From Sulfitobacter sp. HGT1 (GTDB lineage: Bacteria > Pseudomonadota > Alphaproteobacteria > Rhodobacterales > Rhodobacteraceae): a stretch of 64,000 nucleotides of DNA. This document shows, in pieces, positions 1 to 64,000 of this stretch. The translations under genes and the position numbers were made by a program. Where the stretch lies: NCBI RefSeq assembly GCF_013282155.1, contig NZ_BLWI01000008.1, forward strand, positions 620,001 through 684,000. The letters are read 5' to 3'. Positions within the stretch are counted from its first letter, which is position 1; every line of letters starts with the position of its first letter. The notes beneath the pieces are model-generated. The model made no database searches. It had not been told where the DNA came from and saw only the letters and a program-made list of their open reading frames with translations.

Positions 1-1
1 G

Positions 2-676
2 CCCGACCAGATCCGCAAGGCGATGGCCGATTTCCGGCTGCGCAAAGAGGTGTCAAAAGACACTTCCCACACGGGCAAGCGCCCGCCGCGGTTTGCGCCT
101 GCGGGGCAATCGACACAGATGATCATCGGGGCCGACGGGTCGAATGATGCCACCGTGCTGGGGCAATCCACGCGGCTCTATTCCAGCTACAAGCTCAAGC
201 GGGTGTATTATTCCGCCTTCTCGCCGATCCCTGACAGTTCCTCCAAGCTGCCGTTGATCCGGCCACCGTTGCAACGCGAACATCGGCTGTATCAGGCAGA
301 CTGGCTGCTGCGCTTCTATGATTTCCAGCTGGACGAGATTACGTCCGTGACCGCCGACGGGAACCTTGATCTTGAGGTTGATCCCAAGCTGGCCTGGGCC
401 TTGGTCCACCGCGCGGTCTTTCCGCTGGACGTCAACCGCGCCAGTCGCGAGATGCTGTTGCGCGTGCCCGGCTTTGGCGTGAAAACCGTCAACCGCATCC
501 TGTCCACCCGCCGCCACCGCACCTTGCGTTTTGAGGATCTGCTGCGCATGGGTGCCTCGATGAAAAAGGCGCGCAGTTTCATCACCGCCGAAGGCTGGTC
601 CCCCGGCAGCCTGACCGACAGCGCCGATTTACGCGCCCGTTTCACACCACCGCCAGAACAGTTGACCCTGTTCTGA
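2..676 (+). CDS. Radical SAM DNA modification/repair-type protein, C-terminal part
   Basis: The frame is open from base 2, so the gene begins upstream of the window and only the last 224 residues are seen. These match the C-terminal part of the radical SAM proteins that accompany UdgX-type uracil-DNA glycosylases. A helix-hairpin-helix-like DNA-binding segment is visible in the second half (NRASREMLLRVPGFGVKTVN). The CxxxCxxC cluster motif expected of radical SAM enzymes would lie outside the window and was not seen. The TGA stop overlaps the ATG of the DUF4130-UdgX gene by one base (TGATG), so the two are translationally coupled. Association with DNA repair is inferred from the conserved pairing; the reaction is unknown. 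Confidence 0.8.
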   Translation, partial: PDQIRKAMADFRLRKEVSKDTSHTGKRPPRFAPAGQSTQMIIGADGSNDATVLGQSTRLYSSYKLKRVYYSAFSPIPDSSSKLPLIRPPLQREHRLYQADWLLRFYDFQLDEITSVTADGNLDLEVDPKLAWALVHRAVFPLDVNRASREMLLRVPGFGVKTVNRILSTRRHRTLRFEDLLRMGASMKKARSFITAEGWSPGSLTDSADLRARFTPPPEQLTLF

Positions 677-2097
677 TGCACCGCGCCGTCATGCCACAGA
701 TCGGCACCGCGCAGGCGTGGCGCGATGCGGCGCGGCAGTTTCTGGCCGCCGGTATCCGTCCCGAAGACATCCTGTGGGGGGATGCCACCACCGCGCCCGA
801 CCTGTTTGGCACTGACGCGCCCCTGCGGCCAAACCGCCAGGTCACCGTGCCGCGCAGCTTTGTCAGCATGGCCAGCAGCGTGGTCTGGCACGGTGATCCC
901 GAACGTTTTGCGCGGCTTTATGCGTTTCTCTGGCGGCTCAAGGACGCGCCGCATCTGATGACGGATCGCGGTGACGCCGACTTGTCGCTCTTGCGCAGGA
1001 TGGAAAAGAACGTGCATCGCTGCCAGCACAAGATGAAAGCCTTTGTGCGTTTCCGCGAGATCGGCAGCGCAGACGCCCCGCGCCGGTCTTTTGCCGCGTG
1101 GTTCGAGCCGACCTACCACACGGTTGAGCCCACGGCCGATTTTTTCGTGCGCCGCTTCAGCGATATGGACTGGCGCATCCTGACACCCGATGTCTGTGCG
1201 ATTTTCGAAAACGGCAAGCTGTCCTTTCGCGAAGGGCAGGAAAAGCCGCACCTGCCCGAAGACGCCAGCGAACAGCTTTGGATCACCTATTTCCAGAACA
1301 TCTTTAACCCCGCGCGGCTGATGGTCAAAGCCATGCAATCCGAGATGCCCAAGAAATACTGGAAGAACATGCCCGAGGCGGCGTTCATCCCCCAGATGAT
1401 CGCCGATGCCCCCGCCCGTGCGCGCGCCATGGCCGAAGCGGCCCCGTCGCTGCCCCCCGCCCGCATGGCGCAGGTTCAGGCGCAGCTGGCGGCACATCAT
1501 TCGGCGTGGGACGGCCCCCAAGACGCGCTGCCCGCCGCGATTGCCGCCTGCACCCGCTGCCCGCTGCATTGCACCGCGACCCAAGCGGTCGTGGGCGAAG
1601 GGCCGATGGATGCCGACCTGATGATCGTCGGCGAACAGCCCGGCGACCAGGAAGACCTAAGCGGTCGCCCCTTTGTCGGTCCTGCGGGGCAGATGTTCGA
1701 CCAGATCGCCGCGCAGGCGGGGCTGGACCGGACACAGGCCTATGTCACCAACGCGGTCAAACATTTCAAATTTACGCCACGCGGCAAACGGCGCATCCAC
1801 CAGCAGCCCAACAGGTCCGAGATTGACCATTGCCGCTGGTGGCTCGATGCGGAAATCGCACAGGTGCAGCCCAAGCTGATCCTTGGGATGGGGGCCACCG
1901 CCGCCGAAGGGCTGACAGGCCGCCGTGACGCGATCCTTGCCCGCCGTGGCACGGTTGAGGCAACGCCAAACGGCACACCCGTTCTGCTGACCCTGCACCC
2001 GTCCTATCTGCTGCGCCTGCCCGACCCCGCCGCCAAGGCAGATGCCACTGCGCAGTTCAGGGATGATCTGGAAACAGCCCTGCGGATGTTGGCCTAA
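676..2097 (+). CDS. DUF4130-UdgX fusion: uracil-DNA glycosylase superfamily protein
   Basis: The 473-residue protein has two parts. Residues about 1-245 match the DUF4130 domain that is linked to radical SAM proteins. Residues about 280-473 are a family 4-like uracil-DNA glycosylase. The latter shows CTRC (292-295) and a later Cys386, candidate ligands of the Fe-S cluster, motif A GEQPGDQED near 319, and a C-terminal HPSYLLR motif. Residues 371-375 read KRRIH, the signature loop of UdgX. In Mycobacterium smegmatis UdgX the His of this loop becomes covalently linked to the excised uracil site; His375 is the counterpart here. The gene is coupled to the radical SAM gene by a 1-bp overlap. The two form a likely repair operon. 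Confidence 0.9.
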   Translation: MHRAVMPQIGTAQAWRDAARQFLAAGIRPEDILWGDATTAPDLFGTDAPLRPNRQVTVPRSFVSMASSVVWHGDPERFARLYAFLWRLKDAPHLMTDRGDADLSLLRRMEKNVHRCQHKMKAFVRFREIGSADAPRRSFAAWFEPTYHTVEPTADFFVRRFSDMDWRILTPDVCAIFENGKLSFREGQEKPHLPEDASEQLWITYFQNIFNPARLMVKAMQSEMPKKYWKNMPEAAFIPQMIADAPARARAMAEAAPSLPPARMAQVQAQLAAHHSAWDGPQDALPAAIAACTRCPLHCTATQAVVGEGPMDADLMIVGEQPGDQEDLSGRPFVGPAGQMFDQIAAQAGLDRTQAYVTNAVKHFKFTPRGKRRIHQQPNRSEIDHCRWWLDAEIAQVQPKLILGMGATAAEGLTGRRDAILARRGTVEATPNGTPVLLTLHPSYLLRLPDPAAKADATAQFRDDLETALRMLA

Positions 2098-2174
2098 AAG
2101 CGGCTAAATCGAAATCGCCTGTTGCAATGCGGAATTCGGCATCCATATACCATCCACATGGATGGAGAAACATC

Positions 2175-2591
2175 ATGACCAACGTCAGACAGATCCGGGA
2201 CAAGATGCCGGAAAACGAAAAGGTCACCATCAATCTGGGCTTTGTCGATCTGGGCCGGATTGATCTGCTGGTGCAGGAAGGCTTTTATTCGAACCGTAGC
2301 GATTTTATCCGCACGGCCATTCGCAACCAGTTGGACCACCAATCCGACACCGTGCGGCAATCGATTGACCGCCACACGATGGAACTGGGGTTGCGTGATT
2401 ACTCCGTCGCCGATCTGGAAGCCGTGCGCGCCGCGAACGAAATGTTGCACGTCAAGGTCGTGGGCCTTGCCCGCATCGCCAGCGATGTCACGCCCGAACT
2501 GGCGCTTGCGACCATCGGGTCAATCACCGTGCTGGGCGCGCTTCAGGCCAGTGCCGAGGTGAAAAAGGCCCTTGGCGCGCGGATCAGCTGA
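2175..2591 (+). CDS. Ribbon-helix-helix (CopG-like) transcriptional regulator
   Basis: The start is placed at the ATG at 2175, preceded by GGAGAAA at 2163-2169. An in-frame ATG further upstream lacks such a site. The 138-residue product begins with a ribbon-helix-helix segment: beta strand KVTINLGFVDLGRIDLLV followed by SNRSDFIRTAIRNQL, typical of CopG/ParD-like DNA binding. The C-terminal 70 residues are not recognised. It lies 30 bp before the PHB-depolymerase-type esterase on the same strand, so it is probably a local regulator of that gene. No toxin-like partner is present, so an antitoxin role is unlikely. Confidence 0.75.
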   Translation: MTNVRQIRDKMPENEKVTINLGFVDLGRIDLLVQEGFYSNRSDFIRTAIRNQLDHQSDTVRQSIDRHTMELGLRDYSVADLEAVRAANEMLHVKVVGLARIASDVTPELALATIGSITVLGALQASAEVKKALGARIS

Positions 2592-2621
2592 CCCCGATTT
2601 AATCCCTTAAAGGAACTAAGA

Positions 2622-3713
2622 ATGACTGATGATTTCAAGTCGGCCATGCGCCGGGCCAGTGAATTCGTGCGCAAGGGTAACCCTGCTGACGCGACCAAGA
2701 TGATACAGGCAGCGCTTGCCAAGGGCGGCGTGTCCGGCCCCAGCACGCCCCAAACCCCCGACGCTACAGCCTTCGGCACGGCCAAGATCGGTCGCAGCCT
2801 GCGGGAAACTCTGGCGCGGCTCGGCACCCTATCGAGATCCCGCATGCCGGCCGCCGATGTGACCGAACCGCCCCTCCCGCAGGGGGCGCGTTTTGACGGG
2901 GACACCTTTGCCTGTGCGCAAGGCAGCCGCGATTATCGCACCTATATCCCCGATCTGAGCGGTGCGCCCGCCAAGGGCCTGATCATGATGCTGCATGGCT
3001 GCAAACAATCTCCGGTGGATTTCGCCAAGGGCACGGGCATGAACGCGCTGGCCGACCGGCACGGGCTGATCGTGGTTTACCCTGCGCAATCACGCAGGGC
3101 GAACATGCAAAGCTGCTGGAACTGGTTTGGCCCCGCCGACCAGATGCGGGACGCGGGCGAACCCGCGATCCTCGCCGGTCTGGCGCAAAAGATGCAGCGC
3201 GACCATGCAATCCCCCACGGGCGCAGCTTTGTCGCCGGTCTGTCGGCAGGGGCGGCGATGGCGGTGATCTTGGGGCAAACCTATACGGATGTGTTCAGCG
3301 GTGTCGGTGCCCATTCCGGCCTGCCCTACAAGGCTGCGCATAACGCTCGTTCAGCCTTTGCGGCGATGGGCTCCGGTGGTCCTGATGCACAAAAAGCCCG
3401 ACCGATCCCGACGATCGTCTTTCACGGCGATGCCGACAGCACGGTCCACCCCGCGAATGGACACCACATTGCCGGTGCCGCCGCCACTGGCCCCCAAGTG
3501 CAAGAGGACGGCAACGCTGGCAAACGCAGCTTTACCCGCAGCAGCACCCTGTCGCCCCACGGCCATCCGGTGATGGAGCATTGGACCATCGCGGGCCTTG
3601 GCCATGCGTGGTCCGGTGGCCACAGTGCGGGGTCTTACACCGATCCCGACGGCCCCGATGCCAGCGCCGAAATGGTGCGGTTCTTCCTCGATCTCCCTAT
3701 GAAAAGCGCATGA
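2622..3713 (+). CDS. PHB depolymerase family esterase
   Basis: An alpha/beta-hydrolase of 363 residues in the extracellular-type PHB depolymerase/feruloyl esterase family. Visible features are the oxyanion-region motif MMLHGCKQSP (122-131), the nucleophile elbow GLSAG with Ser208, an acid in FHGDADSTVHP (Asp270 or Asp272), and the catalytic His328 in GLGHAWSGG. The first 80 residues are polar, without a clear signal peptide, so location is uncertain. A GGAACT-containing ribosome site precedes ATG 2622. The next gene starts 1 bp after the stop, which suggests one operon with the ribbon-helix-helix gene and the C45 hydrolase. The substrate is not determined; family members cleave polyhydroxybutyrate or other esters. 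Confidence 0.85.
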   Translation: MTDDFKSAMRRASEFVRKGNPADATKMIQAALAKGGVSGPSTPQTPDATAFGTAKIGRSLRETLARLGTLSRSRMPAADVTEPPLPQGARFDGDTFACAQGSRDYRTYIPDLSGAPAKGLIMMLHGCKQSPVDFAKGTGMNALADRHGLIVVYPAQSRRANMQSCWNWFGPADQMRDAGEPAILAGLAQKMQRDHAIPHGRSFVAGLSAGAAMAVILGQTYTDVFSGVGAHSGLPYKAAHNARSAFAAMGSGGPDAQKARPIPTIVFHGDADSTVHPANGHHIAGAAATGPQVQEDGNAGKRSFTRSSTLSPHGHPVMEHWTIAGLGHAWSGGHSAGSYTDPDGPDASAEMVRFFLDLPMKSA

Positions 3714-3714
3714 C

Positions 3715-4812
3715 ATGACCCATTCCCTGACCTTTGATGCGATCAGCGAAGCCACCCCCGGCCCCAAATGGGCCGCCCGCTGGCAACGATCCTGGCCCGC
3801 CTACGAGGCGTGGTTCGTGGCAAATGGTGGCGACACCGGCCCCGACCGCGCGGCTTGCGAGGCCGCCTTGCACGACTACATGCCCGAATTGGTGCCGGTT
3901 CACGCGGAACTCACCGCTTTGGCGGGTGGATCGGACCGCGCCGCGCGCTTTTTGTCCACATGGTGCCCGCCCAGCTATCTGGGGGGCTGCTCGCTGGCTG
4001 TGGCCACCTCACGCGACGACATCCGCCTTGTGCGCAACTATGACCTGTCGCCTGACCTGAACGAAGGGTTGCTGTTGCACAGCGCATGGACCGGGCGGCG
4101 CGTCATGGGCATGGTCGAATTCCTGTGGGGCCTGTCCGACGGGATCAACGATGCGGGGCTCAGCATCGCGCTGGCCTATGGCGGGCGGCAGGAAACCGGG
4201 CGCGGGTTCGGGATCACCACGATCCTGCGCTATGTGCTCGAAACCTGCGAGACCGTCCCCCAAGCCTTGCGTGTCTTGCAACGGGTACCCTCGCACATGC
4301 CCTATAACGTGGTGGTCGCCGATGCATCCGGCGCGGCCGCAAGCGTCGAGATTTACGCAGGCGGCGGTGCAAAGGTGCAGCCGCGTCTGGTTGCCACCAA
4401 CCACCAGACCAACGGGACCGCGCCGGACCGCGGTGGCTTTACCCGCACGTTCGAGCGCGCCGACCATCTGGTGGGGGTGCTTTCAGACGCGCCAGCGCCA
4501 TCCACCCTTGTTGGTCAGTTCACCCAAGCCCCGTTGAAACAGGACCGCTACGCCGAAGGGTTCGGCACGCTTTTCACCGCCGAATACGAACCCCTGCGCC
4601 GCCAGATGACCCTGCATTGGGACGGCGACACCTGGGCGCAGTCGATTGAGGCCTTCGAGGAAGGCACGCGGGAGGTGATCTATGGAGGCGGGGCTGGCGG
4701 GGCCAGTGCGCAGGCCGGTAACATCGACTGGGTCAGGATCGGCATGGACTATGCCGCCGGACGCCACCCCGACTGGCGCAGCTTTGTGCCGGACTGGGTG
4801 GATGTGGCCTGA
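3715..4812 (+). CDS. C45 family Ntn hydrolase / acyltransferase-like protein
   Basis: A 365-residue protein resembling the acyl-CoA:6-aminopenicillanate acyltransferase (peptidase C45) group of N-terminal-nucleophile hydrolases. The sequence GGCS with Cys92 fits the autoproteolytic cleavage site whose Cys becomes the new N-terminal nucleophile. It is followed by the conserved region RLVRNYDLSPDL, as in family members. The gene starts 1 bp after the esterase stop, so it is probably co-transcribed and translationally coupled. A beta-lactam role is not implied: bacterial members are mostly uncharacterised amide hydrolases or acyltransferases. Confidence 0.75.
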   Translation: MTHSLTFDAISEATPGPKWAARWQRSWPAYEAWFVANGGDTGPDRAACEAALHDYMPELVPVHAELTALAGGSDRAARFLSTWCPPSYLGGCSLAVATSRDDIRLVRNYDLSPDLNEGLLLHSAWTGRRVMGMVEFLWGLSDGINDAGLSIALAYGGRQETGRGFGITTILRYVLETCETVPQALRVLQRVPSHMPYNVVVADASGAAASVEIYAGGGAKVQPRLVATNHQTNGTAPDRGGFTRTFERADHLVGVLSDAPAPSTLVGQFTQAPLKQDRYAEGFGTLFTAEYEPLRRQMTLHWDGDTWAQSIEAFEEGTREVIYGGGAGGASAQAGNIDWVRIGMDYAAGRHPDWRSFVPDWVDVA

Positions 4813-4895
4813 GCAGCCCGCGCGAAACCGCAGAACCCACCGTCAGACACGGGCAAACCGACCGGAAGGCGGTGGGGCCTGTGAGGTAGAAAAAG

Positions 4896-4982
4896 TGGTG
4901 CGGGCGGTGGGACTCGAACCCACACGGGCACAAGGCCCAACAGATTTTAAGTCTGGTATGTCTACCATTCCATCACGCCCGC
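4896..4982 (-). tRNA. tRNA-Leu (anticodon UAA)
   Basis: The minus strand folds as a class II tRNA. The acceptor stem GCGGGCG/CGCCCGC is followed by an encoded CCA end. The anticodon loop CTTAAAA contains TAA. A long variable arm (GGGCCTTGTGCCC) and the T-arm GTGGG-TTCGAGT-CCCAC are clear. It reads UUA codons. The gene length is 87 bases including CCA. Confidence 0.97.
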
Positions 4983-5023
4983 AACGCCGCGCACAATAGC
5001 CAGCTTGCGGGCAGTGTAAATGG

Positions 5024-5578
5024 TCAGATGTCTTCTCCGACCGGGCCAAGGGGTGCGCCCTTGGCCAAAAGCGCCGCTTCCGACAGCCAGGGATTGTTTT
5101 GGACAGCAATCAGCAATTGCGCGCGGGCCTCTGGTATGCGCCCGAGCTTCATGAGGGTGAGTGCCCTGCCCGATTGCGCAGCCACGTGAAAAGGTTGCAA
5201 TTTCAACGCGATATCCAGATCAATCAATGCGGCGTCATAGTTTTCGCGCAGGAAATTGATATAGGCGCGTTGATTGAACCCTTCGGCGTAGGTCGGGCAA
5301 TAGCTGGCAAGCCGGTCAAACTCCGCAAGTGCGCCAATAAAATCATAAGCATCCCGTTTGCGAATGCCCCGGTCCAGCACCTCTTGGGCAGCAGCATCAG
5401 GCGCGCGCAGCCAGACCAGCCACATCTGACTGGCAACCGACGCGCCTTCGCGGAAATCTGCGGCGGTTCTGGATTTTTCGAAAAGATCGGTCAGCTCGGC
5501 CGCCGTATCCGCAGGCGCAGGGCAATCAGCCGCAAACGCGGGGCTGCAAATCAGGGCAAGGACACAAAAGATACGCAT
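5024..5578 (-). CDS. Exported TPR-repeat protein
   Basis: The 184-residue product starts with a probable signal peptide, MRIFCVLALICSPAFA, with cleavage likely after AFA. Residues about 85-180 contain tetratricopeptide helices (AYDFIGALAEFDRLASYCP, then EGFNQRAYINFLRENYDAAL, and AQSGRALTLMKLGRIPEARA). Such proteins act as periplasmic scaffolds; no partner is indicated by the neighbourhood. It lies on the minus strand between putR and tRNA-Leu, and no operon partner is evident. The function is unknown. Confidence 0.8.
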   Translation of the reverse strand: MRIFCVLALICSPAFAADCPAPADTAAELTDLFEKSRTAADFREGASVASQMWLVWLRAPDAAAQEVLDRGIRKRDAYDFIGALAEFDRLASYCPTYAEGFNQRAYINFLRENYDAALIDLDIALKLQPFHVAAQSGRALTLMKLGRIPEARAQLLIAVQNNPWLSEAALLAKGAPLGPVGEDI

Positions 5579-5609
5579 ACCCCGATGGAGCGCGGTAACC
5601 CTGTTTCAG

Positions 5610-6086
5610 TCAAGTCACATCTGCGAGCATGATTTCCTTGACCGCTTCCATCGCCACATAGGTCGACGTGTTCGACACATAAGGCAGCGTGGTAATCGTT
5701 TCGCCCAGGAAATTCCGGTACGCCGCCATGTCGCGGGTCCGCACCTTCAGCAAGTAATCAAAGCTGCCTGCGATCATATGGACCTGTTCAATCTCGTGCA
5801 CCTTTAACACCGCTGCGTTAAATGCCTTGAGCGCGACTTCGCGCGTGTCGCTTAGCCGGACCTCGACAAAAGCGACGTGATCCAACCCCAGCCGGATCGG
5901 GTCAAGCAACGCACGGTAGCCCAGAATAACACCTGCGATTTCAAGCCGGCGCAGACGCGCCTGAGTGGGGGATTTCGAGAGCCCGATCTTTTTCGCAAGG
6001 TCGGTAATACTGATCCGCCCATCCTCGGCCAACACCGTCAGGATAGCCTGGTCAAAGCGGTCCATCTTAAAGTCGTCGTTTGTCAC
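5610..6086 (-). CDS. putR: Lrp/AsnC-type regulator of proline use, PutR
   Basis: A 158-residue Lrp/AsnC protein. An N-terminal winged helix (ILTVLAEDGRISITDLAKKIGLSKSP region) is followed by a ligand-binding RAM domain (MIAGSFDYLLKVRTRDM). It is divergent from putA with about 106 bp between start codons, the arrangement known for PutR, the proline-responsive activator of putA in Rhodobacter capsulatus. The inference of proline sensing rests on this gene order and family similarity. A perfect palindrome in the shared intergenic region could be its operator. Confidence 0.88.
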   Translation of the reverse strand: MTNDDFKMDRFDQAILTVLAEDGRISITDLAKKIGLSKSPTQARLRRLEIAGVILGYRALLDPIRLGLDHVAFVEVRLSDTREVALKAFNAAVLKVHEIEQVHMIAGSFDYLLKVRTRDMAAYRNFLGETITTLPYVSNTSTYVAMEAVKEIMLADVT

Positions 6087-6102
6087 GTGGTGTACCCAAT
6101 AA

Positions 6103-6114
6103 TAAACCGGTTTA
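6103..6114. promoter_or_regulatory. Palindrome TAAACCGGTTTA between putR and putA
   Basis: This perfect 12-bp palindrome lies 17 bp from the putR start and 78 bp from the putA start. It is a plausible operator for PutR or another dimeric regulator acting on both promoters. Only position and symmetry support this. Confidence 0.35.
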
Positions 6115-6192
6115 CCTATGAAACAGGCACCAATCAGTCACTATTACTTCAAAATCGGGACTACGCTAGCCCAATTAACAAAGGAGGCCGAT

Positions 6193-9100
6193 ATGGCACG
6201 TGATTCTTCCCCGATTTTGCGTCATCAGATTGATGCAGGCACCTATACTGACCAAGATCACGTCTTGCGCGAACTCGTCCGCAATACTCAGTTGTCGCCT
6301 GAAGATCGGGTAAAGATCACCAAAGACGCAGCAGACATCGTGCGCGCCATTCGCAACCACACCGCCCCCGGCATGATGGAGGTGTTTCTGGCCGAATATG
6401 GCCTGTCCACAAACGAAGGCGTTGCCCTGATGTGTCTGGCCGAGGCGCTGTTGCGCGTCCCGGATGCCGAAACCATTGATGCGCTGATCGAAGATAAAAT
6501 CGCGCCCTCCGATTGGGGCCGTCACATGGGCCACTCGACCTCGCCGTTGGTGAATGCGTCGACATGGGCATTGATGCTGACAGGCCGCGTGCTGGATGAT
6601 GCACAACCCGGCCCCGTGCGCCACATCCGCGCCGCCATCAAACGTCTGGGCGAACCGGTTATCCGCACCGCCGTCAGCCGCGCGATGAAGGAAATGGGCC
6701 GCCAGTTTGTGCTGGGCGAAAACATCAACGGCGCGATGGACCGCGCCAAAGGCATGGAGAAAAAGGGATATACCTATTCCTATGACATGCTGGGCGAAGC
6801 CGCCCGCACCGAAGCCGATGCCAAACGGTATCACCTAAGCTATAGCCGTGCGATTTCGGCAATTGCGATTGCCTGCACCAACAAAGACAGCCGCAAGAAC
6901 CCCGGCATCTCGGTCAAGCTGTCCGCCTTGCACCCCCGCTATGAGGTCGCGCAGGAAGCATCGGTGATGCGCGATCTGGTGCCGCGTTTGCGGGCGCTGG
7001 CGCTGCTGGCTAAATCTGCCGGCATGGGCCTGAATGTCGATGCCGAGGAAGCCGACCGTTTGGGTCTGTCCCTTGATGTGATCGAAAAGGTGCTGTCCGA
7101 ACCGGCCTTGTCGGGGTGGGCCGGTTTTGGCGTGGTTGTGCAGGCCTATGGGCCGCGCGCCGGTGTCGTGATCGACGCGCTTTATGACATGGCGATCCGC
7201 CACGACCGCAAGATCATGGTCCGTCTGGTCAAAGGGGCCTACTGGGACACCGAAATCAAACGCGCGCAGGTCAAAGGTGTCGATGGCTTCCCCGTCTTCA
7301 CCCAAAAAGCCGCGACCGACGTGTCCTATATCGCCAACGCGCGCAAATTGTTAAGCATGACAGACCGGATCTATCCGCAGTTTGCCACCCATAACGCCCA
7401 CACCGTTGCCGCCGTGTTGCACATGGCCGAGGACAAGGAAAAATTCGAATTCCAGCGCCTGCATGGCATGGGCGAGACCCTGCACAACATCGTCATGGAA
7501 AAGCATGGCACCCATTGCCGGGTCTATGCACCTGTCGGGGCCCACAAGGATCTGCTGGCCTATCTGGTGCGCCGTCTGCTGGAAAACGGGGCGAACTCCA
7601 GCTTTGTGAACCAGATCGTCGACGAGGACGTCACCCCCGAACAAGTGGCCGCCGATCCGTTCGAGAGCCTGTCCGAGACTGTGCTCCAGATCCCGACCGG
7701 CCCGGAATTGTTCCAGCCGATGCGGGTGAACTCGATGGGGTTTGACCTGATGCACACCCCCACGCTGGATATGATCGAATCCGCGCGCGCTCCCTGGAAG
7801 GCCCATCGCTGGGCCGCAACCCCGCTGATCGCCGGAGAGGCCAAGCCGCAAAAAGCCGTCCGCCTGCAAAACCCCGCAGCCGCAGGGCGCAGCCCCGGCA
7901 CCGTGTGCAATGCATCCCCGGCCGATGTGAAAACCGCATTTGACCTCGCGAAAACCTGGGACGCGCCCTTGGAAGAGCGGCAGGACATCCTGCTGAAAGC
8001 CGCTGATATGCTGGAAGCACATTACGGTGAAATCTTTGCGCTGCTGACCCGCGAAGCGGGCAAAAGCCTGCCAGACTGCGTTGGCGAACTGCGCGAAGCC
8101 GTTGATTTCCTGCGCTATTATGCATCGCAGGCAACCGATGTCCCCCCCGCTGGCATCTTTACCTGCATCTCGCCGTGGAACTTCCCCCTGGCGATTTTCT
8201 GTGGACAGGTCTGCGCCGCTCTGGCCGCTGGCAACGCCGTTCTCGCAAAACCCGCCGAACAAACGCCGCTGATTGCCTTTCTTGCGGTGTCGCTGCTGCA
8301 CGAGGCGGGCGTCCCGCGCGAGGCCTTGCAACTGCTGCCCGGTGGCGGGGATGTGGGCGCGGCGCTGACCTCTGATCCGCGCGTTGGCGGTGTGGCCTTT
8401 ACCGGCTCGACCGCGACGGCCCTCAAGATCCGCCAGTCCATGGCCGATCACTGCGCCCCCGGCACCCCGCTGATTGCCGAAACCGGCGGCCTGAACGCCA
8501 TGATCGTGGACAGCACCGCCCTGCCCGAGCAGGCCGTTCAGGCCATCGTGGAAAGCGCGTTCCAATCTGCAGGCCAACGCTGTTCCGCCCTGCGCTGCCT
8601 TTATGTGCAGGAAGACATTGCCAAAGAAGTCATCGAAATGATCGAAGGCGCGATAGAGGTGATGGTGATGGGCAACCCGTGGGATCTGTCTACCGATATT
8701 GGCCCCGTCATTGACGAAACCGCCCGCAAAGGTATCGCCGATCACATCGACAAAGCCCGCAGTGAGGGACGGGTGATTGCGGAAATGACCGCCCCCGCCC
8801 AAGGCACGTTCATTCCGCCCACGATGATCCGTATCAACAGCATCTCGGACCTCGAGCGCGAGATTTTCGGCCCGGTGCTGCATATAGCGACCTTCAAGGC
8901 GACGCAGCTGGACAAGGTGATCGATGACATCAACGCCACCGGCTACGGGCTGACCTTTGGCCTGCAATCGCGCATTGACGACCGCGTGCAGCACGTTTCT
9001 GAACGGATCGAAGCGGGCAACATCTATGTGAACCGCAACCAGATCGGGGCCATCGTCGGCTCGCAACCCTTTGGCGGCGAAGGGATGTCAGGCACCGGCC

Positions 9101-9612
9101 CGAAAGCGGGCGGCCCGAACTATCTGCTCCGCTTTGACGTGCCGGACATGAAATCGGTCGATGAGAAATGGGAAGGCACACAATCCGATCTGCCCGAATT
9201 GCCGGACCACATCGGCGTTGTGATTGACACGGTTACCCTGCCCGGACCAACAGGCGAGACAAACCGCCTAAGCTCTATGCCGCGCCCTGCATTGTTGTGC
9301 ATGGGGCCGGGCAAGGACACCGCCACCGAACAGGCCCGCGCCGTATCGGCGCTTGGCGGTGACACGCTGGAACTGACGGGTCAGATCGACGTTGCAGCGC
9401 TGGCAGAGGGGCCCAGCTATGGCGGCATCCTGTGGTGGGGCGACGAAGAAACCGCCCGCGCCATCGAACAAGCACTCGCCAAACGCACAGGCCCGATTGT
9501 GCCGCTGATCCGGGGCTTGCCTGACATGGCCCACGTCCGCGCCGAACGCCACCTGTGCGTGGATACCACGGCCTCGGGCGGGAACGCGCAGTTGCTGGGC
9601 GCTGCGGGGTAA
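6193..9612 (+). CDS. putA: Bifunctional proline dehydrogenase / glutamate semialdehyde dehydrogenase PutA
   Basis: PutA oxidises proline to glutamate in two steps with FAD and NAD. ATG 6193 is chosen because AAAGGAGG lies just upstream; this gives 1139 residues. In order there is an alpha-helical N-terminus without a ribbon-helix-helix repressor domain, the FAD proline dehydrogenase barrel (about 160-480), and the aldehyde dehydrogenase domain with nucleophile Cys in SAGQRCSAL and Glu in AETGGLNA. A C-terminal ALDH-like dimerisation domain ends in the DTTASGGNAQLLG motif. This is the type B architecture known from Rhodobacter capsulatus PutA. Lack of the DNA-binding domain agrees with regulation by the divergent PutR. 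Confidence 0.96.
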   Translation: MARDSSPILRHQIDAGTYTDQDHVLRELVRNTQLSPEDRVKITKDAADIVRAIRNHTAPGMMEVFLAEYGLSTNEGVALMCLAEALLRVPDAETIDALIEDKIAPSDWGRHMGHSTSPLVNASTWALMLTGRVLDDAQPGPVRHIRAAIKRLGEPVIRTAVSRAMKEMGRQFVLGENINGAMDRAKGMEKKGYTYSYDMLGEAARTEADAKRYHLSYSRAISAIAIACTNKDSRKNPGISVKLSALHPRYEVAQEASVMRDLVPRLRALALLAKSAGMGLNVDAEEADRLGLSLDVIEKVLSEPALSGWAGFGVVVQAYGPRAGVVIDALYDMAIRHDRKIMVRLVKGAYWDTEIKRAQVKGVDGFPVFTQKAATDVSYIANARKLLSMTDRIYPQFATHNAHTVAAVLHMAEDKEKFEFQRLHGMGETLHNIVMEKHGTHCRVYAPVGAHKDLLAYLVRRLLENGANSSFVNQIVDEDVTPEQVAADPFESLSETVLQIPTGPELFQPMRVNSMGFDLMHTPTLDMIESARAPWKAHRWAATPLIAGEAKPQKAVRLQNPAAAGRSPGTVCNASPADVKTAFDLAKTWDAPLEERQDILLKAADMLEAHYGEIFALLTREAGKSLPDCVGELREAVDFLRYYASQATDVPPAGIFTCISPWNFPLAIFCGQVCAALAAGNAVLAKPAEQTPLIAFLAVSLLHEAGVPREALQLLPGGGDVGAALTSDPRVGGVAFTGSTATALKIRQSMADHCAPGTPLIAETGGLNAMIVDSTALPEQAVQAIVESAFQSAGQRCSALRCLYVQEDIAKEVIEMIEGAIEVMVMGNPWDLSTDIGPVIDETARKGIADHIDKARSEGRVIAEMTAPAQGTFIPPTMIRINSISDLEREIFGPVLHIATFKATQLDKVIDDINATGYGLTFGLQSRIDDRVQHVSERIEAGNIYVNRNQIGAIVGSQPFGGEGMSGTGPKAGGPNYLLRFDVPDMKSVDEKWEGTQSDLPELPDHIGVVIDTVTLPGPTGETNRLSSMPRPALLCMGPGKDTATEQARAVSALGGDTLELTGQIDVAALAEGPSYGGILWWGDEETARAIEQALAKRTGPIVPLIRGLPDMAHVRAERHLCVDTTASGGNAQLLGAAG

Positions 9613-9618
9613 CTGCGG

Positions 9619-10242
9619 CTATCGGCGGGCGACCTGGATTGCCCGCCGCACCGCCAACATAGGTGTGGTTAACACCGGTATGCCCATATCCATCAGATAC
9701 GGGGCCGCCCCCTGCATGGAGGCCTGCGCCAGAACGATACACGCCGTTTCAGGGGCACTGATCATCGCGGCCCCGACCGACTGCGCCACAGCGCGGTTGA
9801 AACCGGACATATCGCCTGCCTCGAAATGGGCCCATGCCCCGTCACATAACACGACCACGGGTTCGCGCCCCTTGGCGCAGTCCTCGAACAACGCGACAGT
9901 CGGGGCGCGGGTGCTTTCCAGACAAATCGCCAGCATAACGTTGCGATAGGATGCCGCTTGCTCCATCGCTGGCCGGTCGATCCGCACCGCCTTGCCTGTG
10001 CCCGACGCCTCGACCAGCGCGCCCAAGGTCGAGCAGGTACAGAGCACCGCATTAGCATCCGCACAGTCCGCCAGCACTGCGCCGACATCCTGCGCAACCG
10101 CATCAATCCCGTCCGATTGTGCCCGTGCCAAAAGGTCAGGACGCACGACATGTTCCAACGCGCCATCCCACCCCTGATTGGCAAACAGGGCTGTCATCCC
10201 CTCAACATGGCTTTGTGCCGTGTGCAAACATGTGATCTTCAT
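9619..10242 (-). CDS. Asp/Glu racemase superfamily-like protein
   Basis: ATG at 10242 (MKITCLHTAQSH) is chosen because the upstream extension overlaps the divergent gene and is unlike coding sequence. The 207-residue product has the Asp/Glu/hydantoin racemase-like fold pattern: an N-terminal strand with HTAQSH, then LCTCSTLGAL in the first half, holding the first catalytic Cys position. In the second half, where active racemases have a Cys (GCTEL-type), this protein reads LAQASMQ, so the second catalytic Cys seems absent. It may be an isomerase- or decarboxylase-like relative rather than a racemase. No operon partner is evident. Confidence 0.6.
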   Translation of the reverse strand: MKITCLHTAQSHVEGMTALFANQGWDGALEHVVRPDLLARAQSDGIDAVAQDVGAVLADCADANAVLCTCSTLGALVEASGTGKAVRIDRPAMEQAASYRNVMLAICLESTRAPTVALFEDCAKGREPVVVLCDGAWAHFEAGDMSGFNRAVAQSVGAAMISAPETACIVLAQASMQGAAPYLMDMGIPVLTTPMLAVRRAIQVARR

Positions 10243-10302
10243 CTGAAACCCTGCCCTTTGACGCCTATTGACCCGGCCCCGGCGATGGCTAAGGGTCACG
10301 GC

Positions 10303-11046
10303 ATGTTTCCAATTCGCGACCATAACCCGTCGGGGCGCACGCCCTATGTGACTTACCTGCTGATGGCGGTGAACATAGGCGTGTTTCTAAGCTATGTCAG
10401 CCTGATGAGTGATGACCGCGCAATCGGCATGTTCTTTTTCAACTGGGCGCTTTTGCCTGAAAGGGTCACCACAGGCGGTGGCTATACCGGTATTTTCACG
10501 TCGATGTTCCTGCATGGCGGCTGGATGCATCTGGCCGGTAACATGCTGTTTTTGTATATTTTCGGCGACAATATCGAAGACGAGATGGGCCATTTGGGCT
10601 ATCTTGCCTTCTACCTTGCCTGTGGTGTCCTGTCGGCCGCGGCACATGTGATATCGGCCCCCTATTCCGGTGTGCCCACGGTGGGTGCATCAGGGGCGAT
10701 TGCAGGGGTAATGGGGGGCTATCTGCTGCTCTATCCCAAAGCCAAAGTCGACATCCTGATTATCTTTATCGTGTTTTTCCGCATCCTGCCGATCCCGGCC
10801 TGGATCATGCTGGGGCTTTGGCTGGGGATGCAATTCATCGGCAGCGTCGGCACCGACCCCGAAACGGGCGGCGTGGCCTATTGGGCGCATACGGGCGGGT
10901 TTATCGTGGGGATGATCCTGACCATACCGATCTGGCTGCGCTTGGGCGGCCCGCGGTTCTGGTCACAAACTCATGGCCGGCCACCGCATCCAGATGCCAC
11001 CTATCCAACGGTGCGCAGCCGCATCCCAAAGGTACGGCGCAAGTAA
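10303..11046 (+). CDS. Rhomboid family intramembrane serine protease
   Basis: The 247-residue membrane protein begins MFPIRDHNPS (start 10303; an ATG at 10285 is also possible). It has about six transmembrane helices. The catalytic Ser is in GASGAIAGVMGGYLL and the His in WAHTGGFIVGM. The loop-1 region with HGGWMHLAGNMLFLYIFG is typical of rhomboids. It would cleave transmembrane substrates within the cytoplasmic membrane; substrates are unknown. It is divergent from the racemase-like gene with a 60-bp spacer. Confidence 0.93.
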   Translation: MFPIRDHNPSGRTPYVTYLLMAVNIGVFLSYVSLMSDDRAIGMFFFNWALLPERVTTGGGYTGIFTSMFLHGGWMHLAGNMLFLYIFGDNIEDEMGHLGYLAFYLACGVLSAAAHVISAPYSGVPTVGASGAIAGVMGGYLLLYPKAKVDILIIFIVFFRILPIPAWIMLGLWLGMQFIGSVGTDPETGGVAYWAHTGGFIVGMILTIPIWLRLGGPRFWSQTHGRPPHPDATYPTVRSRIPKVRRK

Positions 11047-11099
11047 CCATGGATAAACGCCACACGCCTGTCAGTGGCTTGCACAATACAACGTTTTAA

Positions 11100-11131
11100 T
11101 TCCAAATGGTCTAAAATCCTCGCCGAAGGCA
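11100..11131 (+). repeat. Dispersed 32-bp repeat, single copy
   Basis: The segment starting TTCCAAATGG and ending ATCCTCGCCGAAGGCA differs at only two positions from the left arm of an inverted repeat at 22937-22968, more than 11 kb away. It lies in the short space between the rhomboid gene and the suhB-like gene, which converge here. No inverted partner is present at this site. It looks like a member of a dispersed intergenic repeat family. Confidence 0.7.
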
Positions 11132-11151
11132 TCCCGTCCCCGGCAAAGCAC

Positions 11152-11937
11152 TCAACCGCGTGCGATTTTCGCAAAGCCCGAGAACAACGCCTCGTTCGCG
11201 CAGACAATCTCGCCGTCTGCCAGAATGTCGCCATTCGGGTTCATCGGTTCAACCATGCCACCCGCTTCGCGCACAATCAGCATGCCTGCCGCCAGATCCC
11301 ATGAATTCAGGCGACGTTCCCAATATCCGTCATAGCGGCCCGCCGCAACATATGCCAAATCCAGCGCCGCAGAGCCCCAACGCCGCACGCCCGCACAAAC
11401 CGGCAAAATGCGCCCAAGATCGCGCAGCGTGTCAGGCAAATCGGCACGGCCGGCAAAAGGCAGGCCCGTGGCAAAGATGGATTCGATCATCCGGTGACGG
11501 CCCGAAACACGCAAACGCATGTCGTTCATCCAGGCACCGGCCCCTTTTTCGGCAAAGAACATCTCGTCCTTGGCGGGGTCAAACACCACGCCGGCCACGA
11601 TCTGGCCTTTGTGTTCCAACGCGATGGAAATCGCCCAATGGGGCAAACCGTGCAAGAAGTTGGTTGTGCCATCCAGCGGGTCCACGATCCAGCGGCGTGT
11701 GGGGTCCTGACCCTCGTCGCCGCCACCTTCTTCGGCCAACCAGCCATAGGTGGGGCGGGCGCCCATTAATTCTTCCTTGATGGTCTTTTCGGCCTGTATA
11801 TCGGCGCGGCTGACAAAGTCGCCTGCACCTTTCATAGACACCTGAAGGTTCTCTACCTCACGGAAATCCTTGACCAGCCCGCGGCCTGCGCGCCGCGCTG
11901 CCTTGATCATGATGTTTAGATTTGCACTGCCAACCAT
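11152..11937 (-). CDS. suhB: Inositol monophosphatase family protein, SuhB-like
   Basis: A 261-residue Mg-dependent phosphatase. It contains the IMPase motif WIVDPLDGTTNFLHG (84-98), the metal-ligand Glu in AEEGG (68-72), and the second signature NSWDLAAGMLIVREAGG near 210-226. SuhB enzymes hydrolyse inositol-1-phosphate and related phosphates; E. coli SuhB also binds the ribosomal RNA antitermination complex. Which role applies here is not visible. The gene is complete and converges with the rhomboid gene. Confidence 0.92.
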   Translation of the reverse strand: MVGSANLNIMIKAARRAGRGLVKDFREVENLQVSMKGAGDFVSRADIQAEKTIKEELMGARPTYGWLAEEGGGDEGQDPTRRWIVDPLDGTTNFLHGLPHWAISIALEHKGQIVAGVVFDPAKDEMFFAEKGAGAWMNDMRLRVSGRHRMIESIFATGLPFAGRADLPDTLRDLGRILPVCAGVRRWGSAALDLAYVAAGRYDGYWERRLNSWDLAAGMLIVREAGGMVEPMNPNGDILADGEIVCANEALFSGFAKIARG

Positions 11938-12121
11938 TTTCCGCGCCCTTCATTCAATCAGCCCTCCCTTTAAGCCCGCAAGCCCCGATTGCCAAGGGCC
12001 AGATTGCCAAAGCCCGATCGGTGCAACCCGGCCTCTGACGCAACGTGTCGTCTGAACGCCGCTTGCGCGCCAATGCTTTCCAGATACGGTGCCCCCAAGG
12101 AAACAACCGGAGGACCCCGAA

Positions 12122-13162
12122 ATGACCGATACAATGAAACATATCGTCTTGGCATCGCGCCCTGATGGCGCGCCTACAGCCGCGAACTTTCGCCTTGAGG
12201 AATCCGCCGTCCCAACGCCGGGTGACGGCGAAGTGCTGGTGCGCGTCCACTACATGTCACTTGACCCCTATATGCGCGGCCGCATGGATGATGCGAAATC
12301 CTATGCCGCCCCCGTGCCCATCGGCGGCACCATGGAAGGCGGGGCCGTAGGTGAGGTCATCGCGTCCAACAGCCCGGATTTCAAACCGGGCGATTTCGCC
12401 TTTGGCATGTTCGGCTGGGCCACCCATGGCGTGCAACCAGCCAAGATGCTGCGCAAGGTCGACCCCGCGCAGGCCCCGATCACCACGTCGCTGGGCGTAT
12501 TGGGCATGCCCGGCTTTACCGGCTGGCAGGGTCTGATGGAATATGGTCGCCCCAAAGCTGGCGAAACGCTGGTCGTTGCCGCCGCCACAGGTCCGGTCGG
12601 GTCGATGGTGGGCCAGATCGCCAAGGCCCATGGCTTGCGTGTGGTCGGCATCGCGGGGGGCGCTGATAAATGCGCCACGGCCAAGGACCACTTTGGCTTT
12701 GACGAATGTCTGGACCACCGTGCCTATCCGGATGCCAAATCCCTGAGCGCCGCGTTGAAAGAAGCCTGCCCCAAAGGCATCGACATCTATTTCGAGAATG
12801 TCGGCGGCAAGGTGCTTGAAGCCGTGATCCCGTTGATGAACCCCTTTGGCCGCATCCCGATCTGCGGCATGATCGCATGGTATAACGCCGGTGGTCTGGG
12901 CGCGAATGCAGCCGAACAGGCGCTGACCGCCCCGAAACTGTGGCGCACCATTCTTGTGAACTTCCTCAGCGTGAACGGTTTTATCATTTCGAACCACTGG
13001 GCGAACTTCCCCAACTTCCTGAAAGAGGTCGCCCCCAAAGTTGCAGACGGGTCGATTGCGGTTCAGGAAGACATCACCGAAGGTCTGGAAAACGCGCCAC
13101 AAGCGTTCATGGATTTGCTGACTGGCGGCAACAACGGCAAGGCCATCGTCAAGGTCATCTAA
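12122..13162 (+). CDS. NADP-dependent MDR oxidoreductase, CurA/YncB-like
   Basis: A 346-residue zinc-independent medium-chain dehydrogenase/reductase. ATG 12122 follows a good ribosome site (ACCGGAGGACC). The motif LDPYMRGRM near the N-terminus and LGMPGFTGWQGLMEYG are typical of the leukotriene B4 12-hydroxydehydrogenase/curcumin reductase group. The nucleotide-binding motif AATGPVGSMVGQIAK lies near 156. Family members reduce the C=C bond of alpha,beta-unsaturated ketones with NADPH. The gene stands alone and is followed by a strong terminator. Confidence 0.88.
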   Translation: MTDTMKHIVLASRPDGAPTAANFRLEESAVPTPGDGEVLVRVHYMSLDPYMRGRMDDAKSYAAPVPIGGTMEGGAVGEVIASNSPDFKPGDFAFGMFGWATHGVQPAKMLRKVDPAQAPITTSLGVLGMPGFTGWQGLMEYGRPKAGETLVVAAATGPVGSMVGQIAKAHGLRVVGIAGGADKCATAKDHFGFDECLDHRAYPDAKSLSAALKEACPKGIDIYFENVGGKVLEAVIPLMNPFGRIPICGMIAWYNAGGLGANAAEQALTAPKLWRTILVNFLSVNGFIISNHWANFPNFLKEVAPKVADGSIAVQEDITEGLENAPQAFMDLLTGGNNGKAIVKVI

Positions 13163-13171
13163 ACCTTCAAG

Positions 13172-13200
13172 GTCGGGGGCAAATGGCCCCCGACAATTTT
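13172..13200 (+). terminator. Rho-independent terminator after CurA-like gene
   Basis: A perfect 9-bp stem, GTCGGGGGC/GCCCCCGAC, with a 5-base loop is followed by AATTTT. It starts 10 bp after the TAA stop of the oxidoreductase gene. Confidence 0.85.
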
Positions 13201-13387
13201 AGCTAATACGCTAGAATTAATCATTTTTTCAGGAAAACCAGTACATAAGGGGTCAGATCACCCCCCACTTGACCCATGGTCACGCGCGGATCGCGGCGGA
13301 AATCGGATATCAGCCCAAATTCCGCCCCATTTTCTCGTATAAGGGGAATTGAAGATAGCCGATTCCGACGAGTGAAAGTTTTTAACA

Positions 13388-14923
13388 ATGATGACAATCA
13401 TCTCATGCATTGCGATGCAACATGATGTCAGCCTGGTCATTCTGGCCGCTATTTTATGTGCGTTCGGAAGCTGGGTGACCTCCAGACTGTACCGGCACGC
13501 GCGACATAGATCGCATCACCATGCGATATCATGGAATTTTTTGACCGCCCTTACGGCGGGCATTTCGATATGGTGCACGCATTTTGTGGCCATGCTGGGG
13601 TTTCAACCCGACGCGCCGGTTGATTTCGACCTGACGCTCACCCTTGTCTCGTTTCTGATCGCAGTCGCGGGCAGTGCGGCGGGGATATTCCTTTCCACAA
13701 CCACCCGGATCCGCTTTGCCCCAGCCATCGGCGGTGCCGTGCTGGGCCTTGCGATTGCCAGCATGCATTATGCGGGCATGATCGCATACCGCGTGCAGGG
13801 GATCGTGTTTTGGGATTACGGCTATCTGGTCGCCTCGGTTATTCTTGCGACGGTTTTCGCCTCTGCTGCTCTTGTGTTCGGACAAAGGGCAAAACAATCC
13901 GGCGAATACCTCATGGTGATCGCACTGACCTGCGCCATCATCAGCCTGCATTTCACCGGCATGACGGCATTCAATGTGGACCCGATCAATATTACCGGCG
14001 ACTTCACCAATCCCGAGGCGTTCAAGATCCTTGCTTTGGCCATCACGGGCACGGCCATGATCATCGTTATGGGCGCGCTGCTGGGCTATGTGATTGAAAA
14101 CCGCACCTTTACGGAAAATATCGCCGAACTGACCGAAGCCAGGAATGCAGCAGAAAGCGCCAGCCGCGCGAAATCCGAATTTTTGGGTATCCTGAGCCAT
14201 GAACTCAGAACACCGCTTTCGATCATCATCGGCTATGCGGGCATCTTGGCCAAACTCAAAGAGGTGAACGCCAAGAAATCGCCATCCATCGAAACTGTGG
14301 TCTCTTTCAATGACAACCGATTGGGGGATCAAGCCGAACTTTACGGCGAAAAGATTTCAGTCGCGGCAAGCCATCTTCTCAAGATGATAAACGAGATTCT
14401 GGACTACACCAGTCTTGAGCTTGGCGATCTCAAACTGGAGAAACGATCATTCCCCATAGGGTCGCTTTTGGAAAAGGTCCGGGATCAGTTCTCGATTATG
14501 GCCGCAGAAAAATCTTTCGCCATCAAGGTCGAGTGTGACGGCGTCATCGCATTTGCAGATTACCAGCGCTGTCATCAGATACTTGTCAATCTCGTCGGGA
14601 ACGCATTCAAGTTTTCAAAGGCGGATGAAATCATTCTGCGCGCCTATGTGACGGAAAACGGTTTCAATATCGAAGTCCAAGACAATGGCTGCGGCATCTC
14701 TCAAGACGCTCAGGCCCTGATTTTCGGCGCATTCCAGCAGCTCGAACCGCAAGACAACCGGCTTGAAGGCGGCACAGGCCTTGGCCTTGCCATGTGCAAA
14801 AGCCTGGCCGCCGCTCATGGGGCCGAATTGACGGTCCAAAGCAGCCCCGGCGCTGGCGCAAAATTCACCGTCGCCATGCCCCAAAGCGCGGTTGATCCCA
14901 CACCGCTAAAGGCAACCGCCTGA
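13388..14923 (+). CDS. MHYT-domain membrane sensor histidine kinase
   Basis: A 511-residue membrane sensor kinase. The N-terminal ~235 residues form a seven-helix MHYT domain. Three repeats of its signature are visible: WCTHFVAM, SMHYAGM and SLHFTGM, whose Met/His residues were proposed to bind copper and sense redox state or small gases. A short coiled coil follows, then the phosphoacceptor motif SHELRTPLS (about 272) and the HATPase region with NLVGNAFKFS, DNGCGIS and GGTGLGLAMCKSLA. No receiver domain or response-regulator gene is next to it, so its partner is elsewhere. Its base composition is slightly lower in GC than its neighbours'. Confidence 0.9.
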   Translation: MMTIISCIAMQHDVSLVILAAILCAFGSWVTSRLYRHARHRSHHHAISWNFLTALTAGISIWCTHFVAMLGFQPDAPVDFDLTLTLVSFLIAVAGSAAGIFLSTTTRIRFAPAIGGAVLGLAIASMHYAGMIAYRVQGIVFWDYGYLVASVILATVFASAALVFGQRAKQSGEYLMVIALTCAIISLHFTGMTAFNVDPINITGDFTNPEAFKILALAITGTAMIIVMGALLGYVIENRTFTENIAELTEARNAAESASRAKSEFLGILSHELRTPLSIIIGYAGILAKLKEVNAKKSPSIETVVSFNDNRLGDQAELYGEKISVAASHLLKMINEILDYTSLELGDLKLEKRSFPIGSLLEKVRDQFSIMAAEKSFAIKVECDGVIAFADYQRCHQILVNLVGNAFKFSKADEIILRAYVTENGFNIEVQDNGCGISQDAQALIFGAFQQLEPQDNRLEGGTGLGLAMCKSLAAAHGAELTVQSSPGAGAKFTVAMPQSAVDPTPLKATA

Positions 14924-14997
14924 ACGACCCCGCCGCCGCAACCAGTTGCCCCGACGATCTTAGGGCAACATGGCCGCGCCTCCCCGCAACCGACAGG

Positions 14998-15903
14998 TCA
15001 GCTTTGCTGGAGCTTGCGCGCTTCTTGCCCCGCCAGCTTGAGCAGCTTGTCCATATAGGGCTTGCCCAGATCGTCCTGCCGCACCGCTGCATAAAGCCTG
15101 CGGGTGATCCCCTTCTCGGTCAGCGGCCGGGTAACGTAATCATTGCTGTATTTGACCTCGCGCACCACCCAGTCGGGCAGCACCGCCACCCCACGATTGG
15201 ATGCAACAAGCAGCAAGATCACCGCCGTCAATTCCACCTGCCGGATCGCCAAGGGCTCGACCTTGGCCGGTATCAGCAACTGGCTGAACACATCCAGCCG
15301 CGTCCGTTCCACCGGATAGGTGATCAAGGTCTCTGTCCTGAAATCCTTGGCCTCGATGAATTTCTTCTTGGCCAAAGGATGGCTGCTGGCTGCAACAAAC
15401 ACCGCCTGATAGTCGAAAAGTTCGACAAATTCGACGCCCGGCAACTCTTCGGGGTCAGACGACACCACCAGATCGACCTCTTCGCGCAACAAGGCAGGCA
15501 GGGCATCGAACGCAAGACCGGGGCGAATATCCACATCCACATCCGGCCACGATTTGCGAAACTGCTCCAACACCGGAAACAGCCATTCAAAACAGGCGTG
15601 GCATTCGATTGCGATGTGCATCCGCCCGGTGCTGCCCGCCCGCAACCCCATAAACTCGGCCTGCGCGGCCTCAAGCTGTGGCAAGACCTGCTGCGCCAGC
15701 TTCAGCAAACGCAGCCCCGCAGGCGACAATTTCAGCGGCTTGGACCGGCGCACAAACAGCTCGACCCCCGCCTGATCCTCAAGCCCCTTGACCTGATGCG
15801 ACAGCGCGGATTGCGTGATGTTCATCTGCTCGGCAGCACGGGCCAACCCGCCCGCCTCGTGGATGGCCTGAATGGTACGCAGGTGACGGAACTCAATATG
15901 CAT
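14998..15903 (-). CDS. metR: LysR family regulator, probable MetR
   Basis: A 301-residue LysR-type regulator. The N-terminal helix-turn-helix reads FRHLRTIQAIHEAGGLARAA and NITQSALSHQVKGLE; the rest is the periplasmic-binding-like effector domain. It is divergent from metF. That position, together with family similarity, supports MetR, the homocysteine-responsive regulator of methionine genes. The 95-bp intergenic region contains two dyads that could bind it. Confidence 0.82.
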   Translation of the reverse strand: MHIEFRHLRTIQAIHEAGGLARAAEQMNITQSALSHQVKGLEDQAGVELFVRRSKPLKLSPAGLRLLKLAQQVLPQLEAAQAEFMGLRAGSTGRMHIAIECHACFEWLFPVLEQFRKSWPDVDVDIRPGLAFDALPALLREEVDLVVSSDPEELPGVEFVELFDYQAVFVAASSHPLAKKKFIEAKDFRTETLITYPVERTRLDVFSQLLIPAKVEPLAIRQVELTAVILLLVASNRGVAVLPDWVVREVKYSNDYVTRPLTEKGITRRLYAAVRQDDLGKPYMDKLLKLAGQEARKLQQS

Positions 15904-15919
15904 ATGAGGCGCTCCTCAT
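15904..15919. promoter_or_regulatory. Inverted repeat ATGAGG-N4-CCTCAT at the metR start
   Basis: The perfect 6-bp arms are separated by CGCT and begin at the metR start codon. Position suggests autoregulation of the LysR gene. It also resembles a LysR-type dyad. No experiment or alignment supports it. Confidence 0.35.
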
Positions 15920-15936
15920 GTTGAAGATGAAAGTTA

Positions 15937-15949
15937 TGAGTTTGTTTCA
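15937..15949 (+). promoter_or_regulatory. Candidate MetR box upstream of metF
   Basis: TGAGTTTGTTTCA agrees with the enterobacterial MetR consensus TGAA-N5-TTCA at all but one fixed position. It lies 50 bp before the metF start codon and 34 bp before the metR start, where an activator site is expected. Confidence 0.45.
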
Positions 15950-15998
15950 CAACTCCATCTGTGCGACAAGAGATGAAAGCCAGAATAGGATCTTAAAA

Positions 15999-16865
15999 AT
16001 GACCAGCCCCGCCGTCTCCTTCGAAGTGTTCCCACCCAAATCTGTCGATGCGTCTTTCCGTCTTTGGGATACAGCACAGGCGTTGGCCCCTCTGGCACCA
16101 CGCTTCTTCTCGGTCACCTATGGCGCTGGCGGCACGACCCGCGATCTGACCCATGATTCCGCCCATGTGCTGCGCCGCACCTCGGGCCTGCCCGTGGCGG
16201 CCCATCTGACCTGCGTCGGGGCCAGCAAGGCCGAAACCATGGAAGTCGCCAACAGCTTTGCCGAGATCGGCGTGACCGATATTGTTGCCCTGCGCGGCGA
16301 TCCCGAAAACGGTGCCAAGGTGTTCACCCCGCACCCCGAAGGTTTTGCCAACAGCGTCGAACTGATCGAGGCGCTGGCCGCCACCGGTAAATTCACCCTG
16401 CGCATCGGTGCCTATCCCGAACCGCACCCCGAAAGCGCGGATCAGGCGCAAAACATCGAATGGCTCAAGCGCAAGTTCGACGCCGGCGCAGACGAAGCGA
16501 TCACCCAGTTCTTTTTTGACGCCGATACCTTCCTGCGGTTCCGCGATGACTGCGCGGCGGCTGGCATCACCAAGACGATCACCCCAGGCATCATGCCCAT
16601 CACCAACTGGAAATCCGCCCGCGGCTTTGCAACGCGCTGCGGCACCTCGGTTCCCGCATGGCTGGATGACGCCTTTGAAACCGCAATCCGCGATGACCGC
16701 CACGATCTGCTCTCCACCGCCCTGTGCACCGAAATGTGCAGCAAACTGGTCGATGAAGGCGTCGAGAACCTGCATTTCTACACGCTCAACCGCCCCGAAC
16801 TGACCCGCAGCGTCTGCCGCGCCCTTGGCGTCACAGCACAGACCGCGCTTTCGGACGTGGCGTAA
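15999..16865 (+). CDS. metF: Methylenetetrahydrofolate reductase MetF
   Basis: A 288-residue FAD-dependent reductase making 5-methyl-THF for methionine synthesis. ATG 15999 (MTSPAVSFEVFPPKS) is the start that matches the family; the longer frame upstream lies in the regulatory region. Diagnostic segments are FEVFPPK at the N-terminus, VTYGAGGTTRD, LRGDPE, and DEAITQFFFD. The gene is divergent from metR and followed by a strong hairpin. The 1.0-kb neighbourhood fits methionine-pathway control. Confidence 0.95.
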   Translation: MTSPAVSFEVFPPKSVDASFRLWDTAQALAPLAPRFFSVTYGAGGTTRDLTHDSAHVLRRTSGLPVAAHLTCVGASKAETMEVANSFAEIGVTDIVALRGDPENGAKVFTPHPEGFANSVELIEALAATGKFTLRIGAYPEPHPESADQAQNIEWLKRKFDAGADEAITQFFFDADTFLRFRDDCAAAGITKTITPGIMPITNWKSARGFATRCGTSVPAWLDDAFETAIRDDRHDLLSTALCTEMCSKLVDEGVENLHFYTLNRPELTRSVCRALGVTAQTALSDVA

Positions 16866-16908
16866 GACCAAACTCGCCTTGCCCTCGGGCGGCAAATTCA
16901 ACAAGCTT

Positions 16909-16937
16909 CTCCGGCACGCAATTGCCGGAGATTTTTT
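16909..16937 (+). terminator. metF terminator hairpin that abuts the next start codon
   Basis: CTCCGGCA-N6-TGCCGGAG forms a perfect 8-bp stem and is followed by ATTTTTT. The T run ends directly at the ATG of the thioesterase gene. The 3' arm contains the only visible ribosome-binding GGAG for that gene, so the hairpin could also limit its translation. Confidence 0.8.
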
Positions 16938-17423
16938 ATGCCACGTGTCGCCCAAGGCCCCCAAGACCTGCTGCCCCAAGCCGAAGCGCTAAAGCTTTCA
17001 GGCCTTGAATTCATGCAGAAAATTCTCGACGGCACCAACCCCGGCCCGCCCATCGGTCAAACCATGGGCTACGTGCTTCACGACGTCTCCGAAGGGCGCG
17101 CCGTCTTTCGCGGTGCTCCTGAATTCAACGTGACCAACCCCTTGGGCACAGTCCACGGCGGCTGGTACGGCACGCTGCTCGATTCCGCGATGGCCTGCGC
17201 TGTGCAAACAAAGGTTCCGCGCGGCTCGATCTACACAACGCTGGAATATAAAATCAACATCCTGCGCGGCATTCCCCTGGGCACCCAGATCGAATGCATC
17301 GGCACCACCGACCACGTTGGCCGATCCACAGGTGTCGCCCATGGCGAAATACGCGGTGTCGAAGACGGCCGCCTTTACGCCACAGGCTCCACCACCTGCA
17401 TCGTTATGCAGATCGTGAAATAA
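16938..17423 (+). CDS. PaaI-type hotdog thioesterase
   Basis: A 161-residue hotdog-fold protein. The motif NPLGTVHGGWYGTLLDSAM (71-89) is the PaaI-type active-site region, with the nucleophile-activating Asp in LLDSA. It likely hydrolyses acyl- or aryl-CoA thioesters in the cytoplasm; the substrate is not indicated. The ATG directly follows the T run of the metF terminator. Expression therefore needs terminator readthrough or a promoter within metF. It is convergent with the CoxL-like gene. Confidence 0.85.
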   Translation: MPRVAQGPQDLLPQAEALKLSGLEFMQKILDGTNPGPPIGQTMGYVLHDVSEGRAVFRGAPEFNVTNPLGTVHGGWYGTLLDSAMACAVQTKVPRGSIYTTLEYKINILRGIPLGTQIECIGTTDHVGRSTGVAHGEIRGVEDGRLYATGSTTCIVMQIVK

Positions 17424-17431
17424 CCCGCAGC

Positions 17432-17458
17432 TTCTCTGGCTCGAAAATATCCCGGGGG
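17432..17458. repeat. Intergenic repeat motif, copy 1
   Basis: The segment TTCTCTGGCTCG followed by AAAATATCCCGGGGG recurs with few changes at 58508-58534. In both places it precedes a G/C-rich inverted stretch (here GGCCCGTCAGGGCC and GGGGGCAGCGCCCCC). It lies between convergent genes and may act in transcription termination. Confidence 0.55.
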
Positions 17459-17517
17459 TGGCCCGTCAGGGCCGGGGGCAGCGCCCCCTCCCCGCCTACA
17501 CTCGGACAGACCAACAG

Positions 17518-19815
17518 CTATTCAGCAGCAATCGCCTGATTGTTCAGCAATTCCCAGACCTTATGCGGTGTGAATGGCATATCGGCCTGACGCACCCCCT
17601 GATCCCACAGCGCGTCCTGTACCGCATTCGAAATCGCGGCCAGGGCACCAACAGTGCCGGCCTCGCCACAGCCCTTCATCCCCATCAGGTTCGCGGTCGA
17701 GGGCACCGGCTCCGAATTGAACGTGATAAACGGCACATCCGCCGCACGCGGGATCGCGTAATCCATAAAGGATGCCGTCAAAAGCTGGCCATCCTCGTCA
17801 TAGACCACATGCTCCTGAATCGCCTGTCCGATGCCCTGCACAACCCCGCCATGCACCTGGCCCTCGGCCAGCATCGGGTTGATCAGATTGCCGAAATCAT
17901 CCACCACCGTATAGCGGTCCACCACGACAACGCCGGTTTCAGGGTCGATCACCACCTCGGATACATGCGCGCCATTGGGATAGCTGCGCCCTGGCAAGGT
18001 CGCGCGTTCGTGATGGACCAGCAGATCGTTGCGGCCCTTTTCACGGGCCATATCAGCGACCTCCAGCATGGTGGGGGTCATGTTCGACCCTTCGGCGCGG
18101 AACCGTTCATCGTCAAAGCTGATCTCGGAGGCAGGCACCCCCATTTCATCGGCCAGAAACGCGGTAAAGGCTTCGGTCATCTTGGCCACCGTGGCCAGTG
18201 TCGCCGTGCTCTGCGTTGTCACAGACCGTGATCCGCCTGTCCCGCCACCTTGGGCGATCAGGTCGCTGTCTCCCTGGATCACGTGGATCAGATCAGCCGG
18301 AATGCCCGTCATGTCGGACAGGAACTGCGCATAGACCGTCTCGTGGCCCTGCCCGTTCGATTGTGTGCCGACATAGATAAACACGGTGCCGTCTTCGTTG
18401 AACGCGACCTTGGCCCCCTCGGACGGATCGCCCAGAATGCTCTCGATGTAATAACACAGCCCCTGCCCCCGCAGCAGCCCCTTGGCCGCATCCGCAGCCT
18501 TGCGCGCGGCAAAACCGTTGTTGTCGGCCTCAAGCGCAGCGCGGGTCAGCAGGCGGTCGAACTCACCGACGTCATACAATTCGCCCGTGGCAGAGGTATA
18601 GGGAAACTGTTCGGGTTTGATAAAGTTGATCCGGCGCAGCTCCCACGGGTCCACACCCAATTCACGCGCCGCACGGTCCATCAGGCGTTCCAGCACATAG
18701 ATCGCTTCGGGACGGCCCGCACCGCGATAGGCGTCAACCTGCACCGTGTTGGTATAATAGCCCTCGACCTGCAACCACGTGGTCTGCACGTCATAAACCC
18801 CCATCAAGACCTTGCTGAACAGGGTTGCCTGAATGGGCTGGCCGAACTGGCTGTTATAGGCCCCGAGGTTGCATTTGGTGCGCACCCGATAGGCGGTGAT
18901 CTTGTTGTTCTCGTCAAAGGCAAATTCGGCCAGCGAGGTCAGATCGCGCCCGCCATTATCGCTCAGCATGGCTTCGGTGCGATCGGACATCCAGCGCACC
19001 GGACGCCCCAGGGCCCGCGACGCCTGCGCGACCGCGAAATATTCGGGATATGCCGCTGCCTTCATCCCGAAACCGCCGCCGGTATCGGGGTTGGTAACCT
19101 TCACATGGTCGTCATCCAGACCAAACGCACGTTTCAGGTGCCCCTTGTGCACCCAGACACCTTGGGCGTTGTTGGCCACATGCAGCTTGTCCTTCGTCCA
19201 TTCGGCATAGCAGCCGCGCGGCTCCAGTGAATTGACGATGATCCGGTTGTCACCCACATCAAGGCTGATGGTCTTGGCCGCCGCATCGAACGCTTTTTGC
19301 GTCGCGGCTTCGTCGCCCATGCCCCAGTCAAACGCCAGATTATCCGGTGCCTCGGGGTGCAGCGCCTCTCCGCCCCGTTCCAGCGCCATGTGGGTGGGCA
19401 GGTCTTCGACCTCGAGCAGGATCAGTTCGGCCGCATCGCGGGCCTGTTCCAGCGTATCGGCAATCACGGCCGCCACCGGTTCGCCCACATAACGCACGCG
19501 CCCCTTGGCCAACAACGGACGCAACGGCTTGGCCCCGTCTGTTCCGTCACGGTTTTTCAAAATCGCACCGGACATGGAAATATCCATGCCTGCCGCTTCC
19601 AGATCCTCAACAGTCAGCACCGCGTGCACGCCATCGGCTTCGCGCGCGTCAGATACATCAAGAGATGTAATCACCCCATGCCCGACAGGCGAGCGAAAGA
19701 AATAAGCGTGCAGCGAATTTTCAGGCGTGATGTCATCGACATAGCGCCCTTCGCCCGTCAAAAACCGCACATCTTCGACCCGTTTGACCGCCTGGCTTTT
19801 ACCGAACTTATCCAT
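17518..19815 (-). CDS. CoxL-like molybdopterin-binding subunit, xanthine dehydrogenase family (form II)
   Basis: A 765-residue large subunit of the molybdenum hydroxylase family. It has the N-terminal VKRVEDVRFLTGEGRYVDDI, the GGGFGMKAAAYPEYF cofactor loop and AYRGAGRPEAIYVLERLMD. True form I CO dehydrogenases carry AYRCSFR; AYRGAGR marks the form II group, whose substrate is mostly unknown. A form I CO-oxidation role is therefore not supported. The FAD-binding (CoxM) and 2Fe-2S (CoxS) subunits are not adjacent, so this gene is an orphan here. The gene is complete and converges with the thioesterase gene. Confidence 0.9.
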   Translation of the reverse strand: MDKFGKSQAVKRVEDVRFLTGEGRYVDDITPENSLHAYFFRSPVGHGVITSLDVSDAREADGVHAVLTVEDLEAAGMDISMSGAILKNRDGTDGAKPLRPLLAKGRVRYVGEPVAAVIADTLEQARDAAELILLEVEDLPTHMALERGGEALHPEAPDNLAFDWGMGDEAATQKAFDAAAKTISLDVGDNRIIVNSLEPRGCYAEWTKDKLHVANNAQGVWVHKGHLKRAFGLDDDHVKVTNPDTGGGFGMKAAAYPEYFAVAQASRALGRPVRWMSDRTEAMLSDNGGRDLTSLAEFAFDENNKITAYRVRTKCNLGAYNSQFGQPIQATLFSKVLMGVYDVQTTWLQVEGYYTNTVQVDAYRGAGRPEAIYVLERLMDRAARELGVDPWELRRINFIKPEQFPYTSATGELYDVGEFDRLLTRAALEADNNGFAARKAADAAKGLLRGQGLCYYIESILGDPSEGAKVAFNEDGTVFIYVGTQSNGQGHETVYAQFLSDMTGIPADLIHVIQGDSDLIAQGGGTGGSRSVTTQSTATLATVAKMTEAFTAFLADEMGVPASEISFDDERFRAEGSNMTPTMLEVADMAREKGRNDLLVHHERATLPGRSYPNGAHVSEVVIDPETGVVVVDRYTVVDDFGNLINPMLAEGQVHGGVVQGIGQAIQEHVVYDEDGQLLTASFMDYAIPRAADVPFITFNSEPVPSTANLMGMKGCGEAGTVGALAAISNAVQDALWDQGVRQADMPFTPHKVWELLNNQAIAAE

Positions 19816-20001
19816 TTGCGCGCATCCTTTGGAAATTCATCTAGTGTTGCGCCCGACATTAGCCCTGAAACCCGCGATGTCCAGACGACCACAGGCAAAA
19901 CCCCGCGTCCTGTGCGCGCGCCCAAGTTTTCCACGCGCCAGCCTTCCCCTTTGCGCCTTGCTCGGCTAGATCATCCTCAAGTTTAAAGAAGGACGCTGAT
20001 C

Positions 20002-22923
20002 ATGGCACTCGACAAGAATTTTGACGCCGCCCAGGCCGAAACCCGTTTGTACAAAGCATGGGAGGCCGCAGGTGCCTTCAAAGCCGGCGCAAACGCCAGC
20101 CGCGACGAGACCTATTGCGTGATGATCCCGCCCCCCAACGTCAACGGGTCGCTGCACGTCGGTCACGCCTTCAACAACACGCTTCAGGACATTCTGGTGC
20201 GCTGGCACCGTATGCGCGGCTTTGACACCCTCTGGCAGCCCGGACAGGATCACGCAGGCATCGCCTTGCAACTGGCCGTCGAAAACAAGCTGGCCGAAAG
20301 CGGCATCAAACGCACAGACCTGTCGCGCGAAGAATTCCTGAAACACGCTTGGGCCTACAAGGAAAGCACCGCTGACACCATCGTGGGCCAGCTGAAACGT
20401 CTGGGGTCGTCCTGTGACTGGTCGCGCAACGCCTTTACCATGTCCGGTGCCCCCGGCGACACCCGCGTGGGCCACGAGAATTCGCCAAACTTCCATGACG
20501 CCGTCATCAAAGTCTTTGTGCAAATGTACAACGAAGGCAAAATCTATCGCGGCAAACGTCTGGTCAACTGGGACCCGCGCTTTGAAACTGCGATTTCTGA
20601 CCTCGAGGTCGAAAACACCGAAGTGCCCGGCCACATGTGGCACTTCAAATACCCCCTCGCGGGCGGTGCGACCTATGAATACGTCGAAAAAGACGAAGGC
20701 GGCAACGAGACCCTGCGCGAAACCCGCGACTATATCGCCATCGCCACAACCCGCCCCGAAACCATGCTGGGTGACGGTGCCGTGGCTGTGCACCCCTCGG
20801 ACGAACGCTATGCGCCCATCATCGGGAAACTGTGCGAAATTCCGGTTGGCCCCAAAGAACACCGCCGCCTGATCCCGATCATCACCGACGAATACCCCGA
20901 CAAGAATTTCGGCTCGGGTGCGGTCAAGATCACCGGCGCGCATGATTTCAACGACTATCAGGTCGCCAAGCGCAACGGCATCCCCATGTACAACCTCATG
21001 GACACACGCGCCGCCCTGCGCACCGATGGCAAACCCTATGCCGAAGAAGCCGCAACCGCCCAAAAAATCGCGAACGGAGAACTGGAATTCGACGAGGCCA
21101 TGATCGCCGCGATGAACCTTGTTCCCGACGACTATCGTGGCCTCGACCGGTTCGAGGCCCGCGACAAAGTTGTCGCCGAAATCAATGCCGAAGGCCTCGC
21201 GGTCATGCACGACGTGACGCGCACGGTGAAGGACGAAGACGGCAACAAATCCGAAGTCACCGAAACCGTTCCCTACGTCGAAAACAAACCGATCATGCAG
21301 CCCTTCGGCGACCGCTCGAAAGTGGTGATCGAACCGATGCTGACGGATCAGTGGTTCGTCGACACCGACCAGATCGTCGGCCCCGCGCTCGACGCCGTCC
21401 GCAATGGCGACGTCAAGATCATGCCCGAAAGCGGCGAGAAAGTGTACTACAACTGGCTCGACAACATCGAACCCTGGTGCATCTCGCGCCAGCTGTGGTG
21501 GGGTCACCAGATTCCGGTCTGGTTTGACGATGAAGGCAATGAATATTGCGCTGAATCCGAGGCCGACGCACAAGCAATGGCTCCGAACAAGTCGCTGACC
21601 CGCGACCCCGATGTGCTGGACACGTGGTTCTCCTCCGGCCTCTGGCCGATCGGCACGCTTGGCTGGCCCGAAGACACGCCGGAACTGAAAAAGTACTTCC
21701 CCACCTCCGATCTGATCACGGGTCAGGACATCCTGTTCTTCTGGGTTGCCCGCATGATGATGATGCAGCTTGACGTGGTGAAACAGATCCCCTTCAACAC
21801 CGTCTACCTCCACGGCCTCGTGCGCGATGCCAAGGGCAAGAAAATGTCGAAATCCGTGGGCAACGTGATCGACCCACTTGAAATCATTGATGAATACGGG
21901 GCCGATGCCCTGCGCTTTACCAATGCGGCGATGGCATCCCTGGGCGGCGCGCTCAAACTCGATACCGCGCGCATCGCAGGCTACCGCAACTTCGGCACCA
22001 AAATCTGGAACGCGCACCGCTTTGCGGAAATGAACGGCGTGTTCGAAGACAACGTGCCAGCGGTGAACTACACCAGCCACACCCAGGTCAGCCACACCCT
22101 GAACAAATGGATCATCGGCGAAACCGCCCGCGTGCGCGAGGAAGTCGATGCGGCGCTGGAAAACTACCGCTTCAATGATGCCGCCAACGCGCTTTATGCC
22201 TTTGTCTGGGGCAAGGTCTGCGACTGGTACGTGGAACTTTCCAAACCCCTGCTGCAAGACGATGCACCGGAAGGGGCCGAAACCCGCCAGACCCTGAAAT
22301 GGGTGCTGGACCAATGCCTGACCCTGCTGCACCCGATCATGCCCTTCGTCACCGAAGAGCTGTGGCAAAATACCGATGCGCGCGGCAAAATGCTGATCCA
22401 CGGCGATTGGCCAACCTATACCGTGGCCGACATGCTGGACGCAGATGCCGACCGCGAATTGAACTGGGTGATCGGACTGATTGAATCGATCCGCTCGGCG
22501 CGGGCGCAAATGCACGTGCCTGCAGGCCTCAAAGTGCCCATGCTCTGCACCGCGATGGACGCCGCTGCCAAAGCGGCATGGGATGGTAACGAGGCCATGA
22601 TCAAACGCCTCGCCCGCGTTGAAAGCCTTGAAAGCACAGATGACTTCCCAAAAGGCACCGTCTCCATCGGGACCCCCGGCGCGACCTTTGGCCTGCCCCT
22701 GGCCGGGCTGATCGACATCGACGCGGAAAAAGCCCGCCTGCAAAAATCACTGGACAAACTGGGCAAGGAAATCGGCGGCCTCAAGGGACGTCTGAACAAC
22801 CCCAAATTCGCCGCCTCGGCCCCTGCCGATGTCGTCGCCGAAGCCCAAGGAAATCTGGATGCGCGCCAGGAAGAAGCAGACCAGCTTCAGGCCGCTTTGG
22901 ATCGTCTGGCCGAATTGGGATAG
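20002..22923 (+). CDS. valS: Valyl-tRNA synthetase
   Basis: A 973-residue class I synthetase charging tRNA-Val. The HIGH motif is HVGH (52-55), preceded by PPPNVNGSL. The KMSKS motif lies at 614-618. The editing (CP1) domain is present between them, and the C-terminal coiled coil ([23 protein letters not shown]) binds tRNA. GAAGGA precedes ATG 20002. The gene is followed by a large inverted repeat that probably ends its transcript. Confidence 0.97.
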
Positions 22924-22936
22924 GAACCGGTCTTAA

Positions 22937-23033
22937 TTCCAAATGGACTTAAATCCTCGCCGAAGGCATTTTTCTCTTCTGGAGCCCCAAAAGAGATTTT
23001 TTGCCTTCGGCGAGGATTTTTTACCATTTGGAA
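22937..23033. repeat. 97-bp inverted-repeat element after valS
   Basis: Two 32-bp arms, 22937-22968 and 23002-23033, are inverted copies with 28 of 32 positions matching. Each carries TTCCAAATGG at one end and TCCTCGCCGAAGGCA at the other. The inner 33 bp hold a second hairpin (TCTCTT/AAGAGA) and T runs. The whole can fold into a long cruciform or RNA stem. A single arm copy occurs at 11100-11131, and a lone CCATTTGGAA lies at 23086-23095. It probably serves as the valS terminator and looks like a small mobile palindrome. Confidence 0.75.
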
Positions 23034-23150
23034 ACCAAGATCAGTGATCTTTGATCTGCGGTCCTAGCTGGGAAGCGAAGATCGTCCATTTGGAAGGCCC
23101 CGTCTGTTCGTTCAGGCGGGGCTGCCCGTTTTTTGGTCTTTGAATGTTTT

Positions 23151-23942
23151 CTAGTCTTTGAAAACCGCGGGGCGTTTGCCGAATTCGGCGGCGATGACTT
23201 CCAATTGGTGTGGACGGCCCAGCAGATCTGCCTGTTCGCGGGATTCCTCCAGCAGGACCTCGTCGGCACCGTTTGTTTCGGCAAAAGCCGTCAGGCGTTT
23301 TGCCGCTTTGATGGCGCTCGGGCTTTTGCCGGCGATGGTCGCGGCCAGTTCCATTGCGGCGGCCAGCGGGTCATCGGCAAGCTGGGTGACCAGCCCCCAG
23401 CGTTCGGCTTGTGCGGCGTCAATCGGCTGTGCGGTATAGCTCATCAGCCGCAAGACATCGCCGCGCACCAGTTTGGGCAGCAGCACCATGCCGCCCATGT
23501 CGGGCACGATGCCCCATTTCATTTCCATCACTGCCATTTCGGCATCGGGGCCCGCGATGCGGATATCGGCCCCGAGGGCCAATTGCAGCCCTGCGCCGTA
23601 GACCTTGCCATGCAGCGCAGCAATCACCGGAATACCCACGCGGGTCCAGATCATCGGGACTTCTTGCCATTGGTTGGTGGTCCCGTTGCCATGGGTGCGC
23701 GGCATCATCTTTTCGGACGGATCGCCCCCGGCCAGGCCGCCCATCGCGCTGATGTCGATGCCGGCGCAAAATGCCTTGCCCTCGCCCGACAGCACAACAA
23801 CCCGTGCATCAGACGCGGCGACTTCGGTTCCTGCCGCGATGATGGCGTCGATCATATCCTGATCCACGGCATTCATCTTGTCGGCGCGGGTCAGGCGCAC
23901 ATGGGCAATGTGGTTTACATAAGTGACTGTTACGCGGGCCAT
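23151..23942 (-). CDS. Crotonase / enoyl-CoA hydratase family protein
   Basis: A 263-residue crotonase-fold protein; ATG 23942 follows CCTCCGGAGGAACCT, an excellent ribosome site. The oxyanion-hole motifs are GKAFCAGIDISAMGG and GKVYGAGLQLALGADIRIA. The position of the first catalytic Glu of classical hydratases reads KWGIVPDMGG, which has no Glu in the usual place, so a pure hydratase activity is not certain; isomerase or hydrolase is possible. The small Tat-like gene lies 61 bp upstream on the same strand. Confidence 0.85.
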   Translation of the reverse strand: MARVTVTYVNHIAHVRLTRADKMNAVDQDMIDAIIAAGTEVAASDARVVVLSGEGKAFCAGIDISAMGGLAGGDPSEKMMPRTHGNGTTNQWQEVPMIWTRVGIPVIAALHGKVYGAGLQLALGADIRIAGPDAEMAVMEMKWGIVPDMGGMVLLPKLVRGDVLRLMSYTAQPIDAAQAERWGLVTQLADDPLAAAMELAATIAGKSPSAIKAAKRLTAFAETNGADEVLLEESREQADLLGRPHQLEVIAAEFGKRPAVFKD

Positions 23943-24003
23943 AGGTTCCTCCGGAGGTTTTTCAGCATCTGGCCCTATATCAGCCGGCGTGCAAAGCAAA
24001 ACG

Positions 24004-24171
24004 CTACGGCACCCAGCGTTCGACCGCGCGCATCATGCCAAGCGATTTATCGTAGACCAATGTGAGGATACGCCGTCCGCCCAGCTTGGCCCCGGCAAGG
24101 GGGACCGTCCGGATGGCACCGGCGGCCAGCGCTGTCACGACAAAACCGCGACGGGTGAGTTTGGCCATCAT
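24004..24171 (-). CDS. Small protein with twin-arginine-like N-terminus
   Basis: This 55-residue frame has a start with GGAG about 9 bases upstream and an ATGATG start pair. The N-terminus reads MMAKLTRRGFVVTALAAGA, which matches the R-R-x-F plus hydrophobic pattern of Tat signals. The remaining ~35 residues (ending MMRAVERWVP) are basic and amphipathic. Codon use is like that of the neighbours. It may be a membrane-anchored or exported peptide, possibly transcribed with the crotonase gene downstream. No function is recognised. Confidence 0.6.
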   Translation of the reverse strand: MMAKLTRRGFVVTALAAGAIRTVPLAGAKLGGRRILTLVYDKSLGMMRAVERWVP

Positions 24172-24265
24172 CTAGCCCTCCAATTCCGAATGGTGAGAAG
24201 CTAAGCGTCTCGCGCCGGTTTTTCAATGCTTGCCCAAGCGGCCAGGGATGCAGTAATCGGGTGGC

Positions 24266-25369
24266 ATGACACATGTTCGCCTTACCCCGCTTGCCCAATC
24301 CCTGCCCTCGACCGTGCCGTTTGTGGGCCCTGAAACGCAGGAGCGTGCCCGTGGCAGTGCCTTTGTCGCGCGGCTGGGTGCCAATGAAAACGTATTCGGC
24401 CCCTCGCCCCGCGCGGTCGAGGCAATGGCCGCGGCCCAGCAATGGATGTACGGTGACCCCGAAAGCTTTGATTTGCGCCAGGCGCTGGCGGCCCATCACG
24501 CGGTGACACCCGACCATATTATCGTGGGCGAAGGCATTGACGGTTTGCTGGGCTATCTGGTGCGGTTGATGGTGGCGCAGGGCGATGCTGTGGTCACCTC
24601 GGATGGGGCATACCCGACGTTCAACTATCATGTGGCCGGATTTGGCGGCGTGCTGCACAAGGTGCCGTATCGCGGCGACCTTGAGGACCCTGCCGCGCTG
24701 TTTGCCAAAGCAGCCGAGGTCGATGCAAAGCTGGTCTATCTGGCAAACCCCGACAATCCAATGGGCAGTTGGCATTCCGGCAGCGATCTGGTCGAGGCGA
24801 TGGACGCGCTGCCCGATGGCTGTCTGCTGGTGCTGGACGAAGCCTATGTGGACTGCGCGCCGGAGGGGACTGCGCCGGTGTTGGAGGCAGATGACCCGCG
24901 ACTGATCCGGATGCGCACATTTTCCAAGGCATACGGGCTGGCGGGTGCAAGGGTCGGCTATGCGATTGCGGCCCCTGATCTGATCACCGCCTTTGGCAAA
25001 GTGCGCAATCACTTTGGCATGAACCGCGCGGCCCAGGCTGGCGCGCTGGCAGCCCTGGAAGATGGCGGTTGGCTGGAGCATGTGAAAGCGCAGATTGCCA
25101 CATCGCGCGCCCGGATTGCCGAGATCGCGCGTGACAACGGCCTGGTGCCGCTGCCCTCTGCCGCGAATTTTGTGGCGATTGACTGCGGGCGCGACGGGGT
25201 CTTTGCCAAGGCTGTTCTTGACGGGTTGGTTGCGCGGGGCATCTTTGTGCGCATGCCCTTTGCCGCCCCGCAAAACCGCTGCATCCGCGTCAGCTGTGGC
25301 ACACCTGAAAATCTGGATGCCTTTGCCGCTGCCCTGCCCCTTGCCTTGGCGGACGCGGGCAAGGCCTGA
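24266..25369 (+). CDS. HisC-like PLP aminotransferase (class I/II)
   Basis: A 367-residue aminotransferase of the histidinol-phosphate/aromatic aminotransferase group. RLGANENVFGPSP is the N-terminal substrate-binding signature; LANPDNPMGS, VLDEAYVDC and FSKAYGLAGARVGY follow, the last with the PLP-binding Lys. The C-terminal RVSCGTPEN holds the carboxylate-binding Arg. It could be HisC, but it is not in a his operon. An amino-acid aminotransferase role is also possible. It is transcribed away from the small Tat-like gene with a 94-bp spacer. Confidence 0.85.
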   Translation: MTHVRLTPLAQSLPSTVPFVGPETQERARGSAFVARLGANENVFGPSPRAVEAMAAAQQWMYGDPESFDLRQALAAHHAVTPDHIIVGEGIDGLLGYLVRLMVAQGDAVVTSDGAYPTFNYHVAGFGGVLHKVPYRGDLEDPAALFAKAAEVDAKLVYLANPDNPMGSWHSGSDLVEAMDALPDGCLLVLDEAYVDCAPEGTAPVLEADDPRLIRMRTFSKAYGLAGARVGYAIAAPDLITAFGKVRNHFGMNRAAQAGALAALEDGGWLEHVKAQIATSRARIAEIARDNGLVPLPSAANFVAIDCGRDGVFAKAVLDGLVARGIFVRMPFAAPQNRCIRVSCGTPENLDAFAAALPLALADAGKA

Positions 25370-25412
25370 GCAGCCTGCACCCGCAGACCTGCCGGATCGC
25401 GCGGCGGCGGGG

Positions 25413-26621
25413 TTATGCCCCGCCGATCACCCTGGCCGCTGCATCCAGCGCGCCTGAGCCCCGCTTGATGCCAAGCGATGCCATTCCGGCCTCCATCCCG
25501 CCGAGCAGGCCCATGATCATCTGGCCATTCACATGGCCCATGTGGCCCAGCCGGAAGAACCCGTGGCTTTCCGCACTGCCCGGCGCGGCCATGCCAAGGC
25601 CGATGCCCAAGGTCAGACCGATGTTTGCCTGCACCCATTCACGCAATTGCGTGGCTTGGGGGGCCTCAAGACGCAGGGCCGTTACCGCATGGCTGCGCAG
25701 GGCCGGATCGCTGATATTCAAGGCAAGCGTGCCGTCGGTGCCCCATGCCTCGCAGGCGGCCCAGACGGCGCGCGCCAGAACGGTGTGACGGTCCCAGACC
25801 CCTTCGATCGTTTCGGCATGGATCATATCAAGTGCGGCCCGCAAGCCGTAAATGTGGTGCGTGGGGGCGGTGCCGCAGTGGTATTGATAGAACTCTTGCG
25901 GGTTGGCGCGCGGGGCCCAATCCCAGAACATGCTGACGCGTGGCATCTTGGCGCGCACCTGTGCGGCGCGGTCATTGAAAAACACAAAGCTGACGCCGGG
26001 GGGCACCATCAGCCCCTTTTGGCAGCCCGTCACCATGATATCGACACCCCATGCGTCCATTTCAAAACGGTCGCAGGCAAAGGAGGCGATGCAATCGGCC
26101 ATCAAAAGCGCCGGGTGTCCGGCGGCGTCCAGGGCAGCGCGCACCCCGGCCACATCGTTCAGAACAGAGGTCGAGGTATCGACATGCACGGCCAGCACGG
26201 CCTTGATCTCGTGAGCAGTATCGGCTTTCAGGCGTTCCGCGATGCGGGCCAGATCCATCGGGGATTGCTTGCCGAAATCCATCACCTCGACATCTGCACC
26301 CAAAGCGGTGGCCATTTCCCCCCAGCCAAGGCCAAAGCGGCCCGTCGCAGGCACCAGCACCTTGTCACCGGGACTTATCACATTGGCCAGCGATGCCTCC
26401 CAAGCTGCGTGGCCATTGCCGATATACATGGCAACGTTGTGTTTCGTCTTCGCAATCGCGCGCAAATCCTGCATCAGGGGCGGCATCATATCCACCAATT
26501 CACCCGCATAGATGTTCGGCGCGGGCCGGTGCATCGCGTTCAACACGGCCTCTGGCATGATCGAGGGGCCGGGAATGGCAAGATAGCCGCGCCCATGCGA
26601 CAGATTGGGGTGGGATGACAT
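25413..26621 (-). CDS. Class V aminotransferase, serine-glyoxylate / pyridoxamine-pyruvate type
   Basis: A 402-residue PLP enzyme of the small dicarboxylate-like class V group. ATG 26621 (MSSHPNLSHGRGYLAIPGPS) is chosen because family members begin near this motif. The PLP-lysine motif is TGCQKGLMVPPG, and MADCIASFACD holds the PLP-ring Asp. The best recalled relatives are alanine/serine-glyoxylate aminotransferases and the pyridoxamine-pyruvate aminotransferase of Mesorhizobium. Context does not decide between them. It converges with the HisC-like gene. Confidence 0.82.
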   Translation of the reverse strand: MSSHPNLSHGRGYLAIPGPSIMPEAVLNAMHRPAPNIYAGELVDMMPPLMQDLRAIAKTKHNVAMYIGNGHAAWEASLANVISPGDKVLVPATGRFGLGWGEMATALGADVEVMDFGKQSPMDLARIAERLKADTAHEIKAVLAVHVDTSTSVLNDVAGVRAALDAAGHPALLMADCIASFACDRFEMDAWGVDIMVTGCQKGLMVPPGVSFVFFNDRAAQVRAKMPRVSMFWDWAPRANPQEFYQYHCGTAPTHHIYGLRAALDMIHAETIEGVWDRHTVLARAVWAACEAWGTDGTLALNISDPALRSHAVTALRLEAPQATQLREWVQANIGLTLGIGLGMAAPGSAESHGFFRLGHMGHVNGQMIMGLLGGMEAGMASLGIKRGSGALDAAARVIGGA

Positions 26622-26784
26622 CAGGAATGCGCCTTTCAGGGACTGTGTTAACTGGCAACTTATCCCTGTGCGCCGCGAGGTCAATCGGACAATCCGATCC
26701 CCAATTCAGGCCCGCACGCTTGCCCTGCGCCGCCGGGCTGCGTAAACCATACAGGACCTAGCCCAAAGGACCGTGGCCGCTTTT

Positions 26785-28641
26785 ATGAGTGATGTAACCT
26801 ATACTTCCAAAGAGCTGCTTACGTGGCTTTGGCACGACTACCTGAAAAAGCACTTGTGGCTGCTGGCTTTGGCCGTTGTTTTCATGTCGGTCGAAGGGTC
26901 GACCCTTGGGGCATTGGCCAAACTGATGCAGCCCATGTTCGATCAGGTTTTTGTCGCCGGCAATGAATCAGCGCTTCTATGGGTCGGGCTGGTGCTGGTG
27001 GGAATTTTTGTTCTACGCGCTGCGGCTGGCATTGGTCAAAAGGTGCTTTTGACGCGGATCGCCCAGACCTCGGCTGCGGATATGCGGATTGATATGCTGA
27101 ACCGTATGATGATGCAGGACGGGGCCTTTCATCAGGCCCACCCGCCGGGGTTTCTGATCCAGCGGGTGCAATCGGATGTGAACGCGGTCAATGACGTGTG
27201 GCGTGCGATCATCACAGGCACGGGGCGCGACCTGATCGGGTTGTTTGTCTTGCTGGGCGTCGCGATTTCCATTGATCCGGTCTGGGCCTTGCTGGCGTGC
27301 GTCGGCGTGCCGTTGATGGTGATGCCTGCCGCCCTTGCGCAACGGTTTGTGCGCGCACGCTCGCGCGAGGCGCGCGATCTGGGGGCGCATCTGTCAACCC
27401 GTCTGGACGAGGTGTTCCACGGCATCGTGCAGATCAAACTGAACGCGCTGGAACGCTATCAATCCGACCAATACCGCGACCTGACAAAGACCTATGTGAA
27501 AACCGAAGTCCGCGCCGCCTTTGGCAACTCCGCCATTCCGGGGATGATCGACATCATGTCGGGCATCGGTTTCATGGCCGTGATCCTGTACGGCGGTTCC
27601 GAGATCATTTCCGGCGACAAGACCATCGGCCAGTTCATGACTTTCTTTACCGCGATGGGTTTCACCTTTAGCCCGTTGCGCCGCCTGGGCGGCATCAGCG
27701 GCTTGTGGCAAACGGCGGCGGCAGCCCTTGAGCGGATCAAGGAATTGATGGATGCGCCGGTTACACTGAAATCCCCGAAAAAGCCGGTGGCGCTTCCTGC
27801 GGGATCGTCTGACATCGTGCTGGACGGGGTCAGCCTGTCTTATGGCGAGGCAAAGGTGCTGGACGATCTGTCCTTGACCGCTATTGCGGGCCAGACCACG
27901 GCGCTGGTGGGGGCATCGGGTGCCGGTAAATCCACGATCTTTAACCTGCTGACACGGCTGATTGATCCGCAATCGGGGACCGTTACCATTGGCGGCGTCG
28001 CCCTAAAGGACATGAACATTTCAGACCTGCGCGGCCTTTTCTCTGTCGTGACCCAAGAGGCGTTGTTGTTCGATGAAACCCTGCGCGAAAACATCGTGTT
28101 GGGCCGTGAAAACGTGTCGGAGGAAGAATTGCAATCGGTGCTTGAGGCGGCCCATGTTGCCGATTTCATTCCCAAGCTGGAACACGGGCTGGACACCCGC
28201 GTCGGCCCGCGTGGCTCCGCGCTGTCTGGCGGGCAACGTCAACGGGTCGTGATCGCCCGCGCGCTGCTGCGCAACACGCCGATCCTGCTGCTGGACGAAG
28301 CCACCAGCGCATTGGACGCCCAGTCGGAACAAGTTGTGCAACAAGCGCTGGACCGTCTGTCCCAAGGGCGCACCACAATCGTCATCGCGCACCGCCTGTC
28401 CACCATTCGCGGCGCGGACAAGATCGTGGTGATGGACCGTGGCCGCATCATGGACGAAGGCAAACACGAAGAACTGCTGGCACGCGGCGGCATCTATGCC
28501 GATCTGTACCGGCTGCAATTCGAGGATGGCAAAACCATTTCGGACCGGCGCAATTCGAATGCCTTGCGCGCGTTGGAAAAGGGGCTCAAGCCGACTGAGC
28601 CAAACCTTCTGCAACGGATTGGCCTGCGTCTGTTCGGGTAA
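26785..28641 (+). CDS. MsbA-like ABC exporter (fused permease and ATPase)
   Basis: A half-transporter of 618 residues, acting as homodimer in the inner membrane. ATG 26785 is preferred to the upstream GTG at 26773. Six transmembrane helices occupy the first ~330 residues. The ATPase domain shows Walker A GASGAGKST, Q-loop TQEALLFD, signature LSGGQRQR, Walker B ILLLDEATSALD and H-loop IAHRLST. Family members flip lipids such as lipid A or export drugs and peptides. The C-terminal tail of about 40 residues is polar. The cargo cannot be told from the context. Confidence 0.9.
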   Translation: MSDVTYTSKELLTWLWHDYLKKHLWLLALAVVFMSVEGSTLGALAKLMQPMFDQVFVAGNESALLWVGLVLVGIFVLRAAAGIGQKVLLTRIAQTSAADMRIDMLNRMMMQDGAFHQAHPPGFLIQRVQSDVNAVNDVWRAIITGTGRDLIGLFVLLGVAISIDPVWALLACVGVPLMVMPAALAQRFVRARSREARDLGAHLSTRLDEVFHGIVQIKLNALERYQSDQYRDLTKTYVKTEVRAAFGNSAIPGMIDIMSGIGFMAVILYGGSEIISGDKTIGQFMTFFTAMGFTFSPLRRLGGISGLWQTAAAALERIKELMDAPVTLKSPKKPVALPAGSSDIVLDGVSLSYGEAKVLDDLSLTAIAGQTTALVGASGAGKSTIFNLLTRLIDPQSGTVTIGGVALKDMNISDLRGLFSVVTQEALLFDETLRENIVLGRENVSEEELQSVLEAAHVADFIPKLEHGLDTRVGPRGSALSGGQRQRVVIARALLRNTPILLLDEATSALDAQSEQVVQQALDRLSQGRTTIVIAHRLSTIRGADKIVVMDRGRIMDEGKHEELLARGGIYADLYRLQFEDGKTISDRRNSNALRALEKGLKPTEPNLLQRIGLRLFG

Positions 28642-28670
28642 ATCGGGGCTGCGGGTAAATCGGCGCGGGT

Positions 28671-29345
28671 TTATTTGCTATAGGCCTTTGCCAGGTCTTG
28701 CGGGGATACCCCTGCAAAATACCGGATCAAGCTCCACAAGTTGCGCCCCCCGCGGCGCAGCCACCCCGCCTTGTGATATTTGTCGGCCGAGGTGATCGCA
28801 GCGCAGTCGATGCGCGTCAGATGCCCTTTTAGCAGGCGGGCCATGGCCACATCCTCCATCAAGGGTTGATCGGGATAGCCACCCAGCGACTGGTAGAGCG
28901 TGCGCGGCAGCAAAAGCCCCTGATCGCCATAAGGCAGCCCCAAGCGGCTGCGCAGATTCGCCCAGCCCGCCACAAACCGCGCGGCAAATCCGGTGCTGTC
29001 AAAACGCAGTTGAAACCATCCGGCCTTGCGCCCCTTGAGATGGGCAATCACCGGGCCTGTCCAGCCTTGCGCCAACTGCGTGTCGGCATGCAGGATCAAC
29101 AACCACTCGCCCTTGGCCTTGGCGCAGCCGCGGCGCAACTGCCCGCCCCGCGATGCCGCCCCTTCGATGATCTGCGCCCCCCAAGCGTCGGCGACGATCC
29201 GCGTGGCATCCTCTGACCCGCCATCCGACACGATCAATTCGCAGATCAACCCCGCATCGACCCCTTCCATCAAAGCGGTCAGACAGTCCGTCAGACTGTG
29301 CTCCGCATTCAGCGTCGGAATGATCACGGTTATTGGCGCAGGCAT
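28671..29345 (-). CDS. Family 2 glycosyltransferase (TIGR04283-like)
   Basis: A 224-residue GT-A glycosyltransferase without obvious membrane helices. ITVIIPTLNAE begins the Rossmann-like half, and LHADTQLAQGW contains the DxD-type metal site (HAD). The segment LPYGDQGLLLPRTLYQSLGGYP is characteristic of the TIGR04283 group, which was named for arsenosugar gene neighbourhoods. No arsenic genes are adjacent here. Acceptor and sugar are unknown. It converges with the MsbA-like gene. Confidence 0.82.
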   Translation of the reverse strand: MPAPITVIIPTLNAEHSLTDCLTALMEGVDAGLICELIVSDGGSEDATRIVADAWGAQIIEGAASRGGQLRRGCAKAKGEWLLILHADTQLAQGWTGPVIAHLKGRKAGWFQLRFDSTGFAARFVAGWANLRSRLGLPYGDQGLLLPRTLYQSLGGYPDQPLMEDVAMARLLKGHLTRIDCAAITSADKYHKAGWLRRGGRNLWSLIRYFAGVSPQDLAKAYSK

Positions 29346-29411
29346 GGTTGCCCCTTTCGGCTTTTGGTCGGCCTGATATATGTCATGCCATCAAACGCAA
29401 GGAAAAGCGAT

Positions 29412-30155
29412 ATGAACGACCGCCGCATCCTGAAACTCTCTGGCGCAGATACCCGCAGCTTTTTGCAGGGTCTGGTCACCAATGACGTGAACAAACTGGA
29501 TCAAGGGCCGATCTATGCCGCGATCCTGACGCCGCAAGGCAAGTTCATCGTCGATTTCTTTTTGTCCGCGCAAGGCGATGATGTGCTTTTGGATGTCGCG
29601 GGCGACAGCGCCGATGCGCTGGTGCAACGGCTGAGCATGTACAAACTGCGCGCCGACGTGAAGATCGAGGCCAGCGGCCTGCATCTGCACCGCGGATTGG
29701 GCGAAGCGCCCGCCGACGGCTATGCCGATCCGCGCGATGCGAATATGGGCTGGCGTGCCTACCGCGATGCGCCACAGACCGATGACACGACAGATTGGGA
29801 TGCCTTGCGCGTGGCATATATGATCCCAGAAACAGGTGCCGAACTGACCCCCGACAGCTTCATCCTAGAGATGGGATTCGAACGCCTGAATGGCGTTGAT
29901 TTCCGCAAAGGCTGCTATGTGGGCCAAGAGGTCACAGCGCGGATGAAGCACAAGACAGAACTGCGCAAAGGGCTGGCCAAGGTCAAGATCAGCGCGCCGG
30001 TCGAGGCAGGCACCGAAATCTCGGCGGATGGCAAACCGGCGGGCACCGTGTTCACCCAAGCGGGGGACCATGCGCTGGCCTATCTGCGCTATGACCGGGC
30101 CACAGCGGCAATGCAGGCCGAGGGTGCCACGGTGACGATGGTAACAGACGGCTGA
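29412..30155 (+). CDS. ygfZ: Folate-binding YgfZ/GcvT-like protein
   Basis: A 247-residue protein with the YgfZ signature KGCYVGQEVTARM near 178-190, whose Cys is required in E. coli YgfZ. The N-terminal LKLSGADTRSFLQGLVTNDV is the GcvT-like folate-binding part. YgfZ (human IBA57) helps 4Fe-4S enzymes such as the tRNA-modifying MiaB. ATG 29412 is preceded by AAGGAAAAG. It is divergent from the glycosyltransferase and convergent with the CobW GTPase gene, with a double hairpin between them. Confidence 0.93.
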   Translation: MNDRRILKLSGADTRSFLQGLVTNDVNKLDQGPIYAAILTPQGKFIVDFFLSAQGDDVLLDVAGDSADALVQRLSMYKLRADVKIEASGLHLHRGLGEAPADGYADPRDANMGWRAYRDAPQTDDTTDWDALRVAYMIPETGAELTPDSFILEMGFERLNGVDFRKGCYVGQEVTARMKHKTELRKGLAKVKISAPVEAGTEISADGKPAGTVFTQAGDHALAYLRYDRATAAMQAEGATVTMVTDG

Positions 30156-30164
30156 GGCGGGGAT

Positions 30165-30212
30165 CAAAATTTTCCAAAAATTTTGGACCGGAATTTTTGA
30201 AAAATTCCGCCC
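30165..30212. terminator. Bidirectional terminator between ygfZ and cobW-like gene
   Basis: Two A/T-rich hairpins in tandem: AAAATTTT-CC-AAAAATTTT, then the perfect CGGAATTTTT-G-AAAAATTCCG at 30189-30209. Both arms give T runs in either direction, which suits the convergent genes. Confidence 0.7.
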
Positions 30213-30217
30213 GCGCC

Positions 30218-31093
30218 TCAGCCGTGCCACCACGCTGAAATCTCTGCTGCGCTGGTGTCGGCCTTTAGTCCGATCGCTACGACCCTGGTGGCTTGCGCTG
30301 TCTTGACCGGCTTGATGTTCACGCTGGGCCCGACGCAGTGCACTTCCCAGCTGCTGACCCCATCGTGACCGACGAACCCTTTGAAACGAAACACCCCTTT
30401 TGGGCGGCTTTCCAGTTTCGCCCGCAAGGTCGCATGGTCCAGCGCCAGATCACTGTGATCGCTCCACCCCACATAGGCCGCGTGCCGGGCCAGCGTTACA
30501 GCGGGGACAGAGCGTTCCGTGACCCCGAAAACAACCGGTGCCACATCATCGACCTGCGCCAGATCAACCACCAGCGCCCGCGACTGCACCCCCAGCCGCA
30601 ATGCCAGCCCCGGATCGGGCGCATCCTGCTTGCTGATCAACACCAGATCGGCAGCACTGACCTGCCCCGCCACCTGCGCCCCGATCTGGCCATCGCGCAG
30701 CAAACGATCATAGCTTTGGCCGTCCACCACGGTCGCAATGCCGCCATAGACCAGTTCCGGTTCCGCCTGCGCCACTTGGGCAATCCGGGCAGGGTCCGCA
30801 ATGCCGGACGCTTCGATCACCAGATGGTCGGGGCGCTGCGGGCGGTCCAGAACATCCCCGATGGCCATGAACAGATCCGCCCCCATGGTGCAGCACACGC
30901 AGCCATTGGTCAGGGTCATCGTATCGTCGCCCGCATCGGCAATCAGGGCGGCATCAATGTTGATTGCGCCGAAATCATTGACCATGACCATCAGCTTTAG
31001 CCCGTGGTCCTCGGCCAGCAAACGGTTGATCAGGGTGGTTTTACCGGCCCCCAAATAGCCCGAGATCACGGTCAGTGGCAGCCGTGATCTCAT
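30218..31093 (-). CDS. CobW/COG0523 family GTPase (metallochaperone-like)
   Basis: A 291-residue G3E-family P-loop GTPase. The Walker A motif is GYLGAGKTTLINRLL, followed by GCVCC (a CxCC metal-binding motif) near 64-68, Walker B-like HLVIEASGIADP and the base motif SKQD. Such proteins insert or deliver metals (Zn, Co, Fe). The C-terminal CobW domain is present. Its start overlaps the stop of the amidohydrolase gene (ATGA), so the two are translationally coupled. A metal-delivery role for the amidohydrolase is inferred from this coupling. Confidence 0.88.
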   Translation of the reverse strand: MRSRLPLTVISGYLGAGKTTLINRLLAEDHGLKLMVMVNDFGAINIDAALIADAGDDTMTLTNGCVCCTMGADLFMAIGDVLDRPQRPDHLVIEASGIADPARIAQVAQAEPELVYGGIATVVDGQSYDRLLRDGQIGAQVAGQVSAADLVLISKQDAPDPGLALRLGVQSRALVVDLAQVDDVAPVVFGVTERSVPAVTLARHAAYVGWSDHSDLALDHATLRAKLESRPKGVFRFKGFVGHDGVSSWEVHCVGPSVNIKPVKTAQATRVVAIGLKADTSAAEISAWWHG

Positions 31094-32715
31094 AGCAGGT
31101 GCACACGCCCCCCGAACACCGTCCCAAGGACCGGCACGTCTTTCAACGCCATCGGGTCAACGGCCAAGGGATCATCACCCAAGGCGACGAAATCCGCGCG
31201 TTTGCCTGTCTCGATGCTGCCGATCTCGCTGTCCAGCTTCAACGTATAGGCCGCCCCCATGGTAATCGCGAACAGCGCTTCTTCGACGTCGATGCATTGC
31301 GCGGCCCCCAAGGTGCGCCCCGACATGGTCTGCCGGTTCACGGCACACCACGCAGTGAACAGCGGGGCCATCGGCGTTACCGGCGCATCCGAATGGATCG
31401 CGATATTTGCGCCCGCATCAATCGCGCTGCGCGAACCGTCCATGCGTTCAGCGCGGTCAGTGCCGATGGTCAAGGCGGCGTGCTGATCCCCGAAATAGTA
31501 GATGTGGTTGGCAAAGATATTGCAGCACACCCCCATATCAGCGGCCCGCGTGAACAGATCGCGGCCCATCATCTGGCAGTGCTGCAAGACATGGCGGTGG
31601 CCGGTCCACGGATGCTTGCGCAGGGCTGCCTCGATCGCGTTCAGCGACACCTCGGCGGCCTCGTCGCCATTGACATGGATATGCATCTGGATGCCACGGC
31701 TGTGCAATTCGTCAACCAGCGCAAAGATCGTTTCGGGCGGGGTGTTCCAGATGCCATTGGGTTGGCCGCCCACATAACCGGGCGATTTCACCCGAGCCGT
31801 CCACCCTTGGATCGACCCGTCGGTCATCAGCTTGACCGCGCCCAGTCGCAGCTTGTCGGTGCTGCGTTTGGCCAGCGCTTGCGCCTTGTCGGCAATGGCT
31901 TTCGGCCCGTCCATCGCCCCCAAGGCAGGCACCACACGCAAGGGGAAATCATCCGCCCCCGTGACCCGCAACATGGTGGCCACGTCGTCTTCCTCCATCT
32001 GGGAATACAAGTCGGTCACCGTGGTCACCCCCGCCCGGCGCGACACATCGGCATAGGCGCGAATGGATGCTTCTTTCTGGCTGAGACCGCGAAAATCGAT
32101 CCCCAGACGCCGCATGACCGGGAACATCGCGGCCATTTCCTGCAACTCGCCCGTGGGCAGGCCGTCTGGGCCTTTGATCACCCCTTCGGCATTGGTGGTC
32201 TGGTCGAACCCGGCCAGTTCAAGCGCTGCCGAGTTGACGCACATCAGATGAAAATTCGAGAACATGATCGCGATGGGCCGCGTGGGGCTGATCTGGTCCA
32301 GATGCTTTTTGCTCAGCCGTTCGGAGGTCAGAAAGATCGGGTCAAACCCCCAGCCGACCAGCGGTGCGCCGTCCTCCAGCGTTTCGGCATATGCCGCAAG
32401 CCCGCCAATCACCGCGTCAATATCCGTTAACCCCGGCCACAGCTTGCCATCCGGGTCGATCCGGTCGTGAAAACCGGCATAGGCATATTCCCACATCGCG
32501 CCCGCCATCATATGCGCGTGGCCTTCGATGAAACCGGGCATCAGCACGGCACCTTTGAAGGCGTCATCATGGGTGACCACCCCCCATTGATCCGCACAGG
32601 TCGCATCACCCACGGCCAAAATCTCCCCATCTCGAACCGCGACATGGGTCGCCTCCATCCGGTTGATGTCCATTGTGATGATCTTTTTGGCTGAAAAAAC
32701 AACGATATCCGACAT
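31090..32715 (-). CDS. YtcJ-like metal-dependent amidohydrolase
   Basis: A 541-residue amidohydrolase-3 family enzyme. ATG 32715 gives the family N-terminus MSDIVVFSAKKIITMD. Metal ligands are visible as HxH in FIEGHAHMM near 68, IHVNGD, and SDAPVTP near the C-terminus (IAIHSDAPV). YtcJ-type enzymes hydrolyse N-acyl or cyclic amides; the substrate is unknown. A LysR-type regulator is divergent from it, and pieces of a peptide-type ABC transporter lie beyond that regulator. This suggests an ancestral uptake-and-hydrolysis locus. Confidence 0.88.
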   Translation of the reverse strand: MSDIVVFSAKKIITMDINRMEATHVAVRDGEILAVGDATCADQWGVVTHDDAFKGAVLMPGFIEGHAHMMAGAMWEYAYAGFHDRIDPDGKLWPGLTDIDAVIGGLAAYAETLEDGAPLVGWGFDPIFLTSERLSKKHLDQISPTRPIAIMFSNFHLMCVNSAALELAGFDQTTNAEGVIKGPDGLPTGELQEMAAMFPVMRRLGIDFRGLSQKEASIRAYADVSRRAGVTTVTDLYSQMEEDDVATMLRVTGADDFPLRVVPALGAMDGPKAIADKAQALAKRSTDKLRLGAVKLMTDGSIQGWTARVKSPGYVGGQPNGIWNTPPETIFALVDELHSRGIQMHIHVNGDEAAEVSLNAIEAALRKHPWTGHRHVLQHCQMMGRDLFTRAADMGVCCNIFANHIYYFGDQHAALTIGTDRAERMDGSRSAIDAGANIAIHSDAPVTPMAPLFTAWCAVNRQTMSGRTLGAAQCIDVEEALFAITMGAAYTLKLDSEIGSIETGKRADFVALGDDPLAVDPMALKDVPVLGTVFGGRVHLL

Positions 32716-32813
32716 GATGCCCCCTATGTTCCGTTCCACAGCTATCGCAGCTTGGTTCAGCGGAAAAATAGATTTACTGTCTAGAAAAGCCCACAATTTT
32801 AGGGGAATGACCG

Positions 32814-33749
32814 ATGCGCTTTACCTTCAAACAATTGCGCTACTTCGATGCGGCGCTGCGCTATGGCTCCATCGCGCGGGCGGCCGAGGAAATGAATATC
32901 TCGCAATCATCCATCACCGCGGCGATTGACCTGATGGAGGGCAATATCGGCACCGCCCTGTTCCGCCGTATCCCCGCCAAAGGCATCGTTGCCACAGATG
33001 CGGGGCGCGAAGTGGGCAAGCGGGTCGTCGCCTTTCTTGAGCACTGCCGCCATTTCGAAAGCGAGCTGATGAGCCTGCAAGGCAGCCCCACCGGCACCTT
33101 GCGCGTGGCCTGTTTCGAACCCTCCGCCCCCTATGTCCTGCCGCCGATCCTGAAACGGATCTCGGCGCTTTACCCGTCTATCCGCATCGACCTGAAAGAA
33201 GGCGACATGCAGGAAATTTCGCAGCTGTTGAAAGATGGCGGGGTGGATATGGCATTGACCTATAACGTCGGGCTGGCGGCGGATCAGCCGTTCCGGTCCT
33301 TGTTCTTTGCCCGGCCCTTTGCGTTGCTGCCCGCGGACTGGCCCTTGGCCGCCAAACCCGGCCTGACCCTAGACGATTTGGCCGACCTGCCCATGCTGAT
33401 GCTGGATCTGCCCGCCTCGCAAAGCTATTTCAACCGGCTGTTCACCAGTCAGGGCCTGCGCCCGAAAATCGTGCATACCTCAAAATCATCTTCGGTCTTG
33501 CGCGGCATGGTGGCAGCGGGGTTGGGTTATACGTTGATGAATATTCACAACCGTGGGGATGCCGAATATCTGTCGGGCTATGTCACGAGACCTTTGTTGG
33601 GCGACCTCGAAGAACCCGACTTTGGCCTTGCCTATCGTGCCGGAAACGAGAAATCTGCCGTGCTGCAAGCGGTGCTGAAAATCTCGGACGACTTGGTGCG
33701 CGAAGGACAATTCGACAGTCTGGAGCTGCGGCCAGGCATCGCGGGTTAA
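32814..33749 (+). CDS. LysR family transcriptional regulator
   Basis: A 311-residue LysR-type protein. The helix-turn-helix region reads FKQLRYFDAALRYGSIARAAEEM then ISQSSITAAIDLME. AGGGGAATG precedes the ATG. It is divergent from the amidohydrolase/CobW operon with a 98-bp gap, so it probably controls that operon. Its stop codon is immediately followed by the remnant of a dipeptide permease gene, which suggests it was once the first gene of a transporter operon. Confidence 0.88.
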   Translation: MRFTFKQLRYFDAALRYGSIARAAEEMNISQSSITAAIDLMEGNIGTALFRRIPAKGIVATDAGREVGKRVVAFLEHCRHFESELMSLQGSPTGTLRVACFEPSAPYVLPPILKRISALYPSIRIDLKEGDMQEISQLLKDGGVDMALTYNVGLAADQPFRSLFFARPFALLPADWPLAAKPGLTLDDLADLPMLMLDLPASQSYFNRLFTSQGLRPKIVHTSKSSSVLRGMVAAGLGYTLMNIHNRGDAEYLSGYVTRPLLGDLEEPDFGLAYRAGNEKSAVLQAVLKISDDLVREGQFDSLELRPGIAG

Positions 33750-33857
33750 GTGCCTCAGATCCACTTGGTTCTGGGCGTGCTGTTTTTCGCGGCGGCTATG
33801 GTGGTCGTGGTCAATATCATCACCGACCTGAGCGATCGTTGGGCGGAACCCAGATGA
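33750..33857 (+). pseudogene. Remnant of DppB-type permease (C-terminal end)
   Basis: The frame directly after the LysR stop encodes 35 residues ending in IHLVLGVLFFAAAMVVVVN and a last stretch resembling DLxxxxxDPR. This is the last transmembrane helix and tail of dipeptide/oligopeptide permeases. The rest of the gene is missing. It is therefore a deletion remnant. Confidence 0.7.
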
Positions 33858-34039
33858 AGGGGGCGTTGAGGCCGGTATCCGGACGGGACATTGATTGGGG
33901 GGCGGTACCCAGACAAAACGGCCCTTGGGGGCCAGCCCCCAAACCCCCGGAGTTTATTTGGCAAAATGAAGGAGGACAGGCGTGAAATATCCGAATTTTG
34001 ACGCCGTGGTGCCGAGCGAACAGGCGCATTATCTGAAAG
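33858..34039. other. Non-coding stretch between transporter remnants
   Basis: This interval has a G/C-rich inverted motif (GGGGGCCAGCCCCC) followed by TTTATTTGGCAAAATGAAGGA, of the kind seen between Roseobacter genes. A GTG at 33982 with GGAGGA upstream opens a short frame (KYPNFDAVVPSEQAHYL) that has no recognised family and runs into the dppC remnant out of its frame. It may be the head of another broken gene. Confidence 0.4.
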
Positions 34040-34180
34040 GTGATCCTGCCAACTGCCGCCCCGCCCTTGATCGTCTCGGCGACCCTGACCATCGGTGTTG
34101 CGATCCTGTTCGAGGCAGGCCAGTCCTTTTTTGGGTTGGGCACCCCGCCACCAGCTTTGGATGGGCTGGTGGCCTGCCCC
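34040..34180 (+). pseudogene. Remnant of DppC-type permease (C-terminal part)
   Basis: The translation ILPTAAPPLIVSATLTIGVA continues with ILFEAGQSFFGLG. This is the EAA-loop-plus-helix region near the end of DppC/OppC permeases (ILPN...PP, ...EA.LSFLGLG). The upstream three quarters of the gene are missing. The frame runs on into the ATPase remnant. Confidence 0.75.
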
Positions 34181-34186
34181 TGCCGG

Positions 34187-34409
34187 GGCGAGGCGGTGAT
34201 GTATCTGGGGCAGATCGTTGAACCGGCGCAAAAGCCAGGGGTCCGCCCGCGCCATGCAGGTCAAGGGCAACCCGCCCAGCCCGATCAACCCGCTCAAGGG
34301 CAGTGCCTTTGCCACGCGCTGCCCAAAGGCGCGCGACAGGTGCCGTCAGGAAAAGCCGGCGTTGCAAAATCGCAACGATCACGGGGGCACCTGTTCTTAC
34401 CTCGGCTAG
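34187..34409 (+). pseudogene. Remnant of DppF-type ATP-binding protein (C-terminal part), frameshifted
   Basis: One frame reads GEAVMYLGQIVEPA, matching the post-H-loop end of DppF/OppF (VMYLGxIVE). After a +1 shift, another frame reads MQVKGNPPSPINPLKG then ATRCPKARDRCRQEKPAL, which is the oligopeptide ATPase C-terminal domain (GEPPSPINPP...RCP.A...C). The conserved HPYT segment between them is gone. It ends at a TAG at 34409. Together with the two permease remnants it records the loss of a peptide ABC transporter. Confidence 0.8.
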
Positions 34410-34429
34410 GGACGCCTATCCCAGAACGC

Positions 34430-34454
34430 AAAAAGCCCCGGTTATCCCGGGGCT
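34430..34454 (-). terminator. Terminator of efp
   Basis: AGCCCCGG-TTAT-CCGGGGCT forms a perfect 8-bp stem. Read on the minus strand it is followed by TTTTT. It lies 43 bp after the efp stop. Confidence 0.85.
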
Positions 34455-34496
34455 CTGCGCTGCAGCAAAGGCATGACGATACGTCAATGCTGGGCC

Positions 34497-35060
34497 TTAT
34501 GCGCGTTCGGAATATTCCATCGTTTCGGTGTTTACGATGATATCTTCGTCTGGTCCGACGAAAGGCGGCACCATCACTTTGACACCATTATCTAGGATCG
34601 CCGGCTTGAAGGAGTTGGCGGCAGTCTGGCCTTTGACGACCGGCTCTGTCTCGACGATCTTGCAGGTCACTTTTTGCGGCAAGGATGCGTTCAGCGCCTC
34701 GTCCTCGTGATACTCGACCACGACCATCATACCGTCTTGCAAGAACGGGCGGCGTTCGCCCAAAAGTTCGGCGGACAGTTGCACCTGATCATAGGTTTCG
34801 GTGTCCATCAGAACCAGCATTCCTGCGTCTTCATACAGGAATTGTTGGTCTTTTTGTACAAGACGGACCTTTTCAACCTTATCGGCGCTGCGGAAGCGTT
34901 CGTTCAGTTTTGATCCGTTGCGCAGGTTGCGCATCTCGACTTGCGCAAAGGCACCGCCCTTGCCCGGCTTCACGTGATCGACCTTGACCGCGGCCCAAAG
35001 CCCGCCGTTATGTTCCAGCACGTTTCCGGGACGAATTTCGTTTCCATTGATCTTAGGCAT
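34497..35060 (-). CDS. efp: Elongation factor P
   Basis: A 187-residue EF-P that rescues ribosomes stalled at polyproline. The ATG at 35060 ([19 protein letters not shown]) is the usual family start. The modified-residue loop is [15 protein letters not shown], with Lys as the tip residue that EpmA-type enzymes would modify. Three beta-barrel domains are complete. The gene stands alone on the minus strand, with its own terminator. Confidence 0.97.
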
Positions 35061-35280
35061 AGGGTGGCACCATGGCAAAATGTTGAAGATTAACTAGCGC
35101 GACCTATATCTACTACGACGTGGTCACGCAAGGCGGGCTAGCCCCTGCTGCAGCTGCAAAGAGCCATGCGTAAAATGCATAGGTGATATGCAATAAATGT
35201 GTATCCGAATCGCGCTCTTTCAGTCATAAGGAACTCCACGCCTAAATGACAAGAGCAAGAATAATAGAAAGGACGACGAG

Positions 35281-35601
35281 ATGAAAGATTTCGTTGATGG
35301 CACTGCCTTTAACAATGAACAAGGCAACCGTGCCCGGAAACTTTTTGCCGCCGTGGTACTGGCAGCATTGGACGATGCAATTGCAGACGATAAGAAATAC
35401 GGTAATGGCCCTGAACAGATTGCACGCTGGGCGCGGTCGCGCGACGGTCGTGAGGTCCTGAGCTGCGCGGGTATCGACCCGAACGAGCGCGTTGTATCCG
35501 GCCTGATGGATTTTGTTGGCAAAGGTGTCCGTACATCCGTTGCCCTGTCTCGTGAAGAGTCAGAGCGTCGCCATGCGGCACAGCAAGCCGAAGCTGCCTA
35601 A
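35281..35601 (+). CDS. Conserved Rhodobacteraceae protein, DUF6280-like
   Basis: A 106-residue, charged, mostly helical protein recognised from memory as a family restricted to Rhodobacteraceae (DUF6280). There is no signal peptide, membrane segment or known catalytic motif. GGACGACGAG lies directly before the ATG. A long AT-rich leader (about 220 bp to efp) and a strong terminator after the gene mark it as a single-gene unit, probably well expressed. The function is unknown. Confidence 0.75.
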   Translation: MKDFVDGTAFNNEQGNRARKLFAAVVLAALDDAIADDKKYGNGPEQIARWARSRDGREVLSCAGIDPNERVVSGLMDFVGKGVRTSVALSREESERRHAAQQAEAA

Positions 35602-35628
35602 GTCAGCCCAAGGTTCCAGAATTAAATA

Positions 35629-35654
35629 ACGCGGTCTTCGGGCCGCGTTTTTTT
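35629..35654 (+). terminator. Terminator of the DUF6280-like gene
   Basis: ACGCGG-N8-CCGCGT followed by TTTTTTT, 28 bp after the stop codon. Confidence 0.85.
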
Positions 35655-35730
35655 GTGCCGTTTCGGGATTGGGCGTTGGGGTCGGCCGGTTCCGGTTTCA
35701 CTGGCCCACACGGACGGGGGGTTACCCCAG

Positions 35731-35758
35731 AAAAAAAAGCACCTGCCCGCGCAGATGC
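35731..35758 (-). terminator. Terminator of the PopZ-like gene
   Basis: On the minus strand GCATCTGC-GCGG-GCAGGTGC (one G-T pair) is followed by eight T residues. It lies 37 bp after the stop of the PopZ-like gene. Confidence 0.8.
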
Positions 35759-35794
35759 CTTTTCAACCGACCTTAAATCATCTGAACCGACGTT

Positions 35795-36805
35795 TTATTC
35801 CAGCTCTTGTGACGTGAGCGCACGGTGAATTTCACGGCGGACCAACTTGCGCACGTTGCGCGTGATCCGTTCGCCCAATGCGCCCTGCAATTCTGCGCGT
35901 ACGATCTCTCCGACCAGATCACGCAGCATTTCCTCGTCGAAATACTCTTCCCCGCCCAAAGCCTTGAGATCCTCCTGAACCTCGGATGCGTCCTCGTCCT
36001 CAAAGGCATCCGCATCAGCGTAAGACGCAGTTTCAACCGGGGCTTCAACCTGTCTCAGGGGGGGCTGCTTGGGGTCTGGTTTCCTGGATGCAAGGATCGG
36101 CGCACCGGTTGCATCCCGTTCCACATCGTCCTCCCATGCCATCGCCAAAGGCTCGGGCACAGAAAATTTCGGCGTTTCGGGTTCTTCGGCGTCCCAGCCG
36201 CCGGGGATACGCCCGATGGCCGTTTCAAGCGCCGCAATCTTGGCGCTAAGCAGATCCGACCCGCCGGGCGCTGACTTGCTTTCAACCAATTCGGATGCGC
36301 CAAGGTTCAACATCCCTGCGCGCGCAGTGATGCTGCTTACGGTGTTGGGGCGATCTGTATCCCGAAGCGTTTCAGTCTGGCGGTCAACCGCGTCACGATC
36401 CGCAGAACGGTCTGACATTGCGTCGCGGATCAGGCCCTCGTCCTCCAATTCATCAAGATCGTGGAACAGCGCCTGATCGTCTTGCCCGCCATCAACCGAA
36501 GGATTGTGCATGCTGTCATCATCCGCAGCGCCAAAACCTGTATCAAGGGCATCGCCGCCGACCAGATCATCCTCCACGGCGGCCTGTTCATCGTCCCATT
36601 CTGTCGGTTTTACAGGCTCGGGCTTGCGATAGGCATCGACCAAAGGTGCGTCATTGGACACCCGCAAAGACGGTGTCAGGACCAGTTTATCCTCCGAAGG
36701 TGCATCGGCCTTGGGCCGGCTTACGGGACGTCTGTCCTCGGACACCAATCGACGGATCGAAGACAGAACATCTTCAACTTCTGCGTTGGTTACAGCGTCA
36801 GACAT
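35795..36805 (-). CDS. Acidic PopZ-like protein (DUF2497-type ends)
   Basis: A 336-residue, strongly acidic protein. The N-terminus NAEVEDVLSSIRRLVSED matches the short N-terminal helix of PopZ (EEILASIRRII). The C-terminal ~50 residues (EEMLRDLVGEIVRAELQGAL then ITRNVRKLVRREI) resemble the PopZ oligomerisation domain. The middle ~230 residues are disordered and rich in Asp and Glu, as in PopZ. PopZ of Caulobacter forms a polar network that anchors the ParB-parS centromere. The assignment rests on ends and architecture only; sequence between is not conserved. Confidence 0.55.
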   Translation of the reverse strand: MSDAVTNAEVEDVLSSIRRLVSEDRRPVSRPKADAPSEDKLVLTPSLRVSNDAPLVDAYRKPEPVKPTEWDDEQAAVEDDLVGGDALDTGFGAADDDSMHNPSVDGGQDDQALFHDLDELEDEGLIRDAMSDRSADRDAVDRQTETLRDTDRPNTVSSITARAGMLNLGASELVESKSAPGGSDLLSAKIAALETAIGRIPGGWDAEEPETPKFSVPEPLAMAWEDDVERDATGAPILASRKPDPKQPPLRQVEAPVETASYADADAFEDEDASEVQEDLKALGGEEYFDEEMLRDLVGEIVRAELQGALGERITRNVRKLVRREIHRALTSQELE

Positions 36806-36880
36806 AATTCAACCACCACTCGTTCCTCAAACAAAACCTAGACGACACAAAAGATTCTCACAATGGTGCCGTGAAAATTG

Positions 36881-38320
36881 TCAGTCTTTTTGCAGTGCCC
36901 GCAACACACGGTCCAGTTTCTTGCCCTCTTTCGACAGCTTGGCCGGGCTTTCTTTTACCAGATTGTAATAGGCAGCAGGGTCATAAATCTGCACGGGCAG
37001 CTTCAGCTTACTGGCCGTCAGCTGGCCGGTTGCCTGCAACACCGAATAGGCCGCGACATAGATCTGGGTCTGCGCGTTCACGCTGGCAGATTGCGCATCC
37101 AGCAAGGATTGTTCGGCATCCAACACGTCAAGTGTCGTACGCGCGCCCAATGCCGCTTCTTCGCGGACACCCTGAAACGCGATTCTGGCGGCACGCACCT
37201 GGCGTTGCGACGCTTCGATCTGCGCACGTGCCGAGGCAAGCCCAGCATAGGCATCACTGACCGCGCGTTCGACATCTTTGACCACGACATGCAGGTTGCC
37301 GCGTTGTGCGTCGCGCTGCGCACGGTTCTTGCGCACCCCGGCAGACAAGGCACCGCCCTGATACAATGTCTGGCCGATCTGCACACCAACCGCGCCGCTG
37401 CGGGTTGAGGCTTCTGAGCGGAACGTATCGGAAATACCCACAGACCCCTGAACAGAAACCTGCGGCTGCATGGCGGCTTCGCTGCGGCGGATCAGAAGTT
37501 CGGCAGCGGCGACCTGATGCTGGACAGCCCGGATATCAGGGTGGCTGCGCACGGCCAGCGCTTTGGCTGTTTTGATAGAATTTGACACGGCGGGCAAACG
37601 CGGTGGCTTGCTCAGATTTCCCGGCTCGCGGCCGACGGCAACCTTGTAATAGGCTTTCGCCGAAATCAGGTTCCCTTGCGCTCCGGCCAGACCACTGCGG
37701 GCTTGCGCCAGTTGCGCCTCGGCCAGAGCGACGTCAGTGCGTGTCACTTCGCCCACCTCGAAACGGTCACGGGCAGCACGCAATTCCTGGATCAAAAGCC
37801 GTACGTTGTTTTCGCGCAACGCCACGATGTCGCGCGTCTGGATCACCGTCATATAGGCATCAACAGCGCGCAACAGAATTTGCTGCTCCACGCTGACAAG
37901 GCTTTCGCGGGTTGCCAGAACGGTTTCCTTGGTGGCCTCGACCGCATAGCGCGTCGCGCCGAAATCATAGACCAGAAGCGATGCAATCAGGTTCACCGTG
38001 GTAGAGAGCGAATTCGTGCTTGTGCGCGTCCCCGCAGGAACGAATGTCGATCCGGCACTGACAGAACGGTTAACGTTCTGCGACAGGCTGCCTGTCCATT
38101 GCACCACTGGCTTCAACGCCGCTTTCGCGATGCCAACATCTTCGTCAGCGGCACGCAGTACGGCGCGGTTCTGATCCAGCAAACCGGAGTTGTTATACGC
38201 CCCCACCAAAGCATCGGCCAATGTCTCGGCAGCGGAAGCGACCGGAACCAACATGGTAAAGCCCAGAACAGCGGCCACGACCGTACGGCGCAACCCTTGG
38301 GTTTGTTTTTTCAGATCCAT
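36881..38320 (-). CDS. tolC: TolC family outer membrane channel protein
   Basis: A 479-residue outer membrane efflux channel. A signal peptide (RRTVVAAVLGFTMLVPVASA) ends near residue 30. Two repeated efflux-channel domains follow, with long amphipathic helices (ELRAARDRFEVGEVTRTDVALAEAQ and the matching VREEAALGARTTLDVLDAEQ). TolC forms a trimeric channel for type I secretion and RND efflux. It is 55 bp downstream of pcm on the same strand; this pair is common in alphaproteobacteria. It could serve the RND pump at 49-53 kb. Confidence 0.93.
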   Translation of the reverse strand: MDLKKQTQGLRRTVVAAVLGFTMLVPVASAAETLADALVGAYNNSGLLDQNRAVLRAADEDVGIAKAALKPVVQWTGSLSQNVNRSVSAGSTFVPAGTRTSTNSLSTTVNLIASLLVYDFGATRYAVEATKETVLATRESLVSVEQQILLRAVDAYMTVIQTRDIVALRENNVRLLIQELRAARDRFEVGEVTRTDVALAEAQLAQARSGLAGAQGNLISAKAYYKVAVGREPGNLSKPPRLPAVSNSIKTAKALAVRSHPDIRAVQHQVAAAELLIRRSEAAMQPQVSVQGSVGISDTFRSEASTRSGAVGVQIGQTLYQGGALSAGVRKNRAQRDAQRGNLHVVVKDVERAVSDAYAGLASARAQIEASQRQVRAARIAFQGVREEAALGARTTLDVLDAEQSLLDAQSASVNAQTQIYVAAYSVLQATGQLTASKLKLPVQIYDPAAYYNLVKESPAKLSKEGKKLDRVLRALQKD

Positions 38321-38375
38321 CTAATCCACTCCGTCAAGCCGGGCCCCGTTTCACCGGAGATAAGGCTAATAAGTT

Positions 38376-39029
38376 TTAAAGTTGGAATGCCTTTTCGCGG
38401 GCAAACCCCTTAAGTACCGGCGCACCGGCATTGAAATCTGCGCGCCAGCTGACGCCATGGTCGTCTTTATATCCGACCCGCACTTCACCCAAGGCACCGT
38501 CCATGAAGATACACGCGATCCGGCCGCCTGTTTTCAACTGGCTCAGAATTGCCTCCGGCACCGTCTCTACGCCGCCTTGAATCAGGATCACATCATAGGG
38601 ACCGTGCTGCGGGGCACCCTCGACCAACGCGCCAGCCTGAACGATCGCATTGTCGGCCCCCGAAGTCATCAGAATTTCCTGTGCTTCTTTCGCCATGGCT
38701 TCGTCTTCTTCGACAGCAACCACCGCTTCGGCGATATGGGCAATGACAGCGGACGAATATCCGTAAGCGCAGCCGATATCGAGAACCAGATCACCATTGT
38801 TGATCGCCAGCACATCCAGCATTTTCGCCAAGGTCCGCGGCTCAAGCAGGATACGTCCCTCCCCCAGGTTCAGGTTTTCGCCCAGATATGCGGCCTCGCG
38901 CTGTGCGGCGGGCACAAAATCTTCGCGGGCGACATGCAGCATCGCGTCGATAATGGGGAATTTTGTCACATCAGACGGGCGAACTTGGGTATCAACCATC
39001 ATCGTGCGGCGGGCGGAAAAGTCGGACAT
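38376..39029 (-). CDS. pcm: Protein-L-isoaspartate O-methyltransferase family protein
   Basis: A 217-residue PCMT-type methyltransferase. ATG 39029 gives [21 protein letters not shown], the usual start of the alphaproteobacterial form. SAM-binding motif I is [17 protein letters not shown], and motif post-[10 protein letters not shown] follows. The family repairs isoaspartyl residues, but this short form near tolC may have another substrate. Gene order pcm-tolC suggests co-transcription. Confidence 0.85.
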
Positions 39030-39216
39030 TCGCGAAACTCTTTCGTTCAGATATTTTTCTCTGCAATGCCACACCACAAGCCTTCCAGCAACGCCAAGAT
39101 GCCCGTTTACCTTGAACTGAGGCAATTTCGCCCGCGAATGATGTATTATCGCACAGTGTCTTCAATGTTGAATTTGGACACCTTAGCAGATTTTAACAGT
39201 TCAGAATTGACAGACA

Positions 39217-39906
39217 TCAAACTGCGGTGAACACAAACACCCCACCACCCGACGCTTCCTTGTCCTCGACAAAGCCTTTGGCAGCGATGCCGTCCCTGAT
39301 TTCGCGCATGCCGGGGCGGTGATAGATATGGCGGTGCAGCTCGGCGATAATGACTCTGATCCCGCTTAAATCCGCGTGACGAAAGAACTCCAGCTCGGCC
39401 CCTTCGATATCCATTAGCAACACCGTCGGTTTGATCTGTTTCTTGATTGTTGCCCATTTCACGACGGGTACGGCGACCTTTTCGGCCCGCTCGATCCCCT
39501 TTGTGATCGTCATGCCGGACCCCAGAAAGTTGCCCCGGATATAGAAATCAACCGATTTTGGCGCATCAGGATCAGAGATGACGATCTTGTTGCGCACCTC
39601 GATTTTGTTCTTGATGCCGTTATGGGCATAAAGCGCTTTGATCGGGTCTATCAGCTTGTGGTTCGCCTCGAAGGACACGATCTTGGCGGGCGCGCAGTTT
39701 TTCGCGGCAACGGCTCCTACAACCCCTGCCCCCGCGCCCATTTCGATGACAACATCGCCTTTCTTGATGAACGCCAGCGCAGACAAGACCTCGCGGCGTT
39801 CATAGCTGCCCTCGATCATATTGTTGATCATGGTCGGCCCCAGATGCGGTGCATCCAAAACCTCGACCCCGTGATAGGTCGCAACGACCTTGTTCTTCGT
39901 GTTCAT
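39217..39906 (-). CDS. FkbM family methyltransferase
   Basis: A 229-residue SAM-dependent methyltransferase. Motif I is VVIEMGAGAGVVGAVAA; a later DIEGAELEFFRHAD is the FkbM-type signature (MDIEGxE). Such enzymes O-methylate sugars or polyketides. There is no surface-polysaccharide cluster next to it, so the substrate is unknown. It is the last ordinary gene before the IS remnant and the tRNA-Cys element. Confidence 0.85.
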   Translation of the reverse strand: MNTKNKVVATYHGVEVLDAPHLGPTMINNMIEGSYERREVLSALAFIKKGDVVIEMGAGAGVVGAVAAKNCAPAKIVSFEANHKLIDPIKALYAHNGIKNKIEVRNKIVISDPDAPKSVDFYIRGNFLGSGMTITKGIERAEKVAVPVVKWATIKKQIKPTVLLMDIEGAELEFFRHADLSGIRVIIAELHRHIYHRPGMREIRDGIAAKGFVEDKEASGGGVFVFTAV

Positions 39907-40012
39907 GCCCTGCCCTATCCCGTATTTGCCCTGAACGGGCTTGTTTTGGTCAAATAGACCCTAACAAACTCCGTGACGCAATAAATGAATGGCGGCAATG
40001 GCAATGAGATAC

Positions 40013-40430
40013 TGAATAGCCCCTAGCGTTGTAGACGCTTTTTTTCCTAATTTTGAGGCAAGGAGGCCGTTATGGGGAAGCCAAATTTCAGTGAAGATTC
40101 CAAGCGTGATGCTGTGCATCAGATCACGGTGCGGGGGTATGGCGTTCGTGAGGTCTCAGAGCGTTTGGGTGTCAGCACACATTCGCTGTAAAAATGGATG
40201 AAGCTGTACGCGAAGGCCACGTCACAGGCTGTGTCGGTGGATCATGAAGCCGAGAACCGACGGCTCGAACGGGAACTGGCGCGGATGACCGAGGAGCGCG
40301 ATTTCTTAAGCAAGGCAGCCGCGTACTTCGCCCAAGATGCAAGATGAAGGACGCGTTTGTGGCAAAGCATCGCCCCGTCTTTTCGGTGCGTAGGATGTTC
40401 CGTTGCCTCAGCATCATAGAAGGTGTGTCC
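40013..40430 (+). pseudogene. IS3-family element remnant (orfA with stop, truncated orfB)
   Basis: A left end reading TGAATAGCCCCTAGCG resembles IS3-type inverted repeats. orfA runs 40072-40347: MGKPNFSEDSKRDAV begins the helix-turn-helix transposase, but codon 40 is TAA where related proteins have Tyr (HSL-stop-KWMKLYAKA). The leucine-zipper region ENRRLERELARMTEERDFL remains. orfB starts at 40343 in the usual overlap (ATGA) with MKDAFVAKHRPVFSVRRM and loses similarity after about 24 residues. The right end of the element is missing. It is inactive. The stretch 39907-40012 before it holds nothing recognisable. Confidence 0.8.
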
Positions 40431-40481
40431 CACTTTGGGTCACACTCGAGCGTTCAGCCGCCAACCCTTTGATTTAGAATA

Positions 40482-40528
40482 AAATGGAGGCGAGTAGGAG
40501 AATCGAACTCCTGTACACGGATTTGCAA
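40482..40528 (-). repeat. attL-like direct repeat: tRNA-Cys 3' end copy
   Basis: This 47-bp segment is identical to 45837-45883. It holds the 3' part of tRNA-Cys (T-arm, acceptor 3' strand, CCA) up to the anticodon and lacks the 5' half of the tRNA, so it is not a gene. It is the distal junction of an element that integrated at the tRNA. Similarity beyond the repeat (CGC-AAC-CTTTGA) continues more weakly on its left. Confidence 0.93.
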
Positions 40529-40648
40529 GAGTAAGCATGTTACTGAAAAGTATAGGTAAAGTGATTAGACACCTTCCAAATTAGGGCGGAACAATGAGCG
40601 AATGTTTAGACGTGCAGTTCTAGAATAAGTACTCCGCGCCCGCTAAAG

Positions 40649-40948
40649 TTACTGGTCCTTTAGCCAGTCTGAAATCTTAGCTACAAAGTCAGATAGAGCG
40701 ATGCCTCTGCTGATCCGTGAATCTAGGAAAGCGAACTCTTCCGAAACAATTGCTGGCCCAGTTTTTTCCAAGGAGAATTCGTAGCATCCACCCTCTGTAT
40801 CCAAGTTGGGGTTGTACCGGGCGACCCGCCAAAAACCCAATTCTTTCGCCGCCGCGTCAAGTACTAACCCCCATGAAAAGGCACGCTTGTAGCCTGAAGA
40901 GAGCCAGCGGTCGTGATCGATCAGGTTAATCTTGTATGGAAGAGGCAT
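40649..40948 (-). CDS. Hypothetical 99-residue protein of the island
   Basis: The frame starts MPLPYKINLIDHDRW with AAAGAGA upstream and ends DFVAKISDWLKDQ. It has no signal peptide, membrane helix or known motif; a central stretch is rich in Glu and Phe, and the fold looks mixed alpha/beta. It is the only gene between the attL repeat and the large ATPase, and lies on the same strand as the latter. A role as accessory to the ATPase is possible but not shown. Confidence 0.5.
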   Translation of the reverse strand: MPLPYKINLIDHDRWLSSGYKRAFSWGLVLDAAAKELGFWRVARYNPNLDTEGGCYEFSLEKTGPAIVSEEFAFLDSRISRGIALSDFVAKISDWLKDQ

Positions 40949-41377
40949 TTAATCATCTCTTTTCGTTGAGTCGGGAGTCTTGTTTCTAGCTCTATTTCGT
41001 CTGTCGAGGCTAAAAAAAAGGGAACCTCTCGGCCCAGAGCTGCCGTTCGCACCTTCGACCTGCACTGCGGTGCAGCTTCCGAAAAGCGGGCATTCACTCA
41101 CAGTCCGGCATTAATGGAATGCCAAAATCTGATCGGCGGACTTCATGGCCGCTGAGGTCAGCCCTCAAACTTCACAAGTGCATGTGTTTTTTCACGTTAC
41201 GGATCGACCAGTAACTGTTGTCAATTCCGGTTCATGAGCCAGATGTTTAAGTGACTAATCCCATAACGTTGGAAACCTTAGAAAAGGCCCTAAAAGCAGG
41301 TAGACTGATTGACGTCACGGATCGCTTATTACCAACGTAAAGCCAACCAGTCGAAAAACTTCAAATGCCCGCGTGTT
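40949..41377. other. Non-coding island stretch
   Basis: No convincing gene is seen. The stretch has a hairpin-forming GCACTGCGGTGC near 41062, and an AGCTGCCGTTCGC motif at 41038 similar to short sequences seen in other Roseobacter intergenic regions. It may carry the promoter of the 99-residue gene and the terminator of the ATPase gene. Confidence 0.5.
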
Positions 41378-43528
41378 TTAGGCGTTTTGCACGGGCGCAG
41401 AAAACTCCTCATCTACTATTTTATCGCAAGCAGACAAAATATGATCTGGTATTGTCTGAAATTTCGTCGGATCCAACTGCATAATGTAATCGTTTTCAAT
41501 GTGATAAGCTTCATTTACAAACTTGGCAGTGGTCGAATTACTCTTGCTGATCAAACCCATCATTCGAAAAATTTGAAGCTTCGAGTATCCGTTTTCCAAT
41601 TCGAAATAGAGTTTCCGCAGCTCTGCATCATCTCTAATAAATTTCAGATAAACATCATAATCGAATTGTGGAAATAATCCCAATATCTCCAATCTAGCGG
41701 ATTGAATGTCATCCACCATCATTTTTACTAGCCCTCCATTATCATCAAACTCTTCCGGCTCATCCTTCTTGTGAATCAAACTTGCCAAGACATTGTATGA
41801 ATTCCCCTTATTTGCCGTAATTTCAAAGTAGCGACGCAAATGGATCAATTTTACCAAGAAGTGTGCGTTGGAGTTGACAGCGGACATGCAGGCTTGAGAT
41901 GCTGATACAATATCTGATTTTTCTATTGCGCATTCAGAAATCGTTGAAGCGTTGTTAAAGACAAAGTGTGCGGCAACTTTCTCAAAGTGATTCCGCAAAG
42001 TGTAGATCATGTCAATGACAGGTTCGAAATCGTGCGTCATTAAAAGAACGGTCCTATTTTGAAAACTATCAGCTGACACGAAAAGGCGCTTAATAATCGC
42101 AAACTTCTTGTTTTTATCAAAGGAAGAGATCGGATCATCAAGTACGATTAGGTCCGGATTTTTTTTCAATACGTCATGCATGAATAAAATTAGGGCAAAT
42201 GCATTCTTTTCACCAAAGCTGAGATGTTGCGAACCTTGCTGCACAAAAGATTTTGAATCATTGTGCATTAGTCGCATTTTATAGGTTTTATCAACCGTTT
42301 CAACAGATACTCTGTAATGGTAACCGGCGTTTTGTAAAAATTCATTGATACTATCTTCATTGGATTTTATAAGAGTTGCTACTTGCTTTTTGTGCTTGGC
42401 AACACTTCCTTTCAAAAGGCCAATCTTTTGGCCAATTAAATGTAGCTTTCGATTAAACTCGTCGACAACAGCTCGAGTGGAAGCTGACGAAACTTCCTTC
42501 AAAAGATCCATATTAATTTTCAGGTCAATAATCTTGGCGTCATAATCAGTCACATCTTTTAAGCTATAGAAATCAATTTCACGTAGTGCTGAAATTTTCG
42601 ACTTAAGCAATTCGATTTGATTTTTGATCGCTCCTAAGAATAGCTTTTCCTCATCTGTCAACGCGGTCTTACTATGCGTAATATCGGTCAAACTGGAGTT
42701 TGCGTCGTCAGAAAAATAGGTGGACAGATTTTTCAAAATGTCGACTAGCGCATTCAAATGTTCGACTGTTTTCGCATCGTACTCTTGGTCGATCCGTAAA
42801 ATTGTTTCACGTTTTTCTACTGCTGGCTGAGTGCAGTATGGGCAATCATCGGACAAATCTAGAAATTTCTTACCGTCCATTTGCCACTTTAGCCAAGTCA
42901 CGTTTTCGTCTGATTGAAGAAATGGAGAGTACGCTTCTAACCCAGCGGGAACATTAGAAATCTTGTTCCCCTTTGATGTCGATTTTCCGATAGCTGACGC
43001 TGCTGAGTAACTTGATGTCTTCGTCGCTTTGCCAAAAGCTTTGAGTAACCCGTTCAGGTCCTCAAGCATTTTTTCGATATTCGGATCGTTGGTAAAAACG
43101 GATTTCAGTTCGGCCAAATGCATCTCAATCTCGGAAAATTTCTCATCATATTCGTCATTCTTGATGAAGATTTCGAAGCTGTTGGTTAGCAGCTCATCTG
43201 GTTTGAACAAGATTTCATCAATATAGGCGCTATCAAATACTGCGACCGATTTAATCTCGTCACCTCCAGATATAGATGGTTGGAAATCACCAAGCATCTT
43301 ACCGTCATCTAAATATTTGAATGGCGTCAGACTGTTCAGCTTTGCGGGATCAGTGGCATTTAGTGAAATTGCTTTAGCTATTGTACTCTTGCCCGTACCG
43401 TTTGCAGCGAACTTGATGTTCAGGAAACTCTCTTTAATTGAAATATTTGCCTCATCGATGTTGTTGCAGTTCTTAATTGTAATATCCAACTGGGTGCCCT
43501 CAAAATTTGACGTTAAAAACGCAACCAC
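41378..43528 (-). CDS. SMC-like AAA_13 ATPase, RloC/PrrC-like, possible defence effector
   Basis: A 716-residue ABC-type ATPase. In order: Walker A AANGTGKST (41-49), a coiled-coil region with CPYC (229-232) like a zinc hook, signature LSFGE (436-440), Walker B LIVLDDP (460-466), H-loop His499, and a C-terminal domain. That domain holds R565-x3-E569 and H586, an order like the Arg-Glu-His triad of PrrC/RloC anticodon nucleases, and a HIENDYI motif (676-682). RloC cleaves tRNA after phage attack; whether this C-terminal domain is a nuclease is not proven. No restriction-modification genes adjoin it. GTG 43528 is the listed start; TTG 43489, with GAGG upstream, may be the real one. Its coding sequence is clearly AT-rich. 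Confidence 0.75.
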   Translation of the reverse strand: MVAFLTSNFEGTQLDITIKNCNNIDEANISIKESFLNIKFAANGTGKSTIAKAISLNATDPAKLNSLTPFKYLDDGKMLGDFQPSISGGDEIKSVAVFDSAYIDEILFKPDELLTNSFEIFIKNDEYDEKFSEIEMHLAELKSVFTNDPNIEKMLEDLNGLLKAFGKATKTSSYSAASAIGKSTSKGNKISNVPAGLEAYSPFLQSDENVTWLKWQMDGKKFLDLSDDCPYCTQPAVEKRETILRIDQEYDAKTVEHLNALVDILKNLSTYFSDDANSSLTDITHSKTALTDEEKLFLGAIKNQIELLKSKISALREIDFYSLKDVTDYDAKIIDLKINMDLLKEVSSASTRAVVDEFNRKLHLIGQKIGLLKGSVAKHKKQVATLIKSNEDSINEFLQNAGYHYRVSVETVDKTYKMRLMHNDSKSFVQQGSQHLSFGEKNAFALILFMHDVLKKNPDLIVLDDPISSFDKNKKFAIIKRLFVSADSFQNRTVLLMTHDFEPVIDMIYTLRNHFEKVAAHFVFNNASTISECAIEKSDIVSASQACMSAVNSNAHFLVKLIHLRRYFEITANKGNSYNVLASLIHKKDEPEEFDDNGGLVKMMVDDIQSARLEILGLFPQFDYDVYLKFIRDDAELRKLYFELENGYSKLQIFRMMGLISKSNSTTAKFVNEAYHIENDYIMQLDPTKFQTIPDHILSACDKIVDEEFSAPVQNA

Positions 43529-43910
43529 TAGTTCAACTATAATTGCTTAATGTCAACCATGGCGTGCGTTCGGTGAGCCGGTAATTGAGGGCATTTTGAA
43601 TGACCGTCTTTCTACATTTCCAGCAAAGTCAGAGCAGACGCAGCGAATGGTGGCTCTCCGCCCACGATGACCATGCGAGCCCACCGGAGTTCTTCGGCAG
43701 TACACTCTTCTCGATCTGAGGACCTAAGTTGGTCACTGGCCGGCTAGCAGCCCACCTCAGACCTGCTTAGATCGTGCAGATCGGCTTTCCCGCTAGTGTG
43801 GGTGGCGCAAAAAGAGCTGATAGGCATCAGGCGCGCGCTTAGCGAGCGTGGCGCTAATGACCGAATTGAGGCTGGTCTGACTTGACTTGACTTGCGAAGC
43901 GGTAGCTGTG

Positions 43911-43949
43911 CCAATCCCCCGGAGACTTTATGTATCGGAGGGGGATTGG
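43911..43949. repeat. Hairpin in the island control region
   Basis: CCAATCCCCC and GGGGGATTGG form a perfect 10-bp stem around a 19-base loop. There is no T run, so it is not a simple terminator. Confidence 0.7.
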
Positions 43950-43992
43950 GGCGGCGGGCCAGATACACTCCCCTTGTTCCTGTATACAACTA

Positions 43993-44124
43993 GTGACAGG
44001 AAAAACTGTAACATTTCGCGTGAACAGGGGCGCTTGTTTGACGTCGCTTTCAAAGCAACTGGTTGCTGTGGCGAATAAACAGCGAACATCGAGGCCCGTA
44101 CTGACAGACAAAACTGTAACATTT
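43993..44124 (+). repeat. Pair of 24-bp direct repeats
   Basis: The copies occupy 43993-44016 and 44101-44124, 108 bp apart. Both contain TGACAG, then after 3 bases AAAACTGTAACATTT, with 21 or more of 24 positions equal. The second lies 137 bp before the 57-residue gene. Regularly placed copies near divergent promoters suggest operator sites. Confidence 0.7.
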
Positions 44125-44260
44125 AGAAAATTCTTTGGTATGTTGTAGGGTGCCGTCTAACCCACTACCTTTTTTCCAAGCGATTTTGCACGGATCAATA
44201 TCCGTTCAGACACAGTATGCGCGAATGAGATTGGAACAAAGGGTCCTCAGGGGGGATGGT

Positions 44261-44434
44261 ATGGCGCAAGCAAAAATAGAAGACAAAGCGTTGCGTTTTC
44301 TTGCTGCGTTTGAGCGCGCCGGAAAGTCAGTTGGACGTGTCACTATTGATGGAAAGAAAATTGAGCTTGTCTTGATTGAGCATGGCCAGATTGATGAATA
44401 CGACAGGATAGATATGACCCATGGCAAAGCGTGA
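44261..44434 (+). CDS. 57-residue protein before the integrase
   Basis: ATG 44261 is chosen: GGGGGA lies 5-10 bases upstream and the sequence MAQAKIEDKALRFLAAFERA begins a typical small helical protein. A longer frame from 44135 has poor codon content. A beta-hairpin-like RVTIDGKKIELVLI follows. The stop lies 14 bp inside the integrase gene, so translation is coupled. Size and place fit an excisionase or integrase helper, but no known family is recognised. Confidence 0.6.
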   Translation: MAQAKIEDKALRFLAAFERAGKSVGRVTIDGKKIELVLIEHGQIDEYDRIDMTHGKA

Positions 44435-45431
44435 GCTTCCAAAGTATATATATCGCCAAAGAAATGGCCTGTACTTTCAAAGGCGTGGTTGGCCGACCCG
44501 TAAAATCGAAAATGAGTTTGGAACGGCTGAGTTCTGGCGCGAGTATGCAGATATCCTTGCCGACAAGGATCAAGCGCCAAGAGTCACCACTCGTTCATTT
44601 GCGGCTTTGATCAAAAGCTATCGTGCCAATCCGAGATATCGCAATTTGAAACCTCGGACAGGTAAGGACTACGACAAATATCTCGATTTCTTTCAAGAGA
44701 TTATGGGGGACCGAAACCCGGTCCACCTTAAAAGGAAAGACGTAATTAGGCTGCGAGATGCGAACGCGGCAAAGGCGTATTTTGCGAATTACTCATTGCG
44801 GGTTCTTCGCGTTCTTATGGAGCACTGCGTTGACTTAGGTTGGCGCGAAACCAACCCGGTACGCGGCGTTTCTGAGCTCAAGACTACTAAGTCGGAGCGC
44901 GAACCGTGGCCGTCTGATCTACTGACGCTCTATCGGGCGGAATGTCCGCTTGGGACACGCGAGAGACTGGTGATGGAACTTTGCGTTGGCACTGGGCAGA
45001 GGATCGGAGACGTTCTCGAAATGCGCTGGTCCGATATTCAGGACGGCGGTTTCGTCGTTCGGCAAAATAAGACCGGCAAAGAACTCTGGGTGCCGGTTCT
45101 GCCCGAGCTGCAAGCGGCGTTGGACGACGCTAGTCGGCATTCGGTGTTTATCCTTACAAATGAGCGCGGAATTAATCGCTGGTCTTATCGCGGAGCATCG
45201 CAAGCGGTGAGAAAAGTCAGGGAGGCCATTGGCGCGCTAGATTACGATATTCACAGCTGGCGCTACAACGCGGCCTGTGAGCTTGTTGAAGCTGGCTGTA
45301 GCGATGACCTCGTCGCCTCTGTTACAGGTCAGAGCCCCGCCATGGTCCTGCACTACACCAAGAAGGTGAGGCAGAAGATAAGGGCCATGCAGGCGCAACA
45401 AAAGCGGCACGAGGTCAAGAAGAAGCTTTAG
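44421..45431 (+). CDS. int: Tyrosine recombinase (island integrase)
   Basis: A 336-residue phage-type integrase that would excise and integrate the element at tRNA-Cys. Catalytic residues: Arg194 in GTGQRIGDVLEMRW, Lys217 in QNKTGKELW, His278 and Arg281 in IHSWRYNAA, and Tyr312 in LHYTKK. The usual second His is replaced by Gln304 (VTGQSP), a change that occurs in some family members. The N-terminus has the arm-binding-like segment with RNGLYFQRRGW. It is 406 bp from the 45837-45883 repeat and faces the tRNA. Confidence 0.93.
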   Translation: MAKRELPKYIYRQRNGLYFQRRGWPTRKIENEFGTAEFWREYADILADKDQAPRVTTRSFAALIKSYRANPRYRNLKPRTGKDYDKYLDFFQEIMGDRNPVHLKRKDVIRLRDANAAKAYFANYSLRVLRVLMEHCVDLGWRETNPVRGVSELKTTKSEREPWPSDLLTLYRAECPLGTRERLVMELCVGTGQRIGDVLEMRWSDIQDGGFVVRQNKTGKELWVPVLPELQAALDDASRHSVFILTNERGINRWSYRGASQAVRKVREAIGALDYDIHSWRYNAACELVEAGCSDDLVASVTGQSPAMVLHYTKKVRQKIRAMQAQQKRHEVKKKL

Positions 45432-45673
45432 CTTGGTTCTCGTTCCGCAATGTGGACTAAAAGTCCAACTACTATGCCCATTGCTACCCACATTAGCCCC
45501 TGATCAGCGGCTTGGCCGGGTGCACCGGACCCGATGTAACGGCTCGTCGCGGCCGCTAGGGCTACAGGGTCATCATGTAAGGCAAAGGCCACATACCAAG
45601 CGGTTCCCGCTCGAAAAATTCCCAGAACAAGTAATGTCCAAGCGAGTAGCTTGCCGAGCTTTACAAAAATCAT
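45428..45673 (-). CDS. Small two-helix membrane protein of the island
   Basis: An 81-residue frame with two hydrophobic segments (LLAWTLLVLGIFRAGTAWY and GLMWVAMGIVVGLLVHIA) joined by a polar loop. It converges with the integrase gene, overlapping it by 4 bp. The region is inside the tRNA-Cys element. A membrane partner of the defence ATPase is possible but not indicated by gene order. Function unknown. Confidence 0.5.
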   Translation of the reverse strand: MIFVKLGKLLAWTLLVLGIFRAGTAWYVAFALHDDPVALAAATSRYIGSGAPGQAADQGLMWVAMGIVVGLLVHIAEREPS

Positions 45674-45836
45674 TGGTCTTCCCTAAGAATGCGAGAGTCA
45701 TAACTGGTGGTTCCAGTTCCGTTTTTCGGTAACCGCGTACACGGAAACAGTGAACAGAACAAAAACAGAATGTTTAGACATTTGCTTAGACGCCTACTAA
45801 GCGTGCTGTCCTAAAATCCGCTAACTCTTTGAAATT

Positions 45837-45883
45837 AAATGGAGGCGAGTAGGAGAATCGAACTCCTGTACACGGATTTGCAA
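45837..45883 (-). repeat. attR-like direct repeat within tRNA-Cys
   Basis: Identical to 40482-40528 over 47 bp. It overlaps the 3' half of the intact tRNA-Cys gene, which the element end reconstitutes. Confidence 0.93.
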
Positions 45884-45913
45884 TCCGCTGCGTAACCACT
45901 CCGCCAACTCGCC
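45840..45913 (-). tRNA. tRNA-Cys (anticodon GCA), integration target
   Basis: The minus strand folds as a 74-base tRNA: acceptor GGCGAGT/ACTCGCC with TCCA, anticodon loop ATTGCAAAT region containing GCA, T-arm CAGGAGTTCGATTCTCCTA. It is the only intact copy here. Its 3' 43 bases are repeated at the other end of the island. Confidence 0.97.
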
Positions 45914-46061
45914 TCGACCGCGTTTCCGCGGTGGTGCAGCAGGGCTAATGCCATGATGCGTGTCGGCTTATCCCGACTTTTTCGGGCTTTGTCTAGCCCA
46001 GTTTACGACAAACCCGTGACGATTTGAAAAGCCCAGGTTTGTCGCCGATCCCGAACCGGTT

Positions 46062-47222
46062 TCAGACAGACACAACCCGCTGATCATTCTCCTCGGGGGC
46101 ATCAAGCTGCAGGTGGTGATCTTCGAGGATGAGAATGTTCTCGGACCCGATGATGTCGCTTTTCGTTTTATATCCGATCACGTCTTCAACACTCATGTCC
46201 GGATTGCGCGCCATCAGGATCGTCTCCTCGGACGAGAAATTGGTCAGACCGCGGGCGAACTCGTTGCCCTCTTCGTCATAGACATGCAGCACGTCGCCCT
46301 TGGAAAACTCGCCCTGGATCGACACAAGATCGTTGCGCGCAAGACCGCGCTCCTTGGCCGAAATCGCGGCAACGGCGGCGTTGGAAACGACCAGCGTTCC
46401 CGCCACCTGCAAACGGTTGCTTAGCCAGATCATCAGGGGCGACCCGGTCTTGTCACGGGCCAGACAGCGCGTGTGACGGCGTTCGCGGCGCAAGACCGAT
46501 GACACGGGTGCCTCGATCACACCTTCGGCGATGATCGTCTCCACGCCTGCGTTTTGCGCCATGTTCGCGGCCAGCATTTTGGTCATCATGCCGCCACTGC
46601 CCAGCTCGCTCACGCTTTTGGTGGATTCCAGATGTTCGCTGACATCCTCGATCTCTTCGATGAATTGCGCGCCCGGCTCGGACGGGTCGCGGTCATAAAG
46701 CCCCTCGACACTGGTCAGGATGATCAGCTGGTCGGCTTCGATCATCTGCGCGACCTTTGCGGACAAACGGTCGTTATCGCCGACCTTCAGGTCCGTCGTC
46801 GCGATTGAATCGTTCTCGTTGATGATTGGCAGGATGTTGTTTTCAAACAACCGCAGCATCGTGTTCTTGATGTTCAGGAACCGGCGGCGTTCTTCCATGT
46901 CTTCGACGGTGACCAGCATTTGCGCCACGTCCATGCCATATTCGGACGCCACCTGACGGTAGGCGTTCATCAGCAAGGGCTGACCACAGGCAGCGGCGGC
47001 CTGTTTGTCCAGAATGCCCGCATCTTCGGGGCGTTTGCCGATCATGTTCAGACCCAATGCAACGGAGCCGGAGGAGGTCAGAATGATTTCGTACCCTTCC
47101 GACTGGAGTTCAGCGAGATCGGCCAGCAGACCGTTCATGAACGCGAAACGCAATGTTAGTTTTTCTTCGTTTGCCAGCAGACTTGATCCGATTTTAACGA
47201 CAATACGTTTTTTCTTGGCCAC
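46062..47222 (-). CDS. proB: Glutamate 5-kinase
   Basis: A 386-residue kinase with a C-terminal PUA domain, catalysing the first step of proline synthesis. GTG 47222 gives VAKKKRIVVKIGSSLL, the family N-terminus. Further motifs are ILTSSGSVALGL, NENDSIATTDL and DNDRLSAKVA (nucleotide and acidic-ligand sites), and LGSGGMMTKMLAA. The usual neighbours proA and obgE are not here, so it may be a second copy. The long frame upstream of 47222 lies in non-coding sequence. The gene faces away from tRNA-Cys. Confidence 0.88.
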   Translation of the reverse strand: MAKKKRIVVKIGSSLLANEEKLTLRFAFMNGLLADLAELQSEGYEIILTSSGSVALGLNMIGKRPEDAGILDKQAAAACGQPLLMNAYRQVASEYGMDVAQMLVTVEDMEERRRFLNIKNTMLRLFENNILPIINENDSIATTDLKVGDNDRLSAKVAQMIEADQLIILTSVEGLYDRDPSEPGAQFIEEIEDVSEHLESTKSVSELGSGGMMTKMLAANMAQNAGVETIIAEGVIEAPVSSVLRRERRHTRCLARDKTGSPLMIWLSNRLQVAGTLVVSNAAVAAISAKERGLARNDLVSIQGEFSKGDVLHVYDEEGNEFARGLTNFSSEETILMARNPDMSVEDVIGYKTKSDIIGSENILILEDHHLQLDAPEENDQRVVSV

Positions 47223-47388
47223 GGGGAGTATGCTCCGGTTGTTCAAAAGTTGGCGCAATATGCACGCGCAGCATGATTTGCCGCACAGCAGAAATTCGCG
47301 GTGATTCGAGGGGGTATAACATGTGGACAAGTACAAGATGCAACAGGGCAGCCCAGATCAGGGGCCAACACGCGCTGTTTTGCCTATC

Positions 47389-47823
47389 TTATTGCAGGGC
47401 TTCCAGCGCCTCGCGGGTGGCCGATGGCAAGGCCGCCGGGCGGTGGTCCTTGCGGTCGACATAGACATGCACAAAGAACCCTTCGGCGGATGCGATGTCG
47501 TCATCGTTGCGAAATAGCCCCAGTTCCATCCTGACCGAACTGCGGCCCAGATTGGCAACGCGCAACCCGGCCGTTACACGGTCGGGGAACTGCATCTCGC
47601 CGAAATAGCGGCAGCCGGTTTCAACGACCAGACCGAACACGGGGCTGGTTAATGGGTCAAGCAGCCCGCGTTCGATCAGCCAGCCGTTCACCGCCGTATC
47701 AAACAGCGCATAGTGGACGACATTGTTCATGTGCCCGTAAGCGTCATTGTCGTTCCAGCGGGTTTGCAGCGGGTAGAAATCCTTGAAATCGGCGCGGGAT
47801 GGGGCGACGGGGCGATCTGACAT
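47389..47823 (-). CDS. YbgC-like acyl-CoA thioesterase
   Basis: A 144-residue hotdog thioesterase. RWNDNDAYGHMNNVVHYALFDTA is the 4-hydroxybenzoyl-CoA thioesterase/YbgC active-site region; its Asp is the catalytic residue. ATG 47823 is chosen since it sits in TAATG with the stop of the alcohol dehydrogenase gene, so the two are translationally coupled. A longer frame at 47829 is possible. The pair may process an aldehyde or acyl-CoA intermediate; the substrate is unknown. Confidence 0.85.
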   Translation of the reverse strand: MSDRPVAPSRADFKDFYPLQTRWNDNDAYGHMNNVVHYALFDTAVNGWLIERGLLDPLTSPVFGLVVETGCRYFGEMQFPDRVTAGLRVANLGRSSVRMELGLFRNDDDIASAEGFFVHVYVDRKDHRPAALPSATREALEALQ

Positions 47824-48983
47824 TACCACGCCGCCGTATAGATTGTATGGGCGTCGGCCTGGGTGACGTCGCGGGGGTTATTCACCAGCAATCGCGCCTG
47901 TAGCATGGCATCCGCCGCCATCTTGCCGATCGCGTCTTTGGGGATGCCGACATCACGCAGACGGGTTTGCAAGCCGACACGCGCCGACAGGTCTGCCAGC
48001 GCGTCGATAAAGGCCGCTGTGCGGGCCTGTGTGCCGTCGACCGCAGCCAGTTCGGGAAAGGCATCAGCCGCGATCTCGGCATAAAGCGTGCTGGCGTCGG
48101 GGGCGTTGAAGCGCAGCACATGGGGCAGCACCAAGGCATTGGACAGCCCGTGCGGAATATGGAACGTGCCGCCAATCGGATAGGCCAGCGCGTGCACCGC
48201 CGCGACCGGTGAATTGGCAAAAGCCTGACCGGCCAGCATCGACCCCAGCAACATCGCACCGCGCGCCTCGAGGTTTGACCCATCCGCCACGACCCCCTCG
48301 ATATTGGCCCCCAGCAGGCGCAATGCCTCGCGGGCCAGCAGCTTGGACACCGGATTGTTATTCGCATTTTTCGACGCATAGGCCTCGATCGCGTGTACCA
48401 TCGCATCGACGCCGGTTGCGGCAGTGATATGTGCGGGCAAGCCCAGCGTCAGTTCGGCATCAAGGATCGCCATGTCGGGCAAAATCACGGGCGAGGACAC
48501 GCCGCGCTTTTCCTCGGCCCCGACGGTGATGATCGACACCGGTGTCACCTCTGACCCTGTGCCCGCGGTTGTGGGGATCAGCACCAGCGGCAGGCGCGGC
48601 CCCTTGGCCTGTGCGACGCCCCATGCGCTGTCCAGATCCTCGCCTGACCCCAGCAGCAGCGCCACCAGCTTGGCCACGTCCTGCGACGACCCGCCGCCAA
48701 ATCCGATAACCCCGGTGGTGCCAGCCGCCCTGCCCGCCTCGACCGCCTGCATCAAGGTCTCGCGCGACGGGTCGGCTTCGACCGCATCGAATATCGTGAC
48801 CGTGTGGCCCGCCGCTTGCAACGCGGCAATCGCCGGATCGCACAGGCCCAAGGCGCGCAGGCCCGGATCGGTAATCAACAGGCAATTGCGCCCCAACAGC
48901 CCGCCGGCAAGCTCTGCCAGACGCACGGCGGCCCCGTTCTCAAAAACGACGGATTTGGTGGTGTTGAACACGAATGGGGTCAC
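47823..48983 (-). CDS. Iron-containing alcohol dehydrogenase
   Basis: A 386-residue group III alcohol dehydrogenase. The NAD-binding motif is GFGGGSSQDVAK, and the metal ligands are expected around DAELTLGLPAHITAATGVDAMVHAIEAY and HALAYPIGGTFHIPHGLSNA (His residues). It oxidises alcohols or reduces aldehydes. It is the first gene of a two-gene unit with the thioesterase and lies just beyond the terminator of the RND operon. Confidence 0.9.
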   Translation of the reverse strand: MTPFVFNTTKSVVFENGAAVRLAELAGGLLGRNCLLITDPGLRALGLCDPAIAALQAAGHTVTIFDAVEADPSRETLMQAVEAGRAAGTTGVIGFGGGSSQDVAKLVALLLGSGEDLDSAWGVAQAKGPRLPLVLIPTTAGTGSEVTPVSIITVGAEEKRGVSSPVILPDMAILDAELTLGLPAHITAATGVDAMVHAIEAYASKNANNNPVSKLLAREALRLLGANIEGVVADGSNLEARGAMLLGSMLAGQAFANSPVAAVHALAYPIGGTFHIPHGLSNALVLPHVLRFNAPDASTLYAEIAADAFPELAAVDGTQARTAAFIDALADLSARVGLQTRLRDVGIPKDAIGKMAADAMLQARLLVNNPRDVTQADAHTIYTAAW

Positions 48984-49002
48984 GGGATATCACCTTTGCC
49001 AG

Positions 49003-49040
49003 AAAAAAGGGTGCCTTTGCGCATTCATGCAAAGACACCC
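49003..49040 (-). terminator. Terminator of the RND efflux operon
   Basis: On the minus strand GGGTGTCTTTGC-N8-GCAAAGGCACCC forms a 12-bp stem with one mismatch-like T-G pair and is followed by TTTTTT. It lies about 79 bp after the RND pump stop and 20 bp before the dehydrogenase start. Confidence 0.85.
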
Positions 49041-49118
49041 GTCATTAAAGGCAATATTACCCGCTTCGCCTAGCCGTTTGTTCGATTAGTTCTTTCACAC
49101 AGCGAAACGCGCCGCGAA

Positions 49119-52100
49119 TTAGCGATCAGACGTTGCGTCACGCGGCCTGTTTGCCCCCAACACTGCGATCATCGCCCAGCGGATACGCTCCTTCAGGCCG
49201 TCCATCACGCTGAACAGGGATGGCACGAACAGCAGCGACAGCATGGTGGATAACAACAGCCCCCCGATCACCGCCACCGCCATTGGCGCACGAAATTCGC
49301 CGCCCGCCCCGACGGCCATCGCCGATGGCACCATCCCCGCCGTCATAGCGACTGTGGTCATGATGATGGGACGCGCGCGCTTGTGACCCGCTTCCAGCAT
49401 CGCCTCTGACCGCGTGGCCCCGTCCTTCATCGCCTCGATGGCAAATTCGACCAGCATGATGGCGTTCTTGGTCACGATCCCCATCAACATCAGAAAACCG
49501 ATGACAACAGACAACCCGATGGCCGACCCGTTCAGATACAGCGCAAAGATCGCCCCGCCGATGGCCAAAGGCAGCGACAACAGGATCGTGACAGGGGTGA
49601 CAAAGCTGTGAAACAGCAAGACCAACACGACATAGACCAGCAAGATACCCGCCCCCATCGCAAGGCCGAACTGGGTGAACACCTCGCCCATCACTTCGGC
49701 GTCGCCCGCACTTTGGATCGACGTGCCTTCGGGCATGGCTTGCGCAATCGGCAGCGCCATCACGGCTTGGGTCGCAGGCCCCAGCAACCCGTCAGGGGCT
49801 AGGTCTGCTTCTACGCTGGTGCGGTACTGACGGTCATAACGTTCGATCTTGCTGGGCCCCGATGACAGCGCCACATCGGCCACAACGCTGATCGGCACAG
49901 GGCTGCCCGTAGAGGACGGCACCCGCAATCCTGCCAGACGGCTCAGATCATCGCGCACGTCTTTTTTCACGCGCACAAGGATCGGGATTTGCCGGTCGCC
50001 TGCATTGAATTTTGCCACGTTACTGTCGGTATCCCCCAAGGTCGCAATCCGGATCGTGCTGGCCAGCGCCGCTGACGTGACCCCCATTTCGGCCGCCAGT
50101 TGCGGGCGCGGGGTGATCTGGATTTCAGGGCGCACCAGAGACGCGGTTGTCGCAGCGTTCACGATGTCAGGCAGATCATTCATCTGATTGGACAGTTCAA
50201 TCGCCGCAGCCGAGGCCGCCGCTTCGGTATCGCCCAACACGTTCAGCTGCACATCCCGCTGACCGTTGTCTTTCAACACGTTGATCTTGACGTCGGGCAA
50301 GTCCTGCAACAGCGCTTTCATATCGTCTTCGATGACAAAAGAAGACCGGTCGCGGGTGTTTTTCTGGCCGTAGTTCACAATGACATTCGCCTTGGTATCA
50401 GACGATGTGCCGCCTTCGACAAAGACATTTGTCACTTCGGGGATCTGGCCAAGGATCGCCGACACCTCGCGCCCGCTTGCACGGGTTTGTTCAAGGGTCG
50501 AACCGGGTGGCAATTCCAGCGAAACCGCCGACCGGCCCCGGTCTGCGGCAGGCACAAATTCGGACGGCAACAGCGTGGCCGAATAGATCGATCCGGCAAA
50601 GATGCCCAAACCCAACAACAAGGTCGCTGTCCGGTTGCGCAGGGTCCACCCCAGCACCGCCATATAGCGGCGCATCAGAAAGCCGTCCTTTTCCTCTTCG
50701 GGGGCGATCCCGTCGCGCAGGAAATAGGCCGCCATCATCGGCGTGATCAACCGTGCAACCAGCAGCGAAAACAGCACCGCAACAGCGACCGTCAGGCCGA
50801 ACTGCTTGAAATACTGCCCCGCGATACCCGACATAAAGCTGACCGGCGCAAACACGGCCACGATGGTAAAACTGATCGCGATAACGGTCAGACCGATCTC
50901 CGAGGCCGCTTCCTCGGAGGCCTCATAGGCCGGTTTGCCCATCTGGATATGCCGGACGATGTTTTCAATCTCGACGATTGCGTCATCGACCAGAATACCC
51001 GTGACCAGCGTGATCCCCAGCAAACTGACCGTGTTCAGCGAAAACCCAAGGTACTGCATGACCATGAAGGTCGGAATGATCGACAACGGCAATGCGACCG
51101 CCGTGATGATCGTGGCCCGCCAGTTGCGCAAAAACAAGAACACCACGATGATCGCCAAAGCGGCCCCTTCATACAGCGTATCCATCGCGGAATGGTAGTT
51201 GCCTTCGGTATAGGTGGTGGCGTCATCAATCAGCGAGAAACTGGCGTTGGGATATTCCTCGCCCAGCTCGGCCAGCCGTTCCTTGGCATTGTCCCCTGCG
51301 GCCAGATCGCTGGCACCGGTGGACCGGAAAATCCCGAAAGCAACAACAGGCTGGCCGTCCAGCATGGCAAAGCTGCTCGCCTCGGTGGAGCCGTCAAAGA
51401 CCTTGCCCAGATCGTCCAGCCGCACGGTACGCCCCGGCGACGTGGTGATCGGTGTCGCGGCCAGTTGCGCCACGGTGTCGGCACTGCCAAGCGCGCGGAT
51501 CGAATATTCCTGCCCGCCCAGATCACCGGACCCGCCGCCCAGATCAATGTTGTTCTGGCGCAGCTGGTTGTTCACTTCGGACGCGGTCAGGCCCAAGGAC
51601 AGCAAGCGGTCAACGTCCAGCTCAACCTCGATCGCGCGGTCACCACCGCCGATGCGGGTCACCTTGCCCACACCATTTTCGACCTGCAATTCGCGTGCGA
51701 CGATCTCATCCACAAAATAAGATAGTTCCTGAATGGATTGCGTCGGGTCCGACACCGCATAGGTCAGGATCGCCTGCCCCGTCACATCCAGACGTTTGAT
51801 GACCGGCTCGGTCGAATTTTCAGGCAAATCGCCCTGCACCCCCGCAACCGCGTCCTTGATATCGGTCAGGGCCGTGGCGCTGTCGGTTTCCAGTTCGAAT
51901 TCAATGGTCAAAGTCGCGGTGCCGTCAGACGCAACGGCCGTCACATGTTTGACCCCCGTGACATCAGAAACAGCGCTTTCGACAGGCTTGACGATCTGGG
52001 TCGCGATTTCAGTCGGCGCGGCCCCCGACTGCCCGATCGTCACGGTGACAATCGGAATGTCTATGTTGGGGAATTGCGTGACCGGCAGCCGGAAGAACCC

Positions 52101-52181
52101 AACGATACCGATCAGACACAGTACCAGAAACAGCGCCAGCGACGGCACCGGCGACCGGATCGCCCAAGTTGACATATTCAT
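49119..52181 (-). CDS. RND efflux transporter permease
   Basis: A 1020-residue inner-membrane proton-driven pump of the AcrB/MexF superfamily. N-terminus MNMSTWAIRSPVPSLALF and VTQFPNIDIPIVTVTI are typical. Two halves of six transmembrane helices and two large periplasmic loops are present; the first proton-relay helix has LVTGILVDDAIVEIEN, the paired acidic residues. The gene overlaps the stop of the adaptor gene by 4 bp. With TolC it would form a tripartite pump. The substrate is unknown. Confidence 0.93.
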   Translation of the reverse strand: MNMSTWAIRSPVPSLALFLVLCLIGIVGFFRLPVTQFPNIDIPIVTVTIGQSGAAPTEIATQIVKPVESAVSDVTGVKHVTAVASDGTATLTIEFELETDSATALTDIKDAVAGVQGDLPENSTEPVIKRLDVTGQAILTYAVSDPTQSIQELSYFVDEIVARELQVENGVGKVTRIGGGDRAIEVELDVDRLLSLGLTASEVNNQLRQNNIDLGGGSGDLGGQEYSIRALGSADTVAQLAATPITTSPGRTVRLDDLGKVFDGSTEASSFAMLDGQPVVAFGIFRSTGASDLAAGDNAKERLAELGEEYPNASFSLIDDATTYTEGNYHSAMDTLYEGAALAIIVVFLFLRNWRATIITAVALPLSIIPTFMVMQYLGFSLNTVSLLGITLVTGILVDDAIVEIENIVRHIQMGKPAYEASEEAASEIGLTVIAISFTIVAVFAPVSFMSGIAGQYFKQFGLTVAVAVLFSLLVARLITPMMAAYFLRDGIAPEEEKDGFLMRRYMAVLGWTLRNRTATLLLGLGIFAGSIYSATLLPSEFVPAADRGRSAVSLELPPGSTLEQTRASGREVSAILGQIPEVTNVFVEGGTSSDTKANVIVNYGQKNTRDRSSFVIEDDMKALLQDLPDVKINVLKDNGQRDVQLNVLGDTEAAASAAAIELSNQMNDLPDIVNAATTASLVRPEIQITPRPQLAAEMGVTSAALASTIRIATLGDTDSNVAKFNAGDRQIPILVRVKKDVRDDLSRLAGLRVPSSTGSPVPISVVADVALSSGPSKIERYDRQYRTSVEADLAPDGLLGPATQAVMALPIAQAMPEGTSIQSAGDAEVMGEVFTQFGLAMGAGILLVYVVLVLLFHSFVTPVTILLSLPLAIGGAIFALYLNGSAIGLSVVIGFLMLMGIVTKNAIMLVEFAIEAMKDGATRSEAMLEAGHKRARPIIMTTVAMTAGMVPSAMAVGAGGEFRAPMAVAVIGGLLLSTMLSLLFVPSLFSVMDGLKERIRWAMIAVLGANRPRDATSDR

Positions 52182-53344
52182 TCTGAAACAACCTTCTGCG
52201 GGATCGGGTTAACCTTGTCCCCGTCCGAAAAGAAGGCGCTGGCACGGGCCACCACAACCGCCCCGTCGTCCAGACCGGATATGACTTCGCGGACATCATT
52301 CCAGATCAGCCCCGCCGTGATAGCGCGCCGGATCAGCGTGTTGTCTTGCACCTCCAGCAGGTAATCGCCCTTGGCATCGGTCAGGATCGCCGTCGTGGGC
52401 ACGGTCAAGCCTTCGTGGCGGTCCGTGATGATCCACCCGCCCGCGAATATCCCCGTGCGCAGCGCGTTGCTGCCCTCAAGCGACACGCGCACATCCCCCA
52501 GCCGGTTTGTGGCATCCACAGTCGGGGCAACAAGACGGACAGCACCCTGAACCGTACCGGCACCGGGGATATCGACCTGCGCCGGATCACCGATGCCGAT
52601 CTGGGCCAGCGCCGTTTCGACGACGTCGGCCTTTACCTCGATCACGCCGTCCTGAATCATCCGAAACAACGGGTCCGCCCCACTGGTGGCAATCGCCCCC
52701 ACCTGCGCATTGCGTGCCGAAACGATGCCGGCGGTGGGTGCCTTGATGGTGGCGTGATCCAGATTAAGCTGGGCAATGTCCAACTGCGCCTGCGCCTGCA
52801 ACACCTGCGCCTTGGCAACCTCGAGCCCGTCTTCTGCCGATGCTGCTGCGGCATCTGCTGTCTGGCTGTTCGCCACGGCCTGATCCAGCGCGGCCTGGGT
52901 CACGTTGCCGGACCGGTCAAGCTGTTGGGTACGTTCAAGAACACTGCGTGCCTGCGCTGCCGATGCCTTGGTCGATGCGATCTGGCTTTGTGCCTGGCGC
53001 ACACCGGCCTGAGCCCGCACGAATTCGGCATTGGCCTGTGACAATTGTGCTTTCAGCGTGTCGGTGTTCAACTGGGCCAACGTGTCGCCCTTTGCGACCT
53101 TGGCCCCGATGTCCACCATCAATTCCTCTATCGGGTAACCGGTCACCTGCGGATAGACCAGAACCTCGCGGTAGGGTTCCAACGTGCCCGAAATCGGGAT
53201 GCGGTTCACCACCTCCGTCACGGTTGCAGTGGCAACGGTGACACTTGGGACCCGTTTCAAATCAGCCTCTTGGGCCAGTACGGTCTGCGCCGTGACGGCA
53301 AGCAAAAGCGCAGCCCCCAAGTGTCGTGCCAATACCAATTTCAT
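52178..53344 (-). CDS. RND efflux periplasmic adaptor
   Basis: A 388-residue membrane-fusion protein. A signal peptide (HLGAALLLAVTAQTVLAQ) ends near residue 25. The lipoyl-like half motif VYPQVTGYPIEELMVDIGAKVAKGD is followed by a long coiled-coil hairpin with Ala/Gln-rich repeats (SQANAEFVRAQAGVRQAQSQ) and the C-terminal half TAGIVSARNAQVGAI. It links the RND pump to an outer membrane channel. ATGA overlap with the pump gene shows a two-gene operon. No repressor gene adjoins. Confidence 0.92.
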   Translation of the reverse strand: MKLVLARHLGAALLLAVTAQTVLAQEADLKRVPSVTVATATVTEVVNRIPISGTLEPYREVLVYPQVTGYPIEELMVDIGAKVAKGDTLAQLNTDTLKAQLSQANAEFVRAQAGVRQAQSQIASTKASAAQARSVLERTQQLDRSGNVTQAALDQAVANSQTADAAAASAEDGLEVAKAQVLQAQAQLDIAQLNLDHATIKAPTAGIVSARNAQVGAIATSGADPLFRMIQDGVIEVKADVVETALAQIGIGDPAQVDIPGAGTVQGAVRLVAPTVDATNRLGDVRVSLEGSNALRTGIFAGGWIITDRHEGLTVPTTAILTDAKGDYLLEVQDNTLIRRAITAGLIWNDVREVISGLDDGAVVVARASAFFSDGDKVNPIPQKVVSE

Positions 53345-53432
53345 TGCAAGCTCCGCCTTTTAGGTCGTGTACATCTGCGCCTTCCAAATCGAAATGCAAT
53401 GGCGAAGCACCGGATAATCGGTGCAAAAGGGC

Positions 53433-54473
53433 TCAGTTCCCCTGCATCTTTGCGTCAACGAGCACTTCTTGGGCAATCATCGCCTCAAGCTGGCGGCGGA
53501 ACCGAAGTTGCCCCGCATCAATGGGCAGGTCAATATGCGGGCTGGTCTTGGCTGCCATCCCGTTTTGCACCGCGTTCAACACCGCGCGATCTTCTTCAAA
53601 GGCGTGCTGCACGTCCTCGCTCATCATCTGCGACAGCGCCTCATCCTCGGGTCGGATATTGCGCAGCTGGAACCAGTAATAACGGGTTTTGCCAGCGGTG
53701 GTCGGCGTCATGAAATTCATGCTGTCCATGATGAATGTATCGGGGTGCAGCGGCCCGTCTGGCCCGCCCGTCCCCGCAGGTGTGAACACCGCACGGATCA
53801 GCGCATGGGACGGATAGCGCACCTCGTAATGCTGAAGCCTGTCGCAGTTGCCCTTGAAACCAATCACCTTTTTATAAAACGGTGCCGGTTCGACATCCAT
53901 CATCCAGCGGTGCACGATCACACCGTTATCGGTTTTCTTGACCCGCAGCGGGGTGTCCTTGGTAGCGGCCTGCCCAAAGCTGCCGCCATGCACCCACGCC
54001 ACATGGGTCGGATCCAGCAGATTGTCGCACATCAACAGATAGTTGCAGTCTAGCTCCATCGCCGCACCACGGTTCATCCCCCAATCGGGATTGTCAAAAT
54101 TCTCGATCTCGAAAATCTCTTCGGGGTCTGCCAGCACCGGATTGCCCATCCAGATCCAGACCAGACCGTATTTTTCATGGGTCGGATAGGCATGAACCCG
54201 TGCCTCTGACGGAATGCGCCCGCCGGGGGCCCAAACGCATTGCCCCACGCAATCAAACGTCAGCCCGTGATAGCCGCATTCGACGCTGTCCCCCTGCAAG
54301 CGCCCCATCGACAGCGGCAGCTTGCGGTGCGGGCAGGCATCATCCAGCGCGACAACATCGCCGGCTTGGGTGCGAAACATGCAGATGTTTTTCTCAAGCA
54401 CGGTGACCTGTGTCAGCGCATGGCTGATTTCATGATCCCAAGCGGCCACATACCAAGCGTTCTTTAAAAACAT
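53433..54473 (-). CDS. Rieske aromatic ring-hydroxylating oxygenase alpha subunit, VanA-like
   Basis: A 346-residue oxygenase subunit of the vanillate demethylase type. The Rieske motif is CPHRKLPLSMGRL plus CGYHGL (C-x-H ... C-x2-H). The catalytic domain has a DNLLDPTHVAWVH segment with the mononuclear iron ligands. ATG 54473 (MFLKNAWYVAAWDHE) is the family start. No reductase gene is adjacent, so its electron donor lies elsewhere. It would demethylate or hydroxylate an aromatic methyl ether; substrate unknown. Confidence 0.88.
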   Translation of the reverse strand: MFLKNAWYVAAWDHEISHALTQVTVLEKNICMFRTQAGDVVALDDACPHRKLPLSMGRLQGDSVECGYHGLTFDCVGQCVWAPGGRIPSEARVHAYPTHEKYGLVWIWMGNPVLADPEEIFEIENFDNPDWGMNRGAAMELDCNYLLMCDNLLDPTHVAWVHGGSFGQAATKDTPLRVKKTDNGVIVHRWMMDVEPAPFYKKVIGFKGNCDRLQHYEVRYPSHALIRAVFTPAGTGGPDGPLHPDTFIMDSMNFMTPTTAGKTRYYWFQLRNIRPEDEALSQMMSEDVQHAFEEDRAVLNAVQNGMAAKTSPHIDLPIDAGQLRFRRQLEAMIAQEVLVDAKMQGN

Positions 54474-54771
54474 ATCGCGATCCCCAGAGTGTGAGGACAC
54501 CAGACCCTTTTCGACGGGCTTTCGTCAAGGCGGGCGACCGAAATCCGGCGCGATGTTGATAAACGCCCTAAATAGTTCGAAAATTGCAAGATTTAGCGGA
54601 GCAACAATGTGAGGCGAGCGCCACTTGGCCTGCTGAGTGAAATAATCCAATCCGATCACTGCATGACGCATACCCTGAACGCAAATCGAAAATCCCGAGC
54701 GTTTTCAAAACACTTGCGGCCAGACCTCATGTAAAATGCGGAAAACGGATAATCCGGCTTATCCCCAGACC
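54474..54771. other. Intergenic stretch without a gene
   Basis: Between the oxygenase gene and ptsP nothing gene-like is seen; the sequence is slightly AT-richer. It should carry the oxygenase promoter and the ptsP terminator, but no clear hairpin with T run was identified. Confidence 0.5.
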
Positions 54772-57033
54772 CTAGGGCAGCTTGCGCACTTCGGCTGTCT
54801 GGTGGCGCAGATACTCCATGACGGCTGCGCGAACGGATTGATCGCCACGGTCGCGCGCCTCGTAAATCACCGCGCGGACTTCATTCAGATTGGACCGCCG
54901 CAGCAGGTTCTTGACCGGCCCGATCGACGCTGGCCGCATCGACAGGGTCGTGATCCCGATCGCCGCAAAACAAAGCGCCTCTACGGGGCGACCTGCGTCT
55001 TCCCCGCAGAATGACAGCGGCGTGCCGGTTTCGCGACAGCGCGCCACAATGCCCTCAAGGAAGGTCAAAAAGCTGACGTTCAACGTGTCATAGCGCCGCC
55101 GGACCAATTCGTTCTCGCGGTCAGCCGCAAAGAAGAACTGCTTCAAGTCATTGCCACCGATGGACAGAAACTCGACCTCTTCGAAAAACTTCTTGGGCGC
55201 GAACGCCAGCGAAGGTGTCTCGAGCATCGCGCCTATTTCAAGGTGCGACGGCAGCTTGTGACCCAGACGCGCCTCGCGGGCCAAGGTCTTATCCATCTCG
55301 GCGCGGGCCGCACGGTATTCTTCGAATTGCGCCACAAAGGGGAACATCACCGACAAGGGCCGCCCGTTTGCCGCACGGATCAACGCCTGCAACTGCATCC
55401 GCATGATACCGGGTTTATCCAGGCCTACCCGAATGGCGCGCCAGCCCAATGCGGGGTTCGGCTCGTCGTTGGGTTTCATATAGGGCAGCACTTTGTCAGA
55501 CCCGATATCAAGCGTCCGGAACACCACACGCTTGCCATTCGCCGCATCCAGGACACGGTTGTAAAGTGCTGATAACTCTGACCTTCTTGGCATCTTGCTG
55601 CGCACAAGGAATTGCAGCTCGGTCCGGAACAACCCGACACCTTCGGCACCCGACCCGTCCAGCGACGGCAGATCAGCCATCAAGCCCGCGTTCATGTGCA
55701 AACCCACAACCGTCCCGCACAGCGTTTCCGCCGGCTTGTCGCGGATCGAGGCATAGCGCTCCTGCGCCTCGGCCTGCATCGCGATTTTATCGCGGAAAGC
55801 GGATGCCACGTTTTCGTCGGGGCGCAGATGCACGATCCCCTGTTCACCGTCCACCATGATCCGGTCGCCATTCAACGCATCATTGGTGATATGCGCGGCA
55901 TGCACGATCAAGGGGATCGCCAAAGCGCGGGCAACGATCGCCGCATGGCTGCCAACCGACCCGCCCTCAAGAACGATACCGCGCAGGGAACGGCCATATT
56001 CCAGCAGCTCGGCCGGGCCGATATTGCGCGCAACCAAGATCGGGTCCACAGGCATTTCCGCCCCCGTATCAGACCCTTGCCCGGTCAGAATACGCAGCAA
56101 CCTGTTGCTCAGGTCATCCAGATCCGACAGGCGTTCGCGCAGATAGGCGTCGCTTGCCTGCCCCATGCGCGACCGCGCCAGGGATTGCTCTTTCTCGACG
56201 GCGGCCTCGGCTGACAGACCACGGTCGATGTCTTCTTCCATGCGCCGCATCCAGCCTTTGGAATTGGCGAACATCCGGTAGGCTTCCAGCACCTGCCGCT
56301 GGTCCTTGTCCCCGCCCGCCATCGACATCATCTGGTCCACGCTCACGCGCAGTTCATCAACTGCCTCGTTCAAGCGCTCTTTTTCGCGCACCGGATCATC
56401 TGCAACAGGGTTCGAGACCACGACGCGCGGCTCGTGCAGCCAGACATGGCCGTCAGCAACGCCCTCCTGGCCCACCGTACCGCGCAGCAAGACCGGCTGG
56501 CTGTGACGGGCCGACATTGCAGCCCCTTCGCCGACAAACGCGCCCAATTCGGTCATCTCGGCCAAAACCATGGCGACGACCTCAAGCGCATAAACCTCAT
56601 CGGCGGAAAATTCGCGAGCGGCTTTGGATTGCACAACCAGCACGCCCAGCATTTCGCCAAGCCGCTGCACCGGAATACCCAAAAAGCTCGAATAAATTTC
56701 TTCGCCCGTTTCTGGCATGAACCGGAAACCGGGTGCCTGCGGGGCGTTGGGGGTATTCACGATCTGCTTGCGCTTGGCCACGCGCCCCACCAGACCTTCG
56801 CCCAGCTTCATGCGCGTTTCATGCACCGCACCGGGCTTCAAACCTTCGGTGGCACAGAGCTCAAGCGTGTCCACGTCGCGAAACAGATAGATCGAACAGA
56901 CTTCGCAACCCATCGACGTCGCGATCAGATGGGTAATCCTGTCCAGCCGCGCCTGACCGGCTTCGTCGCTTGCCATCGCGTCGCGCAACCGCCCAAGCAG
57001 TTTGCGACTTTCTGTTTCAAACCCGTCGGCCAT
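54772..57033 (-). CDS. ptsP: PEP-protein phosphotransferase of the nitrogen PTS (EI-Ntr)
   Basis: A 753-residue enzyme I paralogue. An N-terminal GAF domain (about 20-165; LDRITHLIATSMGCEVCSIYL) senses small molecules; the phosphohistidine domain has GGSVGSHAAIVARALAIPL with the active His. The PEP-binding barrel includes GLFRTELQFL and ends with SFCGEDAGRP. It phosphorylates NPr, which passes phosphate to EIIA-Ntr to regulate nitrogen and potassium responses. It lies about 160 bp downstream of lysC, a pairing common in alphaproteobacteria. Confidence 0.95.
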   Translation of the reverse strand: MADGFETESRKLLGRLRDAMASDEAGQARLDRITHLIATSMGCEVCSIYLFRDVDTLELCATEGLKPGAVHETRMKLGEGLVGRVAKRKQIVNTPNAPQAPGFRFMPETGEEIYSSFLGIPVQRLGEMLGVLVVQSKAAREFSADEVYALEVVAMVLAEMTELGAFVGEGAAMSARHSQPVLLRGTVGQEGVADGHVWLHEPRVVVSNPVADDPVREKERLNEAVDELRVSVDQMMSMAGGDKDQRQVLEAYRMFANSKGWMRRMEEDIDRGLSAEAAVEKEQSLARSRMGQASDAYLRERLSDLDDLSNRLLRILTGQGSDTGAEMPVDPILVARNIGPAELLEYGRSLRGIVLEGGSVGSHAAIVARALAIPLIVHAAHITNDALNGDRIMVDGEQGIVHLRPDENVASAFRDKIAMQAEAQERYASIRDKPAETLCGTVVGLHMNAGLMADLPSLDGSGAEGVGLFRTELQFLVRSKMPRRSELSALYNRVLDAANGKRVVFRTLDIGSDKVLPYMKPNDEPNPALGWRAIRVGLDKPGIMRMQLQALIRAANGRPLSVMFPFVAQFEEYRAARAEMDKTLAREARLGHKLPSHLEIGAMLETPSLAFAPKKFFEEVEFLSIGGNDLKQFFFAADRENELVRRRYDTLNVSFLTFLEGIVARCRETGTPLSFCGEDAGRPVEALCFAAIGITTLSMRPASIGPVKNLLRRSNLNEVRAVIYEARDRGDQSVRAAVMEYLRHQTAEVRKLP

Positions 57034-57194
57034 GGTAAATTTCTCCTCCGCAAGGCCAGCTTAGATCACAGGCCCCTCGAAAATGAAACGCCTGTTGTCA
57101 TAAACACTTATCCGCCAGCGTTCATGCCACGAAAAGAAGCACCCTTCCAAAAGGCTGCCTCAATTGCGCTCCAGACCAACAGGTTGCACGGGAT

Positions 57195-58433
57195 TTAGGC
57201 AGCTTTGTCCAGCTCGAACGCATCATGCAGCGCCTGAACGGCCAGTTCCATGTATTTGCGGTCGATCAGCACCGAAATCTTGATCTCGGATGTGGTGATA
57301 ACCTTGATGTTGATGCCCTCGTTGGACAGCACCTGGAACATCTTGGCCGCAACGCCGGTGTGGCTGCGCATGCCGATGCCAACGACCGACACCTTGGCCA
57401 CATCCGTGTCGGCGATCAATTCGTTGAAATTGATGGTGCCGGCAGCCTTGGCGTCGTCCATTGCTTTTTCAGCGCGCTTGGTCTGATCGACGGGGCAGGA
57501 CCAGGTCATATCGGTGCGCCCTTCCTCCGAGATGTTCTGAACGATCATGTCCACGTTCACCCCACCCTCGCTCAGCGCGGTAAAGATCGCAGCAGCGATG
57601 CCCGGGCGGTCCGCCACAGACACAAGGGTCATCTTGGCTTCGTCACGCGAAAACGCGATTCCCGATACAACATTACTTTCCATGATTTCCTCCTCATCAC
57701 AGACCAGCGTTCCAGCTTCGTCCGATTGTTCCTCAAAACTGCTCAACACCCGCAGCTTGACCTTATAGCGCATGGCCAACTCGACCGACCGCGTCTGCAA
57801 AACCTTCGCGCCAAGCGATGCAAGCTCCAGCATCTCTTCGAACGCGATCTTGTCCAGCTTGCGGGCCTTGGCGCTGACGCGCGGGTCGGTGGTGTATACC
57901 CCGTCCACATCGGTATAAATATCGCAACGCTCGGCCTCGAACGCCGCCGCAAAGGCAACAGCAGTGGTATCAGACCCGCCACGGCCCAGCGTGGTGATCC
58001 GGCCTTCGGGGCTGACCCCCTGGAAACCGGCAACCACCGCGACCTTCATGCCTTCGCCGAACTTCGCCATGATATTGGCAGGCGGAATTTCTTCGATGCG
58101 GGCCGACGAATGCGCCGAGGTCGTCTTGACCGGCACCTGCCACCCTTGCCAACTGCGCGCAGGGATATCCATCTCTTGCAAGGTCAGCGCCATCAGACCG
58201 GCAGTGACATTCTCGCCGCTCGATACAACCGCGTCATATTCGCGCGCATCATATAGTGGCGACGTCTCGTTCACCCACCCGACAAGCTCGTTCGTCTTGC
58301 CAGACATGGCCGATACGATCACAATCACATCATAGCCCTTGGAGACTTCGACCCCCACGCGCTTGGCGGCGCGGCGGATACGGTCCAATGTGGCCACGGA
58401 TGTGCCACCAAATTTCATCACCAGAACAGGCAT
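57195..58433 (-). CDS. lysC: Aspartate kinase
   Basis: A 412-residue aspartokinase, first step of the lysine, threonine and methionine pathway. MPVLVMKFGGTSVATLDRI holds the kinase signature KFGGTS; GRGGSDTTAVAFA is the second active-site motif. Two ACT domains follow (FSRDEAKMTLVSVADRPGIAAAIF and VSVVGIGMRSHTGVAAKMF), for feedback control by lysine and/or threonine. The gene is complete and lies upstream of ptsP on the same strand. Confidence 0.96.
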   Translation of the reverse strand: MPVLVMKFGGTSVATLDRIRRAAKRVGVEVSKGYDVIVIVSAMSGKTNELVGWVNETSPLYDAREYDAVVSSGENVTAGLMALTLQEMDIPARSWQGWQVPVKTTSAHSSARIEEIPPANIMAKFGEGMKVAVVAGFQGVSPEGRITTLGRGGSDTTAVAFAAAFEAERCDIYTDVDGVYTTDPRVSAKARKLDKIAFEEMLELASLGAKVLQTRSVELAMRYKVKLRVLSSFEEQSDEAGTLVCDEEEIMESNVVSGIAFSRDEAKMTLVSVADRPGIAAAIFTALSEGGVNVDMIVQNISEEGRTDMTWSCPVDQTKRAEKAMDDAKAAGTINFNELIADTDVAKVSVVGIGMRSHTGVAAKMFQVLSNEGINIKVITTSEIKISVLIDRKYMELAVQALHDAFELDKAA

Positions 58434-58507
58434 AGGTCCCCCGTTGCAAAACTCCGGCGCGGTTTACGCGCAAGCGCCAGCCTTAGCAAGCCCACGCAGA
58501 CCCCTCG

Positions 58508-58534
58508 TTCTCTGGCTTTTAAATATCCTGGGGT
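58508..58534. repeat. Intergenic repeat motif, copy 2
   Basis: TTCTCTGGCTTTT followed by AAATATCCTGGGG matches 17432-17458 with few changes. A G/C-rich inverted stretch (CCGGGGCAACGCCCCGG) follows directly. It lies in the gap between the lysC start and the SDR stop. Confidence 0.55.
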
Positions 58535-58585
58535 CCGGGGCAACGCCCCGGCGCTCTGCCAGAAACACCAAACCGTCAAATTGGC

Positions 58586-59230
58586 CTAAAACGGATGCGC
58601 ACGCCCGTCCCAAGTTTCGAAACAACCCGTCGTCCCGATCGACAGCGCCTCAAACCGCTGGACAAGACCGTGCACCGCCTCATCCACGGTGATCGTGGCC
58701 GAATTTCCCCCCATATCGGTCTGCACCCAACCGGGGTGGTATATCCCGACGGCGATCCCTTCGGCTTTCAGATCGGTCGCGATATTGCGGCCCAGATTCA
58801 ACACCGCCGCCTTCGAGGCGCGGTAGATATAGCTGCCGCCCGGGGCCAGTTCCGAGGACGCCATCTGCGATGAAATAATCGCGATCTTGGGTGATTTGGC
58901 GCGGCGCAGATGTGGCAGCATCGCCTGAATGCTCAGGAACACCCCTGTCACATTGGTCGCAAAACTATGCGCCCAGACATCCGCACCATATCCGTCGTCA
59001 AAGCTGTCGCCCTTGTCCAGATACACCCCGGCATTGCACACCAGCAGGTCCAACGCACGGTCGCCCAGTTTTGCGGCCATGGCGCTGTGATCTTCGGGAT
59101 GCGTCACATCCAGCTGGATATCGGCCATGGGCGAACGTCCGGTGCCAAACACCTCTTCGCCCTTGGCCCTGTACTGCGCGGCCAGCCCCGCGCCGATGCC
59201 GCGGCTCGCACCTGTGATCAGAATTGTCAT
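58586..59230 (-). CDS. Short-chain dehydrogenase/reductase
   Basis: A 214-residue SDR of the carbonyl reductase-like group. The nucleotide-binding motif is TGASRGIGAGLA, then LVCNAGV. The catalytic Tyr and Lys are in YIYRASKAA, where the usual YxxxK is slightly altered: Y-R-A-S-K. The Ser is in IISSQMAS. It reduces carbonyl compounds or oxidises alcohols with NAD(P); substrate not determined. It lies 46 bp downstream of the DUF1178 gene and may be its operon partner. Confidence 0.88.
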   Translation of the reverse strand: MTILITGASRGIGAGLAAQYRAKGEEVFGTGRSPMADIQLDVTHPEDHSAMAAKLGDRALDLLVCNAGVYLDKGDSFDDGYGADVWAHSFATNVTGVFLSIQAMLPHLRRAKSPKIAIISSQMASSELAPGGSYIYRASKAAVLNLGRNIATDLKAEGIAVGIYHPGWVQTDMGGNSATITVDEAVHGLVQRFEALSIGTTGCFETWDGRAHPF

Positions 59231-59276
59231 GTCTCGGCTTCCTTTTGTCGCGCAACGCCTGCCCGGACGGGCCGGC

Positions 59277-59732
59277 CTATTGCGTTGATCTTTTGGGCCG
59301 GAACGGCAGCGCCATCAGTTGCACGCCTTCCTCGACCAGTTCTTTCGCCTGATCCAGCCGCGCTTCGCCATAAATCGACCGCTCGGGCTTTTCGCCCGCA
59401 TGCATCGCGCGGGCTTCCTTGACGAAATCGGCCCCCACATAATCCGACGAGGCTTCGACCTTTTTGCGCAGGGCGCTGATGGCTTTTTCGATCTCGCTTT
59501 TGGGTTCGGACAACACCGGCACCGCCGGATCGCCCGTCGCTTGAGGCTCTGCCAGAGCTGCCGATTTTCCTGTGGAAACACGCGGTGCCATCATGCCTTT
59601 AGTGACCTGCGACGACCCGCAAACAGCACAGCTGATATGGCCCGCCTGCGCCAGCGCATCAAAGGCGGCTGCCGATTTGAACCAGCTGTCAAAGCGGTGG
59701 TCCTGGTCACATTTCAAGGTAAATTGGATCAT
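59277..59732 (-). CDS. DUF1178 family protein
   Basis: A 151-residue protein of the alphaproteobacterial DUF1178 family. ATG 59732 gives MIQFTLKCDQDHRFDSWF, the family N-terminus. A CxxC zinc-ribbon-like motif (SCAVCGS) follows at about 36. The C-terminal half has KVEASSDYVGADFVKEARAMHAGE and the polar MALPFRPKR tail. It is cytosolic with unknown function. It shares strand and spacing with the downstream SDR gene. Confidence 0.85.
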   Translation of the reverse strand: MIQFTLKCDQDHRFDSWFKSAAAFDALAQAGHISCAVCGSSQVTKGMMAPRVSTGKSAALAEPQATGDPAVPVLSEPKSEIEKAISALRKKVEASSDYVGADFVKEARAMHAGEKPERSIYGEARLDQAKELVEEGVQLMALPFRPKRSTQ

Positions 59733-59809
59733 CCTACCCGCAGCTTGCCCTTTTCGATCAGTGTAAACAATCAACTCTTACATAAAAAATGGTGCGCCTG
59801 CCCGCAGGT

Positions 59810-60280
59810 TCAAGCGTCAGGCAGGCCCGGACGCGGATCAAAATCGCGGATCATCCGGCGCAGCTCGGGTTCTCTCACCATTTTCATCGCCTTTTTGCGC
59901 GACACCCATTTGCGCCGCCGCTGCCCGGCTTCGGGATACTTCTTGGCTTTTGCCTTCACCTCAACAGGATACAGCAACGCGAGCACCGGCAGGACTGAAT
60001 CCTCGCCCACTTCCTTCGCATAGGAATATACCCCCAGACAGCCCCCGGTGACACGCCCGCGCACGCCCGCTTCCTCCCAGGCTTCCTGCAAGACTGCGGC
60101 CTCGGGGGTTTTGGCGTGCATCGGCCAGCCTTTGGGCATGATCCAGCGTTTTGATTTGCGCGAAGTGACCACTAATATCTGAAGCTTGCCCTGCCTGATC
60201 CGGTAGCACAGTGCGGCAAATTGCGAACGGGCTTCGCCTTTGCGGGCACCTTGCAGCGATATGGGCAGTTGTTTGATCAT
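59810..60280 (-). CDS. NUDIX hydrolase
   Basis: A 156-residue NUDIX enzyme. The NUDIX box reads GWPMHAKTPEAAVLQEAWEE then AGV; the usual Arg of REUXEE is replaced by Gln (QEAWEEAG). This form is seen in some diphosphoinositol/diadenosine polyphosphate hydrolase-like members. The metal-binding Glu residues are intact. It cleaves a nucleoside-diphosphate-X substrate that cannot be named here. It is divergent from the mod operon. Confidence 0.85.
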   Translation of the reverse strand: MIKQLPISLQGARKGEARSQFAALCYRIRQGKLQILVVTSRKSKRWIMPKGWPMHAKTPEAAVLQEAWEEAGVRGRVTGGCLGVYSYAKEVGEDSVLPVLALLYPVEVKAKAKKYPEAGQRRRKWVSRKKAMKMVREPELRRMIRDFDPRPGLPDA

Positions 60281-60387
60281 CTGGGTCTCGAAAAGGATAC
60301 AGCCGTTAGGGAATTGTTTAGCGCCTTGCGTTGTCTAAGGCCAGTGATCCCCTTGCGTGCGATATACGCTTGTCGGATAGTGGTGAC

Positions 60388-61119
60388 ATGATTTCAAGAC
60401 TGCTCATCATTCTGGCGGCTTTGCTGCCTGTCGCGGCACAGGCGCAGCCTGCGCCGGTCACGGTCTTCGCCGCCGCCAGCCTGCGCGGCGCGCTGGATCA
60501 GGTGGCCGCAGGATACGGCGCGCCGGTTGCGCTGTCTTTTGGCGGTTCGGGCACGATGGCACGCCAGATTGCCGCCGGTGCCCCTGCCGATGTGGTGATC
60601 CTTGCCAATGCCGTCTGGATGGGCTGGCTGGTTGAAAACGGCCCCGTGGCCCAAGGCGCGCCGGTTGATTTGCTGGGCAACAGTCTGGTGCTGATCGCCC
60701 CCAATGCCACCTCGTCAAACCCCGACCCGTTTCACCTTGCAGGTTTCCTCGGCGACGGGCGGTTGGCGATGGGGCAACGCGATGCCGTGCCCGCCGGAAT
60801 TTACGCCGCCCAATGGTTAAAGGCCACCGGTCAATGGGATGCCTTGCAGCCCCGTCTTGCAGAAACCGACAATGTGCGCAGTGCCTTGGCACTTGTGGCG
60901 CGGGGCGATGCGCCTTTGGGAATAGTCTATCGCACCGATGCGCTGGCCGAACCTGATGTCCGCGTGGTCTTTGATGTGCCCGCAGATCAGCACAGCCCGA
61001 TCACCTATCCCGCCGCCGCCCTGACCAAGGCCGGAGCCGCCTTTCTGGCGCACCTGCAAAGCCCGGACAGCAGCGCTGTGTTCGCAAGCTTCGGTTTTGC
61101 GCCCGTGACCGCCCAATGA
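60388..61119 (+). CDS. modA: Molybdate-binding protein ModA
   Basis: A 243-residue periplasmic solute-binding protein. The signal peptide MISRLLIILAALLPVAAQA precedes VTVFAAASLRGALDQVAAGY, the ModA N-terminal motif, with the molybdate-contacting Ser in AAASL and SGTMARQI. YRTDALAE later is the Tyr-containing ligand loop. ATG 60388 gives this signal peptide; the upstream in-frame start does not. It feeds the transporter ModBC, which supplies molybdenum for enzymes such as the CoxL-like subunit. No modE gene is adjacent. Confidence 0.93.
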   Translation: MISRLLIILAALLPVAAQAQPAPVTVFAAASLRGALDQVAAGYGAPVALSFGGSGTMARQIAAGAPADVVILANAVWMGWLVENGPVAQGAPVDLLGNSLVLIAPNATSSNPDPFHLAGFLGDGRLAMGQRDAVPAGIYAAQWLKATGQWDALQPRLAETDNVRSALALVARGDAPLGIVYRTDALAEPDVRVVFDVPADQHSPITYPAAALTKAGAAFLAHLQSPDSSAVFASFGFAPVTAQ

Positions 61120-61805
61120 CCCCAGACGCCGCTGCATGGGACGCGCTGCGCCTGTCGCTTTGGGTGGCGGTCTGGGCGACCGTTCTTGCCATTCCGCTGG
61201 CGCTGTGGGTGGCGTGGCTGCTGGCCCGGCGCGAGTTTTGGGGCAAATCGCTGCTGAATGCCGCCGTGCATCTGCCGCTGGTTCTGCCGCCTGTGGTCAC
61301 AGGTTATCTGCTGCTGATGGCATTCGGACGCACCGCACCGCTGGGCCGCGCGCTGGACGCAATCGGCCTGCAACTGGCGTTTCACTGGTCAGGCGCGGTG
61401 CTGGCGGCGATGATCATGGGGTTTCCGTTGATGGTGCGGGCCATGCGCCTTGCGATCGAGGCCGTTGACCCCAAGCTCGAGGACGCCGCCGCCTCACTGG
61501 GGGCCTCGCGCGCATCGGTCTTTGGCCGCGTCACCCTTCCCCTGATCCTGCCGGGTATTCTGGCGGGCACCGTCATGGGCTTTGCCAAGGCGATGGGCGA
61601 ATTCGGGGCCACGATCACCTTTGTTGCAAATATCCCCGGTCAGACCCAGACCCTGCCCAGCGCCATCTGGTCGGCCCTGCAAATTCCCGGCGGCGAAGGT
61701 CAGGCCGTGATCATGGTGGTGATGGCCAGCACCGTGGCCATCGCGGCGGTGCTGCTGTCCGAACTGCTTGCCCGCCGCGTTGCTGCAAGGATCGCAGGCG
61801 CATGA
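61116..61805 (+). CDS. modB: Molybdate ABC permease ModB
   Basis: A 229-residue inner-membrane permease, overlapping the modA stop by 4 bp. Five to six transmembrane helices are visible. The EAA loop is EDAAASLGASRASVFGRVTL, and FAKAMGEFGATITFV is a ModB signature. It forms the translocation path with ModC. It overlaps modC by 4 bp, so the three genes make one operon. Confidence 0.95.
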   Translation: MTPDAAAWDALRLSLWVAVWATVLAIPLALWVAWLLARREFWGKSLLNAAVHLPLVLPPVVTGYLLLMAFGRTAPLGRALDAIGLQLAFHWSGAVLAAMIMGFPLMVRAMRLAIEAVDPKLEDAAASLGASRASVFGRVTLPLILPGILAGTVMGFAKAMGEFGATITFVANIPGQTQTLPSAIWSALQIPGGEGQAVIMVVMASTVAIAAVLLSELLARRVAARIAGA

Positions 61806-62890
61806 CCCTGTCACTGTCCCTTTCGCACCGCTTTGCGGATTTCGCGCTGGATATCGCGCTTGAAGCCGGGCCGGGCATCACAGCCTTGTTCGGGCGCTCC
61901 GGCGCGGGAAAAACCACTGTGATCAACGCAGTCGGCGGCCTGCTCCGCCCCGACAGCGGCATCATTTCAGTCGATGGCGAAGTCCTTTTGGACACGGCCC
62001 GTGGCATATTCATCCCGCCCCACAAGCGCCGTCTGGGAACCGTGTTTCAGGACGCCCGCCTGTTCCCGCATCTGAACGTCGCGCAAAACCTGATGTTCGG
62101 GGCACGCTATGCGCCCAAGGGCAGCGTCGGGCCTGAATTATCCGATGTCGTGACCCTGCTCGGCCTTGAGGACCTGCAAACCCGTGCCCCCGCCACCCTG
62201 TCGGGCGGTCAAAAGCAACGGGTGGCCTTGGGGCGCGCGCTGCTCAGCCATCCGCGCATGTTGTTGATGGATGAACCGCTTGCCAGTCTTGACGCCCCCC
62301 GCAAACAAGAGATTTTGCCCTTTCTTGAACGGCTGCGCGACGGGCCGCTTGGCTTGCCCATCTTGTATGTCAGCCATGCCGTCGATGAAATCGCCCGCCT
62401 TGCCGACCGGCTGGTGCTGATCCAAAACGGCCAGATCCAGGCCCAAGGTCCGCTGTTCGAAGTGATGTCCAACCCCGCCGCCGTTCCCCTGCTGGGTGTG
62501 CGCGAGGCCGGTGCTGTCATCGAGGCCGATGTGATCGCCCACGGTGCAGATGGAATATCCACCCTGCGGATCAGCGCCGGAGAGATCGAACTGCCCGGCG
62601 TACAGGCCCCCATCGGCGCGCGGGTGCGGCTGCGGGTGTTGGCTCAGGATGTGATCTTGTCCCTGACCCGCCCAGAGGGGCTGAGTTCGGTCAATGTCCT
62701 GCCCGTACGGATCGAGGATATCCACCCCGGTGACGGCCCCGGTGCGGCCATTGCACTGCGCGCAGGAAACGACAGGCTGCTGGCCCGCGTCACCGCACGG
62801 GCGGTGGTGGAATTGGGGCTTTCACGCGGAATGCAGTGTTTTGCCATCCTCAAGGCCACGACCGTGGCCCCCGGCAGCATCGGACGCTAG
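61802..62890 (+). CDS. modC: Molybdate ABC transporter ATPase ModC
   Basis: A 362-residue ATPase. Walker A is GRSGAGKTTVINAV, signature LSGGQKQRV, Walker B MLLMDEPLASLD and H-loop VSHAVDE. The C-terminal ~130 residues contain a TOBE domain (QAPIGARVRLRVLAQDVILSLT), as in full-length ModC, which binds molybdate. It energises ModB. Genes modA, modB and modC overlap in sequence and direction. Confidence 0.95.
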   Translation: MTLSLSLSHRFADFALDIALEAGPGITALFGRSGAGKTTVINAVGGLLRPDSGIISVDGEVLLDTARGIFIPPHKRRLGTVFQDARLFPHLNVAQNLMFGARYAPKGSVGPELSDVVTLLGLEDLQTRAPATLSGGQKQRVALGRALLSHPRMLLMDEPLASLDAPRKQEILPFLERLRDGPLGLPILYVSHAVDEIARLADRLVLIQNGQIQAQGPLFEVMSNPAAVPLLGVREAGAVIEADVIAHGADGISTLRISAGEIELPGVQAPIGARVRLRVLAQDVILSLTRPEGLSSVNVLPVRIEDIHPGDGPGAAIALRAGNDRLLARVTARAVVELGLSRGMQCFAILKATTVAPGSIGR

Positions 62891-62901
62891 GCTCTGGCGC
62901 G

Positions 62902-63681
62902 TTAGACTTTGGCGCGTTGCGATAACCGCTTGCGGCCAACCTTGTCGCGGAACATGCTAATCAGCTCTTCATGCGGGACATCCGCGTCGATCGCCAACTT
63001 GCGCAGACCGAAATGCACATGCGCCATGTCTTCGTAATAACTGGTATAGGCATAATTCGTCGCGGCCCCTGCAACGGCCCCCAGCACCGGCACCGCCTGC
63101 GCGGCCAGCTTTTGGCCCAGCACCACAGCCAGCTTTGGCGCGACCTTGGCAATCACGGCCTGCATGGCCCGACCGCTCAGCGCGATGCGGGCTGACAAAA
63201 AGCCCAGATCGGCCCCGTCATCATCTGATAAAGGCCCCGCAGCAGCAAAGACCTGCACGCAATCGAACTGCACATTCTCGGCCAGCGGATCAAACCCGTG
63301 GTCCACGGCAACCCCCTGGATCACCCGCAACAGCAATGTCGTGGTCACAGGCAGCTCTGCCAGGGCGGTGGGCAAACCACCTGCACCGCCAGCCGCCCCC
63401 ATCGCGGCACTCACCGCCTGGTTCAGCCAGCTTTTCTGGTCCGGCACCATGGACCGCGACGAAGTGGCCGCCTTCATCGCCTGACCCAATGCCTTGATCG
63501 TGGCGGTTTCCAGATTACGCCGCACGGCACCGGGCAGTTTGTCGATCAACCCTTCGGCACTGCCGCCGATCAGGTTCAGCACATTGATGCCCACCCCCCC
63601 TGCGCCCTTATAGCGGGCCGCAAGCTGGTCAAGCCGCACCTCAACATCCACGGTCGCTGGCAGGTCGCTTTCGATTTGCAT
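62902..63681 (-). CDS. EcsC family protein
   Basis: A 259-residue EcsC-domain protein. ATG 63681 (MQIESDLPATVDVEV) follows AGAGACCC. A Gly/Ala-rich segment SAAMGAAGGAGGLPTALAEL is characteristic, as are TTTLLLRVIQGVA and GAVAGAATNYAYTSYYEDMAHVHFGL. EcsC was named for a Bacillus gene in an ABC transporter locus. Its role is unknown; proteins may be membrane-associated. It converges with modC with a 12-bp gap. Confidence 0.85.
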   Translation of the reverse strand: MQIESDLPATVDVEVRLDQLAARYKGAGGVGINVLNLIGGSAEGLIDKLPGAVRRNLETATIKALGQAMKAATSSRSMVPDQKSWLNQAVSAAMGAAGGAGGLPTALAELPVTTTLLLRVIQGVAVDHGFDPLAENVQFDCVQVFAAAGPLSDDDGADLGFLSARIALSGRAMQAVIAKVAPKLAVVLGQKLAAQAVPVLGAVAGAATNYAYTSYYEDMAHVHFGLRKLAIDADVPHEELISMFRDKVGRKRLSQRAKV

Positions 63682-63731
63682 AGGGTCTCTCCGGCTGTTC
63701 GCTATAGATGTGGTGCTATTGGCGCGCCGTT

Positions 63732-64000
63732 TCAATCCGTCCAGCGCCTGACGTCACCCTCGATGCCGTCCCAGGCTCCCTCGACCAAGGCGCGGCCCAA
63801 GACGCGGGCGGGGTTGGTCGGCGGCGGCATCACGACATGTTCCAGCAGCGTAAAACCAAAGCGTTCGTAATAGGGCGCGTCGCCCACCAGCATCACCCGC
63901 GTCCACCCCAATGGCAAGGCTTGGGACAGGCTGCTTTCAATCAGCATACCGCCCAATCCTTCGCCCTGACGCGTCGGGTGCACGGCCACAGGCCCCAGCA
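63732..64000 (-). CDS. GNAT family N-acetyltransferase, partial
   Basis: The frame remains open to the end of the window, so the N-terminal part is missing; about 89 C-terminal residues are seen. LGPVAVHPTRQGEGLGGMLI is the acetyl-CoA-binding motif A (Q/RxxGxG/A), and VMLVGDAPYYERFGF is the usual C-terminal block of YhbS-like acetyltransferases. It may share a promoter with the EcsC gene, which follows 50 bp after its stop. The substrate is unknown. Confidence 0.85.
   Translation of the reverse strand, partial: LGPVAVHPTRQGEGLGGMLIESSLSQALPLGWTRVMLVGDAPYYERFGFTLLEHVVMPPPTNPARVLGRALVEGAWDGIEGDVRRWTD

Follow-up and report, generated by a model that had tools for sequence, protein, structure and literature searches.

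Besides the PADLOC candidate PDC-S06, two described kinds of mobile element and one family of nucleases come closest to the locus considered here. According to the accessible parts of their description, PICMIs, the marine satellites of Vibrionaceae, measure about 6-7 kb (6,110 bp for PICMI115, and 6.7 kb on average for members in complete Vibrionaceae genomes), have an integrase gene overlapped by a small gene whose deletion blocked excision, and carry a hotspot of changing accessory genes. In the accessible text on the tmRNA genomic islands of Pseudomonas (intY, PMC12595487), a tyrosine integrase, direct repeats at an RNA gene and defence cargo occur together in elements that have no transfer genes of their own; three captured islands are of ~23, 44 and 55 kb, and their relatives range from <20 to >70 kb. 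The nuclease RloC (804 aa in G. kaustophilus), as far as its accessible description goes, carries a C-terminal triad R-x3-E-x36-52-H and is linked to restriction-modification (R-M) only sometimes.

The element described below lies in a 64,000-nt stretch (the window) of the genome of the marine bacterium Sulfitobacter sp. HGT1. It resembles PICMIs in its size, in the small gene that overlaps its integrase gene and in its exchangeable accessory genes, but it lacks alpA and primase, is not located at fis, and has a different host family and target; in contrast to the tmRNA islands, it and its relatives span 4.35-5.88 kb and hold one module. We consider it probable that this is one of the compact tRNA-Cys elements of Rhodobacteraceae that act as ‘single-slot defence cartridges’, the slot being occupied here by a stand-alone ATPase of the PDC-S06 class, with excision and insertion by the integrase and an abortive infection of the RNase type as its presumed activities.

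Ends, target and backbone genes

A repeat search of the window sequence returned exact 47-bp direct repeats (40482-40528 and 45837-45883, spacing 5,355), within a longer match of 56 nt with 95% identity. In 7.5 kb of random sequence the expected number of pairs like this is about 1e-21, and the 3.8-Mb assembly contains exact copies at these two places only. The right copy corresponds to the 3′ half of tRNA-Cys(gca), from the anticodon loop to the 3′ end, plus 3 bp, and the left copy is a displaced tRNA-Cys 3′ half. Direct repeats of a tRNA 3′ part are thus present at both ends, with the tRNA intact at one of them, as is characteristic of tRNA-targeted integrative elements, and an intact tyrosine recombinase is encoded near one end. 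The features are as follows.

40482..40528, minus strand: attL core, the displaced tRNA-Cys 3′ half, 47 bp (exact copy of 45837-45883)
40600..40611, plus strand: left inner arm-type site GAATGTTTAGAC (recurs in 11/11 complete elements)
40649..40948, minus strand: 99-aa gene at the element end, P0003 (sister element L169 has a homologue at its corresponding end)
41378..43528, minus strand: 716-aa cargo protein, a Rad50/SMC-like ATPase with a CPYC hook and a mostly helical C-terminal domain; PDC-S06, RloC-like (profile, alignment, model)
43991-44016 and 44099-44124, plus strand: two 26-bp direct repeats between the cargo and integrase genes (repeat search)
44261..44434, plus strand: 57-aa gene P0005, sharing 14 nt with the start of the integrase gene (tblastn matches in sister elements)
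44421..45431, plus strand: tyrosine recombinase P0002 (Phage_integrase, E 7.8e-16; R-K-H-x-x-R-Y motifs, read by eye)
45428..45673, minus strand: 81-aa membrane protein gene P0004, an accessory backbone gene (homologues in L130 and L166)
45768..45779, plus strand: right inner arm-type site GAATGTTTAGAC (recurs in 11/11 complete elements)
45837..45883, minus strand: attR core within the intact tRNA-Cys (repeat search and tRNA call)
45840..45913, minus strand: intact tRNA-Cys(gca), the integration target (ARAGORN; Rfam RF00005, E 1.2e-12)

The initial annotation had deduced a 5.4-kb element from the repeats, the intact tRNA-Cys and a tyrosine recombinase with the full set of R-K-H-R-Y residues, and the exact repeats, both tRNA calls and the integrase match and motifs bear it out. 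The element has a G+C content of 45.9% (39.2% in the ATPase gene), as against 58-60% in the 10 kb on each side. The left flank contains IS3-like remnants and a remnant-like att flank. When retron-like and other non-coding RNAs were sought with Rfam, only the tRNA exceeded the gathering score.

The arm-type sites are placed regularly. Specifically, with up to two mismatches allowed, the left GAATGTTTAGAC lies 115-117 nt in from the core's outer end in 11/11 complete elements and the right one within 103-116 nt of it, again in all 11, with two further interior matches in 55,087 bp. In all ten complete sister elements the 57-aa gene, which the initial annotation overlooked, has tblastn matches adjacent to the integrase on its upstream side; we regard it as a backbone gene and a candidate directionality factor or integrase regulator. 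The 99-aa gene gave no match above curated cut-offs in profile searches, and has a homologue, 73% identical, at the same end of L169, which carries a different cargo. For the 81-aa protein, whose membrane nature was read by eye, the search for relaxase, conjugation or mobilisation genes gave no more than a sub-threshold match to TraA (E 0.1), and homologues 45-47% identical occur in elements with DUF262-HEPN (L130) and CBASS (L166) cargo. The existence of homologues in other elements makes both ORFs more credible as genes. The 26-bp repeats are possible regulatory or accessory protein sites; as a family feature they were rejected, their AAAACTGTAACATTT occurring once in L169 and being absent from the other nine of ten sisters.

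Related elements of similar size and their exchangeable cargo

Elements of the same family occur elsewhere in Rhodobacteraceae. For ten of these sisters both ends were found, and they have related integrases, tRNA-Cys-type cores, a small-gene match beside the integrase and the arm sites; together with the one in the window, these 11 complete elements measure 4,350-5,877 bp (mean 5,364, sd 408). Integrase relatives at E<=1e-120 are present in 13/394 genomes of the family, its own genome included, and close integrases define 24 distinct loci (25 in all, L181 being identical to L168 and counted once), 11 of which have both ends. No second core was found within the stretch examined at four of the 13 incomplete loci (L132, where the next core copy is 19.2 kb away, L136, L171 and L183), while the remaining nine reach contig ends or are without a recognisable core. 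Within the genus, intervals between neighbouring cores that hold this integrase type are of 4.4-5.7 kb (n=5) and other such intervals of 2.3-57 kb (n=20), one of these, of 19.2 kb (L132), ending in this integrase type; not counted are copies that lie on separate contigs, four more in genome G002 and a distant one in G014. In the open-access papers searched, judged by titles and abstract openings and with most subscription papers and bioRxiv preprints outside the scope, no description of this family was found.

The cargo varies within the family, and PADLOC scans identified the following modules besides PDC-S06.

L128 and L179: SIR2+HerA
L130 and L134: NsnA/DUF262+HEPN
L167: type IIG R-M (E 0)
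L170: RT-Toprim defence reverse transcriptase (8e-171)
L175: Dsr1 (E 0)
L132 (incomplete locus): Gabija
L166 (incomplete locus): CBASS
L180 (incomplete locus): PDC-S73, an nSTAND protein

The defence match in L164 is weak and generic, and the larger ORFs scanned in the complete elements L131 and L169 give no PADLOC defence match. At 1e-10, PADLOC matches occur in the cargo of 9/11 complete elements as against 0/10 flank ORFs, a small control that takes in ORFs that are possibly not genes or lie within neighbouring elements. L131, L132 and L180 carry unrelated cargo although their integrases are 96-98.5% identical, and those of L128 and L130 are 96.1% identical; near-identical integrases with different cargo point to recent activity within the family. 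Anatomy, family membership, near-uniform size and cargo exchange are thus direct observations, and the existence of near-uniform elements with exchangeable cargo, which emerges from comparison between genomes, goes beyond the initial annotation. Such an element resembles a cartridge of standard format by which immunity genes are swapped: a constant backbone (the tRNA-derived core, an arm site ~115 nt inside each end, the integrase and the overlapping 57-aa gene) would move a slot of ~2-4 kb that holds one defence module, the module being exchanged between elements.

The PDC-S06 ATPase and its putative effector domain

The cargo protein aligns end to end with the PADLOC model PDLC04889 of PDC-S06 (residues 15-707 on 2-689 of 693, E 6.2e-260). 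This match and the RloC-like motifs agree with the earlier view that the one large cargo gene encodes an SMC/RloC-like ATPase, probably active in defence. They overturn the suggestion that it is part of an unrecognised system, since the class is already a PADLOC candidate; nor do the 99-aa gene and the membrane peptide form one system with it, as had also been supposed, their homologues being found in sisters with other cargo (L169; L130 and L166). A partner role of the 57-aa gene was rejected likewise, as its matches too lie in sister elements and none of the three small genes is a fixed neighbour of the ATPase. As a candidate class, PDC-S06 takes in many divergent models; one paper describes it as an unpublished candidate that goes by another name in DefenseFinder, and no functional test of it appears in the accessible text.

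Relatives of the ATPase are widespread. With at least 80% query coverage they occur in 776/72,556 plasmid records, and 209 stretches were confirmed in species genomes; two plasmid relatives and one genome relative that were scanned match the same model. There was no match in 50,697 phage records and no confirmed match in viral contigs. In Loktanella (L032) a 74% identical ATPase lies in an element with a different integrase, close to a tRNA-Met, so this kind of vehicle is not the only one to carry the ATPase. IbfA, suspected because relatives are common on enterobacterial plasmids, was ruled out, being in the accessible text a protein of 518 aa with a TOPRIM domain. Across 88 loci the ATPase has no fixed neighbour: the commonest neighbour family is found at 6/88, and the one member of it that was scanned is a type I methyltransferase. 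A same-strand ORF lies within 100 bp upstream in 24/84 homologues and downstream in 17/79, so some homologues may be in operons.

The likeness to RloC and PrrC consists in an ABC/Rad50-like ATPase interrupted by a CxxC hook, an R-x3-E motif in the C-terminal part and an occasional link to type I R-M. Residues C229, C232, R565, R566, E569, H676 and N679 are kept in 87/87 full-length rows of an alignment of 89, the other two rows being cut at the first stop and without the C-terminal part (sequence sets A2 and A3 omit 11/80 genome loci, nine in which a stop interrupts the matched or extended part and two duplicates, L032 and L057, represented by L004 and L005). Five of these residues (R565, R566, E569, H676 and N679) suggest by their invariance a catalytic site in the C-terminal domain. 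When full-length profiles were aligned, the CxxC and LRRxxE regions fell opposite their counterparts in three AAA_13/PDC-S06 proteins; the alignment spans residues 213-627 and the last 89 residues fall outside it, and AAA_13 C-termini compared alone with the C-terminal domain gave no convincing profile match (Prob 2.6). The protein differs from RloC in its length (716 aa), histidine spacing, C-terminal extension and unmatched C-terminal fold. More specifically, R-x3-E is present and the candidate histidine stands at x16 (H586, aligned with the catalytic histidine of RloC but replaced by Lys in 16/87 rows) or at x106 (H676, invariant), both outside the X36-52 spacing.

We infer that the ATPase is best explained as a stand-alone, ATPase-coupled abortive-infection nuclease. 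Its Rad50-like head and CPYC hook would serve to detect infection or DNA damage, and an ATP-driven rearrangement would switch on an RNase-type C-terminal domain, with R565/R566, E569 and a histidine as its putative site, as in RloC; the activated domain would then stop translation and so lead to abortive infection. Alternatively, the protein could be a sensor of DNA ends on phage DNA (of the SMC/Rad50 or PtuA-like type) without tRNase activity, its helical C-terminal domain being regulatory or DNA-clamping, which we rate as a real possibility, if not a probable one. Indeed, the nearest PDB folds of the model are SMC/Rad50 heads, with retron IA chains (which we take to be PtuA-like) lower among the best 50 of 1,383 matches; no PrrC or RloC structure is among these 50. 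When the C-terminal domain was searched by itself against the PDB, nothing matched at E<=0.001, and a HEPN fold is not supported by that search. The histidine spacing unlike that of RloC also favours a DNA-end sensor; the five invariant C-terminal residues and the want of a conserved nuclease partner gene at the 88 loci argue for the nuclease.

Mobility, carriage and significance

The integrase would excise the element and insert it at tRNA-Cys by way of the arm sites. At empty sites a single 47-bp copy and joined flanks had been anticipated; the comparison gave occupied and unoccupied pairs with common flanks, but base-precise joining was not found. For instance, the unoccupied genome G051 shares 702 bp of left flank at 75% with the sister element of G013, the last 151 and 314 bp being unaligned, and the joined flanks of L169 had no spanning match among 80 relatives of G470. 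The five element ORFs scanned include no recognisable gene for replication, packaging or conjugation, and none of them gave a match above cut-off to relaxase, conjugation or mobilisation genes, such as an ICE or IME would carry.

What carries such an element may be considered from its size. No complete copy exceeds 5.9 kb (n=11), and the head of the Rhodobacterales gene transfer agent (GTA) holds ~4-5 kb. The genome of Sulfitobacter sp. HGT1 encodes a GTA_TIM-domain protein (E 1.2e-150). An undescribed class of ultra-compact defence elements without replication, packaging or transfer genes, capped in size by a GTA or a concatemer-packaging helper phage and holding one interchangeable immune module per tRNA-Cys slot, with tandem arrays able to form, is a tentative proposal that we think rather unlikely to hold in full.

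It is similarly doubtful that the element is a minimal, PICMI-like phage satellite, small through concatemer packaging by its helper, whose cargo mainly excludes the helper's competitor phages. The size, the int-overlapping gene and the changing accessory genes all resemble PICMIs, and five integrase relatives in IMG/VR contigs (68-81% identical, one identical to genome locus L168) fit a satellite; against it, of the PICMI-defining int, alpA and primase the element has int only, its ORFs giving no AlpA or primase match, its site is tRNA-Cys where PICMIs integrate next to fis, and the ATPase is unmatched in phage records and unconfirmed in viral contigs. A decayed, immobile island, with integrase and cargo as leftovers at an old hotspot, is improbable: the remnants in the left flank and the broken integrases of L175 (frameshifted), L136 (with stops) and L172 (in two frames) would suit it, but this copy has an intact integrase and overlapping gene, intact arms and exact cores at both ends and an intact tRNA, and the finding of nearly the same integrase beside unlike cargo implies that the family was active recently.

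The findings matter in several respects: (i) the near-uniform size poses a testable question, namely what carries the element, (ii) by comparison of the ATPases, the search for the effector site can be confined to a few invariant residues and (iii) the family provides a defined small vehicle for studying the trade in immune systems, with one backbone, one site, one slot and many modules. Reading the slots of all such elements could reveal new defence genes, L131 and L169 being complete elements whose cargo has no PADLOC match in the larger ORFs scanned.

The element and its site

The window carries a 5,355-bp element bounded by exact 47-bp direct repeats (cores), and these are the only two exact copies in the whole assembly. 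Its main features are:

40482-40528, left 47-bp core, exact direct repeat
44421-45431, integrase gene, intact
45837-45883, right 47-bp core, equal to the 3′ half of tRNA-Cys(gca) plus 3 bp
45840-45913, minus strand, tRNA-Cys(gca)

The G+C content is 45.9% in the element, 39.2% in its large gene and 58-60% outside. Two similar 26-bp direct repeats (88%; 43991-44016 and 44099-44124) lie between the cargo and the integrase and have AAAACTGTAACATTT in common, which occurs once in L169, a sister element (that is, one with a related integrase in another genome), and in 0 of 9 other sister elements. Directly left of the left core (attL) there is an interrupted transposase remnant (40009-40416), by eye presumably of the IS3 family, with like stretches elsewhere in the genus. 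The 71-75 bp directly outside attL (40409-40481) match the outside of cores in genome G039 and sister element L175 at 83-85%, as though a tandem element once present there had been lost except for its end.

In genome G051, roughly 0.3 kb separates the element's left-flanking gene from a tRNA-Cys that is unoccupied; in G013 this flank runs up to a sister element's left core, with 702 bp common to both genomes at 75%. G012 and G046 form a similar occupied/unoccupied pair, with an insertion of 19.4 kb. The final 117-314 bp before the core are unalignable in both pairs, and the joined flanks of L169, used as a query, were not spanned by a match in any of 80 relatives of the L169 genome. Several genomes have tandem core copies at the site, and the tRNA-Cys site is a hotspot.

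A family of small elements with exchangeable cargo

Close relatives of the integrase (E<=1e-50) were found in 12 of 60 genomes of the genus, where they lie either at tRNA-Cys itself or at one of the cores arrayed there; eight matches in the genus, the window's own included, have at least 73% identity. At E<=1e-120, relatives occur in 13 of 394 family genomes (again including the window's own), and five IMG/VR contigs also carry relatives, one being identical to a genome locus. Both ends were identified in 11 of the 24 distinct close-integrase loci, window included, and these complete elements measure 4,350-5,877 bp (mean 5,364, s.d. 408). All 11 have the arm site GAATGTTTAGAC (at most two mismatches) inside each end at a near-fixed distance, with two matches in 55,087 bp of element interiors; in one of them, L175, the integrase is frameshifted. 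L132, L136, L171 and L183 showed no second core within the stretch examined, and nine further loci run into contig ends or are without a recognisable core; since the stretches examined were about 7-9 kb on many sides, larger elements could escape detection. The integrase gene is directed away from tRNA-Cys in L128, L130 and L170 and towards it in the window element, L131, L134 and L164, so that its orientation differs among sister elements though the arms are identical in kind.

Cargo of the window element and its sister elements
Window; complete; PDC-S06
L128; complete; SIR2+HerA
L179; complete; SIR2+HerA
L130; complete; NsnA/DUF262+HEPN
L134; complete; NsnA/DUF262+HEPN
L167; complete; type IIG R-M
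L170; complete; RT-Toprim
L175; complete; Dsr1
L164; complete; AAA_21 ATPase (defence match weak, generic)
L131; complete; ATP-grasp + SNase (no PADLOC match among larger ORFs scanned)
L169; complete; unknown genes + SNase (no PADLOC match among larger ORFs scanned)
L132; incomplete; Gabija
L166; incomplete; CBASS
L180; incomplete; nSTAND3-Mrr PDC-S73

At 1e-10, PADLOC matches the cargo of 9 of the 11 complete elements (eight without L164) and 0 of 10 flank ORFs, a rough control (for each sister element, the largest ORF beyond one of its cores) because the L131 and L134 ORFs lie in neighbouring array elements, L164 showed no tRNA and the L128 ORF is perhaps a non-coding frame. Integrases that are 96-98.5% identical adjoin unrelated cargo (L131, L132 and L180; L128 and L130). 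A gene resembling staphylococcal nuclease recurs among the sister elements: L131, L165 and L169 have it by Pfam (SNase), and L134 has a weak PADLOC nuclease match (E 4e-6). The 99-aa gene has a homologue in L169, and the 81-aa membrane gene has homologues in L130 and L166, sister elements whose cargo is different; the 57-aa gene is matched alongside the integrase in all 10 complete sister elements. All three genes belong to the vehicle.

The ATPase, its relatives and its neighbours

The 716-aa cargo protein has an end-to-end match to PADLOC PDC-S06 (E 6.2e-260) and a partial one to Pfam AAA_13 (E 1.4e-16). Its AlphaFold model is confident (pLDDT 87) and, among PDB structures, comes closest to SMC and Rad50 heads; retron IA chains rank lower. 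Of 89 aligned rows, the 87 that are full length all keep the CPYC cysteines, R565, R566, E569, H676 and N679. A profile alignment (Prob 99) to three full-length AAA_13/PDC-S06 proteins sets CPYC against their CxxC, and LRRxxE against the region of their R-x3-E. The signature published for RloC is R-x3-E-x36-52-H plus a CxxC hook. The histidine is a poor fit here: the aligned one, H586, gives way to Lys in 16 of the 87 rows, and the invariant one, H676, is 106 residues away. For the C-terminal domain modelled alone (pLDDT 89), the PDB yielded nothing at E<=0.001, and profile comparison with the AAA_13 C-termini gave no convincing match either. The ATPase is thus RloC-like in layout, yet departs from RloC in one defining feature, the histidine.

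Across 88 homologue loci the ATPase has no fixed partner gene, the commonest neighbour family being found at six loci and the next at 5, 5, 4 and 4. Families at six, five and three loci are, by profile, a type I methyltransferase, restriction enzyme and specificity subunit, names that rest on one example per family; others we take, by eye, to be SbcC/SbcD-, integrase- and resolvase-like. A same-strand ORF lies within 100 bp upstream at 24 of 84 loci and downstream at 17 of 79, which counts against a purely lone ATPase gene.

Relatives at >=80% query coverage were found in 776 of 72,556 plasmid records and in none of 50,697 phage records, and 209 relative stretches were confirmed in species genomes (80 retained). 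Among 193 related genomes, nine show a match of any kind at E<=0.001, and in three the match extends over most of the ATPase (the window's own, G067 at 74% identity, and G044 of the same genus at 42%); at E<=1e-60 the window's own genome is the single one to match among 289 sampled from the class. Such a patchy distribution is typical of defence genes that spread horizontally. The closest relative (74%; L032:1-10674, Loktanella salsilacus) lies near a tRNA-Met; the integrase there is of another type (Arm-DNA-bind_3), and a large protein encoded with it looks, by eye only, like a primase-helicase.

Proposed mechanism and relation to known systems

Anatomy and comparison suggest that the integrase most likely moves the element at tRNA-Cys, helped by the arm sites and perhaps by the 57-aa protein. 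The position of the 57-aa gene recalls the int-overlapping gene of PICMI, phage satellites of Vibrionaceae, deletion of which blocked excision. The ATPase would act alone as an RloC-like sensor-effector, and translation would be stopped in infected cells; that the effector is an RNase is a tentative reading, to which we give slightly less than even weight. Elsewhere in the window's own genome, G000:C10:391282-392175 encodes a GTA_TIM domain protein, which points to a gene transfer agent of the RcGTA type.

PDC-S06, the cargo family, is already known as a defence candidate, and islands with defence genes have been described at RNA genes (PMC12595487). An open-access literature search returned no described element family this small and uniform with one exchangeable module.
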